Source: Myroides odoratus DSM 2801 (GTDB lineage: Bacteria; Bacteroidota; Bacteroidia; Flavobacteriales; Flavobacteriaceae). Taken from it: a stretch of DNA of 55,328 bases. Numbering within the stretch: position 1 is the stretch's first letter; every line of letters begins with the position of its first letter. The stretch lies in the NCBI RefSeq assembly GCF_000243275.1, contig NZ_CM001437.1:2033798-2089125 (forward strand). Reading direction: 5' to 3'. Positions 1 through 55,328 of the stretch are shown here, piece by piece. The notes under the pieces are model-generated. The model had not been told where the DNA came from, searched no databases, and saw nothing but the letters and a program-made list of their open reading frames with translations. The position numbers and the translations under genes are program-made.

Positions 1-432
1 GCTGTAGAAGTTCCATTGAACCGCAAAGGAGGTCGTCAGTTAGTTAATGTAGGCTTGCGTCCGATTGAGGTAATTGTGACTAAAGATGAGATAATCTTAG
101 GTGATGTTTACTTCGAGTTTGACCGTTTCAACATTACCCAACAAGGGGCAATCGAATTAGATAAGTTGGTGAAAGTAATGAAGCGCAATCCACAGATGCG
201 CATCAAGGTAGGTTCGCATACGGATAACCGCGGAAGTGCGACGTACAACCAGAAGTTATCAGAGAATCGTGCAAAAACAACAGTTCAATATGTGTTGTCA
301 AAAGGCATTGAAGCTTACCGATTAGAGTCACAAGGTTATGGACCAAGTGTACCGAAGATTGATTGTAAAGCGAACTGTACAGAAGAAGAGCACGCAATCA
401 ACAGACGTAGTGAGTTTGTAATACTCAAGTAA
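1..432 (+). CDS. OmpA-family protein, C-terminal fragment (5' end outside window)
   Basis: The reading frame is open from base 1, so the gene starts upstream of the window; 143 residues and the stop are visible. They hold the end of a linker and a complete OmpA-like peptidoglycan-binding domain, with the FEFDRFNI start and the SHTDNRG and LSENRA motifs whose Asp and Arg bind diaminopimelate in this family. Such domains anchor outer-membrane or periplasmic proteins to the cell wall. The protein fragment is identical to the end of the OmpA-like protein at 7806-9719, with only seven silent base changes, four of them in the last 12 bases. The full gene is therefore probably another TPR/PD40/OmpA protein, perhaps also preceded by a PorP-like gene. 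A terminator follows at 462. Confidence 0.9.
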   Translation, partial: AVEVPLNRKGGRQLVNVGLRPIEVIVTKDEIILGDVYFEFDRFNITQQGAIELDKLVKVMKRNPQMRIKVGSHTDNRGSATYNQKLSENRAKTTVQYVLSKGIEAYRLESQGYGPSVPKIDCKANCTEEEHAINRRSEFVILK

Positions 433-476
433 TTAGAGTATTAAGTTTAGTATATTTTAAGAAGTCCTTACCATAT
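1..476 (+). repeat. Left copy of long direct repeat (OmpA 3' end plus terminator)
   Basis: Bases 1-420 match 9288-9707 with three differences. Identity drops over the last 12 coding bases, then resumes from 441 to 476 through the left arm of the terminator (matching 9730-9765). The true left limit lies outside the window. The pattern fits recent duplication or gene conversion between paralogues. Confidence 0.9.
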
Positions 477-497
477 AAAATGGTAAGGACTTTTTTT
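462..497 (+). terminator. Rho-independent terminator of the first OmpA-like gene
   Basis: Arms AAGTCCTTACCAT and ATGGTAAGGACTT enclose a short A-rich loop and are followed by a run of T. It sits 30 bases after the stop codon. Confidence 0.85.
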
Positions 498-726
498 TAT
501 TCTCGTAGGTAGGGAGAATTATAATGTTAAATGATTGAATTTCTGAGAACTTATACGAATTTGTGAAAAAAACTATTTTTTAATTATTTTAGGGGCTTAT
601 GATTTATGATGCTAAATTTTTAACTTAAATAAAAAGAATATGTAAGGTTAATTATTTGTTATTTTAAATGAATACCAATAAAATAGCCTTGTAGCTAAGG
701 GTTTGTTGACGTGGATAGACTTAATT
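498..726. other. AT-rich intergenic DNA, no gene seen
   Basis: Together with the flanking terminator and promoter this makes a 356-base gap. It is AT-rich, I find no open frame with coding character in it, and I see no clear structure. Confidence 0.6.
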
Positions 727-760
727 TTGTTAATCTTTGTATAAAAAAATTCTATATTTG
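727..760 (+). promoter_or_regulatory. Predicted promoter of the giant adhesin gene
   Basis: TTG at 727-729, a 23-base spacer and TATATTTG at 753-760 fit the flavobacterial consensus TTG-N17-23-TAnnTTTG. The start codon lies 28 bases downstream, giving a short leader. Confidence 0.6.
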
Positions 761-788
761 ACGATAACTAACTTAAAACTTAAAACGT

Positions 789-3700
789 ATGAAAAGAATT
801 ACAGTGTTATTCTGCTTCTTACTGAGTATATTTTTTACTTATGGGCAAGAGGTTACGATTGGCACAGGTACAGCTTCTATGAGGCAGCCATTGAGCAGCT
901 ATCATGGATATTCGCGTTCTGCAGCACTTTATACATCTACGGAAATTAACCAAGTGGGTTTTATAAATAAACTTGCTTGGGATATCGGTGAGATTAAAGG
1001 AGATAGACCTGTTAAGATCTATTTAAAAGAAGTAGAGTCAGCGACTTTAGTTGCTGGAAATTGGAACTCCTTTATTGATGGAGCTGTGGTAGTGTATGAA
1101 GGAGGATTTATTCCTGGAAGCGTTGGATATAATACAATTAATTTGCATACTTCTTTCAATTATACGGGAGGAGTTAAGAATTTGTTGGTATTGGTAGAAA
1201 CCAATTTTGGAGGAAGTGGAAATAATGATGGAGTCAACGGATTAAAGATTAAAGCAACGGCTGCTACAAATATGCATTTTCAAGCAGGTACAGATACAAC
1301 TGCACCAACAGCGAACTTATCGGCAACAGCAGAGCGTCCTAATTTGAAAATTACTTTTGGTCCAGAGATTACGTGTTTTACACCAACAAATTTAGTTTCA
1401 GAATCTAATGTAGGGACTAGTTTTACTGTGAATTGGACAGCTAGAACTGGAGTGACAAATTATGATTTATATTTAAGTACTACAAGTGCAACACCTACTG
1501 CTGATGCTACTGTAGTGCCTGTTACGGGGACTACACATACATTTGAAGGACTGACAGAATCAACACAATATTACGTTTGGGTGCGTTCACACTGCTCTGA
1601 TACAGAGCAAAGTTCTTGGATTGGCCCCTTAGCTATTAAGACAGGATTGATACCAATGAGTTTACCCTATTCAGAGAACTTTGAAGGGGGAGATGTACGT
1701 TATGGATTTACCAATGATAGTACTAATAAATGGTATATTGGTACTGCAGTGAGCCATGGAGGTACAAAGTCTTTATATATTAGTAAAGATGGAGGAACGA
1801 CTAATGAGTATGAACCGAGTGGAGCACAAGTGTCTCAAGCATTTAAAGATATTGCAATACCTGCTGGGACTACAAACATTAATATTAATTTTGATTGGCG
1901 TTGTAAAGGGGAAGGGTTTGAAACTACTAAATATGACTATTTTAGAGTATGGGCAGTACCTGTTTCTTACATACCAACTGCAGGTACACAAATTACTGCT
2001 GCAACAGATCGAATTCGTTTGGGAAGAGCAGAGTATAATAATGAAGCGACTTTTGTAAATGAGAATATTGTATTTGATGCTTCTGCTTTCGCAGGACAAT
2101 CAATGCGTTTAGTTTTCGAGTGGAGACAAGATTTTAGTAGTGGAAATCAACCGCCTGCAGCGATTGATAATCTGACTGTAGCAGTTGTTACGTGTAACCA
2201 ACCAACTGCGTTGACATTAGGTACTTTGACAGGAAATAGTATACAAATAAATTGGACAGCAGCTCCTGGAGTAACCAACTACGATGTGTACATTGGAACG
2301 ACTCCAGATAGACCTGCAGCAGATGCAACGGTGATTCCTGTTACAGGAACAACACATACGTTCGAAGGATTGGTACCATTGACGCAATATTATATTTGGT
2401 TGCGTTCGCATTGTTCGGATACAGATCAAAGTTTTTGGACAGGGTTAAATACGCGTACAGGCTTAGTACCCGTAGCAATTCCGTATACAGAAGATTTTGA
2501 AACAGAGGTAACGTATGGTTATACAAATGATACGACCAATAAGTGGCATATTGGAACTGCGGTAAATAATGGTGGAACAAAGTCATTGTACATTAGTAAA
2601 GACAATGGAACTACTTATGAATATCAAGTTGCTGGTGCTCAGGTGTCTCATGCTTTTAAAGATTTTACTATTCCAGCAGGGACGACCGAATTAGTAATGA
2701 ATTTTGACTGGCGTTGTGTTGGAGAAACATCGGAAGTAGATTACTTTAGGGTGTGGGTGGTACCTGTTAATTTTACACCGACAGCAGGGACTCAAGTAAC
2801 GGCTGGTACAAATCGTACAAGAGTAGGGCGTTCAGCATATAATGGAAATAATGTATTTTTAAATGAAAATGTAATTGTTAATGCAGCAGCTTTTGCTGGA
2901 CAAACTATGCGTGTTATTTTTGAATGGCGTCAAGATAGTAGTGGTGGAACACAACCTCCTGCGGCAATTGATAATTTGAAAATCAAACAATACACTTGTA
3001 GAGATGTGGCAACTACTACTATGCAAACAAGTAATATCACTACTACAGGTGGAACAGTGACATGGACTGGAACAGCAGCTTCGTATGATTTATACATCAC
3101 GGAAGGAGCTGAGACCCCAACAGTGACTACAACCCCAACAACGAATGTGACAGCTGCTACGCATACTTTGAATAACTTAAATCCTGGGACACAATATTTA
3201 GTGTGGATTCGTTCTAATTGTGGGGCTGATGATCAAAGTGCTTGGACGGGACCTGTTATTTTGGCTACTGATATGACACCGGCTACTTTACCGTATACGG
3301 AAGATTTTGAAGGAGTGACTAACTTTGAGTATAAAAAGAATGGGCCTACAAATAAATGGTTTGTAGGAAGTGCGGTGCATAATCAAGGTCAAAAAGCACT
3401 TTATATCAGTGAAAATTTTGGACGAACTCATACATACAATTTTAGTGGAGCTCAAGTAGCTCATGTTTATAAGGATTTTGTAATTCCTGCTGATGCATCG
3501 AGTTTAGCAGTAAATTTTGATTGGATTAGTAATGGAGAAGGGTTTACAACTACTGTTTATGACTATTTCAGAATATGGGCAGTTCCTGCTTCTTTTACAC
3601 CTACTGCTGGAACGCAAATTACAGCTGCAGCAGATCGAATTCAGGTAGGACGTCCGCAGTATAACAACAAAACGGCGTTTGAAAGAGAGCTCTTGGAAGT

Positions 3701-6700
3701 TCGTGTTGAGGCATTTGCTGGACAGACAATGCGCTTAGTATTTGAATGGAGACAAGATGGCAGTGGAGGAAACCAACCGCCAGCAGCTATCGATAATTTA
3801 GAAGTATCGGTAATTGCTTGTTCAAGACCAACTAATTTTGCTTTTGTTGATCGTTCAAGTGATTCGATTACGGTGTCTTGGACAGGAGTAAATGGTCAAG
3901 ATACATATGAAATTTATTATGCGACAGCTAATACACAGCCAGGGGAAACTGTAACAGGATCAGTGATTACAACAGATAATCCATATACAATAACTGGACT
4001 TACAGCTAATACGCGTTATTACATTTGGATTAGAACCGTATGTAGCGATTCTGAGCACAGTGTATGGGTACCGCTGAATGATACTGGAGTTGTAACTGGA
4101 CAGGTTCCTGGTGAATTGCCTTATGAAGATGGTTTTGAAGGAGATAATAATTGGACAATTACAACCAATGCAATCAACAAATGGGTGGTAGGAACTGCTG
4201 TGAATAACGGAGGAACTAGAGCACTATATGTAACAAAAGATGATGGTGTAACAAATACATATAGCAATAATACCTCAACAGTAACGCATGCTTATCGTGA
4301 TATCGCTATCCCAGCTACAGCGAGTGAAGTTCGATTGAGCTTTGATTGGAGAGCTAAAGGGGAATCATGTTGTGATTATATTGTTGTTTGGGCAGTCCCA
4401 ATAACATTTGATCCAATTCCGGGCACACAAATTGCGGCAGGAACAAATAGAGTTCAAATTGGCGGAAGATATAATATGCAAGATAACTTCACCAATGTGA
4501 TTGAAAGTATTGAAGTACGCAATTATGCAGGAAGAAATATGCGCCTTGTATTTGAGTGGAGAAATGATAGTAGTGGTGGAGATGATCCAGCTGGAGCCAT
4601 TGATAATGTGAAAATAGAAGAAGTAACTTGCCCTAGAGTTACTGGATTAGGAGCTTGTGCTGGTGCAGATTATATCAATTATGGTTGGGATCAACAAGAT
4701 GGAATATCACAATGGGATATTGCTTTTGAAACAACAGATTTACCAGAACCGAACCCAGCCAATGTGCAACGTGTAGACGAACCTAATTTCAGTAAGGATG
4801 GATTAACGGTGGCGACAAACTATTATTTCTATGTTCGTAATGTTTGTTCAGAAAATACCAATAGTGATTGGAGAAAGATTAAAGTACGAACGAGTAACGC
4901 TAGTATTTTAGATGCAGAACCATTCTGTGCTGGACCTGAGGGGATTATCTTTCCAAATAATAATACACAAAATGGAGCGGAAGAATATCCTTATGATGGA
5001 GCAATCGCATGTGTAACTTCTGTAAGGTTTCCTATTTGGTATTTCTTAAAAGTAGACCAAGATGGTGAGTTGATTTTTGATATTATCCAAAATTCACAAT
5101 TTGACGCCAATGGAGATGCTATTGGTACAGGTATGGATGTTGATTTTGCTGCTTTTGGGCCTTTTGACAATTTAGATCAAGCATGTACAGAAGCTGTTCT
5201 AGGCCCTTGTGCAGGTTGTACGAGTAATTCAAATCCGAATGACGGTCGTTATCCGATGGGGAATCTCATAGATTGTAATTATTCTAGCTCTCCAATTGAA
5301 ACCTTAACAATTCGCAATGCAAGAAGAGGTCAAATTTATGCGGTATTGATTACGAATTTTAATAGGGGTCCAGGTTTTATTAAGCTCGTACAAAAAAATG
5401 CAAATGCAGATAATGCAGGTAGTACAGATTGTAAATTCTTATGTGAAGTAGATTTAGGACCAGATCAATACCTATGTCCAGGTGAAGTTTCGTATACTAT
5501 TGAAGCTAATATTTCTGCAACAGGTTCTACAGAAGATATGGTATATACTTGGTTCAAAGATGGAGAATTGATGGATCCAACTATTTTTAATACTAGAAAA
5601 TTGACTGTTACAGAATCGGGTACTTACCGTGTGAAGGTAGAAAAAGATCTTTGTGAGGAAAATCCAGAAGATGAAGTAATAATTAGATTCTATGACACAA
5701 TCGAACTTGCAATACCTGATACAATTTCATTGTGTGATGTTGAAAATGTTGGTTATGCGATGTTTGAAGTGAAAAGGATAGTGGAAGAGGCGATTGCAAA
5801 TCATCCAGAAGCACAAACCATCAAACATAATTATTATCATACGTTAGCTGATTATCAGGCAAGAATAAATGCATTTGAGATAGAAGAATTATACCAATCA
5901 TCTGGAAATGAGTCTATTTTTGTTGAAGTGTACCGCGATAAAAATGAAGAGTGTAGAGGCCATTTTAAAATTGATTTGAGAATTCGAGCAACAGCTTATT
6001 TTAATGCAGAGTTTGCTTATGAAGGGCCAATTTGTATTAATAATATAGGTGAATTACCTATTATTCCAGGTCCAGAATTTACACCAGGAGGTAAATTTAC
6101 GTATAAAGCGATAAGTCATACGAATGCAAAAGATCCAAGTAAAGAGCCTAAAGGAGGTTTATCTTTGGATGCAACAACAGGAACTATTAATGTAGAGAAA
6201 AGTACGCCAGGGGTTTATGAAGTGGAGTATTTTAAAGGGGTGCCTGAGGGTATGTGTGGAGATTCTGTTAAACATACCGTAACCATTACCATATTTGAGC
6301 AATTTGAAATTGCCTTGGATGGAGATTGTAGTGAAGGGAATTACCATATGAGAGTGATTGATGTACTAAGTAATATTGATATGGATCATGCTAAGTTTGA
6401 ATGGGTAGGCCCAAGTGGATTTACAGCAGATACAAAAGAAATTACAGTAAGTCAAGAAGGTGACTATACCGTTTATATCGAAACAAAAGAAGGTTGTTAC
6501 GAAGAACAAACAATCACATTAAAAGCGGATGAGATTAATTGTTTAATTACGAAAGGAATTTCACCAAATGGAGATGGATTGAATGACTATTTTGATTTGA
6601 TTAACTACAAAGTGAAGAGCTTTAAAGTATTTAACCGTAATGGAGGAGAAGTTTATTCTCACGGATTAGGTTATACTAGAGAGTGGATGGGACAAGATAA

Positions 6701-6791
6701 ATCAGGAAATAAATTACCATCTGGAACATATTTCTACGTAATAGAAACGGTACAGAAAACAATTACAGGTTGGGTACAAATTAATTATTAA
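789..6791 (+). CDS. Giant T9SS-exported adhesin-like protein, type B sorting domain
   Basis: This 2000-residue protein has a signal peptide (about 1-19, ending FFTYGQE). An N-terminal beta domain (20-190) is followed by four alternating pairs of fibronectin III (about 195-285, 467-555, 736-825, 1008-1105) and cleaved-adhesin/MAM-like modules (about 290-462, 560-735, 830-1008, 1108-1277). The adhesin modules repeat LPYTEDFE, NKW.IGTAV and MRLVFEWRQD. A fifth FnIII-like segment, a Cys-rich domain (about 1378-1550) and Ig/PKD-like segments follow. The end (about 1917-2000), starting ISPNGDGLND, is a gliding-motility-associated type B C-terminal domain, which sends proteins through T9SS. Such proteins typically need a PorP/SprF partner, and one is encoded next. 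Likely role: cell-surface adhesion or motility. The ligand is unknown. No catalytic domain is recognisable. Confidence 0.9.
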   Translation: MKRITVLFCFLLSIFFTYGQEVTIGTGTASMRQPLSSYHGYSRSAALYTSTEINQVGFINKLAWDIGEIKGDRPVKIYLKEVESATLVAGNWNSFIDGAVVVYEGGFIPGSVGYNTINLHTSFNYTGGVKNLLVLVETNFGGSGNNDGVNGLKIKATAATNMHFQAGTDTTAPTANLSATAERPNLKITFGPEITCFTPTNLVSESNVGTSFTVNWTARTGVTNYDLYLSTTSATPTADATVVPVTGTTHTFEGLTESTQYYVWVRSHCSDTEQSSWIGPLAIKTGLIPMSLPYSENFEGGDVRYGFTNDSTNKWYIGTAVSHGGTKSLYISKDGGTTNEYEPSGAQVSQAFKDIAIPAGTTNININFDWRCKGEGFETTKYDYFRVWAVPVSYIPTAGTQITAATDRIRLGRAEYNNEATFVNENIVFDASAFAGQSMRLVFEWRQDFSSGNQPPAAIDNLTVAVVTCNQPTALTLGTLTGNSIQINWTAAPGVTNYDVYIGTTPDRPAADATVIPVTGTTHTFEGLVPLTQYYIWLRSHCSDTDQSFWTGLNTRTGLVPVAIPYTEDFETEVTYGYTNDTTNKWHIGTAVNNGGTKSLYISKDNGTTYEYQVAGAQVSHAFKDFTIPAGTTELVMNFDWRCVGETSEVDYFRVWVVPVNFTPTAGTQVTAGTNRTRVGRSAYNGNNVFLNENVIVNAAAFAGQTMRVIFEWRQDSSGGTQPPAAIDNLKIKQYTCRDVATTTMQTSNITTTGGTVTWTGTAASYDLYITEGAETPTVTTTPTTNVTAATHTLNNLNPGTQYLVWIRSNCGADDQSAWTGPVILATDMTPATLPYTEDFEGVTNFEYKKNGPTNKWFVGSAVHNQGQKALYISENFGRTHTYNFSGAQVAHVYKDFVIPADASSLAVNFDWISNGEGFTTTVYDYFRIWAVPASFTPTAGTQITAAADRIQVGRPQYNNKTAFERELLEVRVEAFAGQTMRLVFEWRQDGSGGNQPPAAIDNLEVSVIACSRPTNFAFVDRSSDSITVSWTGVNGQDTYEIYYATANTQPGETVTGSVITTDNPYTITGLTANTRYYIWIRTVCSDSEHSVWVPLNDTGVVTGQVPGELPYEDGFEGDNNWTITTNAINKWVVGTAVNNGGTRALYVTKDDGVTNTYSNNTSTVTHAYRDIAIPATASEVRLSFDWRAKGESCCDYIVVWAVPITFDPIPGTQIAAGTNRVQIGGRYNMQDNFTNVIESIEVRNYAGRNMRLVFEWRNDSSGGDDPAGAIDNVKIEEVTCPRVTGLGACAGADYINYGWDQQDGISQWDIAFETTDLPEPNPANVQRVDEPNFSKDGLTVATNYYFYVRNVCSENTNSDWRKIKVRTSNASILDAEPFCAGPEGIIFPNNNTQNGAEEYPYDGAIACVTSVRFPIWYFLKVDQDGELIFDIIQNSQFDANGDAIGTGMDVDFAAFGPFDNLDQACTEAVLGPCAGCTSNSNPNDGRYPMGNLIDCNYSSSPIETLTIRNARRGQIYAVLITNFNRGPGFIKLVQKNANADNAGSTDCKFLCEVDLGPDQYLCPGEVSYTIEANISATGSTEDMVYTWFKDGELMDPTIFNTRKLTVTESGTYRVKVEKDLCEENPEDEVIIRFYDTIELAIPDTISLCDVENVGYAMFEVKRIVEEAIANHPEAQTIKHNYYHTLADYQARINAFEIEELYQSSGNESIFVEVYRDKNEECRGHFKIDLRIRATAYFNAEFAYEGPICINNIGELPIIPGPEFTPGGKFTYKAISHTNAKDPSKEPKGGLSLDATTGTINVEKSTPGVYEVEYFKGVPEGMCGDSVKHTVTITIFEQFEIALDGDCSEGNYHMRVIDVLSNIDMDHAKFEWVGPSGFTADTKEITVSQEGDYTVYIETKEGCYEEQTITLKADEINCLITKGISPNGDGLNDYFDLINYKVKSFKVFNRNGGEVYSHGLGYTREWMGQDKSGNKLPSGTYFYVIETVQKTITGWVQINY

Positions 6792-6800
6792 TACAAACAA

Positions 6801-6835
6801 ACAACTGTGTGTGATTTCACGCACAGTTGTTTTAT
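6801..6835 (+). terminator. Terminator-like hairpin between adhesin and porP-like gene
   Basis: Arms ACAACTGTGTG and CGCACAGTTGT (one G-T pair) with a TTTTATT tail, starting 9 bases after the adhesin stop. The next start codon is only 25 bases beyond it. It may act as a partial terminator that lowers expression of the two downstream partner genes. Confidence 0.7.
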
Positions 6836-6860
6836 TACTATTTAAAAAATTAAACCGTAT

Positions 6861-7787
6861 ATGAAGAAAATATATTTAACATTAGGAGTGCTGAGCTTGC
6901 TTAGTTGCCTTGAAGTGAAAGCCCAACAGAATCCACAATACACGCAGTATATGTATAACATGAGTGTTGTGAACCCGGCTTATGCAGGATCGAAGGATGC
7001 TGTATCTATGGGAGCTTTGTACCGCAAACAATGGGCTGGTTTTGATGGAGCACCTGAAACAGGAACTTTTTTCATCAACAGTCGAGTAGGGAAGAAAGTT
7101 GGTGTTGGTTTGTCTTTTATCAATGACCGCATCGGGCCAGTTACGGAGAACAATATTTACGGGGATTTTTCTTATACTTTGGAGCTAGGTGGCGTTCATA
7201 AATTAGCCTTGGGTATCAAAGCAGGCGCTACGTTTCACAGTTCTAATTTGTTTTCTGATATTGGAAATGGTTATACCATTGATCCGGATGACCCTGCATT
7301 TGGAGAAGACAGCAAGTCTACTCTTTTCAACGCAGGTATTGGGGCGTACTACTATACGGATAAATACTTTATCGGTTTAGGAGTTCCTAATATGATAAAA
7401 GAATACTATTTGAACTACGATGGGAAGGACTATGGTCAGCGCGAGATTCACATGTATTTGAATGGAGGTTACGTCTTTGATCTGAATCAAGATTGGAAGT
7501 TGAAACCTTCAACGATGATCAAATACGCGATGAACTCTCCTGTCTCGTTTGACTTGAACATGAACGTGATGTATTTGAACAAAATTGAGGCTGGGGTTAG
7601 CTACCGTTTAGAAGATGCCGTTGGAGGTATGATCAACTACCGCGTTACGCCACAATTACGCGTGGGTTATGCGTATGATTATATCACTTCCGATATCAAC
7701 AAAGTGGCCAAAGGCTCTCATGAGTTTATGGTTCTTTATGATATCTTCTTGTCTAAGAAAGTATCAAGTTCATCTCGTTATTTCTAA
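6861..7787 (+). CDS. PorP/SprF-family T9SS outer-membrane protein
   Basis: The protein has 308 residues with a signal peptide (about 1-21, ending EVKAQ). The mature start QNPQYTQYMYN and the following NPAYAGSKD are hallmarks of the PorP/SprF family, a beta-barrel of about 14 strands related to FadL. In Flavobacterium johnsoniae the SprF-type member is needed to secrete and attach the type B-CTD adhesin SprB encoded beside it. By position this copy probably serves the adhesin at 789-6791. It lies 18 bases before the OmpA-like gene and is likely co-transcribed with it. Many paralogues exist per genome, so I give no specific symbol. Confidence 0.92.
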   Translation: MKKIYLTLGVLSLLSCLEVKAQQNPQYTQYMYNMSVVNPAYAGSKDAVSMGALYRKQWAGFDGAPETGTFFINSRVGKKVGVGLSFINDRIGPVTENNIYGDFSYTLELGGVHKLALGIKAGATFHSSNLFSDIGNGYTIDPDDPAFGEDSKSTLFNAGIGAYYYTDKYFIGLGVPNMIKEYYLNYDGKDYGQREIHMYLNGGYVFDLNQDWKLKPSTMIKYAMNSPVSFDLNMNVMYLNKIEAGVSYRLEDAVGGMINYRVTPQLRVGYAYDYITSDINKVAKGSHEFMVLYDIFLSKKVSSSSRYF

Positions 7788-7805
7788 TAGCATAAAAAGA
7801 AAACA

Positions 7806-9719
7806 ATGAAAATAAGAAAGGTTTATTTAGCGCTGTTATTGGGCGGTCTCTTAGCGACTCAGAGTGTGAGTGCTCAGGAGCCGATAAAAACGCCCTTAGA
7901 GATTGCCGATGAGCACTACAAGCACTATGAGTTTGTAGATGCGGCAAAAGTATACCAGAAGCTAATTCGCGGCGCGAAGACAGATAATTATATTTATTTA
8001 CAATTGGCTGATTGTTATTACAACATATTCAATACAGTTGAAGCAGCGAAGTACTACGGGAAGGCGTTGGAGAAAGATCCGAGTTTAGATTCGGAACTTT
8101 ACTATCGCTATGCTCAGATGCTTAAGGCAAGTGGTCGTTATGATTCATCAAATGCTGCTATGCGCAAGTTTGCCGAGCGCAACCCAGAGGATCAACGAGC
8201 GATTGCTTTTATGCGTGAGCCGGATTACATTCCTCGTTTACGCGCACAAGAGGAGTTGTTTACCTTTGAGGAATCAGGAATCAATGACCGTCAAGGGAAT
8301 GATTTTGGTGCCTTTTTAACAGTCGGAGATACGCTTTATTTTGCTTCTACTCGCAAGGGGAACAAGTCGAAGAATAAATACGGATGGGATAACCAAGGGT
8401 ACTTGGATATCTTTCAAGCGAAATACAAGAATGCAGAAGATCCTTTGTATGATGTTGAACCTGTTTCCGAGTTAAACACCAAGTATCACGATGGACCAGC
8501 TACGGTAACTGGAGATGGTCATACGATGTACTTTGCTACGGAGAGTTTCCGCGCAGGTAAGTTTACTAAGAACAGGGCCAAACTAGTGAAGCTAGGTAAG
8601 GTTAGTGTTTTTAGAGCGACGAAGAAGAAGGGTAAATGGGCGGATTTTGAACCCGTACCATTCAACGGTAGTGATTACTCAGTAAGTAACCCAAGTGTGA
8701 GCAAAGATGGTCGTACGTTGTACTTTTCATCCGATATGCCAGGAACGATGGGAAGCACGGATATCTGGAAAGTAGATATTGATGAGGACGGAAACTATGG
8801 TACACCTGTGAATATGGGTAGCCAGATCAATACCGAAGGTCGCGAATCATTTCCATTTATTTCAGAGGATGGAAAGTTGTATTTTGCTTCGGATTCTCGC
8901 AAAGGATTTGGAGGTTTAGATATTTACGTGGTTGACCTAGCTATTCCACAGGCAGAGCCGAAGAACTTAGGTTCACCGATCAATACGGCGAAAGATGATT
9001 TTGCTTTTTCATTTTACCCTGGTAAAGACATTGGCTTTTTCTCAACGAACCGCATTGGACGTGATGATATCTATAAAGCGAAACCCGTTTGTAATACAGA
9101 GATGTATGTTACGGTAACGCACAAAGACACCGGTAAGATCTTAACAGGAGCACGTGTGGATATCTATGACGACCGCAAGAACTTGATTGAAACGAAGTTT
9201 ACGGATCATCGAGGTATTGTGGAATATGTTGTAGATTGTGGGAAATTTTACCACTTACAAGTGGACATGGATGACTTTGAAGGGAAGGCTGTAGAAGTTC
9301 CATTGAACCGCAAAGGAGGTCGTCAGTTAGTTAATGTAGGCTTGCGTCCGATTGAGGTAATTGTGACTAAAGATGAGATAATCTTAGGTGATGTTTACTT
9401 CGAGTTTGACCGTTTCAACATTACCCAACAAGGAGCAATCGAATTAGATAAGTTGGTGAAAGTAATGAAGCGCAATCCACAGATGCGCATCAAGGTAGGT
9501 TCGCATACGGATAACCGCGGAAGTGCGACGTACAACCAGAAGTTATCAGAGAATCGTGCAAAAACAACAGTTCAATATGTGTTGTCAAAAGGCATTGAAG
9601 CTTACCGATTAGAGTCACAAGGTTATGGACCAAGTGTACCGAAGATTGATTGTAAAGCGAACTGTACAGAAGAAGAGCATGCAATCAACAGACGTAGTGA
9701 GTTTGTGATCCTGAAATAG
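7806..9719 (+). CDS. OmpA-family protein with TPR, PD40 propeller and regulatory-like domain
   Basis: The 637-residue protein starts with a signal peptide (about 1-23, ending QSVSAQ). TPR-like helices (about 30-140) lead into WD40/PD40-like propeller blades (about 150-425; LYFSSDMPG, LYFASDSRKGFGGLDIY, GFFSTNRIG). A carboxypeptidase-regulatory-like beta domain (about 430-500) and an OmpA peptidoglycan-binding domain (about 515-637, SHTDNRGSATYNQKLSENRA) follow. The order resembles PorE-like T9SS proteins and the OmpA proteins often found after PorP/SprF genes. It probably ties the PorP-adhesin complex to the cell wall. Its last 430 bases nearly equal those at the left edge of the window. Confidence 0.9.
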   Translation: MKIRKVYLALLLGGLLATQSVSAQEPIKTPLEIADEHYKHYEFVDAAKVYQKLIRGAKTDNYIYLQLADCYYNIFNTVEAAKYYGKALEKDPSLDSELYYRYAQMLKASGRYDSSNAAMRKFAERNPEDQRAIAFMREPDYIPRLRAQEELFTFEESGINDRQGNDFGAFLTVGDTLYFASTRKGNKSKNKYGWDNQGYLDIFQAKYKNAEDPLYDVEPVSELNTKYHDGPATVTGDGHTMYFATESFRAGKFTKNRAKLVKLGKVSVFRATKKKGKWADFEPVPFNGSDYSVSNPSVSKDGRTLYFSSDMPGTMGSTDIWKVDIDEDGNYGTPVNMGSQINTEGRESFPFISEDGKLYFASDSRKGFGGLDIYVVDLAIPQAEPKNLGSPINTAKDDFAFSFYPGKDIGFFSTNRIGRDDIYKAKPVCNTEMYVTVTHKDTGKILTGARVDIYDDRKNLIETKFTDHRGIVEYVVDCGKFYHLQVDMDDFEGKAVEVPLNRKGGRQLVNVGLRPIEVIVTKDEIILGDVYFEFDRFNITQQGAIELDKLVKVMKRNPQMRIKVGSHTDNRGSATYNQKLSENRAKTTVQYVLSKGIEAYRLESQGYGPSVPKIDCKANCTEEEHAINRRSEFVILK

Positions 9720-9765
9720 TTAAAAGAATTAAGTTTAGTATATTTTAAGAAGTCCTTACCATATC
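9288..9765 (+). repeat. Right copy of long direct repeat (OmpA 3' end plus terminator)
   Basis: It matches 1-476: three mismatches in the first 420 bases, four in the next 12, then a short divergent stretch with a 2-base length difference and 36 identical bases running into the terminator. Confidence 0.9.
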
Positions 9766-9781
9766 GGTAAGGGCTTTTTTT
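9751..9781 (+). terminator. Rho-independent terminator of the porP-ompA unit
   Basis: AAGTCCTTACC and GGTAAGGGCTT flank a five-base loop, followed by a T run. It is a shorter-stemmed version of the terminator at 462. Confidence 0.85.
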
Positions 9782-9852
9782 GTACCTTGGTTATAATTTG
9801 TTGGCACATTATTTGAAATACAACAGATGTTCAACTTAAATAGTGAAAGAAA

Positions 9853-11229
9853 ATGAAGTTTTTATATTATAATATAATCATCTTGTTTTTTGTGTTTGCA
9901 ACTTCGGTGCAAGCGCAAAATGCAGTAGTGACCGCTCAGAACTATGATATTAGTGATAACTTAGATCTACAAGCCGTTGCTTCTATTTTTGGGGATTCAA
10001 AAGACTTAGAGGATTTTGAATATCGCCTAAATGACCCTAGTTTGCGCATCAATAACTTAGATTTAAATAAGGATGGATACGTAGATTATCTTCGCGTGAT
10101 TGAAGTAGTAGAAGGAAATGCCCATTTAATCGTCATTCAAGCTGTTTTAGGCCGTGATATGTATCAAGATGTAGCTACAATAGAAATTGAAAAAAATAAG
10201 CGACGTAATCAAGTTTCTGTGCAAATTGTTGGAAACAGCTATTTGTATGGCCCCAATTACATTTATGAACCAGTATATGTAGCCACGCCTCCTGTGTTTA
10301 GCTTGTTCTGGGGGGTGTCATATCGTCCATATTATTCGTCATGGTATTGGGGATATTATCCTTCATACTATTCGTACTATTCGCCTTATCCAACGCCAAC
10401 GTATATGGTCCATGTACATAATCATATCAATTACAATAACCGATATGTGTATACAAACAATTACTACAGTAGAAGTACAAGAACGATGTACAATGATGTA
10501 CGACGCGATTATTATGAACGATCAAATCCCAATAAATCGTTTTATGAACGAAATAACGGATATACAAATAGCCGTGAATTAGCCAATTCTAGATCAGCAT
10601 ACGCTGAAGCGAGCAACAATAATAATTCATACTCGAGAAGTACAACTTCGTCTAGTACAAGTGGAAACACACGCGATATCAATCGAGTAGACAATACGTA
10701 TTATTCTAGAGGATCTTCTTCGAGTGCTGATAATTCATACAAAAGAGGAGAAGCCATCGGTAGTACAACGGATAATAGCAGTAATTCGAATTACTCAAGA
10801 AGTGGTTACAGTAACAGTAGTGCGAATTCGAGTACCAATTCGAATTATTCACGAAGCTCATCCAATTCGAATGCAACAAGTAATACGAACTACTCTCGAG
10901 GGAATTCAAGTTCATCAAATTACAATTCCAGCAGTAGTAACCCTAGTTATTCCCGCAGTAGCAGTTCAAGTTCTTCGAGATCTAGTTCGAGCAGTAGCCC
11001 AAGCTATTCTCGTAGTTCATCAAGTTATAATTCAGGAAGTAGTAGTCCAAGTTATTCACGCAGTTCATCGAGTTATAATTCAAGCAGTAGCCCAAGTTAC
11101 TCTCGTAGTTCGTCAAATTATAGTTCAGGAAGTAGTAGCCCAAGTTATTCACGTAGTTCGTCAAGTTCGAGCTCAAGTTCGAGAAGTAGCAGCAGTGGAT
11201 CTTCTTCCTCTTATTCAAGAAGTAGATAA
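9853..11229 (+). CDS. Secreted Ser/Tyr-rich repeat protein, function unknown
   Basis: The 458-residue protein has a signal peptide (about 1-21, ending SVQAQ). Residues 30-130 form a folded domain with an EF-hand-like loop, NLDLNKDGYVDYLRVIE, and a beta-rich stretch (HLIVIQAVLGRDMYQDVATI). A Tyr/Pro/Trp-rich segment (about 145-205) comes next. The remaining 230 residues are low-complexity Ser, Asn, Tyr and Arg, ending in SSPSYSRSSSS-type repeats. Proteins of this plan occur in flavobacteria without an assigned role. The tail could be extracellular and sticky, or disordered and modified; this is speculation. There is no T9SS sorting domain and no lipobox. Confidence 0.75.
   Translation: MKFLYYNIIILFFVFATSVQAQNAVVTAQNYDISDNLDLQAVASIFGDSKDLEDFEYRLNDPSLRINNLDLNKDGYVDYLRVIEVVEGNAHLIVIQAVLGRDMYQDVATIEIEKNKRRNQVSVQIVGNSYLYGPNYIYEPVYVATPPVFSLFWGVSYRPYYSSWYWGYYPSYYSYYSPYPTPTYMVHVHNHINYNNRYVYTNNYYSRSTRTMYNDVRRDYYERSNPNKSFYERNNGYTNSRELANSRSAYAEASNNNNSYSRSTTSSSTSGNTRDINRVDNTYYSRGSSSSADNSYKRGEAIGSTTDNSSNSNYSRSGYSNSSANSSTNSNYSRSSSNSNATSNTNYSRGNSSSSNYNSSSSNPSYSRSSSSSSSRSSSSSSPSYSRSSSSYNSGSSSPSYSRSSSSYNSSSSPSYSRSSSNYSSGSSSPSYSRSSSSSSSSSRSSSSGSSSSYSRSR
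10993..11175 (+). repeat. Coding tandem repeat, 45-48 bases per unit
   Basis: Units begin near 10993, 11041, 11086 and 11134. Each encodes a variant of SSPSYSRSSSSYNSGS, and the final unit decays into poly-Ser. The 45-base unit against 48-base units points to slippage or recombination in steps of one codon. Confidence 0.75.
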
Positions 11230-11249
11230 ATCATCATGTAATAGAATAA

Positions 11250-11284
11250 AAAAAAGAGCAAGTTTTCACTTGCTCTTTTTTTGT
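11250..11284. terminator. Bidirectional terminator between convergent genes
   Basis: AAGAGCAAG and CTTGCTCTT flank a six-base loop, with A runs before and T runs after, so it can serve both strands. It overlaps the stop codon of the minus-strand nuclease gene by one base. Confidence 0.85.
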
Positions 11285-12072
11285 TAGTTATAGATTTCGT
11301 TTAACAGTTTCGCTAAACGCAGACCTCCTTTTAAAAGTTGTGCCTCTACAGTATCTTTGAAATCAAAGTGATAGCGGTAGCTTAAATTCTCATTTTCTTC
11401 CGCACTGTTGTAAAGAACATTGGCAATGGAATACGAATCAAAAATCCAATCCTCTAAACTGCCTTGTACCAAATTTTGGTTGTGTGCTTTATCGTGAATA
11501 TCCAAAACAGTTGCATATTCGGTATAGCTATATTTGTCAAAATCAACCAAAGCAGAATCCCATAAACTGTGTAAATTCATTGGTTTTCTAAACCATTCTA
11601 CTTTGACTCTGTTTCCTCCTAAATCTTCCGATCTTCCGATGTGTAACGGTTGATGTGCATCACCGATGATGTGGATCAAGAAATACAGTTTTTGTTGTTT
11701 TTCTTCTAAAGTAAGCGTGTTGCTTTTTAATTCATCAATGATCAACAGCGCTCTTTTGTATAGATTTTCATCTGTAGAGTTGCTCAATTCTTGATCAAAA
11801 GCAAGACGACTTAAATCACCAGGCATATTAACATAATGCCAACCATCTGCAAATTTCCAAGTTGGATCCGATTTGATAAAATCTGGCCAATTTGCCCAAT
11901 AAGCCAATTGCTGATTACCGATGATTTTTTTGAGTTCTTTTTTCGCTTTTTTACTTAGGTTTCTTTCTGCTATCTCAGCAATAACACGATGTCCTGTTGT
12001 TCCCCAAGCAAAGATTGCCGTAGTTTGCAACAAGCAAAAGGTTAAAGCGAAAGCTAATAAAATTTTTCTCAT
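11284..12072 (-). CDS. S1/P1-family nuclease, exported
   Basis: The 262-residue protein has a signal peptide (about 1-22). The mature protein begins WGTTGHRVIAEIAE; the N-terminal Trp and the His of GHR are zinc ligands in S1/P1 nucleases. Further ligand motifs are HYVN, HIIGDAHQPLH and the distal HSLWDS. This trinuclear-zinc family cuts single-stranded DNA and RNA and often has 3'-nucleotidase activity. It probably acts in the periplasm or outside the cell to degrade nucleic acid for nutrition. The gene lies 11 bases after the thioesterase gene and is probably read from that gene's promoter. Confidence 0.93.
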   Translation of the reverse strand: MRKILLAFALTFCLLQTTAIFAWGTTGHRVIAEIAERNLSKKAKKELKKIIGNQQLAYWANWPDFIKSDPTWKFADGWHYVNMPGDLSRLAFDQELSNSTDENLYKRALLIIDELKSNTLTLEEKQQKLYFLIHIIGDAHQPLHIGRSEDLGGNRVKVEWFRKPMNLHSLWDSALVDFDKYSYTEYATVLDIHDKAHNQNLVQGSLEDWIFDSYSIANVLYNSAEENENLSYRYHFDFKDTVEAQLLKGGLRLAKLLNEIYN

Positions 12073-12083
12073 TGTTTGTTTTA

Positions 12084-12593
12084 TTAATTAAAAAGAGCTT
12101 TTAATTCGGTAGCATCACTAGGTTTCATTTTTCCAGCCAATACTAAGCTCAATTGTTTTCTTCTCAAAGCAGCTTCAAAACGTTGATGCTCTAAAGGAGT
12201 CTCAGGGATTAATTCCGGTACAGGAACTGGATTTCCCATATCATCAACCGCTACAAAGGTATATATAGCCTCATTTGCTTTGGTTTTATTGCCAGATTCG
12301 CGATCCTCAATCCATACGTCCAAATAGATTTCCATTGACGAAGTGAAGGCTCTCGAAATTTTAGCTTCTATTGTAACCACACTTCCCAAAGGAATTGGTT
12401 TATTAAAAGCAACGTGATTGACAGAGGCTGTAACACATATTCTTCTTGAATGTCTCCTAGCAGCAATCCCTGCCGCTCGGTCCATACGCGCTAATAGTTC
12501 ACCTCCAAACATATTGTTTAGTGGATTTGTCTCTCCAGGAAGAACTAAATCACTGATTATAGTAGCAGATTCAGATACTAATTTTGCCTTCAT
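12084..12593 (-). CDS. Acyl-CoA thioesterase, hotdog fold
   Basis: This 169-residue protein matches the BACH/YciA type of acyl-CoA hydrolase. Visible landmarks are NPLNNMFGGELLARMDRAAG, which carries the catalytic Asn/Asp helix region, then VNHVAFNKPIPLG and the beta strands EIYLDVWIEDRESG. The enzyme splits acyl-CoA into free acid and CoA in the cytoplasm; the chain length preferred cannot be read from sequence. It is the first gene of a two-gene unit with the S1/P1 nuclease, a pairing with no obvious functional link. Confidence 0.9.
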   Translation of the reverse strand: MKAKLVSESATIISDLVLPGETNPLNNMFGGELLARMDRAAGIAARRHSRRICVTASVNHVAFNKPIPLGSVVTIEAKISRAFTSSMEIYLDVWIEDRESGNKTKANEAIYTFVAVDDMGNPVPVPELIPETPLEHQRFEAALRRKQLSLVLAGKMKPSDATELKALFN

Positions 12594-12609
12594 AAAAATA
12601 TATTTTTAG

Positions 12610-12617
12610 CAAAGATA
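12610..12617 (-). promoter_or_regulatory. Predicted -7 box for thioesterase gene
   Basis: Read on the minus strand this is TATCTTTG, matching TAnnTTTG, 16 bases before the start codon. I see no clear TTG at the usual distance upstream. Confidence 0.45.
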
Positions 12618-12627
12618 AAGACAAAGC

Positions 12628-12657
12628 AAAAAAAAACCGAACGTTTCGCGTTCGGTT
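12628..12657 (-). terminator. Terminator of the HU/SPOR gene
   Basis: AACCGAACG and CGTTCGGTT enclose TTTCG; on the minus strand the hairpin is followed by a run of T. It lies 16 bases beyond the stop codon. Confidence 0.88.
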
Positions 12658-12672
12658 GGTATATTTAACGTA

Positions 12673-13605
12673 TTATTTAATAAAAATCCAGGCTTCCTTA
12701 TTGGTTGTACGGTGAATTTCCTTTAAGGCATCTTTCGCTTCTTCATGTGAGATGAAGCTTCCGTATACCACAGGATACATTCCATATTTGGTACGACCTA
12801 AGAAAGAAGCATCTTCAAACCCTTTCTTTTTCAGGATTTCAACCTCAATAGCAGCATTTTCTTCACTGCGGAAAGCAGCAGCTACTAAGTGATAAGGTTT
12901 GGTGATGATGACTGTTTCATCTTTTACAGGTAATGCAATAGCGTCCATCGAAGGTTCAATGATAAAAGTAGCTTGTTGAAGCTTATTTTGAACCTGTGAT
13001 TGAACGTTGTTTTCAATCGATAACGTTTGATCATTTACATAAGCCGTATAGCCGTTTTGTACTAAAACACTTCCAATTCCCATCGTTAACACTAGAACCG
13101 AAGCATATTTGAAGAAGGTAGCCGTACGTCTTGTTTTTCCAGTAGCAGTTTCAATCGCCACAACTGGTGTAGAAGGAGCTTCTTCTCTTTGAATAGACTG
13201 AACCCCTACAGCAGATAAACCGAAAGAAGTCGCCAAATAATTTTGATTCTGAATAGGATCAAATTGCAAGCTTTTTTCCTCATTATAGCTGAAGATACCG
13301 ATTGATTCTAAGTTTAAAGAATCAAATGACGTCAGGGTGTTGTTCCAATCAGCAACCATTGCTTGGATACGCGTAACCGCTTCCTCATACGAAAGGCGCT
13401 CTTGCGTAGCAATATGATTCGCTAACAATCCATCATTGTTCACAATATTTCTATTAAAAGAAATTCGCTTTTGTGGAGGGAAAAACAATTGTTTTTCTAC
13501 ATCGTAAAAAGACGATTGGATTTCAGTGATAAAAGCACCAAATCCAGGAACAATAACGCATGGATAGCGATATAATAAGGCTGATATGTATTGAGTCATC
13601 TTCAT
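12673..13605 (-). CDS. HU-like (CCDC81-type) and SPOR-domain membrane protein
   Basis: The 310-residue protein opens with two HU-fold modules of the bacterial CCDC81-like type (about 1-120; YPCVIVPGFGAFI, ISFNRNIVNNDGLLANHIA, VTRIQAM, LESIGIFSYNEE). One membrane segment lies at about 168-188. A C-terminal SPOR-like domain (about 235-310; YHLVAAAFRSEENA, YPVVYGSFISHEEA) follows. SPOR domains bind septal peptidoglycan stripped of stem peptides. The plan suggests an inner-membrane protein with a cytoplasmic HU-like part and a periplasmic SPOR part, linking DNA or a partner to the division site. DNA binding is inferred. The promoter sits so close that ATG 13605 would be nearly leaderless; ATG 13599 (MTQYIS) is possible. 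Confidence 0.85.
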   Translation of the reverse strand: MKMTQYISALLYRYPCVIVPGFGAFITEIQSSFYDVEKQLFFPPQKRISFNRNIVNNDGLLANHIATQERLSYEEAVTRIQAMVADWNNTLTSFDSLNLESIGIFSYNEEKSLQFDPIQNQNYLATSFGLSAVGVQSIQREEAPSTPVVAIETATGKTRRTATFFKYASVLVLTMGIGSVLVQNGYTAYVNDQTLSIENNVQSQVQNKLQQATFIIEPSMDAIALPVKDETVIITKPYHLVAAAFRSEENAAIEVEILKKKGFEDASFLGRTKYGMYPVVYGSFISHEEAKDALKEIHRTTNKEAWIFIK

Positions 13606-13609
13606 AGTA

Positions 13610-13639
13610 CAAAAGTAGTCTAAACCAATGGCTTAGCAA
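13610..13639 (-). promoter_or_regulatory. Predicted promoter of the HU/SPOR gene
   Basis: On the minus strand: TTG (13639-13637), a 19-base spacer, TACTTTTG (13617-13610). Only four bases separate the box from the first ATG. Confidence 0.6.
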
Positions 13640-13772
13640 ATAATAAGCTACATTTTTTTATTAACAATTTTATCGACCAACAGCTACTTCTTAAGTAATT
13701 GGTACTGAATGGTTAGATTTTTGATGTTACCTGCACTAAGGTAAGAAAATTTAATTAATTAACATATTTTTA

Positions 13773-14882
13773 ATGAGAGAAGAAGACTTGTTATTCACTT
13801 TAGCTTTAACCAAAGTGAATGGAGTAGGGCCAATTATAGGAAAGCGATTAATTGAAAATTTTGGTACAGCTAAAGCGGTTTTTGAGGCCTCTTATCAAGC
13901 TTTAATCGCCAAACGGGTATCCGCATCATTGGCGCAAGAAATAGGGCTGAAGAAAGGGTTTCATTGGGCGGAAAAGGAAATGAAACTAATGCAACAAGCA
14001 GCCATACAGCCCTTGTTTTACCAAGCGAAAGAGTATCCATATTTTTTGCGTCAATGTGATGATAGTCCGCTTTTGCTGTTTTCGAAAGGAAAGATACCAG
14101 AGCAATGGTCTACGCGGAATGTGGTGAGTATTGTGGGAACTCGAAATCCAACAACTAGAGGATTAGATTTTTGCAAGCGTTTTATGGAAGCAGTACAAGA
14201 GTATAATCCTATTATCATTAGTGGTTTGGCTTATGGAATTGATGTTTGTGTGCACCAACAAGCTTTGGCTTTTGGCTTGGAAACCTTTGGAGTCCTTGGC
14301 CATGGCTTGCATCGGATTTATCCTGAAAAACATACGGCTATAGCAGAAAAAATGAGTGAGAAGGGTGGTTTATGGACGGAGTTTCCCATTCAAAGTAAAA
14401 TGGATCGGGAAAACTTTATTCAACGCAATCGCCTCGTTGCGGGGAGTAGTCAAGCGACGATTGTCATTGAAAGTGCAAAGAAAGGGGGCTCTATGAGTTC
14501 CATTACTTTTGCGAATGAGTATAATCGTGATGTTTTTGCGGTACCAGGCCGTATCGATGACCCGATGAGTCAAGGATGTAATGAATTGATTCGGACACAT
14601 CGCGCACAACTGCTCAGTGATCCCATGGAATTCATTGAGCTGCTAAATTGGGATAAGAATAAGAAGCCCACACAAGTGATTCAACCGCGATTGTTTGTCG
14701 ATCTCAATGAAGAGGAACAAATCATATACGATTATTTGGCTCAAGCGGATAGAGCAGTGATGGATCAGATTGCGCTTCAATGTAGTCTGCCCATTTACAA
14801 AGTGAGTACGATTTTATTGCAACTAGAATTACAAGGTCTCGTTCGACCGCTACCAGGAAAGTATTTTGAATGTATAAATTGA
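13773..14882 (+). CDS. dprA: DNA-processing protein DprA
   Basis: The 369-residue protein has an N-terminal helix-hairpin-helix region (VNGVGPIIGKRLIENFG, about 15-31). The Rossmann-like DprA core (about 110-290) carries GTRNPTTRGLDFC, IISGLAYGIDVCVHQQAL, FGVLGHGLHRIYPEKH, GSSQATIVIESAKKGGS and DVFAVPGRIDD. A C-terminal winged-helix-like domain spans about 310-369. DprA loads RecA on incoming single-stranded DNA during natural transformation and protects it from nucleases. It has no operon partner here; recA lies 2 kb away on the other strand. Confidence 0.97.
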   Translation: MREEDLLFTLALTKVNGVGPIIGKRLIENFGTAKAVFEASYQALIAKRVSASLAQEIGLKKGFHWAEKEMKLMQQAAIQPLFYQAKEYPYFLRQCDDSPLLLFSKGKIPEQWSTRNVVSIVGTRNPTTRGLDFCKRFMEAVQEYNPIIISGLAYGIDVCVHQQALAFGLETFGVLGHGLHRIYPEKHTAIAEKMSEKGGLWTEFPIQSKMDRENFIQRNRLVAGSSQATIVIESAKKGGSMSSITFANEYNRDVFAVPGRIDDPMSQGCNELIRTHRAQLLSDPMEFIELLNWDKNKKPTQVIQPRLFVDLNEEEQIIYDYLAQADRAVMDQIALQCSLPIYKVSTILLQLELQGLVRPLPGKYFECIN

Positions 14883-14885
14883 TAA

Positions 14886-14919
14886 GAAAAAAATAGGGCA
14901 CCCAAAATTGAGTGCCCTT
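14886..14919 (-). terminator. Terminator of trpS
   Basis: AGGGCAC and GTGCCCT arms around an AT-rich loop. On the minus strand it ends in TATTTTTTTCTT. It starts four bases after the dprA stop and may also end dprA transcripts, though the plus-strand T tract is poor. Confidence 0.8.
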
Positions 14920-14925
14920 ATGTTG

Positions 14926-15903
14926 TTATCTAACGGCGTAGCCTAGTTTTTCACGAACGCGATTTAGCGTTGCTGTTGCTACTGTTGATGCTTTTGATGC
15001 ACCTGCTAGTAATAAGCGATCTACTTCTTCTAAGTTGTTGATGTAGTACTCGTATTTTTCACGAACATCTTTGAATTTCTCTACAATAAGTTCGAATAAT
15101 TCTTGTTTAGCATGTCCATAGCCGTAGTTTCCACCTTCATACTTCGCGCGCATTTGTGCAATTTGCTCAGGCGTAGCTAGTAATTTATAAATGGTAAATA
15201 CATTACATGTATCTGGATTCTTCGGTTCTTCTAATGGAGTACTATCTGTTTCAATACTCATCACTTGTTTTCTCAACGCTTTGTCGTTTTCAAAAATATT
15301 GATGATATTATTTCTCGACTTACTCATTTTATTTCCATCAAGTCCTGGTACAATCATAACATCTTCCGAAATTTTTGCATCAGGTAAAACGAAAGTTTCT
15401 CCCATTTGGTGGTTGAATCTTGCAGCAACATCACGGGTAATTTCTAAGTGTTGCAATTGATCTTTTCCTACCGGAACAAAATTAGCATCGTACAATAAAA
15501 TATCGGCTGCCATTAACATAGGGTAGGTAAATAAACCTGTATTAACATCAGCTAAAACCTCTGCTTTATCTTTAAAAGAGTGCGCTAAGGTTAAACGTTG
15601 AAAAGGAAAAAAGCAACTTAAATACCAAGTTAACTCAGTCGTTTGCGGTACGTCTGACTGGCGGTAAAAAGTTACATGATTAACATCTAAACCACAAGCA
15701 AGCCATGTAGCCGCAACACTATAGGTGTTTTCCTGTAATGTTTTCGCATCTTTTATTTGTGTTGCTGAATGTAAATTCGCAATAAAAATAAAAGACTCAT
15801 TCTCTTTGTTGTTTGCCATTTCTACTGCGGGTAGAATTGCGCCTAAGAGATTCCCTAAGTGTGGAGTTCCTGTACTTTGAACTCCTGTTAGAATTTTAGC
15901 CAT
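14926..15903 (-). CDS. trpS: Tryptophanyl-tRNA synthetase
   Basis: With the start at 15903 (MAKILTGVQS) the protein has 325 residues, normal for bacterial TrpRS. TGVQSTGTPHLGNLLGA contains the HIGH-equivalent PHLGN, and GNKMSKSRNN is the KMSKS loop. It charges tRNA-Trp with tryptophan in the cytoplasm. The frame stays open upstream to 16035, but that extension is Lys/Tyr-rich, is absent from the family and contains the predicted -7 box, so I reject it. The gene is divergent from plsC. Confidence 0.96.
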   Translation of the reverse strand: MAKILTGVQSTGTPHLGNLLGAILPAVEMANNKENESFIFIANLHSATQIKDAKTLQENTYSVAATWLACGLDVNHVTFYRQSDVPQTTELTWYLSCFFPFQRLTLAHSFKDKAEVLADVNTGLFTYPMLMAADILLYDANFVPVGKDQLQHLEITRDVAARFNHQMGETFVLPDAKISEDVMIVPGLDGNKMSKSRNNIINIFENDKALRKQVMSIETDSTPLEEPKNPDTCNVFTIYKLLATPEQIAQMRAKYEGGNYGYGHAKQELFELIVEKFKDVREKYEYYINNLEEVDRLLLAGASKASTVATATLNRVREKLGYAVR

Positions 15904-15928
15904 TGCGTGTTTGTATTTATAATAATAG

Positions 15929-15936
15929 CAAAGATA
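15929..15936 (-). promoter_or_regulatory. Predicted -7 box for trpS
   Basis: The minus strand reads TATCTTTG, 25 bases upstream of the chosen ATG. No TTG is seen at the expected distance. Its position supports the shorter trpS start. Confidence 0.45.
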
Positions 15937-15975
15937 TAGCATTTGTCGGGATTGTTTTTCTTTTTTTGATTTTCC

Positions 15976-16007
15976 TTGGTTTAACATTTCTTTATTTTTT
16001 ACTTTTG
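15976..16007 (+). promoter_or_regulatory. Predicted promoter of plsC
   Basis: TTG at 15976-15978, a 21-base spacer and TACTTTTG at 16000-16007. The start codon is 34 bases further on. Confidence 0.6.
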
Positions 16008-16041
16008 AGAGGTTGCAAGCAATTTTAAAATGCATTGTTGA

Positions 16042-16809
16042 ATGAAATACATCCGCACGTTTTTTAGTGTTATATGGCGTTTTTGGTTTTACCTCTGGAT
16101 GCTTATAGTTATACTTTTGTTGTCGCCTTTACTTCTTGTTACCATTTGGTCCGATCAAACCTACCCCGCTTTTTATAAAGTAGCACGCTTATGGGCGAGA
16201 TTGACTTTTTATGGCATGGGAATGTCCTACCAGATTGAGCAGGCTTATCCGTTAGAAAAAGGAAAGAGCTATATGTTCATTGCGAATCATACCTCCATGA
16301 TGGATATTATGATGATGTTGCTGTTAGTGAAAGACAATCCTTTTGTTTTTGTTGGTAAAAAGGAATTAGCAAAACTGCCTATCTTCGGGTTTTTCTATAA
16401 AAAGACGTGTATTTTAGTTGATCGTAAAGATTCAAAAAGTAGATATCAAGTATTCCAAAGTGCACAAAACAAACTCAATAAAGGGCTGAGCATCTGTATT
16501 TTCCCTGAAGGAGGGGTACCTGACGATCGAAGTATTGCACTAGATAGTTTCAAAGATGGAGCCTTTCGTTTGGCCATTGACCATCAAATACCAATCGTTC
16601 CAATCGCTATGGGATACCTCAAATATTACTTTCCCTTTCAGTGGGGCATTGGTAAACCAGGGGTAGTACCTGTTGTTATTTTACCGCCAATTGAAACTAA
16701 AGGAGTTGGACAAGATCATAAAAAAGAAATTAAGGATCAAGCCTATCAAAGCATTCATCAAGTGATTACACAGTGGGAAGAGCAAAGAAGTCGTAAGCAT
16801 AAAAAATAA
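16042..16809 (+). CDS. plsC: 1-acyl-sn-glycerol-3-phosphate acyltransferase
   Basis: The 255-residue protein has hydrophobic N-terminal helices (about 8-38). The acyltransferase block I motif NHTSMMD (HX4D) lies near 82-88, and the substrate-binding motif FPEGGVPDD near 153-161. It transfers an acyl chain to lysophosphatidic acid at the inner membrane, giving phosphatidic acid for phospholipid synthesis. Transcribed alone, it is convergent with recA across a shared terminator. Other lysophospholipid acyltransferases of the family cannot be excluded. Confidence 0.9.
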   Translation: MKYIRTFFSVIWRFWFYLWMLIVILLLSPLLLVTIWSDQTYPAFYKVARLWARLTFYGMGMSYQIEQAYPLEKGKSYMFIANHTSMMDIMMMLLLVKDNPFVFVGKKELAKLPIFGFFYKKTCILVDRKDSKSRYQVFQSAQNKLNKGLSICIFPEGGVPDDRSIALDSFKDGAFRLAIDHQIPIVPIAMGYLKYYFPFQWGIGKPGVVPVVILPPIETKGVGQDHKKEIKDQAYQSIHQVITQWEEQRSRKHKK

Positions 16810-16819
16810 TAGAGTCTAA

Positions 16820-16861
16820 AAAAAGAGCCGCAACATCCATGGATATTGCGGCTCTTTTTTT
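16820..16861. terminator. Bidirectional terminator between plsC and recA
   Basis: AAAAGAGCCGCAA and TTGCGGCTCTTTT arms around a short loop containing CATCCATGGAT, with A and T runs on the two sides, so both convergent genes can use it. Confidence 0.9.
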
Positions 16862-16878
16862 ATATGTAAAGCTTGGAA

Positions 16879-17883
16879 TTAAGCTTCTCTATTTTTAATT
16901 TCTTCTTTGATTTTTAGTTCTAATTCTTCCATTAATTCTGGATTGTCTTTAATCAAAGATTTTACAGCATCTCTACCTTGTCCTAGTTTGGTATCACCAT
17001 AGCTAAACCAAGAACCGCTTTTCTTCACGATTTCATAGTCAACAGCTAAATCCAATACTTCCCCCACTTTAGATACACCCTCACCATACATAATATCAAA
17101 TTCTGCTGTACGGAAAGGAGGTGCTACTTTATTCTTTACAATTTTAACCTTAGTACGGTTACCAATTACATTTTCTCCGTCTTTAATTTGTGTCGAACGA
17201 CGAATATCAATACGAACTGAAGCATAGAATTTTAATGCATTACCTCCCGTAGTTGTTTCAGGGCTACCAAACATAACCCCAATTTTATCTCTCAACTGGT
17301 TAATGAAGAAAACCGTACAATTCGTTTTGCTAATCGTTGACGTTAATTTTCTCAGGGCTTGAGACATTAAACGAGCGTGTAATCCCATTTTAGAATCTCC
17401 CATATCTCCTTCAATTTCTCCTTTTGGAGTCAAGGCAGCCACAGAGTCAATAACAACAATATCAATCGCACCGGAGCGAATCAAGTTCTCTGCAATTTCT
17501 AACGCTTGCTCCCCATTATCCGGTTGTGAAATGATTAAGTTGTCAATATCAACACCTAACTTCTGCGCATAAAAACGGTCAAAAGCATGCTCCGCATCAA
17601 TAAATGCCGCAATACCTCCTGCTTTTTGTGCCTCAGCAATAGCATGTAGCGTTAAGGTTGTCTTTCCTGATGATTCAGGCCCATATATTTCAATTATTCT
17701 TCCTCTCGGATATCCATTCACACCTAAAGCTAAGTCTACACCTAATGAACCCGAAGAGATGACTTCAACTTCTTCCACAGCTGTATCTCCTAATTTCATT
17801 ACAGTTCCTTTTCCGTAGGTTTTGTCTAATTTATCTAACGTAAGCTGTAAGGCTTTTAATTTAGCTTCTTTATCTGCACTCAT
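16879..17883 (-). CDS. recA: Recombinase RecA
   Basis: A 334-residue RecA of normal length. Walker A is GPESSGKTT (68-76), Walker B lies in [12 protein letters not shown], and the L2 region contains [11 protein letters not shown]. The ATP-dependent filament carries out strand exchange in repair and in transformation. Transcribed alone. A perfect 8-1-8 palindrome lies 76 bases upstream (17959-17975) and could be an operator. No intein and no insertion. Confidence 0.98.
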
Positions 17884-17958
17884 TTTTTTGAAATATTGAT
17901 TCTTAACTGATGTAAAAATAAGATAAAAATATTAGAGATATGGAGTGAAATGTAATTA

Positions 17959-17975
17959 TGCTACAAATTGTAGCA
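17959..17975. promoter_or_regulatory. Perfect palindrome upstream of recA, possible operator
   Basis: TGCTACAA-A-TTGTAGCA, an exact 8-base dyad around one base, 76 bases before the recA start. It is not followed by a T run on either strand, so it is unlikely to be a terminator. It matches neither the E. coli nor the B. subtilis LexA box; a lineage-specific repressor site is conceivable. Confidence 0.4.
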
Positions 17976-18223
17976 AGAAAAGTGTTTTTGGTTGCTCTGT
18001 TTTTGAGGAGTAGCTACTTCGGAATGTCCGTAGGGCTTCAGAATCTGTCGTTTTTTCCTTCAAGTGGCGATTTTTTGTCGCTAAATCTACTGCGTATTGA
18101 GAGTTAAGCGCTGTTATTTTTTTAGTAAATCAATAATGTGAGTAAAAAATAAATAAAAATATAGGGGTGTAATTTAGGAATTCTTTGCCATAGTTGGGTT
18201 TGATTGTAAATTTCATATTTAAT
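17976..18223. other. Intergenic DNA between divergent recA and kup, no gene seen
   Basis: No open frame with coding character. A small hairpin GCGA-TTTTTTG-TCGC occurs near 18067. I do not recognise a riboswitch. Confidence 0.5.
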
Positions 18224-18256
18224 TTGGTTTTTGTATCGGCTTAGTTTATACCTTTG
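18224..18256 (+). promoter_or_regulatory. Predicted promoter of kup
   Basis: TTG at 18224-18226, a 22-base spacer and TACCTTTG at 18249-18256, leaving a leader of about 48 bases. Confidence 0.55.
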
Positions 18257-18310
18257 TAGAAATTTTACGTCAAGTTCACGGGATTCAATTATTTAAAATC
18301 TTATTTTGTG

Positions 18311-20284
18311 ATGTCACAATCAAAATCGACGCATCTAGATCGCGTATCACTAGGCACACTATTAGTAACTTTAGGAATTATCTATGGGGATATTGGGACT
18401 TCGCCGCTGTATGTGATGAAAGCCATCATGGGGAAAGCCATTATTCAAGAAGAAGTTGTTTTAGGGGCTATCTCTTGTGTGTTTTGGACCTTAACGTTGC
18501 AAACCACAATTAAATATGTTTTTTTGACGCTAAAAGCGGATAACAATGGAGAAGGAGGAATCTTCTCGTTATTTACGTTAGTCAAAAAGCTAAAGAAACC
18601 TTGGTTGATTGTTCCTGCCATTATCGGTGGAAGTGCATTACTTGCCGACGGAATTATTACACCTCCGATTTCGATATCTTCTGCGGTAGAAGGACTTAAA
18701 ATTTATCAACCAGAATTAGCAACGATACCAATCGTGATTGGAATATTAGTTGGAATCTTCTTTATTCAACAGTTTGGAACCAAAACAATTGGACGATTCT
18801 TTGGTCCAATGATGATGATTTGGTTCTTGATGCTCGGTATTTTAGGTTTTAGCCATTTAATTGATAACCTAAGCGTGCTTAGAGCATTGAATCCGTATTA
18901 TGCTTTTCATTTGTTGACCATTCACTCGGAAGGTTATTTGGTGTTGGGATTTGTATTTCTATGTACAACTGGAGCCGAAGCATTATATAGTGATTTAGGT
19001 CATTGTGGAATAAAAAATATCCGCATCAGCTGGATGTTTGTCAAAACGATGTTGGTGTTGAGCTATTTTGGACAAGGAGCATTGCTTATTGAGCATGCTG
19101 GAAGTACCTTGATGGACTTATCTCCAAATTCTGAACAACCCGCAAACCCGTTTTATTTGGTGATGCCAGATTGGTTCTTGCCTTTTGGAATTGGAATTGC
19201 AACATTGGCTGCCGTTATTGCTTCTCAAGCTTTAATTAGTGGGTCGTTTACCTTGATTAATGAAGCCATTCGACTTAATCTATGGCCGAAGGTTCGCGTG
19301 AAATTTCCAACGAATATTAGAGGGCAACTTTATATCCCATCCATTAACTTCCTTTTATTTATTGGTTGTGTCTTCGTAGTGCTACACTTTAAAGAATCCG
19401 GAAATATGGAGGCAGCTTACGGTTTGGCGATTACCCTTTGTATGATCATGACGACCATCTTATTGGGGTATTTTATGGTGCTCAAACGTGTACCTTTGAT
19501 TATTATCATCTTGGTGGAAATTATCTACTTATCTATTGAGGTTTCATTCTTTATCTCCAACGTACAAAAATTCTCGCATGGAGGTTATGTAACGGTGATT
19601 ATCGCAGGTGTATTAGCTTCAGTTATGACGGTGAATTACTTGGGAAAAAAGATCAGACGCAATTATACGGATTTGGTGAATATCGTGGATTATCAAGATA
19701 TTTTGACCGATTTAAGTCAGGATCAAACCATGCCGAAATACGTGACAAACTTGGTGTATTTAACCAATGCTCATAATCCTTCAAAAATTGAATACAAAGC
19801 CATGTTCTCCATTATTAACCGCCGTCCAAAACGGGCGGATAACTATTGGTTTGTCCATGTAAATGTGGTTGATGAACCGTATAAATCAGAATATAAAGTC
19901 GTTAAATATGGCACACATCAAAATATACTGCGTATTGACTTTTACTTGGGATTCCGAAATGAACAACGCATCAATGTATTGATGAAACAAGTTGTAACGG
20001 AATTAATGCTGCAAGGCGAAATTGATATTACTACGCGTTATGAATCTCTACATAAAATTGATGCGATTGGCGATTTTGAGTATGTTCTAATTGAAAAAGA
20101 GCTGTCGTACGACAATGATTTACCAATGAAAGAGAAGATTATTCTCGATCTCTATGACTTCTTGAAAAAGATATCGTTATCAGAAGAAAAGGCTTTCGGT
20201 TTAGATAGTAGTGCCGTGAAAGTAGAGCGTTTTCCTTTGATTATTAATCCGATTGAAGATCTACCTTTGAAGCGTTTAGAATAA
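18311..20284 (+). CDS. kup: Kup-type potassium uptake protein
   Basis: The 657-residue protein carries the Kup signature GIIYGDIGTSPLYV near its start, about twelve hydrophobic membrane segments up to residue about 455, and a C-terminal cytoplasmic domain of about 200 residues. Members are proton-coupled potassium importers of the inner membrane. I chose ATG 18311 (MSQSKSTHLD); a GTG directly before it would add one residue. Transcribed alone, with a strong hairpin after the stop. Confidence 0.94.
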   Translation: MSQSKSTHLDRVSLGTLLVTLGIIYGDIGTSPLYVMKAIMGKAIIQEEVVLGAISCVFWTLTLQTTIKYVFLTLKADNNGEGGIFSLFTLVKKLKKPWLIVPAIIGGSALLADGIITPPISISSAVEGLKIYQPELATIPIVIGILVGIFFIQQFGTKTIGRFFGPMMMIWFLMLGILGFSHLIDNLSVLRALNPYYAFHLLTIHSEGYLVLGFVFLCTTGAEALYSDLGHCGIKNIRISWMFVKTMLVLSYFGQGALLIEHAGSTLMDLSPNSEQPANPFYLVMPDWFLPFGIGIATLAAVIASQALISGSFTLINEAIRLNLWPKVRVKFPTNIRGQLYIPSINFLLFIGCVFVVLHFKESGNMEAAYGLAITLCMIMTTILLGYFMVLKRVPLIIIILVEIIYLSIEVSFFISNVQKFSHGGYVTVIIAGVLASVMTVNYLGKKIRRNYTDLVNIVDYQDILTDLSQDQTMPKYVTNLVYLTNAHNPSKIEYKAMFSIINRRPKRADNYWFVHVNVVDEPYKSEYKVVKYGTHQNILRIDFYLGFRNEQRINVLMKQVVTELMLQGEIDITTRYESLHKIDAIGDFEYVLIEKELSYDNDLPMKEKIILDLYDFLKKISLSEEKAFGLDSSAVKVERFPLIINPIEDLPLKRLE

Positions 20285-20300
20285 AAAGGTATAATTTTAT

Positions 20301-20335
20301 AAAAGGCTGATGTATAGTAATATACATCAGCCTTT
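20301..20335 (+). terminator. Terminator-like hairpin after kup
   Basis: A perfect 15-base stem, AAAGGCTGATGTATA with TATACATCAGCCTTT, around GTAA. The following T tract is interrupted (CGCATTTT), so it may work as an mRNA 3' end protector as much as a terminator. Confidence 0.6.
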
Positions 20336-20348
20336 CGCATTTTAGTAT

Positions 20349-20377
20349 TTGTTTTTTAAATCAAAAGCGTATCTTTG
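20349..20377 (+). promoter_or_regulatory. Predicted promoter of the trhO-trhP unit
   Basis: TTG at 20349-20351, an 18-base spacer and TATCTTTG at 20370-20377. The trhO ATG lies 70 bases downstream. Confidence 0.65.
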
Positions 20378-20447
20378 CCCTTTGAAATTCTTCCATTTAG
20401 AATTTCACTTCGTTTTTTTATTTATTCTACACTTAAATTTATATAGC

Positions 20448-21806
20448 ATGCAACTGTATAACACATTAAGCGCAGAAGAAAGAGCAGAACTTATTGAACA
20501 AGCAGGAGAAAACCGCTTGACTTTGTCTTTCTATGCGTATGCCAAAATCGAAAACCCACAACAATTTAGAGATGATTTATTCCTAGCATGGGATGCGTTA
20601 GATGCCTTAGGCCGTACTTACGTAGCTCACGAAGGAATTAATGCACAGATGTCTGTACCAGCATCGAAATTTGAAGCGTTCCGCCAAACGTTGGAAGCGT
20701 ATGATTTCATGAAGGGCATTCGCTTAAATGTTGCGGTAGAACAAGACGATTTGTCTTTCTTAAAGCTAACAGTGAAGGTTAGAAATAAAATCGTTGCCGA
20801 CGGATTAAATGATGATACGTTTGATGTGACCAATAAAGGGATTCACTTAAGAGCCAAAGAATTTAATCAATTGTTAGAGGATCCTAACACCGTTGTGGTG
20901 GATTTCCGTAACCACTATGAAAGTGAAGTCGGTCATTTTGTGGGTGCTATTACACCTGATGTGGATACTTTCCGCGAATCATTACCAATCATCAAAGATC
21001 AATTAGAAGAAATCAAAGAGGAAAAAAACTTATTGATGTATTGTACTGGGGGGATTCGCTGTGAAAAAGCATCGGCTTACTTCAAACACCACGGATTCAA
21101 AAATGTTTACCAATTAGAAGGCGGTATTATTGAATATACCCGTCAGGTAAAAGATGAAGGGTTAGAAAGTAAATTCATCGGTAAAAACTTCGTATTTGAC
21201 CACCGTTTAGGGGAGCGTATTACAGATGATGTAATTGCCAATTGCCACCAATGCGGAAAACCTTGTGATGTACACGTAAACTGTGCCAATGAAGCGTGTC
21301 ACTTGTTGTTCATTCAATGTGACGAATGTGCAGAAAACATGCATGGTTGTTGTTCAACCGAATGTTTGGAGGTTATTCAATTGCCAGTTGAGGAACAAAA
21401 GAATTTGAGAAAAGGCGTTCAAAAAGGAAATTTAATTTTCAAAAAAGGACGTTCAGAATCGCTAAAATTCAAGAAGAATGTAGAAGGAGCAGCTGAAATT
21501 CAACCGGTAAAAGTGAGCACAGTGACTCAAATTCGCAAAAAGCAAGTAGAGCGCAAAGTGTTAGTTGGAACTGTTCAACACTATTTTACGAAAGCAAGTG
21601 TAGGTCAGTTTGAGATTGATAAAGCAGTACAGCTGGGAGATAAAATTGCCATTGTAGGGCCAACAACAGGAGATGAGCGTTTGGTTTTAGAGAAAATGTT
21701 GGTGAATGGGCAAGAGGTTACGGTAGCACAAACAGGGGACCGTATGACAATGGAACTAGGGTTCCGCGTGCGTAAAAACGACCAAATCTTTAAAATACTA
21801 GATTAA
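20448..21806 (+). CDS. trhO: tRNA U34 hydroxylase TrhO (rhodanese family) with an added U32-type C-terminal domain
   Basis: From ATG 20448 (MQLYNTLSAEE) the protein has 452 residues; E. coli TrhO (YceA) has about 350. The N-terminal acylphosphatase-like part (about 1-110; YVAHEGINAQMSVP), the rhodanese domain with active-site loop CTGGIRCEKASAY (about 200-212) and a Cys-rich segment (about 265-315) are all present. In E. coli TrhO makes 5-hydroxyuridine at tRNA position 34 using oxygen. Unusually, residues about 367-452 (KVLVGTVQHYFTKASVGQFE to the end) resemble the C-terminal domain of the next gene product, TrhP. The frame is open further upstream but that part overlaps the promoter. It lies 11 bases before trhP. 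Confidence 0.93.
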   Translation: MQLYNTLSAEERAELIEQAGENRLTLSFYAYAKIENPQQFRDDLFLAWDALDALGRTYVAHEGINAQMSVPASKFEAFRQTLEAYDFMKGIRLNVAVEQDDLSFLKLTVKVRNKIVADGLNDDTFDVTNKGIHLRAKEFNQLLEDPNTVVVDFRNHYESEVGHFVGAITPDVDTFRESLPIIKDQLEEIKEEKNLLMYCTGGIRCEKASAYFKHHGFKNVYQLEGGIIEYTRQVKDEGLESKFIGKNFVFDHRLGERITDDVIANCHQCGKPCDVHVNCANEACHLLFIQCDECAENMHGCCSTECLEVIQLPVEEQKNLRKGVQKGNLIFKKGRSESLKFKKNVEGAAEIQPVKVSTVTQIRKKQVERKVLVGTVQHYFTKASVGQFEIDKAVQLGDKIAIVGPTTGDERLVLEKMLVNGQEVTVAQTGDRMTMELGFRVRKNDQIFKILD

Positions 21807-21817
21807 ATATATAAGCT

Positions 21818-23062
21818 ATGACAGTTTCAGGAAGAGTTGAATTGATGGCTCCCGCTGGAAACTTCGAATCGTTGCAAGCTGCAATTGATAACGGAGCCGA
21901 TTCAGTGTATTTTGGAGTAGATCAATTGAATATGCGCGCACGTTCAACGGTGAATTTTTCAGTAGATGATTTACCCGAAATCGCCAGACGTTGTAAAGAG
22001 AAAAAGGTACGTACTTACTTGACATTAAACACGATTATTTACGATCATGATTTGTCTGTAGTAAAAACTTTGCTCAATAAAGCAAAAGAAGCGGATTTGA
22101 CAGCTGTAATTGCGTCAGATCAAGCCGTAATTGCCTCGGCTAGAGCGATTGGTTTAGAGGTACACATCTCTACGCAATTGAACGTGACCAATATTGAAAC
22201 TGTTAAGTTTTATAGTTTATTTGCTGATACCATTGTATTATCGCGTGAATTGAGTTTGCGCCAAGTGAAAAAAATTACAGAAGCCATTGAAAGAGAGCAG
22301 GTCAAAGGACCTTCTGGAAATTTAGTGGAGATTGAGATTTTTGGACATGGAGCTTTGTGTATGGCCGTTTCTGGAAAGTGTTATTTGAGCTTGCACTCGC
22401 ATAATTCATCTGCCAATCGCGGAGCATGCAAACAAAATTGCCGTAAAAAGTATACCGTTATCGATCAAGAAAGTGGATTTGAAATCGAGATTGACAACGA
22501 ATACATGATGTCACCGAAAGATTTATGTACGATTGACTTCTTGGATCAGGTGATTGATACGGGAATAAAAGTAGTGAAAATCGAAGGAAGAGGTAGAGCA
22601 CCAGAATATGTAGCAACAGTGATTCGCGCATATAGAGAAGCCATTGATGCGATTGCAGAAGGAACCTATAGCAAAGAAAAAGTTGCCGAATGGATGACTG
22701 CTTTAGAAACAGTATATAATCGCGGGTTTTGGAGTGGATACTATTTAGGACAGAAGTTAGGGGAGTGGAGTGATAATCCTGGAAGTAACGCCACACAGAA
22801 AAAAGTATATGTAGGGAAGGCTGCACATTACTTTCAAAAAGCGGCTATTGGTGAATTCAAAATCGAAGCCTATGACATTAAAGTTGGCGATCGTATTTTG
22901 ATTACAGGACCGAGTACTGGCGCACAAGAATTGACTATTGATGAACTATTTGTGAATGAACAAGCCACAGAAAAAGCCATCAAAGGAGATGATTGTACGA
23001 TTAAGTTACCCTTCCGCGTTCGCTTGTCTGATAAAATGTACAAAATTGTAACAACAGAATGA
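21818..23062 (+). CDS. trhP: U32-family tRNA hydroxylation protein TrhP (YegQ-like)
   Basis: The 414-residue protein begins ELMAPAGNFESLQAAIDNGA, typical of U32 'peptidases'. The Cys-bearing signature HGALCMAVSGKC, ANRGACKQNCRKKY and PKDLC (about 177-235) binds an iron-sulfur cluster in studied members. A C-terminal beta domain runs about 328-412. TrhP takes part in prephenate-dependent formation of 5-hydroxyuridine at tRNA U34, a route parallel to oxygen-dependent TrhO; no peptidase activity is expected. The stop overlaps the ferredoxin start by four bases (ATGA), implying translational coupling. Confidence 0.92.
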   Translation: MTVSGRVELMAPAGNFESLQAAIDNGADSVYFGVDQLNMRARSTVNFSVDDLPEIARRCKEKKVRTYLTLNTIIYDHDLSVVKTLLNKAKEADLTAVIASDQAVIASARAIGLEVHISTQLNVTNIETVKFYSLFADTIVLSRELSLRQVKKITEAIEREQVKGPSGNLVEIEIFGHGALCMAVSGKCYLSLHSHNSSANRGACKQNCRKKYTVIDQESGFEIEIDNEYMMSPKDLCTIDFLDQVIDTGIKVVKIEGRGRAPEYVATVIRAYREAIDAIAEGTYSKEKVAEWMTALETVYNRGFWSGYYLGQKLGEWSDNPGSNATQKKVYVGKAAHYFQKAAIGEFKIEAYDIKVGDRILITGPSTGAQELTIDELFVNEQATEKAIKGDDCTIKLPFRVRLSDKMYKIVTTE

Positions 23063-23289
23063 TTGTAATTACTTTACAGCGCGAGAAATGTATTGGATGC
23101 AATTACTGTGTTGAAGTTGCTCCACAGCAATTTCAAATGTCAAAGAAAGACGGTAAAACAGTATTGCTTAGAGCAGTCAATAATAAAGGATTTCACACCT
23201 TGAAATCACCAGACTATACCATTTTAGAAGCTTGTGAACAAGCAGAAAAAATATGTCCTGTACATATTATTAACGTCAAAGAAGTATAA
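23059..23289 (+). CDS. Small 4Fe-4S ferredoxin
   Basis: The 76-residue protein has CIGCNYC near residue 12 and a distant CP pair in EKICPVHII, the ligand set for a single [4Fe-4S] cluster. It has no signal peptide and should be a cytoplasmic electron carrier. It overlaps trhP by four bases, which suggests a dedicated role in reducing or maintaining the TrhP iron-sulfur centre. That role is inference. Confidence 0.88.
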   Translation: MIVITLQREKCIGCNYCVEVAPQQFQMSKKDGKTVLLRAVNNKGFHTLKSPDYTILEACEQAEKICPVHIINVKEV

Positions 23290-23291
23290 AA

Positions 23292-23645
23292 ATGAGAAAA
23301 ATATATTATTTGAGTTCTTGCGATACTTGTAAGCGAATTTTGGGACAAATGCCAAATTTGGATACATTCGAATTGCAGGATATCAAAAAAGAACCCGTTA
23401 CCGCTGCGCAACTACAAGCGCTTTATGCTGTGGTTGGGAGTTATGAAAAACTCTTCAATAAACGCGCACAGCTGTATAAGGCAAGAGGCTTAAAAGATCA
23501 AAATCTACAAGAGGAAGATTACAAAAATTTGATTCTAGAACAGTATACCTTTTTGAATCGACCTGTCATAGTGATTGACGAAGCTGTTTTTGTCGGAAAT
23601 AGCAAAAAAGTAGTAGAAGAAGCGATTGCGAAAGCAACAAAATAA
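23292..23645 (+). CDS. ArsC/Spx-family thioredoxin-fold protein
   Basis: The 117-residue protein starts with a thioredoxin-like strand and SSCDTCKR, the CX2C-type site of the ArsC/YffB/Spx family. NRPVIVIDEAVFVG near the end is the conserved cis-Pro region with a preceding Arg. Members include glutaredoxin-linked arsenate reductases and proteins of unknown redox role. There is no ars gene nearby. The start is two bases after the ferredoxin stop, so it is the last gene of the trhO-trhP-ferredoxin unit; a thiol redox role there is possible. Confidence 0.85.
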   Translation: MRKIYYLSSCDTCKRILGQMPNLDTFELQDIKKEPVTAAQLQALYAVVGSYEKLFNKRAQLYKARGLKDQNLQEEDYKNLILEQYTFLNRPVIVIDEAVFVGNSKKVVEEAIAKATK

Positions 23646-23649
23646 ATAA

Positions 23650-23680
23650 AAATCGAAGTGAGAGCTTCGATTTTTTTTAT
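23650..23680 (+). terminator. Terminator of the trhO-trhP unit
   Basis: AATCGAAG and CTTCGATT flank a six-base loop, followed by eight T. It starts just after the stop codon. Confidence 0.88.
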
Positions 23681-24027
23681 TTGTAATATACTGATATTTA
23701 GTGTATTGATTTTTTATTTGTATTTTTTTTTCAAAAATAAGTGACCAAATGTGTATTGTAGTGTCTTAATAATGAAAAAGGGAATAATTGCTATGAAGTT
23801 TTTCTGTTTTTAATAAGAAGAAAATTTACGCTATACTGGTTTGGATTTTTAATTGTTTATTAAGGGGTTCAATCAGAAAGAAGAGCCGGTATAGTTCTAT
23901 TAAAAAGGAAAAATTGCTATTGAAAAAGAACATTTTTATTTCATAATAGTAGGAAAGTTGGTAAATACTTAACATAGTTAAAGATTGGTTTGTTTTAAAA
24001 GTTACAGTTAAGTACAACGTTGGTTTT
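23681..24027. other. AT-rich gene-free stretch
   Basis: Very AT-rich with long T runs. A 63-codon minus-strand frame exists here, but it is low-complexity and has no recognisable domain, so I do not call a gene. It could hold a small RNA ending at the hairpin at 24028. Confidence 0.45.
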
Positions 24028-24058
24028 GAAAAAGGGAAGCATCTGCTTCCCTTTTTTT
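24028..24058. terminator. Orphan terminator hairpin with no gene before it
   Basis: AAAGGGAAGCA and TGCTTCCCTTT form a near-loopless stem with TTTTTTT after and an A run before. The nearest plus-strand gene already has its own terminator 350 bases upstream, and no minus-strand gene lies to the right. Confidence 0.7.
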
Positions 24059-24180
24059 ATGCGTATTCGCTTCATCTGTGATACCCTGCCATTGGTCTTG
24101 CCCTGCATCTTAATAGAAAGAAAAAGGATCACCTTGTAGTTTGACTAGGTGGCATCCCGCATGAATCTTCCTTGGTATTA

Positions 24181-24231
24181 CTTTGGAGTTTCTTTGTAGT
24201 TTTTGGGAGTTACCTTGGAGTTTCTTTGGAG
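24181..24231 (+). repeat. Short direct repeat, 32-base period
   Basis: CTTTGGAGTTTCTTTGTAG (24181-24199) recurs as CCTTGGAGTTTCTTTGGAG (24213-24231) with two mismatches. It borders the left arm of the inverted repeat. Confidence 0.7.
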
Positions 24232-24297
24232 TATACTTGGACAATCCTTCGACAAAACCACCTTTTTTCCTAGGAAACTCCAAGCATACTCCAAGGA
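24223..24297. repeat. Imperfect inverted repeat of about 18 bp
   Basis: TCTTTGGAGTATACTTGG (24223-24240) pairs with CCAAGCATACTCCAAGGA (24280-24297). There are one mismatch and one possible G-T pair, and 39 bases lie between the arms. The loop ends with GGAAACT, complementary to the AGTTTC left of the arm. Confidence 0.7.
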
Positions 24298-24331
24298 AGG
24301 TCGAAGAAAGGTATAGGTATCTATTATTTAA

Positions 24332-24473
24332 CCCCTAACTTATAACCCACAATCACACCCCACACCCCTTAACCCATAACCCACACCCCACACCCCATAA
24401 CTCCCAACCCATAACTCCCAACCCATAACCCACAACCCACAACTCCCAACCCCCAACCCATAACCCCCAACCC
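24332..24473 (+). repeat. C-rich telomere-like degenerate repeat (AACCCATAACCC type)
   Basis: About nineteen runs of three to five C, separated by two- to several-base spacers such as ATAA, ACAA, AACT and ACA, with no G in the tract. The minus strand is correspondingly a series of GGG runs and has strong G-quadruplex potential. It ends some 60 bases before the yicC promoter box. It is not a CRISPR array, since unit length and spacers are far too short. Confidence 0.85.
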
Positions 24474-24530
24474 ATTTTCCATATATTCATTTAATTTAAG
24501 TAGTTATCAGCTATTTATTTGAGTTTTTGT

Positions 24531-24538
24531 TACCTTTG
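24531..24538 (+). promoter_or_regulatory. Predicted -7 box for yicC-gmk-nadD
   Basis: TACCTTTG, 20 bases before the yicC start. No good TTG at 17-23 bases upstream. Confidence 0.5.
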
Positions 24539-24558
24539 CAGTCATTATCTTTTAGAAT

Positions 24559-25418
24559 ATGATACATTCAATGACTGGGTTTGGTAAAGCATGCTTACAA
24601 TTACCCACAAAAAAAATCACAATCGAAGTGAAGTCGCTTAATAGTAAGAATCTAGACTTAAACGTGCGTTTGCCGTTAAGCTATAGAGAAAAAGAGTTGA
24701 CTTTGCGCAATCAAATTGCTTTAGAGCTAGAACGTGGAAAAGTAGATTTCTCTTTGTTCTGCGAGATTACTGCAGAAGAAACATCGAGTAAAATCAACGC
24801 TCCAATCGTATTGGCGTACATTGAGCAAATGAAGGCGATTATACCGAATGCCGATGCAACAGAGTTGATGAAAATGGCCGTTCGTATGCCTGATGCATTG
24901 AAGGTAGAACGCAGTGATTTTGATGAAACAGAATGGAAAGAGATTGAGGTTGTAATCCAAGAAGCGATTCAAAGCATGAAAGCCTTCCGCGTAAGCGAAG
25001 GAAAGTCATTAGAGAATGATTTTAGAGCCCGTATAGCGAATATCTTCACTTATATGGATCAAGATCATTATTAGATAAAGAACGCATCGTAAGCGTAAAA
25101 GAACGCCTTCGTGCAAATCTATTGGAATTGCAATTAAATATTGACGAAAATAGATTTGAACAAGAGGTAATTTACTACTTAGAAAAACTGGATATCACAG
25201 AAGAAAAAGTGCGTTTATCCAAACACCTAGAATATTTCTTAGAAACCCTTGGGGGTACTGAAGCAAATGGACGTAAGTTAGGATTCATTGCACAAGAAAT
25301 GGGAAGGGAAATTAATACCATGGGTTCTAAATCCAACCATGCAGAAATGCAAAAGATTGTCGTAAAGATGAAAGACGAGTTGGAAAAAATCAAAGAACAG
25401 GTATTAAACGTATTATAA
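24559..25418 (+). pseudogene. yicC: yicC-family endoribonuclease gene, split by a one-base frameshift
   Basis: The first frame (24559-25074) gives the YicC N-terminus MIHSMTGFGKACLQ and continues to FRARIANIFTYMDQ before DHY-stop. The second frame, open from about 25065 to 25418, continues the family without a gap: SLLDKERIVSVKERLRANLL, then a domain with GGTEANGRKLGF and NTMGSKSNHAEM. One base missing after CAA at 25060-25062 (for instance GA? TCA TTA TTA GAT) explains the split. No ATG starts the second part and no slippery sequence is seen. Intact YicC proteins are about 290 residues and act as RNA endonucleases. It is either a real mutation or a sequencing error. It heads a yicC-gmk-nadD unit. 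Confidence 0.88.
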
Positions 25419-25436
25419 AGACAACACAAGCATAAG

Positions 25437-26006
25437 ATGAATAAAGGGAAATTAATCGTTTTTTCTGCTCCTTCGGGATCTGGGAAGACGACCATCGTAC
25501 GTCATTTATTAGAGCAAGGAGATTTAAATCTGGATTTCTCTATTTCTTGTACCTCACGTGAGGCGAGAACAGGAGAGGAGAATGGAAAAGATTATTACTT
25601 CATTTCTTTGGATGATTTTAAGAAGCACATTAAAAATGATGATTTCTTAGAGTGGGAAGAGGTATATCGCGATAATTTTTATGGTACACTAAAGGCGGAA
25701 GTTGAACGCATTTGGGCTTTGGGCAAAAATGTTATTTTTGACATTGATGTGGCTGGAGGATTGCGTATCAAACGCAAATTTCCTGATGAAACACTTGCTG
25801 TTTTTGTGAAACCACCAAGTATAGATGAGTTGAAAATCCGCTTGAAAAAGCGTTCGACAGAAAGTGAAGATAAAATCAATATGCGCATCGCTAAGGCTTC
25901 AGTAGAACTAGCAACTGCGCCTCAGTTTGATACCATTATTAAGAACTACGACTTGGATACAGCAAAAGAAGAAGCTTACCAATTGGTGCGTAACTTTGTA
26001 AAATAA
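25437..26006 (+). CDS. gmk: Guanylate kinase
   Basis: The 189-residue protein has P-loop SAPSGSGKTT (8-17), the GMP-binding signature region TSREARTGEENGKDYYF, and DIDVAGGLRIK. It phosphorylates GMP or dGMP with ATP to the diphosphates. It starts 18 bases after the yicC frame ends and six bases before nadD; this order is common in Bacteroidota. Confidence 0.97.
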   Translation: MNKGKLIVFSAPSGSGKTTIVRHLLEQGDLNLDFSISCTSREARTGEENGKDYYFISLDDFKKHIKNDDFLEWEEVYRDNFYGTLKAEVERIWALGKNVIFDIDVAGGLRIKRKFPDETLAVFVKPPSIDELKIRLKKRSTESEDKINMRIAKASVELATAPQFDTIIKNYDLDTAKEEAYQLVRNFVK

Positions 26007-26012
26007 GAGGAA

Positions 26013-26600
26013 ATGAAAATTGGTTTGTATTTCGGAACCTTTAATCCCGTACATATCGGACATATAGTGATTGCCAATCACTTGGTTCAATATACGGATT
26101 TAGATGAGGTTTGGATGGTGGTAACGCCCCATAATCCCCTAAAGAAAAAGAAGGGATTACTCGAAGACTTTCACCGTTTGCACATGGTCAATCTAGCTAC
26201 GGCAGATTACGACTATATTCGCCCATCTGATATTGAATTTACGTTGCCTCAGCCTAATTATACGACCAATACCATTGCCTATTTGCATGAGCGTTTTCCC
26301 AAACACGAGTTTGCCTTGATTATGGGAGAAGACAATTTAGATTCTTTACCAAAATGGAAGAATTACGAAGTATTGCTGGAGCAATATAAAATATACGTTT
26401 ACCCGCGTTTAGATCGCGATAGAGTAGAAGAAAGTCCGCTGATGCAACACCCGCATATTGTGAGAGTAGAAAATGCACCCGTGATGGAGATTTCCGCTAC
26501 TTTTATTCGAACAGCAATCAAAGAAGGAAAAAACGTACAACCACTAGTAGATAAAGAGGTGTGGAAATATATCGACCACAATCTGTTTTATAAAAAATAA
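26013..26600 (+). CDS. nadD: Nicotinate-nucleotide adenylyltransferase
   Basis: The 195-residue protein has GTFNPVHIGH (8-17), the (H/T)xGH nucleotidyltransferase motif, and ISATFIRTAIKEG near 160, the ISSTxIR motif. It joins ATP and nicotinate mononucleotide to deamido-NAD in cytoplasmic NAD synthesis. Last gene of the yicC unit, followed by a terminator. Confidence 0.96.
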   Translation: MKIGLYFGTFNPVHIGHIVIANHLVQYTDLDEVWMVVTPHNPLKKKKGLLEDFHRLHMVNLATADYDYIRPSDIEFTLPQPNYTTNTIAYLHERFPKHEFALIMGEDNLDSLPKWKNYEVLLEQYKIYVYPRLDRDRVEESPLMQHPHIVRVENAPVMEISATFIRTAIKEGKNVQPLVDKEVWKYIDHNLFYKK

Positions 26601-26609
26601 GAAAATTGG

Positions 26610-26636
26610 AAAAGGGCTGTTCAACAGCTCTTTTTC
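26610..26636 (+). terminator. Terminator after nadD
   Basis: AAAGGGCTGTT and AACAGCTCTTT arms with almost no loop, then a T run. Confidence 0.75.
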
Positions 26637-26770
26637 TATATCATACACTAAGAGAGAAGGATCTAAACGAATTGCTAGTATCTAGAAGAATACGGTATAT
26701 CCTTGCTTAGTACACAAGAGAATGAAGAAAATGTCTTAGAACTATAGCGTATTGTTTTACAATTTTTCAA

Positions 26771-26801
26771 TTGTTTGCATTAAGTTTTTTAGTTACTTTT
26801 G
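26771..26801 (+). promoter_or_regulatory. Predicted promoter of gpsA
   Basis: TTG at 26771-26773, a 20-base spacer and TACTTTTG at 26794-26801, with the ATG 20 bases beyond. Confidence 0.6.
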
Positions 26802-26821
26802 ACGTATTATAAGCTAAAATT

Positions 26822-27817
26822 ATGAGTGATTATCCAAAGTTTGCAGTAATTGGAGGGGGAAGTTGGGCGACAGCTATCGTAAAAATGCTAAGTGAAAATC
26901 TAGGGCAAATTGCCTGGTACATGAGAAATGAGAATGCGATAGAAGAAATTAAGGTAAACCATCATAACCCTAATTATTTAAGTTCTGTCGAATTTGATAT
27001 CAACCAGTTGTTATTGACGAATGATATTAATAAGGCTGTTTCTTATGCAGATTACGTAATCTTCGCTATTCCTTCCGCTTTTTTGAGCGAAGAAATGGAA
27101 CAACTATACGTTAGTTTAGAAAATAAAGTGGTGATTTCTGCCATTAAGGGAATTATTCCAGAAACCAGCTTAATTGTTGGAGAGCATTTCCATCAAACTT
27201 ATGATGTTTCGTATGATAATATCGCTGTGATTACAGGGCCTTGTCATGCTGAAGAGGTTGCTCTAGAGCGCTTGTCTTACCTTACGATTGCTTGTCGTAA
27301 TGAAGAACATGCGAAAGTCATTGAAAGTTGCATCAGCAGCCATTATATCAAAGTAAAACTAACGGATGATATTATCGGAACAGAATATGCGGCCGTGTTG
27401 AAAAATATTTATGCCATTGCTTGTGGAATGGCACATGGATTAGGCTATGGTGATAATTTTCAAGCGCTATTGATGAGTAATGCTATTCGCGAGATGAAGA
27501 AATTCATCAAGAAAGTGCACCACATGAAACGCAATATTAATAATTCGGCCTATTTGGGAGATTTATTAGTAACGGGGTATTCGCTCTTTTCTCGTAACCG
27601 CATGTTTGGTAATATGATCGGGAAGGGGTATACAGTAAAATCAGCACAGATGGAGATGAATATGGTGGCAGAAGGGTATTACGCAGCAAAAAGTGCCTAT
27701 GAACTCAATGCAAAATACGGTGCTAAAACACCTATTATCAATGCGGTGTACGATATTTTGTACAACGGCAAGGATCCGAAGAAAACATTTAGAAAGTTGA
27801 CTGAAAAATTAGATTAA
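26822..27817 (+). CDS. gpsA: Glycerol-3-phosphate dehydrogenase, NAD(P)+ dependent
   Basis: The 331-residue protein has the dinucleotide-binding loop GGGSWATAI (11-19), ITGPCHAEEVA, the catalytic Lys region EYAAVLKNIYAIACGMAHG, and NNSAYLGDLLVTGYS. It reduces dihydroxyacetone phosphate to sn-glycerol 3-phosphate, the backbone used by PlsC-type enzymes. Transcribed alone. Confidence 0.95.
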   Translation: MSDYPKFAVIGGGSWATAIVKMLSENLGQIAWYMRNENAIEEIKVNHHNPNYLSSVEFDINQLLLTNDINKAVSYADYVIFAIPSAFLSEEMEQLYVSLENKVVISAIKGIIPETSLIVGEHFHQTYDVSYDNIAVITGPCHAEEVALERLSYLTIACRNEEHAKVIESCISSHYIKVKLTDDIIGTEYAAVLKNIYAIACGMAHGLGYGDNFQALLMSNAIREMKKFIKKVHHMKRNINNSAYLGDLLVTGYSLFSRNRMFGNMIGKGYTVKSAQMEMNMVAEGYYAAKSAYELNAKYGAKTPIINAVYDILYNGKDPKKTFRKLTEKLD

Positions 27818-27825
27818 AAAAAGTT

Positions 27826-27851
27826 CAAAAAAGACCGTTATTGGTTTTTTT
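27826..27851 (+). terminator. Weak terminator after gpsA
   Basis: AAAAAAGACC and GGTTTTTTT arms around GTTATT; the stem is mostly A-T. Confidence 0.45.
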
Positions 27852-27965
27852 ATCACATAAAGCAATATAATTGACTGATATACAGTTTTTTATGTTGCTT
27901 TTTTTGTTTTTAGTCCGTATTGGAAATTAGTTGTAAATTGTTGATATCTAATTTGTTATAACGCT

Positions 27966-27998
27966 TTGTCTAGGGGGAAAATATATCAACTAGTTTTG
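27966..27998 (+). promoter_or_regulatory. Predicted promoter of the TerC-family gene
   Basis: TTG at 27966-27968, a 22-base spacer, TAGTTTTG at 27991-27998. The start codon follows after 23 bases; this leaves no room for a metal riboswitch. Confidence 0.5.
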
Positions 27999-28021
27999 TC
28001 CTGTTAAAAAAAATAAATAAA

Positions 28022-29017
28022 ATGGATCATTTAATTAATCACCCTGGCCTGTTGGCTGTTTTTGGAATTGTAGTATTAGTTATGCTTTTGTTGGATTTAG
28101 GTGTTTTCAATCGAAATAGCCATGTGGTTTCAACAAAAGAAGCGTTAATTTGGACGGTAGTATGGATTGGTTTAGCCATGGTATTTAGTGGCGTTATCTA
28201 TTATTACATGGACTTTGAAAACTTTGCGCGATTCCAATCCGCTTATTGGATAGAAAAAGCCTTGTCCATCGATAATCTTTTTGTATTCATTTTGGTGTTT
28301 ACCTTTTTTAAAGTACCGAAAGAATTACATCACCGCGTATTGTTCTGGGGGATTATTGGAGCTTTAGTCTTTAGAGCTATCTTTATCTTTGCTGGAGTTG
28401 AGTTAATTAACCATACGTATTTACCAGCATTTGAATTGTTTGGTCATCAAGTTGAAATTAACGTTGTATTGACTATTTTCGGGGTTTTCTTATTGGTTTC
28501 GGGAATCAAATCTTGGTTTGCCAAAGAAGATCACAGTGAAGAACAAGATTTAACCAAGAACTTCGCTGTACGTATGGTACATAAGTTCTTTAAAGTGAGT
28601 AATGAATACGACGGAGATAAATTCTTTACCGTTAAGAATGGCGTAAAAATGGTAACTCCACTTTTCGTAGCATTGATGGTGATTGAGTTTACCGATTTAG
28701 TTTTTGCGGTAGATAGTATTCCAGCGATTTTCGCTATTGCACCTGATGATCCATTCATTCTATATACATCGAATATCTTTGCTATTTTAGGATTGCGTTC
28801 GCTTTATTTCCTACTAGCTAATTTCATGGATAAATTCTCGAAATTGAAATATGGTTTGGCAATTATCTTGTCTTTCATCGGAGTGAAGATGATTATCTCT
28901 CCTTTTGTACATATTGATTCGCTCGTTTCTTTGGCTGTTATTGCAAGTGTATTGACCCTATCTGTGGTACTTTCTTTGTTGTTCCCTCCCAAGAAAAAGG
29001 ATGTTTCAGAAATCTAA
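28022..29017 (+). CDS. TerC/Alx-family integral membrane protein
   Basis: The 331-residue protein has about nine hydrophobic segments. Conserved acidic membrane motifs are visible: LLLDLGVFNR near the start, WIEKALSIDNLFVFILVF (about 77-94) and VIEFTDLVFAVDSIPAIFAI (about 220-239). Family members handle manganese or calcium export, or support metalation of exported proteins, and some are linked to tellurite resistance. No ter operon is present here, so tellurite resistance should not be assumed. Transcribed alone. Confidence 0.93.
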   Translation: MDHLINHPGLLAVFGIVVLVMLLLDLGVFNRNSHVVSTKEALIWTVVWIGLAMVFSGVIYYYMDFENFARFQSAYWIEKALSIDNLFVFILVFTFFKVPKELHHRVLFWGIIGALVFRAIFIFAGVELINHTYLPAFELFGHQVEINVVLTIFGVFLLVSGIKSWFAKEDHSEEQDLTKNFAVRMVHKFFKVSNEYDGDKFFTVKNGVKMVTPLFVALMVIEFTDLVFAVDSIPAIFAIAPDDPFILYTSNIFAILGLRSLYFLLANFMDKFSKLKYGLAIILSFIGVKMIISPFVHIDSLVSLAVIASVLTLSVVLSLLFPPKKKDVSEI

Positions 29018-29030
29018 ATATAAACACATA

Positions 29031-29066
29031 AAAAAAGCTGCCTTAGTTTAGGCAGCTTTTTTGTTT
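29031..29066. terminator. Bidirectional terminator
   Basis: AAAAAAGCTGCC and GGCAGCTTTTTT arms around TTAGTTTA, lying between the convergent TerC-family and cytochrome genes. Confidence 0.9.
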
Positions 29067-29081
29067 TTAAGGATGTGCTAG

Positions 29082-29495
29082 TTATTTCTTAGGACTAGCT
29101 TTTCCTTTGTGGCACATATTACAAGTGACCGCATTAATATTTTCAGGATTGGGATCATTGTTCCAATTGAAATTTTCCACATTGATTTTGCGGGTCATCA
29201 CAATCATATGACGAGCAAATTCCTTTTCTTTTTTAGCGTCTGAAGCAAAATCTAAACCATCACCTTCTGCTGCAGGAGCATGGCAATAACTACATTTTAC
29301 CCCTAAAGCAGCACTATATTCTTTCATCACTTTTTTCAACTCTTCTTTCGAAATATCTTTCGGAAGTACGGTTAGATTTTTCCATTCCGTCGGGTCTACT
29401 GTACTTTCCGTTACCACCGTGGTGTTTGTAAAGGAAAGTAAGCTAATCATTAAGCCCAAAAAGCCTAATACTATACAAGTGTTTTTTAGTTTCAT
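29082..29495 (-). CDS. Exported di-haem c-type cytochrome
   Basis: The 137-residue protein has an N-terminal hydrophobic signal segment (about 7-25). There are two haem-binding motifs, CSYCH and CNMCH, near 73-77 and 126-130, and the spacing helix EFARHMIVMTRKIN between them. This resembles the small cytochromes of Bacteroidota related to the photosynthetic reaction-centre cytochrome family; it has nothing to do with photosynthesis here. It is likely a periplasmic electron carrier with unknown partners. Confidence 0.88.
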   Translation of the reverse strand: MKLKNTCIVLGFLGLMISLLSFTNTTVVTESTVDPTEWKNLTVLPKDISKEELKKVMKEYSAALGVKCSYCHAPAAEGDGLDFASDAKKEKEFARHMIVMTRKINVENFNWNNDPNPENINAVTCNMCHKGKASPKK

Positions 29496-29584
29496 ATCTT
29501 TTCACAATTTGAGTTGGTGAACTAAGGTAGGAAAACTAATATTCGGAATAAATATAAATAAGGATGCAAGGGCTTGGTTTCTAC

Positions 29585-29995
29585 CTATTTTGAGGCAGTA
29601 ATGCCATTTTTTTCTGCGTATGCAAGCTTGGCTAATGATTCATCTGTTATACTTTTAGCAGGGAACACGAAATTTTTATCATAAAGCTTGTTACCCTGAA
29701 AGTACGTAAGCATAAAGGTATTGTGTAAATCAAAAATAGCTTCATCTAATAGCTCTACTTTGATGCATTCACCTGCTGCTAATGAGGGAAAAGCATGTCT
29801 GAAAATACTTGAATTTCTCTTTTCTCCATTCAGTTCTCCTTCTGCTTTAGAAACAACTAAAATAGCTTCGATGATTTCTTGTGTATTGTTAAATAGATAA
29901 GCATACCAAGCATCTTGTAAAAAATCTTCGTTATACTCCTTTACAACTGCAATTTCAACATTTTTTACTTCTGGTATTTCTATGTCTTTTTTCAT
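29585..29995 (-). CDS. Conserved-looking protein of unknown function
   Basis: The 136-residue acidic protein has no signal peptide or membrane segment. Mixed alpha/beta composition with AWYAYLFNNTQEIIEAILVV and FPSLAAGECIKVELLD as the most structured-looking parts. I do not recognise the family. A -7 box (TATCTTTG on the minus strand, 30019-30012) lies 16 bases upstream of the ATG, which supports it being a real gene. Confidence 0.7.
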   Translation of the reverse strand: MKKDIEIPEVKNVEIAVVKEYNEDFLQDAWYAYLFNNTQEIIEAILVVSKAEGELNGEKRNSSIFRHAFPSLAAGECIKVELLDEAIFDLHNTFMLTYFQGNKLYDKNFVFPAKSITDESLAKLAYAEKNGITASK

Positions 29996-30011
29996 GGGAA
30001 TAAAATTTGGG

Positions 30012-30019
30012 CAAAGATA
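30012..30019 (-). promoter_or_regulatory. Predicted -7 box for the unknown gene
   Basis: The minus strand reads TATCTTTG, 16 bases before the start codon. No clear upstream TTG. Confidence 0.45.
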
Positions 30020-30122
30020 AAATTATTTCTGCGATTCTACTTTTTGTTTTGAAATCAAAGTTTGGCCTGATGTTTGGTATATATAGAAACTAATAATGAT
30101 AGTTTTTTGGTTTTAGTTTTGT

Positions 30123-30160
30123 AAAAAACCTTTCACGCCATCGCGTGAAAGGTTTTTTTT
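30123..30160. terminator. Orphan terminator-like hairpin upstream of the DUF5687/ABC operon
   Basis: A 16-base stem, AAAAAACCTTTCACGC with GCGTGAAAGGTTTTTT, around CATC and followed by further T. It lies between two divergent genes, so it ends no known transcript. It may attenuate the operon starting at 30236, or end a small RNA. Confidence 0.75.
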
Positions 30161-30235
30161 TATGGAAAGAGTTAAAAAAGCTGTAACGTTTCACTTAAGG
30201 GGCATACTAATGAGGTAAACTACTAAAAAACAAGT

Positions 30236-31708
30236 ATGATGTACAACTGGTTCTTTACTTTAGAGCGGAAGCGTTTAGCCAGAGGAAACAAGAGCAATAT
30301 GGATATTGTGATTCTCATTTTCAAGTGGCTCGCTATTATTTATTTTGCCGCTATGATGTTGCTTGCTGGAATTGCGACTTATCACGGTATTCAAGAATAT
30401 TTCACTACGGCAACTCCCATCGAAATGGTGAGTCGCTACCTGATTTATTATTTTGCGATGGAATTGATGTTTCGCTTTTTCTTGCAAAAAGGACCTGTAG
30501 CCACGATTAAACCTTATTTGATTCTCAATATTCCGCGTTCAAAGATTGTATCCTTTTATGTAGGAAAAACATTTTTGAGTGCATTTAATATCGTACAATT
30601 GTTCTTCTTAATTCCATTTGCCATCGTTGCGATTGTGGAAGGAGAAAGTGGAATTGCAGTTTTAGCGTGGACACTTACGGTCTACAGTATTGTATTTATG
30701 ATGCATTGCGTTGCGATTTTAATGAGTGCCTATGCACCGGTATTCTATGGGGTAATCGGATTTGTAGCGCTTTGTTTTGGATTGCAGTATTACGATATTG
30801 TCGATCCTACTTTATATACCCAGTATTTTTATGTTGTACCTTATCAATATCCGCTAAGTGTGATTGGGTATTTCTTGCTTTTGGGAGTCTTCGTTTGGAG
30901 TACCTATCGTTTCTTTCTTAAGCGAATGTATTTGGACGATTTAGAAAAAGTACGCATCAAAGAAGGAATTGCATTAGAGATGAGTTGGCTAGACCGCTTT
31001 GGTCGCTATGCGAGCTTTTTGCGCAACGATGTTCGTCTGATTGTCAGAAACAAAAGAGCAAGGGTGACAGTATTGATGAGTATTATTTTTCTTTTCTACG
31101 GGGTCTTTATGTTTAATACCTCTGGAAAGGAAGCGATGCCAATGACTTTTGCTGTGTTTCTTGCTTTCTTCTCAACAGGAGGATTCTTAATGTTATTTGG
31201 ACAATATGTACCGAGTTGGGATTCTTCTTACTATCCGTTATTGATGACGCAAAACGTATTATACCGCGATTACCTCATGTCTAAGTGGCTGATTATCGCT
31301 CTGGGCACACTCGTTTCGACGATACTGTGTTTCTTCTATATTTTTGTGGACATGAAGTTGTTCTACTTGATTCTCGCTATGGGGATTTTTAATATAGGAA
31401 TCAATGGTTATTTTGTTCTTTGGGGAGGAGCATACCTCAAAACGCCAATGGATTTAACCGCAGCAAAAAATGTATTTGGAGATAAAAATGCGTTTAATCT
31501 TCGCGTGATGCTTATTAGTATGCCTAAAGTATTGCTACCCCTTATCTTTTATTTTATCGGTTCGTTGATCTATCCGTTTTGGGGAGGTTTTGTCTTGTTG
31601 ATTCTAATCGGATTAGCAGGAATGTTCCTACACAAACAAGCGTTCCAATTTATTGAAAAAATTTACACCCGTGAAAAATACGCAGCACTAGCTGCTTATA
31701 AAAAATAA
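30236..31708 (+). CDS. DUF5687-family membrane protein, probable ABC permease
   Basis: The 490-residue protein has about ten to twelve hydrophobic segments arranged in two halves, and a charged middle containing FLRNDVRLIVRNKRARVTVL (about 261-280). That is the layout of fused ABC-2-type permeases. It matches what I know of the Bacteroidota family DUF5687, which is regularly encoded beside an ABC ATPase, as here eight bases downstream. Substrate unknown. The start could be either ATG of MMYNW. Confidence 0.85.
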   Translation: MMYNWFFTLERKRLARGNKSNMDIVILIFKWLAIIYFAAMMLLAGIATYHGIQEYFTTATPIEMVSRYLIYYFAMELMFRFFLQKGPVATIKPYLILNIPRSKIVSFYVGKTFLSAFNIVQLFFLIPFAIVAIVEGESGIAVLAWTLTVYSIVFMMHCVAILMSAYAPVFYGVIGFVALCFGLQYYDIVDPTLYTQYFYVVPYQYPLSVIGYFLLLGVFVWSTYRFFLKRMYLDDLEKVRIKEGIALEMSWLDRFGRYASFLRNDVRLIVRNKRARVTVLMSIIFLFYGVFMFNTSGKEAMPMTFAVFLAFFSTGGFLMLFGQYVPSWDSSYYPLLMTQNVLYRDYLMSKWLIIALGTLVSTILCFFYIFVDMKLFYLILAMGIFNIGINGYFVLWGGAYLKTPMDLTAAKNVFGDKNAFNLRVMLISMPKVLLPLIFYFIGSLIYPFWGGFVLLILIGLAGMFLHKQAFQFIEKIYTREKYAALAAYKK

Positions 31709-31716
31709 TAATTGTT

Positions 31717-32418
31717 ATGATACAAGTAGATAATTTACATAAAACATATAATGGAGCTACGGTTCTACAGCTAGAAGCATTAAGCATTGGACAAGGCGAG
31801 AGTATTGGTTTGGTTGGGAATAACGGAGCTGGAAAAACAACTTTTTTTAGCTTGTTACTCGATTTGATTCAACCGAGTTCAGGGCATATTTATTCCAAAG
31901 GACAGTTGGTTTCTTCTTCTGAACAATGGAAAAATTATACCACCGCTTTTTTAGATGAGACGTTCTTAATTGGTTATTTAACAGCAGAAGAATATTTCGT
32001 CTTTTTAGGAAGTTTACGCGGTTGGTCTAAGGCAGAGGTTGAAGCCTTTGTTTTAGAACACAGCGCGTTCTTTAATGGAGAAGTGTTGAATCAAAAGAAA
32101 TACATTCGCGATTTTTCTAAAGGAAACCAAAAGAAGATTGGGATCATCGGAGCTTTTATTGGGAATCCAGAATTGGTCATCTTAGATGAACCTTTTGCAA
32201 ATCTCGATCCATCTACGCAAATTCGATTGAAAGAATTGGTGAAACAAAAACGAGAAACTCGTACTATGACGATCATCATTTCGAGTCATGATTTACAGCA
32301 TACGTATGAAGTATCCGATCGTATTATTGCCCTTGAAAAAGGAGTATTGAAACACGATGTATTGACTGAAACGTTAACATATCAAGAACTAGAAGGCTTT
32401 TTTAGTACAGTAAATTAA
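31717..32418 (+). CDS. ABC transporter ATP-binding protein
   Basis: The 233-residue protein has Walker A GNNGAGKTT (34-42), a signature region FSKGNQKK in place of the usual LSGGQ, Walker B LVILDEPFANLD and the switch His in ISSHD. It energises the adjacent DUF5687 membrane protein as a two-gene transporter, most likely an exporter by layout. The changed signature is seen in this exporter subtype and need not mean loss of activity. Confidence 0.93.
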   Translation: MIQVDNLHKTYNGATVLQLEALSIGQGESIGLVGNNGAGKTTFFSLLLDLIQPSSGHIYSKGQLVSSSEQWKNYTTAFLDETFLIGYLTAEEYFVFLGSLRGWSKAEVEAFVLEHSAFFNGEVLNQKKYIRDFSKGNQKKIGIIGAFIGNPELVILDEPFANLDPSTQIRLKELVKQKRETRTMTIIISSHDLQHTYEVSDRIIALEKGVLKHDVLTETLTYQELEGFFSTVN

Positions 32419-32445
32419 AAAATAGACCGCACGTTATCATACAGT

Positions 32446-32475
32446 AGCGCTCCCAAACGGAGCGCTTCTTTTTTT
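32446..32475 (+). terminator. Terminator of the ABC operon
   Basis: AGCGCTCC and GGAGCGCT enclose CAAAC, followed by TCTTTTTTT. Confidence 0.9.
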
Positions 32476-32476
32476 G

Positions 32477-32760
32477 TATTTTGTTACGCAATTTTATGAT
32501 TTACATTGATTTATAATCCCCTTTTCTTTTGTATTTTGCATAGATTTATTTTATGTCTTTAAGCAATTATTCGAAATGAAAATAACAGTGTTGAGGTGAA
32601 TTAATTCTTCGTGAAGATTGATTTACCCCCATATTAGTGGATGATCCCCCTTATTTTTTAACAATATTTGCATAAAGTATTAAAAAGTGATGTATTTTTA
32701 CTGTCTTGTGAATAATAATAGAGTAAAAAAATAGTTGTTATATAAAGTTTAACCTAGATA
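32477..32760. other. AT-rich intergenic stretch upstream of sprE
   Basis: No coding frame with support. It must hold the sprE promoter, but I find no sequence fitting TTG-N17-23-TAnnTTTG exactly. Confidence 0.5.
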
Positions 32761-35433
32761 TTGAAAACAAATTTTGTCATTCGGATAGGAGGAATTATCC
32801 TGCTAATTATATCTTTTATAGCGTGTTCTGTAAAAAAGGATAAGATGTTGAATCGAGGATATCATGCTTTAACAACAAAGTACAATATTCTATTTCACGG
32901 TGATGAATCTTATACGGAAGCACTCGACGCTTTAAAGGAAGGTTATTTTGATGACTATTGGGAAATCTTACCGGTAGAGCGTATTCAAATTGAAGTTGAC
33001 CCAGAACGAGAATTTGAAAAAGGCGTATCCCTCGAATCTAAACAAGGGAGTATCTTAGACAATTTAGCGGTAGCCGGAACAGACTTAGGATCTCCAGAAA
33101 GCACGGATGGTCAAGGATTCACGCGAGCTGAAAACAAAGCAGTAAAAGCAATTCAGAAGCACTCCATGTATATCAAAGGAAGGGAACGCAACAGCCAAAT
33201 GGCCAATGCGTATTTACTTTTGGGGAAATCGCGTTATTACGATGGACGTTTCGTACCTGCTCTAGAAGCCTTTAACTATATTCTATACAAATATCCAGAT
33301 AGTGATTTAATTGGAGAAGCAAAAGTGTGGCGTGAGAAAACGAATTTGCGCTTGCGCTATGATGACTTAGCGATTAAAAATTTAAAAGAATTATTGCGTG
33401 AACGCAAAGGACGATTAAACAAACAAGTGGAATCGGAAGCCTATGCGATGTTAGCACAAGGGTATATCAATCTCGAGCAATTGGACAGTGCAAGTACGGC
33501 ATTGAAATCAGCCGTGGGGTTGGTATCCAATCAAGAAGAGAAAGCAAGATATAACTATATTTTAGGCCAATTAAATGGGCGCTTAGGCAAGAAAGAAGAC
33601 GCTACGCATCATTTTGAAAACATTATTGAGATGAATCGCAAGGCACCGAGAACCTATACGGTGCATGCGTATGCAGAGATTTTTGAATTAACAGGGGCAA
33701 AGCAAACAGATTCTGTGGCCTTTTTAAAACAATACAACAGCTTGTTGAAGGATCGCGATAATCGTCCATATCTTGATGTGTTGAATCGTCAAGTTGGACT
33801 TTTTTACCGCGATATCGGGAAGGAAGACAAGGCGCTTGCGTATTTGAAAACGGCAGCTAAAGAAGGAAGAGAAGATAAACAGCTGAAAGCGAGAAACTTT
33901 TTGAGCATTGCTGATATTTATTTTAATTCTGCTGGATATGCAGTAGCTGGTCAATACTATGACAGTGCTTTGGCATTATTGCCTCCGAAAGCAAAAGAAA
34001 CCTTTCGAATTAGCAAACGTAGAGAATCGTTACGTGAAGTGGTTGATTTAGAGGTGGTCGCACATAAAAACGACAGTATACTGCGTTTAGTTGCGATGTC
34101 ACCAGAGGAGAAAGATGCTTATTTCCAAACGTTTATTGATGAATTGCGCAAGGAAGACTTTAAAAAAATGCAAGCGAATTTGGGTACAAAAAACAATTCG
34201 GGCGCAGACTTTTTTAATGTAGTCAATTTTGGTGAAGCCATTGAGAAATCATTTGGAGAAACCAACTTCGGAAGCATGGGCGGAAAGACAACGTTTTATT
34301 TTTACTCCAATCAAGCGTTGACCCGTGGACGACAAGATTTTAAACGCCGTTGGGGGAATCGAGCCTTAACTGACAATTGGAGATGGAGCGCCATGCAGTC
34401 TTCGATGAATATGAACAATGAAGAGGAGGAGGAAGAAGCGTTAGCTGAAAATCAGAAGAAGGAGAAAAAACAAGACGATTTTGTGGATCCACGCTATCAA
34501 TTGGATACTTATGTGGGTAAAATCCCTTCAGATAGTACTGAGATTGCTAAGTTAAAAGAAGATAGAGATTTAGCTTATTTTGAATTAGGAGCGATTTACA
34601 GCGAGCGTTTTGGAAAGATTGATGAAGGAATCGATCGATTGGAACGATTGTTGACCTTTGATCCTAAAGAGCGATTGATTTTACCTACGATGTACAAGCT
34701 GTATAAGCTTTATCAAGAAAAGGATCCAGCAAAAGCAGCCCAGATGAAAGCGCAGATTATTGCTACTTATCCGGAATCTAGATATGCAAAATTGATGCAA
34801 AACCTAAGTGTAGGCAGCGATGGTGATTTAGCGCCAGAACAAGTATATGCGGGAATTTATCAAGTATTCAAGGCAGAAAATTATGAAGAGGCCAAGGCGA
34901 TGATGAAGCATGCACTGGAAAGCATTGACGATGCGTATGTCAGCAAGTTTGAGCTATTGAATGCCATGATAATTGCCCGAACGGAAGGGGTGAAGAAATA
35001 CAAAGAAGCCTTGAATTACTTAGCTCTGACGTATAGCTCAACGGCAGAAGGTAGAGAAGCTTCTCAGTTATTGGAACGCGTAATACCTGCTTTAGAAGGA
35101 AAACAGTTTGCAACAACAGATTCAAGTAATTGGAAAATAATCGTTGCCGTATCAACAGAAAAAATAGCTGATTTTGCAACGATAAAAGCCAATATGCAGC
35201 GTTTGGCTGGTGTAGAGTCGGGCACAGGATTGAAATTTACAGAAGATTATTATACTACTTCTGCGAAGATATATGTCTTACATGGTTTTAAATCCAAAGT
35301 AGAAGCAGAGCGAATGATTGGTCGTTTGGGCGATGACCCAGCTTATATTCCAATTATGCAAGAGGATTATAGCGTCATTCAGATTAAAAAGAATTTAGAG
35401 GAATACAAGGCTCCAGGAATTGTGGAGCCCTAA
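32761..35433 (+). CDS. sprE: T9SS periplasmic lipoprotein SprE/PorW, TPR-rich
   Basis: The 890-residue protein has a lipoprotein signal with lipobox FIAC (Cys at about 22) and the family landmark NRGYHALTTKYNILFHGDES. Many TPR-like helical repeats follow, with an acidic/Lys-rich linker (about 555-575), and the end is SPOR-like (about 790-880). SprE/PorW is needed for type IX secretion and gliding in F. johnsoniae and Porphyromonas gingivalis. The start must be TTG 32761: an in-frame stop lies just before it and the next Met comes after the lipobox. It is followed by a bactofilin gene and the ATP synthase cluster on the same strand. Confidence 0.9.
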   Translation: MKTNFVIRIGGIILLIISFIACSVKKDKMLNRGYHALTTKYNILFHGDESYTEALDALKEGYFDDYWEILPVERIQIEVDPEREFEKGVSLESKQGSILDNLAVAGTDLGSPESTDGQGFTRAENKAVKAIQKHSMYIKGRERNSQMANAYLLLGKSRYYDGRFVPALEAFNYILYKYPDSDLIGEAKVWREKTNLRLRYDDLAIKNLKELLRERKGRLNKQVESEAYAMLAQGYINLEQLDSASTALKSAVGLVSNQEEKARYNYILGQLNGRLGKKEDATHHFENIIEMNRKAPRTYTVHAYAEIFELTGAKQTDSVAFLKQYNSLLKDRDNRPYLDVLNRQVGLFYRDIGKEDKALAYLKTAAKEGREDKQLKARNFLSIADIYFNSAGYAVAGQYYDSALALLPPKAKETFRISKRRESLREVVDLEVVAHKNDSILRLVAMSPEEKDAYFQTFIDELRKEDFKKMQANLGTKNNSGADFFNVVNFGEAIEKSFGETNFGSMGGKTTFYFYSNQALTRGRQDFKRRWGNRALTDNWRWSAMQSSMNMNNEEEEEEALAENQKKEKKQDDFVDPRYQLDTYVGKIPSDSTEIAKLKEDRDLAYFELGAIYSERFGKIDEGIDRLERLLTFDPKERLILPTMYKLYKLYQEKDPAKAAQMKAQIIATYPESRYAKLMQNLSVGSDGDLAPEQVYAGIYQVFKAENYEEAKAMMKHALESIDDAYVSKFELLNAMIIARTEGVKKYKEALNYLALTYSSTAEGREASQLLERVIPALEGKQFATTDSSNWKIIVAVSTEKIADFATIKANMQRLAGVESGTGLKFTEDYYTTSAKIYVLHGFKSKVEAERMIGRLGDDPAYIPIMQEDYSVIQIKKNLEEYKAPGIVEP

Positions 35434-35447
35434 TAAATGTGTTTACA

Positions 35448-35828
35448 ATGTTTGATAAATCGAAAAAGAAAGCAAAAGGAACAGGATTAGATTTGTTGGG
35501 ACAAACAAATCGTATTGTTGAAGGGACAACGATCAAAGGCGATATTGAAGCAATAGCGGATATTCGAATTGACGGAGTCATTGAGGGGAATGTTGTGGTT
35601 AAAGGACGATTAGTGCTGGGACCTATAGCGAGAATTGTGGGGAATATCAGTTGTGAAAACAGTGAGATTGAAGGTGAAATAGTAGGAAATATTCTCGTGA
35701 ATGATTTGCTTACTGTAAAATCTGCTGCTCGAATCAAAGGCGATATCAAAGTAGGACGTTTAGCGGTTGAACCGGGTGCTAAGATTGATGTAAAATGCCA
35801 GATGGTTGGCAATGAGCAGTTATCCTAA
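35448..35828 (+). CDS. Bactofilin (polymer-forming cytoskeletal protein)
   Basis: With the start at ATG 35448 (MFDKSKKKAKG) the protein has 126 residues. The short-repeat beta-helix core is visible as IVEGTTIKGDIEAIADIRID, VIEGNVVVKGRLVLGP and ISCENSEIEGEIVGN. Bactofilins polymerise without nucleotide and scaffold envelope machines or cell shape. It lies 14 bases after sprE and its stop overlaps the atpZ start (TAATG). An upstream in-frame GTG at 35439 is less likely. Confidence 0.92.
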   Translation: MFDKSKKKAKGTGLDLLGQTNRIVEGTTIKGDIEAIADIRIDGVIEGNVVVKGRLVLGPIARIVGNISCENSEIEGEIVGNILVNDLLTVKSAARIKGDIKVGRLAVEPGAKIDVKCQMVGNEQLS

Positions 35829-36040
35829 TGACAGAAAAGAAATCACCCAATAAGTGGTTGTCTTTACTTAATATCCCCATCCAGATGGGGATAATTATTT
35901 ATTTATCACACCGTTTAGGTGTCTGGTTAGATGGGAAGTACGAGTTGGAACGAGGAATTGCAAATAAAATTTGTACGTTATTGGGAGTAGGATTAGCTTT
36001 GTACCAAGTTATTAAACAAGTCAATCAGTTAAATAAATAA
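35828..36040 (+). CDS. atpZ: AtpZ/AtpI-family ATP synthase accessory protein
   Basis: The 70-residue protein has two predicted membrane helices. WLSLLNIPIQMGIIIYLSHR and LGVWLDGKYELERG match the AtpZ pattern, in which a Gly/Asp-containing loop joins the helices. In other bacteria AtpZ and AtpI help assemble the c-ring or admit Mg2+/Ca2+. It starts within the bactofilin stop codon (one shared base), so translation is probably coupled. Confidence 0.85.
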   Translation: MTEKKSPNKWLSLLNIPIQMGIIIYLSHRLGVWLDGKYELERGIANKICTLLGVGLALYQVIKQVNQLNK

Positions 36041-36044
36041 AAGA

Positions 36045-36458
36045 ATGGATAAAGAAACCGTACAAATTGGATTAAAACTTTTTATTGGTTTAGTCGTAGT
36101 TTTTGCTTTGCATTATGCCGTTGTGGCTTTTACCGATGCAGGAGATTCGTTAATCGAGCTCGGATATAGCTTAGAAAAGTTCTACGGATTTGAATTTATC
36201 TTTTCCATTATCATCTTTTTTGCCATGTTCGGAATCAAAAATAGCCTGCCTAATAATTTGGGTTTTGTCTTCTTAGGATTCATCACAATGCGATTAATTG
36301 CGAGTTATTTATTCGCAAAAGATGGGCTAAATCATGAAATGACAGACGAAGGATTCAAATACAATTTTTTAGTGATTGTGTTGGTTTTCCTTGGCGGGGA
36401 TGCATTTATCGCCTATAGTATTTTAAATAAGAATACTACGTCAAACGAAACTAAGTAA
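36045..36458 (+). CDS. Small four-helix membrane protein upstream of atpB
   Basis: The 137-residue protein has four hydrophobic segments (about 10-30, 48-65, 70-92, 105-125). It may belong to the flavobacterial family DUF6168, which I associate with this position, but I am not certain. By place it could act as an AtpI-like assembly factor; that is inference. Four bases after atpZ. Confidence 0.75.
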   Translation: MDKETVQIGLKLFIGLVVVFALHYAVVAFTDAGDSLIELGYSLEKFYGFEFIFSIIIFFAMFGIKNSLPNNLGFVFLGFITMRLIASYLFAKDGLNHEMTDEGFKYNFLVIVLVFLGGDAFIAYSILNKNTTSNETK

Positions 36459-36499
36459 AAAAAGTTTGATATAAAGGTATGATAATACAAGAATTATTG

Positions 36500-36507
36500 T
36501 ACTTTTG
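36500..36507 (+). promoter_or_regulatory. Predicted internal -7 box for the atpB-G genes
   Basis: TACTTTTG, 40 bases before the atpB start, in an 89-base gap. I see no TTG at the right distance. It would let atpB-atpG be transcribed apart from sprE and the bactofilin. Confidence 0.45.
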
Positions 36508-36547
36508 CACAAAATTTTAGGAACCAAAATATTCAAGAAGTTAAGAT

Positions 36548-37726
36548 ATGGTGACTCTCAAGAAATCACTGAATTTATTAGCAGCTGTTTTATTTACAGC
36601 CTCGTCGGTATTTTCGTACGCGCAAACAACTACTCAAAAGCTTGAAAACTCAATTCAAGAAGCTGAGCAATCTATTGAAAGAACCCTTGAACACGTTGAG
36701 GGAGAAGAAATAGAAAACCCTGCTGAATTGACTCAAGCTCAGAAAGTTCAGGCTCATATTAAGCATCACTTAGCTGATGATTATTCTTTTGTTTTCGTTT
36801 CAGATGAAGAAACAGGTAAAAACTACGGTTTTCCATTACCAGTTATCTTAATTGACAACGGTCTTAAAATCTTCATGTCTTCTGAATTTGACTACGGAAA
36901 ACAAGTAGTTGAGAAAGATGGACAGTTTTATAAATTATACCACGGTAGAATCTACAAAACAGATGCTGAAGGTACAATCACGTACGACGAAGCACACCAC
37001 CCTACAAATGAGAAACCACTTGATTTCTCTATCACAAAGAACGTAGCTTCTTTACTTTTTACTACAATTTTAATGTTTATCCTTTTCTTAGGATTAGCAA
37101 AAACATACAAAAACGGACCAAACAATTTACCAAAAGGAATCGCAAGAGGATTAGAGCCTTTAGTGCTTTATGTTCGCGATGAAATGGCAGTGCCAAATAT
37201 TGGTAAAGCAAAATACAAAAAGTTCATGCCGTATTTGCTGTCTGTTTTCTTCTTGATTTTCATTTTGAATATCTTGGGATTAACTCCACTAGGATTTAAC
37301 GTTACAGGAAGTATTTCAGTTACTGCTTGTTTGGCAATCTTCACTTTTGTTATCGTGCATTTTTCTGCAAACAAAGAGTACTGGAAACACATGTTGTGGA
37401 TGCCAGGAGTTCCAGTACCGATGAAAATCATGTTAATGCCAATTGAGATTTTAGGTGCAATTATTAAACCATTCTCGTTAATGGTGCGTTTATTCGCTAA
37501 CATTACAGCTGGTCACTCAGTAGTATTCGGATTAATTGCAATTATCTTCGTTATGAAGGAAGCTTTAGGAACTGGAGGAGCAATCGGAATCGGATTCTTC
37601 TTATCTACGTTCTTAGTTGTATTAGAAATTTTAGTTGCTTTCTTACAAGCGTTCATCTTTACTATGTTATCGTCATTATTTATTGGTATGGCTGTAGCAG
37701 AACATGATCACGAAGAAGCACATTAA
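36548..37726 (+). CDS. atpB: F0F1 ATP synthase subunit a
   Basis: The 392-residue protein is long for subunit a. It has a signal peptide (about 1-26, ending VFSYAQ) and a soluble extension to about residue 160 before the membrane part. The essential Arg lies in SLMVRLFANITAGH near 312. The Bacteroidota form commonly has this exported N-terminal extension. Subunit a provides the proton half-channels against the c-ring. The C-terminus is His-rich. Confidence 0.95.
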   Translation: MVTLKKSLNLLAAVLFTASSVFSYAQTTTQKLENSIQEAEQSIERTLEHVEGEEIENPAELTQAQKVQAHIKHHLADDYSFVFVSDEETGKNYGFPLPVILIDNGLKIFMSSEFDYGKQVVEKDGQFYKLYHGRIYKTDAEGTITYDEAHHPTNEKPLDFSITKNVASLLFTTILMFILFLGLAKTYKNGPNNLPKGIARGLEPLVLYVRDEMAVPNIGKAKYKKFMPYLLSVFFLIFILNILGLTPLGFNVTGSISVTACLAIFTFVIVHFSANKEYWKHMLWMPGVPVPMKIMLMPIEILGAIIKPFSLMVRLFANITAGHSVVFGLIAIIFVMKEALGTGGAIGIGFFLSTFLVVLEILVAFLQAFIFTMLSSLFIGMAVAEHDHEEAH

Positions 37727-37788
37727 TCAAAGAGAAAATAAAAATAGAGTATAAATAAATTTGTTTAATTAATATTAAATTCAATACT

Positions 37789-37983
37789 ATGACAATCCCA
37801 ACTATCATTGGTGCAGGTTTAATCGTAATCGGAGCTGGTTACGGTTTAGGTAAAATTGGTTCTTCTGCAATGGACGCTATTGCTCGTCAACCAGAAGCTG
37901 CTGGAAAAATCCAAACTGCAATGATTATCATTGGAGCTTTATTGGAAGGTTTAGCATTCGGTGCTTTAATCTTAGGTAATTAA
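37789..37983 (+). CDS. atpE: F0F1 ATP synthase subunit c
   Basis: A 64-residue two-helix hairpin with the polar loop ARQPEAAG and the ion-carrying Glu53 in ALLEGLAFGAL. Gly follows the Glu and the Ser/Thr ligands typical of sodium-binding c subunits are not seen, so proton coupling is expected. Confidence 0.95.
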   Translation: MTIPTIIGAGLIVIGAGYGLGKIGSSAMDAIARQPEAAGKIQTAMIIIGALLEGLAFGALILGN

Positions 37984-38083
37984 TCCAAGTCAGTACAAAG
38001 AGTTTATCTGCAACGGTTGGTTGCAGGTAAACTTCTTATTTTAATTAAACAAAATCAGATATTAAAAAGTATAATTTTAGATA

Positions 38084-38584
38084 ATGGATAAGTTAATTAA
38101 CGATTTCAGTTTTGGACTATTTTTCTGGCAACTAATTATTATGATAGTAATTGTTGTTATCTTAGGAAAATTCGCGTGGAAACCAATTGTAAATGCTTTA
38201 GAAGCTCGTGAAGAGGGTATTACTGATGCATTAGCAGCTGCAGAGAACGCTAAAAGAGAAATGGCTAATTTAAAAGCAGATAACGAGAAGTTATTAGCTG
38301 AAGCTCGTGCGGAGCGCGATACTTTACTAAAAGAAGCTCGTGAGATCAAAGAAAAATTGATTGCAGATGCTAAGACAGAAGCGGAAGCTCAGGGTGAAAA
38401 ATTAATCGCTCAAGCAAAAGCTACAATTGAAAGCGAGAAAGCTGCGGCTATTCTTGACTTAAAAACGCAAGTTTCATCTATTTCAATTGAAATCGCTGAA
38501 AAATTATTGAAAGATCAATTATCTAACAAAGAAGCTCAAGCTAAATTGGTTGAGAAAATGTTAGATGATGTAAAATTAAACTAA
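38084..38584 (+). CDS. atpF: F0F1 ATP synthase subunit b
   Basis: The 166-residue protein has one N-terminal membrane helix (about 9-30; FFWQLIIMIVIVVILGKFAW) and a long charged coiled coil, the peripheral stalk. It ends eight bases before atpH. Confidence 0.95.
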   Translation: MDKLINDFSFGLFFWQLIIMIVIVVILGKFAWKPIVNALEAREEGITDALAAAENAKREMANLKADNEKLLAEARAERDTLLKEAREIKEKLIADAKTEAEAQGEKLIAQAKATIESEKAAAILDLKTQVSSISIEIAEKLLKDQLSNKEAQAKLVEKMLDDVKLN

Positions 38585-38591
38585 TATCACT

Positions 38592-39128
38592 ATGGTAAGC
38601 ACAAGAGCTGCGGCACGTTATGCAAAAGCAATGCTTGAGGTTTCTTTAGAAAAAGGAAATGTTGATGCTATCAATGGGGATATGATCCTTATTTCTCAAT
38701 CAATAGCTCAAAGCAGTGAATTGAAGGTGTTTCTTACAAATCCGATTGTTAAAGATCAGTTGAAATTAAATGCTTTATTAGAAGTATTCGCTGGAGTTAA
38801 TGAAGGAACAAAAGAACTATTCAACGTTTTAAAAGCAAATAGTAGATTTGGAATTTTAGAAGCAACGGCTTTAGCGTTTCAAAAACAATACGATTTGTAT
38901 AAAGGTATTGAGAAAGTAACTGTTACTACAGCAATGCCTATTGATGCTAGTATAGAGGCTAAGGTACTTGAGAAAGTAAAAACTTTAGCTCCTGGAAAAG
39001 AAGCGGTAATTACAAATATTGTAGATGAATCAATCTTAGGAGGGTTTATCTTGAAAATTGGAGATATCCAATACAATGCTTCTTTAGCAAATCAATTACA
39101 AGTATTAAAAAGAGAATTAATTAAGTAA
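38592..39128 (+). CDS. atpH: F0F1 ATP synthase subunit delta
   Basis: The 178-residue protein has the N-terminal helical domain (ARYAKAMLEVSLEKG) and the C-terminal signature ESILGGFILKIGDIQYNASL. Delta joins the peripheral stalk to the F1 head. Confidence 0.95.
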   Translation: MVSTRAAARYAKAMLEVSLEKGNVDAINGDMILISQSIAQSSELKVFLTNPIVKDQLKLNALLEVFAGVNEGTKELFNVLKANSRFGILEATALAFQKQYDLYKGIEKVTVTTAMPIDASIEAKVLEKVKTLAPGKEAVITNIVDESILGGFILKIGDIQYNASLANQLQVLKRELIK

Positions 39129-39172
39129 AAAAAAATCACCGCACGAATTTTCGTGTATAAACATAGATAAAA

Positions 39173-40747
39173 ATGGCGGACATTAAACCAGCTGAGATTT
39201 CAGCGATTTTAAAGAAACAATTATCTGGATTTAGCTCTGAGGCTTCTTTAGAAGAAGTTGGTACAGTACTAGAAGTAGGAGATGGAGTTGCTCGTGTTTA
39301 CGGGTTAACAAATGCGGAGTACGGAGAGCTAGTTGTATTTGACAACGGATTAGAGGCAATGGTACAAAACTTAGAAGAAGATAACGTAGGTATTGTATTG
39401 TTAGGTTCTTCTGTTGGTGTAAGCGAAGGTGCTACAGTTAAAAGAACAGGTCGTATCGCTTCTCTACGCGTAGGAGAGAAAATGGTAGGACGTGTTGTAA
39501 ATACGTTAGGACAACCAATCGATGGTAAAGGTCCTATCGAAGGTGATTTATATGAAATGCCATTGGAGCGTAAAGCACCAGGTGTTATCTACCGTCAACC
39601 AGTAACTGAACCATTACAAACAGGTATTAAAGCAATTGATGCAATGATTCCTGTTGGACGTGGACAACGTGAGTTAGTTATTGGTGACCGTCAAACTGGA
39701 AAAACTACGGTTTGTATCGATACAATTCTTAACCAAAAAGAATTCTATGATGCAGGTCAACCAGTTTACTGTATCTATGTTGCTATTGGACAAAAAGCTT
39801 CAACTGTTGCCGCGATTGCTAAAACATTAGAAGAAAAAGGTGCAATGGCTTATACAATCATTGTTGCGGCTAATGCATCAGATCCGGCTCCAATGCAAGT
39901 TTACTCTGCTATGGCAGGTGCTGCAATCGGAGAATACTTCCGTGATACTGGTCGTCCAGCTTTGATTATTTATGATGATTTATCTAAACAAGCTGTTGCT
40001 TACCGTGAGATGTCTTTGATCTTAAGAAGACCACCGGGACGTGAGGCTTACCCTGGAGACGTTTTCTACCTTCACTCAAGATTATTAGAAAGAGCTGCTC
40101 GTGTTATTGGTGATGATGAAATCGCTAAAAACATGAACGACTTACCTGAGTCAATCAAACCTTTCGTTAAAGGTGGTGGGTCATTAACAGCTTTACCTAT
40201 TATTGAAACACAAGCGGGTGACGTTTCTGCTTATATTCCAACAAACGTAATTTCGATTACGGATGGACAGATTTTCTTAGAGTCTGATTTATTCAACTCA
40301 GGGGTACGTCCTGCAATCAACGTAGGTATTTCTGTATCTCGTGTTGGAGGTTCTGCTCAAATTAAATCAATGAAAAAAGTAGCAGGTACATTAAAATTAG
40401 ACCAAGCGCAATTCCGTGAATTAGAAGCTTTCGCGAAATTCGGTTCTGATTTAGATGCAGCTACAATGAACGTTATCTCTAAAGGTCAACGTAACGTTGA
40501 AATCTTGAAACAAGCAGTTAACGATCCTTATACAGTGGAAGATCAAGTAGCAATTATTTATGCTGGATCTAAAAACTTATTGAGAAATGTTCCTGTAAAC
40601 AAAGTAAAAGAGTTTGAAAAAGATTTCTTAGAAGCTCTTAACGCACGTCACAGAGATATTTTAGATCAATTAAAAGCTGGTAAATTCGGTGACGAACAAA
40701 CTAGTGTTTTAGAGAAAGTAGCTAAAGAATTAGCTTCAAAATATTAA
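39173..40747 (+). CDS. atpA: F0F1 ATP synthase subunit alpha
   Basis: The 524-residue protein has P-loop GDRQTGKTT (about 170-178), the visual signature region [17 protein letters not shown] and the N-terminal beta barrel [12 protein letters not shown]. It is the non-catalytic nucleotide-binding subunit of F1. Confidence 0.98.
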
Positions 40748-40814
40748 GAATTTTTTGAAAGAGTCTAAGCTTGTCTAAAAGCTTATTCTCTTTCTGAATT
40801 ATATACGTTTTCAA

Positions 40815-41678
40815 ATGGCAAATCTTAAAGAAATACGCAATAGGATTTCTTCTATTGGATCTACAATGCAGATTACATCTGCGATGAAAATGGTATCTGC
40901 AGCAAAATTGAAAAAAGCTACGGATACGATTACAGCTATGCGTCCTTATTCAGAGAAGCTAACTGAGATTATTCAAAATGTTAGTTCTACTTTAGAAGGA
41001 GAAAATTCAAGTGTATATTCGCAAGTTAGAGAGGTAAAAAATGTATTGTTCATTACTGTAACTTCAAACAGAGGTTTATGTGGTGGTTTCAATGCTAACA
41101 TTATTAAACAAATTAATGTATTAGCGAATACAGCGTACCAAGGAGCAAACATTGATTTATTGACAATTGGAAAAAAAGGAAATGATATCCTTAAAAAATC
41201 ATTCCACGTTGTTGACAATCAAAGTTCATTATATGATCATTTTGATTTTGAGCATACAGCAGTTATTGCTGAGCATGTAATGGAAGCGTTTGTGAATGAG
41301 AAATACGACTCTATTCAAATTGTATATAACCAGTTTAAAAATGCAGCTACTCAAAATGTAGTTACAGAGCAATTTTTGCCATTATTGCCAATCGAAACTG
41401 AAGCAACTGCAGCAGCATCTGATTATATTTATGAGCCTTCAAAAGAGGATATCATAGAGACCTTGATTCCTTTGTCGTTAAAAACACAATTGTTCAAAGC
41501 AATTGCTGACTCTGTAGCGTCTGAGCACGGAGCTCGTATGACTGCGATGCACAAAGCAACAGATAACGCACAAGAATTGAGAAATGAGTTGAAATTAAGT
41601 TACAACAAAGCTCGTCAGGCTGCGATTACAAATGAAATTTTAGAGATTGTTGGAGGTGCAGAAGCATTGAAAAACTAA
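40815..41678 (+). CDS. atpG: F0F1 ATP synthase subunit gamma
   Basis: The 287-residue protein starts MANLKEIRNRISSIGSTMQI, holds LFITVTSNRGLCGGFNANI, and ends with a helix containing AMHKATDNAQEL and QAAITNEILEIVGGAEAL. Gamma is the rotor shaft. A terminator follows; atpD and atpC are not in the window, as expected for this lineage where they form a separate locus. Confidence 0.97.
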   Translation: MANLKEIRNRISSIGSTMQITSAMKMVSAAKLKKATDTITAMRPYSEKLTEIIQNVSSTLEGENSSVYSQVREVKNVLFITVTSNRGLCGGFNANIIKQINVLANTAYQGANIDLLTIGKKGNDILKKSFHVVDNQSSLYDHFDFEHTAVIAEHVMEAFVNEKYDSIQIVYNQFKNAATQNVVTEQFLPLLPIETEATAAASDYIYEPSKEDIIETLIPLSLKTQLFKAIADSVASEHGARMTAMHKATDNAQELRNELKLSYNKARQAAITNEILEIVGGAEALKN

Positions 41679-41700
41679 TCGAAAAAATAATTATACTTTT

Positions 41701-41730
41701 TAAAAGGCGCTCTTTGGAGCGCCTTTTTTG
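41701..41730 (+). terminator. Terminator of the ATP synthase operon
   Basis: AAAAGGCGCTC and GAGCGCCTTTT around TTTG, then T. Confidence 0.92.
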
Positions 41731-41821
41731 TTTGTATAGGGTTGTCTTCATTTCAACTTGTTTGTTGCTTAGATGCGTTAAAAAAGGGTATAGGGGGACG
41801 GTTTCTTTTGGGTATGGCAAT

Positions 41822-41850
41822 AAAAAAAGCTCGGACGAGCCGAGCTTTTT
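41822..41850 (-). terminator. Terminator of the first TonB receptor/lipoprotein unit
   Basis: AAAGCTCGG and CCGAGCTTT arms; on the minus strand the hairpin is followed by TTTTTTT. It is 16 bases beyond the lipoprotein stop. Confidence 0.88.
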
Positions 41851-41865
41851 AACTGTTGTTTCTAT

Positions 41866-43833
41866 TTATTGAAAATAAATACTGTCGATTAAGAGCTCAT
41901 AGGTTGAGCCACTTCCTGTTTTCAAAGAGAATACATCGCCGCTACCTGTACTGTTGTAAGCGGTGTCACTCAAATCAAGGGTTAGTTTGACCCATTGCCC
42001 ACCAGTGTCTATTGTACCATTGTATTGGTTCGCTGTGGCCTTAGCTATATCTAAATTTGTTGAGGCGATAATTCCTGCGTTAAATGGATCATATCCACCC
42101 GCAGGTTTATTTACGTTGAATGAAAGCGATTTTTTATCAGAGGTTCCTTTTACCCAAAGTACTAATTTCGTTTTTCCTTCTGGAACTTGTTTTCCATTGA
42201 TGGTAAATACGAAGTCATTGGCCGTTGTAGTTCCTGATAGTTTCATCGCCGCTTTGCCATTTCGCCCTTCTCCGGGTGCTTGTGTAGCATACGATTTCAG
42301 ACCATGTGTACTCAATTTACTGGTAAATTCATCCCAGTTGTTGAAGTTAGTCAACATATCCGCTTCCGTTGGCTCTGGGTCTACTGGGTCAACAGGACCG
42401 CCATCATCTTCAACAGGTGTTCCATCTTCAAATCGGATTTCATCGATGACTAAGTCATAATTGGCTTTGTTTCCATTTTTGAAGCTGATAAACGTTCTCG
42501 TTCCTTCCGTATGGTATGCCCCGTTGAAAGAGGTTAAATCCAAGGTGATTTTTACCCATTTACCTTGCGTGTCAATTTTACCATTGTATTTATTGGTTGT
42601 ATTGTCTGGATTATTATCCATCGGTGTTTCATCGGCTACTACTACCTTACTGCGTGTTACATTTTCTAGGTTGTACGCTTTATAGTTGATACCATTAGCT
42701 CTGTGAATGTTGATGGATAAAGATCGTTCTGAAGTTCCCTTCATAAGGAAAGAAAGTTTCGTTGCATCTTTCGGCATTTTTACTCCTTGTACGGAGAAAA
42801 GATAACCATTTTGTTCTCTACTTCCTTTAATGGCTAAACCTGTTGAGTTTTTCCAACCTTGACCTTCTGCTTTTTGCCCTGTAGGGTCGCTCAATTGGTT
42901 GTTAAAAATTACACGAAGGAAATCATCCCATTTTTCGAAATCAGCGCCAGGGAAAGCTAAGAATTTACCTGGTTCAACTGGCCCACCGTCGTCTGGTATA
43001 AGAGGGTCTTTCGTTAAGTCAAGATCTTCAATGACACGTGGATAAAACTGAACATTTTTATTGAAAATATCATAGATTCCTGTGATGTTACCACTTTTTG
43101 CTGGAATTTCATAAGAATGAAAATCATTTGCATAGGTGCTAGTTCTGATATTAAAAGTATTATCCTTATTGTCTACTACCGCTCTTAAGGTTTGCCCTTG
43201 CGGATCAACTTCTTTAGCGTCATATAATTTTTTTCCAACTAAGGAAGGGTCGAATTGTACATCTGTTACGGTAACTAATTTTCCTTTGTATTTTCCTTTG
43301 TCTTTTAGTAATTCGGCTACCGTTAGTTTGATAGTATAGTCTTCTATTTTGGCTTTGGTACAGTATTTACCAATATAAGCATTTACAGCATTTTTGGAAA
43401 TATTGCTGATGTATTGACCGTTAATACCTCCTCCTATATTGATGATACTGTCATTGTTTTGGAGATATAATCCACCCAATTTTACATAAATAATTGTTCC
43501 TGGAGGATAGGCCGCATAGCTATCTGATTTGTCTAAGTTGACAAGAAGCAACGATTGTGTTTTCTCATCTAGTACATGTAACTTATTGTGGAAATTCCCT
43601 CCTTTATTACTAGAAACGACAACTCCTCGAAGAATGTCTTTGGAATCTCCCATATAAGGGCTAATAGCATTTCCTTTTATCGTTGAATAAAGATCGTCGA
43701 TGGTTTTCGTTATCGTAACTTGAGGCTCCTCACATTTTAGAGAAGGAACCGAAAAGTCATCATTCTTTGCACAGCTCGACACGAATAGCGCCGTAAGTAC
43801 AGTGAAAAATATGGATTTTAAAATTGTTTTCAT
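41866..43833 (-). CDS. DUF5689-like surface lipoprotein, cassette copy 1
   Basis: The 655-residue protein has a lipoprotein signal ending VSSCAKNDD. An OB-fold-like region of the DUF5689 type follows (about 30-280; ILRGVVVSSNKGGNFHNKLH, INIGGGINGQYI, GNITGIYDIFNKNVQFYPR). Two copies of a beta-sandwich domain come next (about 293-475 and 490-655; FPGADFEKWDDFL, KYNGKIDTQGKWVKITLDL, LVIDEIRFEDG), joined by an Asp/Pro linker. By analogy with SusD-type partners it probably captures substrate for the receptor encoded 12 bases upstream. OB folds of this type also occur in extracellular nucleases, which hints at nucleic-acid binding. Copy 2 has only one sandwich domain. Confidence 0.82.
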   Translation of the reverse strand: MKTILKSIFFTVLTALFVSSCAKNDDFSVPSLKCEEPQVTITKTIDDLYSTIKGNAISPYMGDSKDILRGVVVSSNKGGNFHNKLHVLDEKTQSLLLVNLDKSDSYAAYPPGTIIYVKLGGLYLQNNDSIINIGGGINGQYISNISKNAVNAYIGKYCTKAKIEDYTIKLTVAELLKDKGKYKGKLVTVTDVQFDPSLVGKKLYDAKEVDPQGQTLRAVVDNKDNTFNIRTSTYANDFHSYEIPAKSGNITGIYDIFNKNVQFYPRVIEDLDLTKDPLIPDDGGPVEPGKFLAFPGADFEKWDDFLRVIFNNQLSDPTGQKAEGQGWKNSTGLAIKGSREQNGYLFSVQGVKMPKDATKLSFLMKGTSERSLSINIHRANGINYKAYNLENVTRSKVVVADETPMDNNPDNTTNKYNGKIDTQGKWVKITLDLTSFNGAYHTEGTRTFISFKNGNKANYDLVIDEIRFEDGTPVEDDGGPVDPVDPEPTEADMLTNFNNWDEFTSKLSTHGLKSYATQAPGEGRNGKAAMKLSGTTTANDFVFTINGKQVPEGKTKLVLWVKGTSDKKSLSFNVNKPAGGYDPFNAGIIASTNLDIAKATANQYNGTIDTGGQWVKLTLDLSDTAYNSTGSGDVFSLKTGSGSTYELLIDSIYFQ

Positions 43834-43845
43834 AGAGTAAAAGAA

Positions 43846-46683
43846 TTAGAAGTTGTAGTAAACGTTGACTGAGAAGTTACGGCCATACCCATAGAAATAC
43901 TTGTTGCCAAATAGGTTGTAGGGACCGCTATTGCGTTGTACTTCTTGCTTATAATTGGAGTTTCTTGCTTGTTCAAATCCTCCTGTTTTATATTCTTTAT
44001 CAAAGACATTATTGATGGAAGCAAAGAATCCAATAATCGATCGATCAGGCATACGCCAAGATTTTCCTCCTGTGATATTCACAAGGGTAAAATCATTTAG
44101 TTTTTCTTGCTTTAAGACTCTGCGTAGCGTTTCATCTGATAAATCTTCGAAAGGATGCCCTGCATTGCTATTATCAATAACAAAGTTTTGCGTTCTTCTA
44201 ATAGCAGATACATCAGTATAAGCATCTGCTAAATAGTTGATGTTTGCTCCGATGAACCAGAATTTAGGATCTCGGTATTCTAATCCAAAGGATAAGGCCG
44301 TTTGAGGTCCGTTGGAAAGTTTGTATTTTTTAAGACTTGTTTCTCCATAATCAAATGTTCTAGCGAGATTATCAGAGGATAGGTAAACGTTGGGATTATT
44401 GGTGTAGAATGCCTGTCCTAAGGCTGCTGCTGCAGTCGCTTTTACAGTTTGTGTAATTTGATATTCCGCACCGATTTCCAATCCTAATTGTCTTTTGTTG
44501 ATGCCTGTTATCATTTCGGATACAAACGATCCTCCATTGTTGTATAAGGCGCCTTCTTCATCTACTAATCCTACACCATCTCCATAGTAATAGTTGATTT
44601 TGGTTCCATTTTTACTTTCTGATAAATATCCCGTTACTCTAGCTTTTATTTGTGGTGTTCGCAAAATATAACTCCCATCTACGCTAAAAATATCCTCATT
44701 ATCCAAATTGGGAACAAGGTAATTATTCACTCGGATATTGGCAAAAGTACTTTTAATGGATGGAGCCTGACTGATGTAAGCAATGTTGAAATCAAGCGCA
44801 TGTTTACCTGTTATATGAAAGGTTGCACCTCCTTTAAATCCAAAATTATTAAAGCTTTTGTTGTCACTTTTTCCATAAGAATCATTCATGTAAACAGGGT
44901 TTTTATATAACCCTTCTCTTTGATATGAGGTATACCCTATGTTTTGCGCCAAGTAAAAATCAAAGAAATCATAATCAAAGACCACTTGCGTGAATACGTT
45001 AATTACATCAGCCGTAAGCTTGTAGTTGTAACCAAAACGATCACCTTCTTTCACTAGACGATTCGGACGATTGATGTCTTTATCTTGGAGCCCTGGTTTT
45101 TGGTACGTATCGATGTCCCTAAAGAAGGTTCCGCCTAATAAATCGGTTAATTTTTGGTAGTTATTGGAGTGTAATTTGCGGTAATTGACACCCGCATCTA
45201 AGGTTGTATTTGCATTGAGCTTCGTGCGAAATGTCGAATTAAATGAAAAGATATTTTCTTGTTGTCTATCTTCATATAGGACAACTTGACTTCCTTTATC
45301 ATTTCCTGTATTAAGTTGATAAATAGAATTCCAATCTACTTGCCCTCCTTGACGGAAAGCTTCTCTATTTTGATCCGCTTGCCCCAAATAAGAAAGAGTC
45401 GCCTTTTTAAAGGGATCATTGTCATCTATATCGTCGAATTCCGCTGGGGACATTGCCCAATAACGCGGATTAATCTGCGTTAAATAGTAACTCGGTAAGT
45501 TTTTGTAATACGTCGGATCGGGATTTTGATTGTTCTGATAACCAAAACGACTATCCGCAATATGCCCGAATTGGTAAGAAGCAGTGGTAGTTAAGCTGCT
45601 TTTCTCATTGATATTCCAATAGTGGGTTAACATGAAAATAGGTTGCTCCACGTCTTTGTAGCGCGAATTTCGTTTATCTCCTTCTTGATATCCCCAATAC
45701 GAATTGTATTTAAAGTCTTTGATATCGGCTTGTTCTTGGGTAATAGGAGCATTTTTCCCTCTTTTATTTTTCGCATATATAGCAGAAAAATTTAAGCTAT
45801 GGTTGTCGTTGAATTTCTTTTCTACTGCGGCAAATAAAGAAGCTGCATGGTAATTACTTCCTTCCCAATAACCTTCTTTAGCACCTCGATAAGAACCAGA
45901 GAAAACATAAGCCCATCCATTTTTATTCATCCCAGAAGAATGCGTGAAGGTTGGGCGCCAGTTATAATTCGTATTCGTTCCGGTGAAAGTAGCTCGTGAC
46001 CCTTTTCGAATATGAGAAGCCCGGGTAGAGATTGCTTGTGTTCCTAAAATACTACCAAACGTATAATCGGAAGGAGTGGAACCAGAAGAAAACTCCTGAT
46101 TGCGCATCACGTCATTTAATCCTCCCCAGTTGCTGAATTGTGGACGACCATCTAACATTCTGTTCATCTCAATTCCGTTGATTAACGTCTTGCCGTATTC
46201 GTTGTCAAGTCCCCGTACTCGAAAGAAAGCTTGTCCCCAGTTGAATGCTGCAACCTGTTGGAATGGGTCTTTCGTTGCTTGTAATAATCCCGAAGATGTA
46301 TCCGAACCGGAGTTGTCATCGCTAAGATCATTTTCAGTCAGGGTGATAAAGCCTATTTGGGCTTGCGTCACCAAATCTTCTTCAATGAAAATGTCGCCTA
46401 AATCAAGGGACTGACCCGCTTGAGCGTCTATGGGAAACTGTTTGCTAATAAATCCTGGATAGGATATCACAACAATTTGGTTGCCCATCTGATTGTTTTC
46501 AAGAACAAAGATTCCTTCACCATTGGTTAGAGTAGAAATGTTTGAGCCAACTACTCGTGCCACTACAGCATTGATAGGGGTTTGAGATTTGGCATCGAGT
46601 ACTTTTCCTCTAATCTCGTGATTGCTTTGTGCATACGTAAATGTCGATACTACACCAAGCAAAACAAATAAAAGTTTCCTCAT
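43846..46683 (-). CDS. TonB-dependent outer-membrane receptor, cassette copy 1
   Basis: The 945-residue protein has a signal peptide (about 1-18), a carboxypeptidase-regulatory-like beta domain (about 23-105; HEIRGKVLDAKSQTPINAVV) and a plug (about 135-240; RVRGLDNEYGKTLINGIEMN). A long beta barrel ends in FSVNVYYNF, with the terminal Phe used for outer-membrane insertion. It imports a ligand across the outer membrane using TonB energy. It is the first gene of a unit with the lipoprotein and is divergent from the EEP-family gene at 46808. It is a clear paralogue of 49428-52247. Confidence 0.93.
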   Translation of the reverse strand: MRKLLFVLLGVVSTFTYAQSNHEIRGKVLDAKSQTPINAVVARVVGSNISTLTNGEGIFVLENNQMGNQIVVISYPGFISKQFPIDAQAGQSLDLGDIFIEEDLVTQAQIGFITLTENDLSDDNSGSDTSSGLLQATKDPFQQVAAFNWGQAFFRVRGLDNEYGKTLINGIEMNRMLDGRPQFSNWGGLNDVMRNQEFSSGSTPSDYTFGSILGTQAISTRASHIRKGSRATFTGTNTNYNWRPTFTHSSGMNKNGWAYVFSGSYRGAKEGYWEGSNYHAASLFAAVEKKFNDNHSLNFSAIYAKNKRGKNAPITQEQADIKDFKYNSYWGYQEGDKRNSRYKDVEQPIFMLTHYWNINEKSSLTTTASYQFGHIADSRFGYQNNQNPDPTYYKNLPSYYLTQINPRYWAMSPAEFDDIDDNDPFKKATLSYLGQADQNREAFRQGGQVDWNSIYQLNTGNDKGSQVVLYEDRQQENIFSFNSTFRTKLNANTTLDAGVNYRKLHSNNYQKLTDLLGGTFFRDIDTYQKPGLQDKDINRPNRLVKEGDRFGYNYKLTADVINVFTQVVFDYDFFDFYLAQNIGYTSYQREGLYKNPVYMNDSYGKSDNKSFNNFGFKGGATFHITGKHALDFNIAYISQAPSIKSTFANIRVNNYLVPNLDNEDIFSVDGSYILRTPQIKARVTGYLSESKNGTKINYYYGDGVGLVDEEGALYNNGGSFVSEMITGINKRQLGLEIGAEYQITQTVKATAAAALGQAFYTNNPNVYLSSDNLARTFDYGETSLKKYKLSNGPQTALSFGLEYRDPKFWFIGANINYLADAYTDVSAIRRTQNFVIDNSNAGHPFEDLSDETLRRVLKQEKLNDFTLVNITGGKSWRMPDRSIIGFFASINNVFDKEYKTGGFEQARNSNYKQEVQRNSGPYNLFGNKYFYGYGRNFSVNVYYNF

Positions 46684-46768
46684 AAGTACGATTATGTATT
46701 AAAGTGCTAATCTAAAAAGTGCGATACTTTTTATCCTAGTAAAGTTAAGTTTTTAAGATAAAAACTGC

Positions 46769-46791
46769 TACTTTTGTAGGAAGTATTTTTG
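46769..46791 (+). promoter_or_regulatory. Two candidate -7 boxes for EEP-family gene 1
   Basis: TACTTTTG (46769-46776) and TATTTTTG (46784-46791) both fit TAnnTTTG in the divergent intergenic region. Neither has a clear TTG upstream. Confidence 0.4.
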
Positions 46792-46807
46792 TAAATTACG
46801 TTAACTT

Positions 46808-47875
46808 ATGAAGATTATGGTAAAAAAACTGATTTTATTGATATTTCTAGTAGGACTGGGTATAAACCTTCATGCACAAGAAAAAAAGTTTCAAATTCAC
46901 ACCATCACATTTTACAATGTGGAGAATTTGTTTGATACCATTCGCGATCCTAAAATTTACGATGAAGAGTGGACTCCTGATGGGGCTCAGGCATGGACCA
47001 AGAAGAAATACGAAAAGAAAATTGATAATCTGACGCGCGTTATGTCCCAGATTGGCACGGATGAAAATCCAAAAATGCCAACTATTATTGGTGTTGCTGA
47101 AGTTGAAAATAGAGGCGTATTAGAAGATTTAATTCACGCACCAGCTATGCAAGCGGGCACGTATGATATTGTACACTATGATTCGCCAGATAAACGCGGT
47201 ATTGATGTAGGGTTTTTATATAATACCACGCACTTTGTGCCGACGCATACCTCTAAACATACGTTGTATATTTATGACCAACTGAAAGGAAAAAAAGAGG
47301 ATCCTGCGTCTCAAAAGCGTATTTATACGCGTGATCAATTGTTAGTAACGGGATTATTAGATGGAGAAGAAGTACATTTTATCGTTAATCACTGGCCTTC
47401 AAGAGTAGGAGGTGAAAAAGCAAGTAGTCCCAATCGCGAGGCTGCCGCAGCGCTCAATATGAAAATTATCGATTCTTTGCAGACCATCAACCCCCAAGCT
47501 AAAATTATTACAATGGGCGATATGAATGACGGCCCTTACAATAAGAGTATTAAAAAAGTATTGAAAGCAGAGGGAGAGCGCAAAAATGTTCAACCTCAAG
47601 GTTTATTTAATCCCATGGAAAAAATGGCAAAAGATGGTTTAGGAACTTTAGCTTACCGCGATGCTTGGGATATTTTTGATCAAATGTTACTAACAGAAGC
47701 CTATTTGCAAGATGGATATGAGTCTTGGAAGTATTGGAAAGCTAGAATATTTAAAAAACCATTTATGGTACAAGAAACAGGGCAATACAAAGGATACCCT
47801 TTGAGAAATAGTCACAATGAACCTGGATTTAGTGATCACTTTCCTGTTTATATTTATTTAATTAAGGAACAATAA
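46808..47875 (+). CDS. Exported endonuclease/exonuclease/phosphatase-family enzyme, cassette copy 1
   Basis: The 355-residue protein has a signal peptide (about 1-24, ending INLHAQ). Family motifs are FYNVENLFDTI, IGVAEVENRGVLEDL (metal-binding Glu), VNHWPSRVGG, TMGDMNDGP and GFSDHFPVYI (catalytic Asp-His). The fold covers DNases, phosphodiesterases, sphingomyelinases and inositol phosphatases, so the exact substrate is open. There is no lipobox and no T9SS sorting domain, so it is probably periplasmic. Gene placement beside a TonB receptor and an OB-fold lipoprotein suggests degradation of an imported phosphodiester. ATG 46817 is an alternative start. Confidence 0.9.
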   Translation: MKIMVKKLILLIFLVGLGINLHAQEKKFQIHTITFYNVENLFDTIRDPKIYDEEWTPDGAQAWTKKKYEKKIDNLTRVMSQIGTDENPKMPTIIGVAEVENRGVLEDLIHAPAMQAGTYDIVHYDSPDKRGIDVGFLYNTTHFVPTHTSKHTLYIYDQLKGKKEDPASQKRIYTRDQLLVTGLLDGEEVHFIVNHWPSRVGGEKASSPNREAAAALNMKIIDSLQTINPQAKIITMGDMNDGPYNKSIKKVLKAEGERKNVQPQGLFNPMEKMAKDGLGTLAYRDAWDIFDQMLLTEAYLQDGYESWKYWKARIFKKPFMVQETGQYKGYPLRNSHNEPGFSDHFPVYIYLIKEQ

Positions 47876-47879
47876 TAGA

Positions 47880-47912
47880 AAAAGAGCGGCTCAGGAGCCG
47901 CTCTTGTTTTTT
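47880..47912. terminator. Bidirectional terminator between the two cassettes
   Basis: AGAGCGGCT and AGCCGCTCT around CAGG, with T-rich flanks on both strands. It lies between convergent EEP gene 1 and lipoprotein gene 2. Confidence 0.88.
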
Positions 47913-47935
47913 ACTCATAGGTAGGATAGGTTGCT

Positions 47936-49417
47936 TTATTCTGAAAGGGGCTCTTCTTCAAAGCGAATTTCGTCCAGGATTAGGTTGTAATCACTGGGTA
48001 TTGTCGCTGTTTTGCCTCCAAAGCGAAACGTGAGAAAATCTCCTTCTCCCGTTGTGTTGTACCTAACGTCTTGTAACGGTAAGATGATTTTAATCCATTC
48101 ACCCTGTGTGTCAATAATGCCTTTATACTTATTGACATTGCCCTGTTGGTTGGTAAATGAGGTAGGCTGTACTATTTTACTGGTTGTGAGATGTTCCAAA
48201 TTAAATGCAACATAAGCACCATCCGCTTGATAGAGATAAATAGACAAGGATTTCGCATTGGCTGTTCCTTTGAGCAAGAAAGAAATAGCTGTTGCATTTG
48301 AGGGCACCTGAACCTGTGTTATCGTAAAGGCATTTTCTGTTTTTGTAGGGGAACCTCGAAAGGCTAATCCCGTTGAGTTGTTCCACCCTTCCTCTATAGC
48401 TTGCGTAGCGAATTTTAACCCAGGGCGCTTGAGTACTCCAAGAAACTGTTCCCAATTTTCAAAGTCTGCACCAGGAAAGACCAACGATTGCCCCGGTTCA
48501 ACGACGATGTGTACGGGTTCTTCTACATCTTCCTCCTCTTCTGTATCTTCCGAATCTGTCGTTCCCGCTTCAAAAGGGGATTGATCAAAGTTGAAATCCT
48601 CCAATACCCGAGGATAAAATTGAATTTGCTTACTGAATACATCTGCAATTCCAATAATAGTACCACTTTGCGCAGGAATAACGTAATCCGCAAAGTCCTT
48701 CGTTAATTTTCCTGTGCGAATATAAAGGCTATTCCCTTTTTGATCTACAATTTTGCGCAACGTATAGCCTTGTGCATCAACTTCCTTAGGGTCGTATAGT
48801 GTTTTGCCAACCAACTTGCGATCAAATTGTACATTTTCGAGTAAAACCAAGCGACCCGTATAGGTTTCTATTTCTTGCTTTAAGGTAGCTAAGGAGAGTT
48901 TCGTAGTATAAGCATCGAGATTTAAGGGCTCGCAGTACTTTTGAATGGTCGTGTTGATGGCATTTTTAGCAAGGCTACCAATGTATTTTTTACCCGCAGA
49001 AGAAGTGTAGATTCCACCGCCAATATTGAGTTTATCAAAAGCATAGCTGTAATAGAGTCCACGTAAAGCGATGGCGATTTTTGTACCAGGTGGAAAGGCG
49101 GTAAAAGAAGCTCCCATTTCTAAATTGAGGACTGCGGGTACTTGTGTAATTTCATCAACAAGGTGTAATTTGTTGTAGAAATTTCCGCCTTGATCGCTGG
49201 AAATGACAACTCCAGTCAAGATGTCATTAGTCTGACTAGGATACTGTTGAATGGTTGCGTCTGCTTGCAATTTCAACTGCTCAAGAGTCGTATTAGGCTC
49301 AAAGGTTGGAGTAACACAATCTAGAGTAGGAAGTGAAAAGTTGTCGTTTTTAGCACAGCCAAGCAACAGTAAGGCTGTGAAACTGAGTGTAATTATTGTT
49401 TTTTGTAGCATATGCAT
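47936..49417 (-). CDS. DUF5689-like surface lipoprotein, cassette copy 2
   Basis: From ATG 49417 (MHMLQKTI) the protein has 493 residues; ATG 49411 is equally possible. The frame extends to 49543, but that part overlaps the receptor gene and hides the signal peptide. The lipobox is LLGCAKNDN. The DUF5689/OB-like region matches copy 1 (LTGVVISSDQGGNFYNKLHL, GTIIGIADVFSKQIQFYPR). An acidic linker (EDTEEEEDVEEP) and one beta-sandwich domain follow (FPGADFENWEQFL, KYKGIIDTQGEWIKIILPL, LILDEIRFEEE). Copy 1 has two such domains. It starts about 10 bases after the receptor stop and likely acts with that receptor. Confidence 0.83.
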   Translation of the reverse strand: MHMLQKTIITLSFTALLLLGCAKNDNFSLPTLDCVTPTFEPNTTLEQLKLQADATIQQYPSQTNDILTGVVISSDQGGNFYNKLHLVDEITQVPAVLNLEMGASFTAFPPGTKIAIALRGLYYSYAFDKLNIGGGIYTSSAGKKYIGSLAKNAINTTIQKYCEPLNLDAYTTKLSLATLKQEIETYTGRLVLLENVQFDRKLVGKTLYDPKEVDAQGYTLRKIVDQKGNSLYIRTGKLTKDFADYVIPAQSGTIIGIADVFSKQIQFYPRVLEDFNFDQSPFEAGTTDSEDTEEEEDVEEPVHIVVEPGQSLVFPGADFENWEQFLGVLKRPGLKFATQAIEEGWNNSTGLAFRGSPTKTENAFTITQVQVPSNATAISFLLKGTANAKSLSIYLYQADGAYVAFNLEHLTTSKIVQPTSFTNQQGNVNKYKGIIDTQGEWIKIILPLQDVRYNTTGEGDFLTFRFGGKTATIPSDYNLILDEIRFEEEPLSE

Positions 49418-49427
49418 GGGTTGAAAA

Positions 49428-52247
49428 TTAGAAGTTATAGTAAACTTGAATAAAAAAGCTACGTCCATAGCTAGACCAATATTTGGTGCCAAACATCGGA
49501 TGATTTCCTTTGGAACGAGCGAGTTCTTCTGCGTATGTGGCATTTCTCGCTTGTTCGTATCCTCCCGTTCGGTAGGTTGTGTTCAAGAGATTTTGGACAG
49601 AAGCGAAGAAACCGAGGATGGTGCGATTCAACAGTCGCCATGATTTACCTCCAGTTAAAGCAACCAAAGAAAAGGCAGGAAGTTTCTCTTGCTGCAGTAT
49701 TCGATGTAATTCTTCGGGTGTTAGATCAGCAAAGGTTTGTCCCACTTTTTCAGGATCCATAATAAAATTTTGCGTTCGTTTTAAAGAAGCGACTTGTACA
49801 AAGGCATCCGCGAGATAATTAAGCGAAGTACTGATAAACCAAAAGGAAGGCGCTCGATACTCTATACCCAAAGAGAAGGCTGTTTGTGGTCCATTGGCTA
49901 GGTGATAGTTCGTCAGTTTGGCTTTTCCATAATCCAAAGGCTCGGCAAGCTGATGCGTTTGTAGTTGCAATTGTGGATCATGCGTATAAAAAAATTGACC
50001 CATACCCGCTGCCGTTGTTATGCGCAATGTTGGGGTGAATTGATAGGCAGCTCCAAATTCAAAACCAATATGGCGCTTGCTTACGTCCGTGAGAATTTCA
50101 GATAGCAAAACCCCTTTTGTATCGCCAAGGCCTAAACCTTCTGTATAGTACGTTGTTAGTTGCGTACTGTGACTGATGTTCGCGATATACCCCGTAAGTT
50201 TCGCCTGAAATTGGGCGGTTCTCAAGTTGTAACTAGCATCAACTCCCAACACAGTTTCTGGTTTTAAATTCGGAATGATGTTGTTGCTTTTTTGAATAAT
50301 CGGGAAGGTATTGTGTACCGTTGGGGGCTGATTGTACCAAGCACCGTTGACACTGAAAATGTGCTTTCCAGAGAGATAGTAGGTAAATCCCCCTTTGAGT
50401 CCCAAATTATGAAACAGAACAACCTCACTTTTTCCAAAGGAAGTAGTGGCAAAAAGGGGGTTCTTATACAGTCCCTCCCTTTGATAAGCAGTATAGTGTA
50501 GCTGCTCAGCAAAGTAAAAGTTCAAGCGTTTGTAATTGAACGTAAATAAGGTAAAGGCCTCTGCTTCCTCTCCCAAAATGCGGTAGTTGTAGCCATACGT
50601 ATCCCCAAGGCGAATCTGCCGATTGGGATGATGCATATCGCTATCGCGCAATCCGATGTCTTGGAAGGAATCAATATCCATGTAGGAAGTTCCTCCCAAT
50701 AAATCGACAGCCTTTTTAAAGTTAGAAGTATGTAGTTTTCGATAGCTAATACCTGCATCCAGGGTAAGATGATCCGTCAATAAGGAGTGAAAATGGGTCG
50801 TAGCAGCCAGCGTTCGATCTTCTTGTCTATCTTCAAAGAGGATGATTTTACTCTGTCCATTAAATTGTTGATTTTTTTGGTAGATACTTGTCCAATCTAG
50901 TTGCCCTTCGCGGATAAAGGCTGTTTGTGCACCCTGCGCTTGCTGTAAAGCTGCTAATGTTGCCTGTTTAAGAGGATCATCATCCGATAGTGCCTCAAAT
51001 TCATTGGGGGAGAGTTGCCAATATGCGCCATCAATTTGAGCGAGATAGTAACTCGGTAAATTTTTATAGTACGTTGGATCAGGATTGAGGTTGTCTTGAT
51101 AGTCCAATCGACTGTTGGCACTGTATCCCCATTGATACCCGAGCGTCGTTGTTAGCGTACTATGCTCATTGATATCCCAATAATGAGTAAGCATCACCAA
51201 GGGCTCTGCAAGGTCTTTATACCGAGCATTGCGCTTTTCTCCTTGTTGCCATCCCCAATAAGCATTGTAATTTAAGCCTTTTAAGTCCGTTTGTTCTTGT
51301 GTATTGGAAGAGTTTTTCGCGCGTTTATTTTTGGCATATAGGGCAGATAAATTCAAACTATGTTCGACATTGAGCTTTTTTTCTACAGCCACAAAAAAAG
51401 AAGTAGCATCGTAATTACTCCCAGGCCAATATCCCTCTTTGGCTCCGCGATATGAGCCAGAAACTGCATACGCCCAGTTATTTTTACGCAAACCTGAGGC
51501 ATAGGTCCCAAAGGTGCGCCAACGATAGCTGGTGTTGGATCCTGAGAAGCCGATGCGCTTTCCTTTGCGCAACATCGAGGCTCGAGTCGCAATCTGTTGC
51601 GTACCCAAAATACCGCCAAAAGCAACAGGAGAAGGTGGCACTCCAATAGTAAAAATTTGATTGCGTGTAGCGTCATTCAACCCTCCCCAATTGTTCCATT
51701 GCGGACGCCCTGTCTTTAATTTGTTCATGACTAAACCGTTCAACAGTGTTTTACCATACGCATTGTCTAATCCGCGCATGCGATAAAAACCCGGACTCCA
51801 AGCATAGGCTACAGCTTGCTGAAAGGGATCTTTAGTCGCTTGAAGCAAACTCGCAGACCCCTCCGTGGCTGAGTCATCGTCGTCTAGGTCGTTGTCCGCT
51901 AAGTGGATTAAACCAAATTGCTCTACGGTAGCGGAATCTTCTTCTAACACAACAGTACCTATATCGAGAAGCTGCTGGGGTAGAAGAGATAGAGTAAACC
52001 GCTTTGTACTATAAGAGGGATATGAAACCTCGAGAATGTAAGTGTCTTCGGCAGCAATAGATAGTACAAAGTCACCTAAGGCATCCGTTAAGGTGTACTG
52101 ATCTGTGGTGCTAACCTGCACCAAGGCTTCTTGTAAAGGCCGGTGAAACCGTGCGTCAACTACTTTTCCCTTGAGTTCTACTCGATGTTGTGCGTGAGCC
52201 AAATTCGAGTAATGGGCTAGAAATAAAAGAAGTAATAGTTCTCTCAT
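49428..52247 (-). CDS. TonB-dependent outer-membrane receptor, cassette copy 2
   Basis: The 939-residue protein has a signal peptide ending LAHAQ, a regulatory-like domain (about 21-105), a plug (RMRGLDNAYGKTLLNGLVMN) and a barrel ending FFIQVYYNF. It aligns over its whole length with the receptor at 43846-46683 and shares short motifs such as AKNKR, DPTYYKNLPSYYL and TSLNYLADAF. Divergence is spread evenly, including extracellular-loop regions, so the two may recognise related but different ligands. First gene of a unit with the lipoprotein. Confidence 0.93.
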   Translation of the reverse strand: MRELLLLLFLAHYSNLAHAQHRVELKGKVVDARFHRPLQEALVQVSTTDQYTLTDALGDFVLSIAAEDTYILEVSYPSYSTKRFTLSLLPQQLLDIGTVVLEEDSATVEQFGLIHLADNDLDDDDSATEGSASLLQATKDPFQQAVAYAWSPGFYRMRGLDNAYGKTLLNGLVMNKLKTGRPQWNNWGGLNDATRNQIFTIGVPPSPVAFGGILGTQQIATRASMLRKGKRIGFSGSNTSYRWRTFGTYASGLRKNNWAYAVSGSYRGAKEGYWPGSNYDATSFFVAVEKKLNVEHSLNLSALYAKNKRAKNSSNTQEQTDLKGLNYNAYWGWQQGEKRNARYKDLAEPLVMLTHYWDINEHSTLTTTLGYQWGYSANSRLDYQDNLNPDPTYYKNLPSYYLAQIDGAYWQLSPNEFEALSDDDPLKQATLAALQQAQGAQTAFIREGQLDWTSIYQKNQQFNGQSKIILFEDRQEDRTLAATTHFHSLLTDHLTLDAGISYRKLHTSNFKKAVDLLGGTSYMDIDSFQDIGLRDSDMHHPNRQIRLGDTYGYNYRILGEEAEAFTLFTFNYKRLNFYFAEQLHYTAYQREGLYKNPLFATTSFGKSEVVLFHNLGLKGGFTYYLSGKHIFSVNGAWYNQPPTVHNTFPIIQKSNNIIPNLKPETVLGVDASYNLRTAQFQAKLTGYIANISHSTQLTTYYTEGLGLGDTKGVLLSEILTDVSKRHIGFEFGAAYQFTPTLRITTAAGMGQFFYTHDPQLQLQTHQLAEPLDYGKAKLTNYHLANGPQTAFSLGIEYRAPSFWFISTSLNYLADAFVQVASLKRTQNFIMDPEKVGQTFADLTPEELHRILQQEKLPAFSLVALTGGKSWRLLNRTILGFFASVQNLLNTTYRTGGYEQARNATYAEELARSKGNHPMFGTKYWSSYGRSFFIQVYYNF

Positions 52248-52359
52248 AAGTTAATTCGATTAAAAAATAGGGTTGAAATTGATTTATTTCCTATAAAGTT
52301 AATTTTTTATTGAATTATTCTTTATTTTTAATTAATAATAATGAATAAATATTATAAAT

Positions 52360-53433
52360 ATGAATGAAATTCGGTATATATATTTGAAAATGATAATTTT
52401 TATTGCGTTTTTGTCGATGAAAGTGGGAGTGGCCCAAGAAAAGCAATATCATATCCGAACCATTGCTTTTTACAATTGTGAAAATCTGTTTGATACCATA
52501 CGGAATCCAAAAAATTACGATGAAGATTGGACACCCAATGGAGCAAGGGCTTGGACGAAGGAGAAGTACGAAAAGAAGATTACTAACTTAGCGCGTGTCT
52601 TGTCACAAATAGGTCGAGAGGATAATCCTAGTATGCCAGCCACTATCATCGGTGTTGCGGAAGTAGAAAATAGGGCAGTGCTGGAAGATTTGGTGCGTGC
52701 ACCAGCCTTGCAAGCAATAAATTATGGGATTGTGCATTATGATTCTCCAGATAAACGAGGTATTGATGTCGGTTTGTTGTATGATCAGCAGCACTTCGCT
52801 GTGCTTCATACGTCAAAACACCCGTTGTATATCTACGCTCCATTTCCAAAGAAGCGGAAAGAACAGAAGGAAAAGCGAATTTTTACACGTGATCAACTGT
52901 TAGTTTCGGGTTTATTGGATGGAGAAGAAATACATGTGATTGTCAATCATTGGCCTTCACGGGTAGGAGGAGAGCAATTGAGTCGTCCCAATAGAGAAGC
53001 GGCGGCGGCATTGAATAGGAAGATCATCGATTCCCTTCAACGCATTAACCCACAGGCGAAAATTATTACCATGGGAGATATGAATGATGGCCCCTTTAAT
53101 TCAAGTATGAAAAAGGTGCTTCAAACGGAAGGAGTAAAGCAGAAGGTTCCCGTTCAGGGATTATTTAATCCAATGGATAAAATGGCAAAACAAGGGTATG
53201 GTACGCTCGCTTATCGAGATGCTTGGGATATCTTTGACCACCTCGTGATTACCCAATCTTTTTTGCAAGCGAAGCAAGAAAGTTGGACGTATTGGAAAGC
53301 GCGTATTTTTCAGAAACCGTTTATGGTGCAAGCAACAGGCCAATACAAAGGATATCCGCTGAGAAATAGCAATAGTGAACCTGGTTTTAGTGATCATTTT
53401 CCGGTGTATATCTACTTGCTGCGTAAACGATGA
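52360..53433 (+). CDS. Exported endonuclease/exonuclease/phosphatase-family enzyme, cassette copy 2
   Basis: The 357-residue paralogue of 46808-47875 keeps all catalytic landmarks: FYNCENLFDTI, IGVAEVENRAVLEDL, YDSPDKRGIDVGLLYD, VNHWPSRVGG, TMGDMNDGP, GFSDHFPVYIYL. The signal peptide ends about VGVAQ; ATG 52390 (MIIFIAFLSM) would give the more usual signal length. It is the outermost gene of cassette 2. I see no terminator after it. Confidence 0.9.
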   Translation: MNEIRYIYLKMIIFIAFLSMKVGVAQEKQYHIRTIAFYNCENLFDTIRNPKNYDEDWTPNGARAWTKEKYEKKITNLARVLSQIGREDNPSMPATIIGVAEVENRAVLEDLVRAPALQAINYGIVHYDSPDKRGIDVGLLYDQQHFAVLHTSKHPLYIYAPFPKKRKEQKEKRIFTRDQLLVSGLLDGEEIHVIVNHWPSRVGGEQLSRPNREAAAALNRKIIDSLQRINPQAKIITMGDMNDGPFNSSMKKVLQTEGVKQKVPVQGLFNPMDKMAKQGYGTLAYRDAWDIFDHLVITQSFLQAKQESWTYWKARIFQKPFMVQATGQYKGYPLRNSNSEPGFSDHFPVYIYLLRKR

Positions 53434-53874
53434 CCTAAAAGAATTTCACCTAGACAAAAACGTGATTCTTCTTCTCTTCTACAAATCGAAGAACCCTTTG
53501 AGCCTTGCATTCTTTCCTCCTAAGGTTGGGCTAATAGGTGGATTAACGGTATTTATTTCTATCAATAATCGAAGAAAGGAGTGTAATTACATACTCAAAT
53601 CACATATAAATCACATTCGCTCTAAATCACGGTTTACTTTTTGATACGAGGATGGATACATACGTTTGGACTATGGTATTCTAGTCATCTCCTTATGAAC
53701 GTTAAAAGTAAAAAAGTTAGTACAGTTGTATCTTCTTTTTTTAATAAGGAGGCGAAATAGGAAGTTTTGAACGAGATAGTTTAGGGGTGATAAACGATAA
53801 GAGAGCCACTATACCATAACAATCACCAAAGTATAACGTAAGGAAATCTACAGCTAGAAGAAAAGAAAACGACC
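53434..53874. other. Intergenic gap before the PAAR-like gene
   Basis: The gap is 441 bases with no supported gene, no clear terminator and no exact TAnnTTTG box. A frame running from inside the EEP gene to 53644 lacks its own start and any domain. Confidence 0.5.
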
Positions 53875-55328
53875 ATGAAAAACGACCATAGAATTACTGT
53901 AGGGCTATCTGATCAAGATGCTCCAATGCAGCCTATTCCCTCTGATGACAGTGTACAAGCACAATATGTGGTTTGTAAAGGTGCTACCTGTAGTTGTGAT
54001 GGGAATCCTTCAGCCAAGGGAACCTTGATGGTAACTTCTCAAAAGAAGTACAGCATCAATGATAAGGGTGCTGATAAACTAGTCGCTACGGTTGAAGATA
54101 CTGCGTTTGAAGAAGGTATTGCTCCTTTTATTACGTGTAGTTATAAAAAGGGCACGGATAAAACTTGTACCTACGCTGCTCAAGGGAATTGGATAGTACC
54201 TAATAATACCAAATTTCCAGAAGTAGCAGGTAAAGCTATCCTCACAGAAACTGGATCGTTGTGCTGTACCCTTGGCGGAACGTTGACTTTTATGACCCAT
54301 GGTCAAACTGTCGATGTAGACAACGATGAGGTACAAGAAGTAGAAGATGCTTTTGGTGCTATGCGTGTGATTAATGCCTTGCTGAGTTATGAAGAGCTCC
54401 CATCAGTAGAACAAAAATACCCCGAAGAATATGTCAGTGATGTAGCTCAACTAGAATGTATACCCAGTGAGGATGTTGTACTAACCCCAATGAGCGAAGG
54501 GAATACTCGTGCTTTCTATGTATTGAAAGGACAATTTGTCGAGTTTAGTGCCACGACAAAGGTCAACACAGCGGATCCACACAAGCGAAGAGGAGAAAAT
54601 ATCAGCTGGGGACTTACCGAAATACTAGAGGATGGAGTGTTTGCAGCAAGACAAAGTTCAATTTCGAAGACCTATAAACTCCCTCCAACAGATCAAGAGA
54701 AGGTGTTGTATCAAGGGTATAAACGCGTGGCTAACCCCTTTGGTTTTGTCTTTACCAAAAGTGGTCACTATATTATAGATGCGAGCTCCCGAGAGAAAAT
54801 TGCAGGTACAACCTGGTCTTATTATAAAGATCAATACTGTTATATTCAGGTCGTGGATCAAGCGAGTATCCTAGTCCTTCGTTTAAGCGTTGTTGATCAA
54901 GCTATTCTTGTTGGAGAGGAGGTTATACTTACCGTGATTAGTGATCTTCCTTTATCACCAGCAGTGCTAAGCACCCTGACTATAGTGGTGTGTTCTGTTG
55001 CTAAAACAGGTGAAGAATCTCTGGAGTATATTTATCGCGATGCTGCAATTGAACCCATCAATGGCAGTAAACGCTATACCCAAACGGCTAACAAATTAGA
55101 AGCAAAGTTCAAGTGTGTAAATTCAGGATTGTTTCGAATGAAAGTGTTACAAGACGGACAGGAATTAACGGCGTTCACGCAAACGATTGAAGTAGGGGAG
55201 AACCAAGTTTTAGCGATTGAATCCGTAGAGGGCCGTGTTCGCCGAGGAAGTGTCGCTGTGTTTCGAGCTATTCTAAAGCGTGGAGGCCGGTTAGATACAG
55301 CTAAAATAAATTGGAGACTACAAAGTCC
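53875..55328 (+). CDS. DUF4280 (PAAR-like) domain protein, cut by window end
   Basis: From ATG 53875 the frame is open to the last base: 484 codons with no stop, so the gene continues beyond the window. There is no signal peptide. Residues about 29-145 match a DUF4280 PAAR-like domain: YVVCKGATCSCDGNPSAKGT, ITCSY, GSLCCTLGGTLTFMTHGQT, with Cys at 34, 39, 41, 88, 98, 130 and 131. PAAR-like proteins cap the spike of T6SS or extracellular contractile injection systems and often carry effectors. The rest has beta-rich, Ig-like segments (for example SGHYIIDASS and VEGRVRRGSVAVFRAILKRG). An effector or toxin end, if any, lies outside. No other secretion-system gene is visible. Confidence 0.85.
   Translation, partial: MKNDHRITVGLSDQDAPMQPIPSDDSVQAQYVVCKGATCSCDGNPSAKGTLMVTSQKKYSINDKGADKLVATVEDTAFEEGIAPFITCSYKKGTDKTCTYAAQGNWIVPNNTKFPEVAGKAILTETGSLCCTLGGTLTFMTHGQTVDVDNDEVQEVEDAFGAMRVINALLSYEELPSVEQKYPEEYVSDVAQLECIPSEDVVLTPMSEGNTRAFYVLKGQFVEFSATTKVNTADPHKRRGENISWGLTEILEDGVFAARQSSISKTYKLPPTDQEKVLYQGYKRVANPFGFVFTKSGHYIIDASSREKIAGTTWSYYKDQYCYIQVVDQASILVLRLSVVDQAILVGEEVILTVISDLPLSPAVLSTLTIVVCSVAKTGEESLEYIYRDAAIEPINGSKRYTQTANKLEAKFKCVNSGLFRMKVLQDGQELTAFTQTIEVGENQVLAIESVEGRVRRGSVAVFRAILKRGGRLDTAKINWRLQS

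Follow-up and report, generated by a model that had tools for sequence, protein, structure and literature searches.

Organisation of the locus

A four-gene run, consisting of trhO, a trhP-like gene, a ferredoxin gene and an ArsC-like gene, occupies positions 20448-23645 on the forward strand of a 55,328-nucleotide stretch of the Myroides odoratus DSM 2801 genome (contig NZ_CM001437.1), hereafter the window. The first two genes are separated by an 11-base gap (21807-21817), the ferredoxin ORF (start at 23059) begins inside the end of the trhP-like gene (23062) with an ATGA overlap, and two bases lie between the ferredoxin stop and the start of the ArsC-like ORF; the ORF coordinates thereby reproduce the spacings given in a preliminary description of the locus. 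A Bacteroidota-type promoter-like site (TTTG, 18 bases, TATCTTTG; 20348..20377, forward strand) lies 70 bases 5' of trhO and is a consensus match only, the pattern, which is the Bacteroidota promoter consensus, having 10 matches in the window versus 4.0 expected. Directly 3' of the run is a terminator-like hairpin (23648..23675, forward strand); three such sites were found versus 2.2 expected, and the main argument for this one is its position. No Rfam family reached its gathering score in 20000-24600.

The last gene of the run (23292..23645, forward strand) encodes a 117-aa protein of the ArsC/Spx family (PF03960, 44.1 bits). It had been proposed as a member of a hydroxylation unit, a proposal that we hold to be improbable: an ArsC-like gene occurs near trhO in only 18 of the best 80 of 156 loci (L002-L019, Myroides and near kin), and it is probably a local neighbour outside the system.

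The TrhO and TrhP-like proteins

The O2-dependent TrhO and the prephenate-dependent TrhP (yegQ type) are tRNA U34 hydroxylases forming ho5U34. The trhO gene of the window (20448..21806, forward strand) encodes 452 aa, in which Pfam and NCBIfam models place a UPF0176_N domain, a rhodanese domain with a CTGGIRC loop and a Rhodanese_C domain, followed by a C-terminal extension. The protein passes the NCBIfam equivalog NF001133 (257.6 bits, cut-off 170) and is 53% identical to E. coli TrhO over 334 aa. The CXGGXR active-site loop is present, with C199, T200, G201, G202 and C205 invariant and R204 conserved in at least 90% of 54 sequences; PMC6599085 describes the residues of this loop as essential. 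At 452 aa against 350 aa in E. coli, and with the sampled unfused TrhOs in the 300-369 aa bins, the protein is indeed about 100 residues longer than usual, as had been noted from the sequence. A still longer ORF with a TTG start at 20349 was set aside because database relatives among the matches listed are 450-463 aa long, the closest mostly 452.

The second gene (21818..23062, forward strand) encodes a U32 protein of 414 aa (PF01136, 236 bits). Its E173, C181 and C188 align with E162, C170 and C177 of E. coli TrhP (alignment A4) and are invariant in 43 sequences, as are C204 and C208. For the E. coli enzyme, PMC6599085 reports mutation of six residues, among them the essential E162, C170 and C177. 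The score against the NCBIfam TrhP equivalog NF011996 is 200.4 bits, under the cut-off of 534, so we file the protein as TrhP-like and not as TrhP; its earlier identification as TrhP stands as far as the essential residues go and fails at the level of the equivalog model. It may act as a hydroxylase, possibly in prephenate-dependent ho5U34 formation. A sequence search of the PDB returned no TrhP structure at E up to 1, and a profile of the 43 TrhP-like sequences gave only four PDB matches (E 0.29-0.42), one of which was ribosomal protein L35a.

A ferredoxin that follows the TrhP-like protein

The third gene (23059..23289, forward strand) encodes a ferredoxin of 76 aa that bears a single CxxCxxC...CP cluster motif (PF13370, 42.8 bits). 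C11, C14, C17, C66 and P67 are kept in 57/57 aligned loci, a few of which share a genome. Among genomes with a fused TrhO, the ferredoxin is found in 19/19 that have the TrhP-like protein and in 0/49 that do not; the corresponding figures in the phylum sample are 20/21 and 0/127. The ferredoxin thus tracks the TrhP-like protein almost perfectly and does not track TrhO, which fits the earlier guess that it may serve TrhP. It would supply electrons to the TrhP-like enzyme, or else maintain the Fe-S cluster expected there, and would be unused by TrhO. The pairing points to an electron source of the TrhP-like route in Bacteroidota.

The C-terminal tail of TrhO

The extension of TrhO consists of a linker (residues 344-366; 21477..21545, forward strand), predicted to be disordered (pLDDT <50), and a TrhP-type, Peptidase_U32_C-like beta-barrel (residues 369-452; 21552..21803, forward strand). 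The barrel is homologous to the C-terminal barrel of the adjoining TrhP-like protein (residues 328-411; 22799..23050, forward strand): BLASTP aligns the two with 43% identity over 84 aa (E 4e-25), and their Smith-Waterman score is 187 versus a maximum of 48 in 2000 shuffles (z 36). The preliminary description had claimed this similarity from the sequence alone, and profile comparison with hhalign bears it out at a probability of 100% (E 3.4e-43, 86 columns). The TrhO-tail profile gives 0.7% with E. coli TrhO, and the tail matches E. coli TrhP weakly (hhalign 13%, E 0.0021, single sequence). The barrel of TrhO escapes current domain annotation: PF16325 (Peptidase_U32_C) scores 16.2 bits there, under its gathering cut-off of 28.2, is unlisted on the TrhP-like tail at E up to 1, and appears in the precomputed Pfam column for 0/120 relatives listed. 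A fusion joint reaching into the catalytic part of TrhP was considered and set aside, the likeness being clear only from the barrel onward in five TrhO ends compared by eye; in a few TrhOs, TrhP matches begin at residue 273-278, a hint of a wider joint.

The tail is predicted to be a U32 C-terminal beta-barrel, a fold also seen in EF-Tu domain II and IF2 C2. It keeps motifs in common with TrhP-like tails (HYF.KA, GP.TG and FR.R.SDK among them) and has conserved basic residues at K370, K382, R442 and K449.

Origin of the fusion

In a tree of 60/90 TrhO tails and 60/67 TrhP-like tails, the 60 TrhO tails form one clade nested among the TrhP-like tails of Flavobacterium and Myroides, with moderate support (89/91). 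The tail was therefore probably captured once, from the adjoining trhP-like gene, as judged from these sequences. A first tree of the TrhO core (109/139 rows, 30 fused rows having been dropped to thin the set) required two changes between the fused and unfused states, because the outgroup, on long branches, was placed within the fused group. A second core tree, with 34/90 fused and 42/48 unfused rows and with L102, L103 and L108-L111 omitted as long branches, required one. The fused trhO has apparently been transferred between families.

Loss of the fusion elsewhere, instead of its gain, is unsupported by a search for tail remnants behind 48 unfused trhO genes, which gave two matches at E <=0.01, namely an opposite-strand trhP (L143) and a short match of E 0.008 (L099). 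Matches extending past the trhO stop codon were observed in genomes G257, G230 and G176; inspection of G257 and G230 revealed no tail behind the stop.

Distribution of and selection on the tail

Our named collection comprises the best 80 of 156 loci and is biased to fused TrhO, since the tail or its immediate surroundings supplied two of the six search peptides. The fused ORF is intact in all 80 of these loci, and in the order draw no stop was reported within any of the 56 fused matches. The tail has a dN/dS of 0.019-0.151, and its dN exceeds that of the core in 15/16 pairs. The faster evolution of the tail, and the ease with which a duplication between neighbouring genes may happen by accident, would suit a tail carried along neutrally since an old duplication. 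We regard this as very improbable in view of the low dN/dS, the intact reading frames (80/80 in the best 80 of 156 loci, and no stop reported in the 56 fused matches) and the survival of the tail through an apparent transfer between families.

Neither the TrhP-like protein nor this ferredoxin was found anywhere in the 49 fused-TrhO genomes that lack trhP at the locus, and the tail is under purifying selection in 7/7 pairs from such genomes. Partner sharing with TrhP is for this reason not the only role of the tail, which tells against the earlier proposal that the shared domain lets both enzymes use one partner. A related reading makes the tail a protein-protein module that brings TrhO into one tRNA-hydroxylation complex by binding the TrhP-like enzyme, the ferredoxin or some other shared partner. 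The adjoining genes, the trhP/ferredoxin overlap and the presence of one domain on both enzymes speak for it, yet the tail remains under selection in genomes where the TrhP-like protein and ferredoxin are absent, and we consider it improbable, a different partner being conceivable.

The fusion is also not supported as a replacement for, or cause of the loss of, TrhP, because the absence of TrhP is common with unfused TrhO as well: by hand count among the matches listed in the family draw, a TrhP-like tail occurs in 27/103 genera with unfused TrhO. As to whether TrhP stands in for TrhO across genomes, the same hand count finds such a tail in 12/15 genomes without TrhO. In the phylum draw it occurs in 4/9 fused-TrhO genomes.

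Proposed function

The reading that we tentatively prefer, at a little short of even confidence, combines two U34 routes, a captured trhP tail acting as a tRNA-docking module and a ferredoxin serving the TrhP-like enzyme. The run would provide for 5-hydroxyuridine formation at wobble position 34 in two ways, by the O2-dependent TrhO and by the TrhP-like U32 enzyme together with a ferredoxin of its own. The fusion would go back to an ancestor of Flavobacterium and Myroides in which trhO lay directly upstream of trhP and the ferredoxin gene, and in which a duplicate of the trhP tail became joined to the end of the trhO gene. The EF-Tu-domain-II-like barrel on its flexible linker would then most likely serve as a tethered docking module that gives TrhO more affinity for, or a broader range of, U34 tRNAs; substrates gained might include tRNAs poorly bound by E. 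coli TrhO and served by TrhP, such as tRNA-Leu3. The end product would probably be mo5U, made by a TrmR-like methyltransferase; cmo5U was discarded, the best CmoB match in the genome scoring 26.2 bits against a cut-off of 275. The earlier suggestion that the shared domain may bind tRNA holds as regards the sharing, and a tRNA-binding role of the TrhO tail is plausible from its predicted fold, binding itself being what we infer.

The tail could instead confer a general, non-selective affinity for RNA or the ribosome, or solubility or stability, leaving the choice of tRNAs unchanged. A loose tether of this kind is consistent with the flexible linker and with the faster evolution of the tail, and the conserved basic residues (K370, K382, R442 and K449) would suit generic RNA contact; the retention of specific TrhP-like motifs goes beyond positive charge, and we think this explanation possible but unlikely.

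Under the preferred docking reading, the data suggest that in Flavobacterium-like bacteria TrhO acquired its RNA-docking module ready-made from an unrelated enzyme and kept it where the neighbouring gene was lost. A bolder version, which we hold to be doubtful though conceivable, is that a tRNA-recognition domain moved once from the O2-independent to the O2-dependent hydroxylase and brought its tRNA choice with it, that the fused enzyme can hydroxylate all U34 tRNAs, those for Leu and Pro that are poorly served by E. coli TrhO among them, and that the fused gene subsequently reached a second family. With two chemically unrelated enzymes for one tRNA modification, the graft of the tail offers a clean natural test of the role of the U32 C-terminal barrel.

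Comparison with known systems

The E. coli ferredoxin YfhL is reportedly required together with yegQ for ho5U, and resembles the window protein in being a small Fe-S ferredoxin associated with a tRNA hydroxylase of the U32 type. The window ferredoxin differs in that its sequence similarity to YfhL is not significant (BLASTP best E 0.11) and in that its single-cluster motif (57/57 loci) places it outside the YfhL-type 2[4Fe-4S] group. The barrels of EF-Tu and IF2 contact the acceptor end of tRNA, far from U34, which tells against the docking reading. The TrhO tail is predicted to share their fold, which is no proof of a like ligand; TrhO has no GTPase domain, and sequence similarity is not significant, the TrhO-tail profile reaching E 0.14-0.4 against EF-Tu with GAPDH chains scoring similarly.

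E. coli TrhP (YegQ), to which PMC6599085 assigns Peptidase_U32 and Peptidase_U32_C domains, shares with the window protein the essential E, C and C residues and the position of the C-terminal domain. The two are 27% identical and differ in length (453 vs 414 aa), and the window gene overlaps that of the ferredoxin. The modelled fold of the TrhO tail is like that of the C-terminal domain of a Geobacillus U32 peptidase (PDB 4he5/4he6; rmsd 1.1 over 80 residues), which belongs to a U32 protein, whereas the window barrel rides on a rhodanese-family hydroxylase. The TrhO core, with its CTGGIR loop and Cys-rich Rhodanese_C domain, is shared with E. coli TrhO (YceA), Legionella Lpg2838 (PDB 4f67) and PDB 9j5o, and the PDB sequence matches span residues 24-307 of the window protein. 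E. coli TrhO stops at residue 350 and has no barrel, whereas the window TrhO continues through a linker of about 23 aa into a U32_C-like barrel of 84 aa.

Gene organization

The genome of Myroides odoratus DSM 2801 consists of one contig of 4.3 Mb, and the TrhO encoded in the window is 98% identical to that of M. odoratus strain XSfan. The + strand carries four genes in this order: trhO (452 aa), a peptidase U32-family gene (414 aa), a ferredoxin gene (76 aa) and an ArsC/Spx-family gene (117 aa), separated by 11, -4 and 2 bases. A terminator-like hairpin lies 2 bases past the stop of the last gene, and a Bacteroidota-type promoter-like site, matching what we take to be the consensus of this phylum, lies 70 bases 5' of trhO. 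Given the short gaps, the common strand and these flanking signals, the four genes probably form one operon. 3' of the arsC-like gene, CTTTGGAGTTT-like repeats (24170-24241) precede a C-rich low-complexity tract with AACCCAC-like 7-base and 49-base repeats (24342-24475). Two neighbouring ORFs in the same direction, at 24559-25074 and 25122-25418, may be both ends of one YicC-family gene listed as two pieces.

In this genome PF01136 matches the U32 protein and no other. The protein retains, as E173, C181 and C188, three residues that E. coli TrhP requires; C204 and C208 are also invariant, and this set would fit an Fe-S cluster. We name the protein TrhP-like, since it scores below the cut-off of the NCBIfam TrhP model and yegQ-type trhP is placed mainly in gamma- and beta-proteobacteria in the available text of PMC6599085.

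A tail common to TrhO and the TrhP-like protein

TrhO residues 368-451 and TrhP-like residues 327-411 are 42-43% identical; whole-protein BLASTP gave E 5e-20 and the tails scored z 36 over 2000 shuffles. The likeness of the two tails, noticed in the preliminary description, was confirmed by profile comparison (hhalign 100%, E 3.4e-43), and the same comparison with E. coli TrhO gave 0.7%. The TrhO tail matched E. coli TrhP, taken as a single sequence, weakly (hhalign 13%, E 0.0021), so that its relation to the domain of E. coli rests on structure and on the assignment of PF16325 to E. coli TrhP in the available text of PMC6599085. The Pfam PF16325 model matches the TrhO tail below its cut-off, and PF16325 appears in the precomputed domains of none of the 120 database relatives listed. 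Over 34 loci with both genes, some genomes being repeated, TrhO tails are 42-62% identical to their own neighbour's tail. In nineteen alignment columns one residue reaches 80% or more in TrhO tails and TrhP-like tails alike; among them are K370, Y379, K382, G404, P405, T407, G408, R442, D445 and K449.

In the accessible portions of the open-licence literature on TrhO, TrhP, YfhL, U32 and PF16325, a TrhO with a U32_C-like domain is not reported, nor is one described in those of PMC6599085, PMC7408541 and PMC12300143; by their titles, the papers that match TrhO with Flavobacterium concern unrelated topics.

Distribution and origin of the fused TrhO

Fused TrhO was found in 9 of 148 Bacteroidota genomes (phylum draw). 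By hand count, a family draw of one genome per genus held 2 fused proteins among 120 genomes, with 103 unfused TrhOs and 15 genomes without the TrhO core, and an order draw held 56 fused among 246. The latter comprise all 23 genomes of the window's genus code, a single one from a different genus (G188) and 32 of 38 listed for family code f2. By our own sequence matching, f2 would correspond to the group of Chryseobacterium, Elizabethkingia and Epilithonimonas. The other six f2 genomes gave weak matches only (E 3e-11 to 9e-17), not the TrhO core; 21 genomes of this draw, their families not given, had no match. All 80 named loci, a set biased to fused proteins and the best 80 of 156, carry the fusion.

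In a core tree that excludes the tail, one branch parts fused from unfused TrhO (support 100/100; 34 + 42 rows). All 60 TrhO tails form one clade in the tail tree (100/99), placed inside the TrhP-like tails of Flavobacterium, Myroides and Epilithonimonas (89/91), which themselves nest within tails of other Flavobacteriaceae genera, one tail from another family code (G092) being among them. Unfused trhO stands directly 5' of trhP-ferredoxin, 0 to 10 bases away, at 7 of 48 unfused loci examined with flanks of only 1.5 kb (L092, L095, L148, L154, L160, L161 and L165); the pair is upstream of trhO in L097, L149 and L167 and on the opposite strand in L143. The simplest history would be one partial duplication of the adjoining gene's end. 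At L092 (genome G107), unfused trhO and trhP share one frame with gap 0 and a single TAG between them, so that a frame of 767 aa is interrupted by this stop alone, an arrangement near a full TrhO-TrhP fusion.

Chryseobacterium-group TrhOs branch inside those of Flavobacterium (SH-aLRT 94, quick tree), and the f2 genomes listed in the order draw showed no unfused TrhO. Both observations suggest that the fused gene moved horizontally into that group. Within the named set (best 80 of 156), a single Chryseobacterium-group locus, L032 of Epilithonimonas hungarica, has trhP-ferredoxin 3' of fused trhO (74% and 63% identity). As L032 keeps the pair, the entire unit may have been transferred, with later loss of trhP-ferredoxin in its relatives.

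Retention of the tail without TrhP

The locus includes trhP in 28 of the 80 named loci (best 80 of 156), within 20 bases of trhO in 23. From the remaining 52, 49 genomes were searched, L030 and L046 (short MAG contigs) being left out, and none encodes a TrhP-like protein anywhere; five have a U32 match of 34-37% within a 621-640 aa open frame, and apart from these the TrhO tail is the sole match. Tail dN/dS, computable for 15 of 16 pairs and for some of them with dS near saturation, ranges from 0.019 to 0.151, and from 0.070 to 0.151 in seven pairs drawn from the TrhP-less genomes. Constraint on the core is stronger (0.004 to 0.049 in 15 of 16 pairs), and dN is higher in tail than in core in 15 of 16 pairs. 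Together with the 19 common columns, constraint on the tail in TrhP-less genomes speaks for a single molecular function of the tail in the two proteins and against a role needing the TrhP-like protein or the ferredoxin. The earlier suggestion that the tail may let both enzymes use one partner is thus not supported as the sole reason for the tail, the 49 genomes having neither protein and a tail still constrained.

Replacement of TrhP by the fusion is not supported, because genomes with unfused TrhO commonly lack TrhP too. Among the matches listed (to E ~2e-11) in the family draw, a TrhP-like tail occurs in at least 12 of the 15 genomes without TrhO and at least 27 of the 103 with unfused TrhO; of the three remaining TrhO-less genomes, two have assemblies with a completeness of 80% and 66%. 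The two putative hydroxylases may thus be complementary, as would be expected if they were interchangeable.

The ferredoxin and the end product

That the ferredoxin may serve TrhP had been proposed at the outset, and the two do occur together. It is present in all 19 tested fused-TrhO genomes with a TrhP-like protein (19 of 28 loci) and in none of the 49 without one. In the phylum draw it accompanies 20 of 21 U32 matches at least 51% identical (exception G119) and was found at E <1e-10 in none of the 127 other genomes, of which three gave matches at E ~5e-4 that were left uncounted (Fisher p 8e-24). As the 127 include U32 relatives of 41-47% identity, the ferredoxin marks the window-type TrhP-like clade, not U32 relatives at large. 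The ends of trhP and the ferredoxin gene overlap by 1 or 4 bases at 25 of the 28 named loci, and at 20 of 27 further loci where both genes were detected. Paenimyroides-type loci (L013-L015, L018) are natural joint losses, both genes being absent from the interval after fused trhO, while the arsC-like gene remains 75-725 bases downstream.

The genome encodes one PF01596 methyltransferase and no CmoB over the cut-off; at E 1e-20, 88 of the 148 Bacteroidota genomes encode relatives of this methyltransferase. The NCBIfam scan made no TrmR assignment; as TrmR belongs to PF01596, the end product is likely mo5U.

Comparison with E. coli

According to the available text of PMC6599085, E. coli TrhO binds tRNA-Ala1 and not tRNA-Leu3, and TrhP favours Leu3 and Pro3. 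On the boldest reading, the TrhP-type barrel could bring TrhP's tRNA contacts to TrhO, although a fold alone does not specify its ligand. Sequence comparison detects no relationship between the window ferredoxin and the E. coli ferredoxin YfhL. The latter is reportedly needed with yegQ in E. coli, and the Myroides ferredoxin, if unrelated to it, would make a non-homologous solution.
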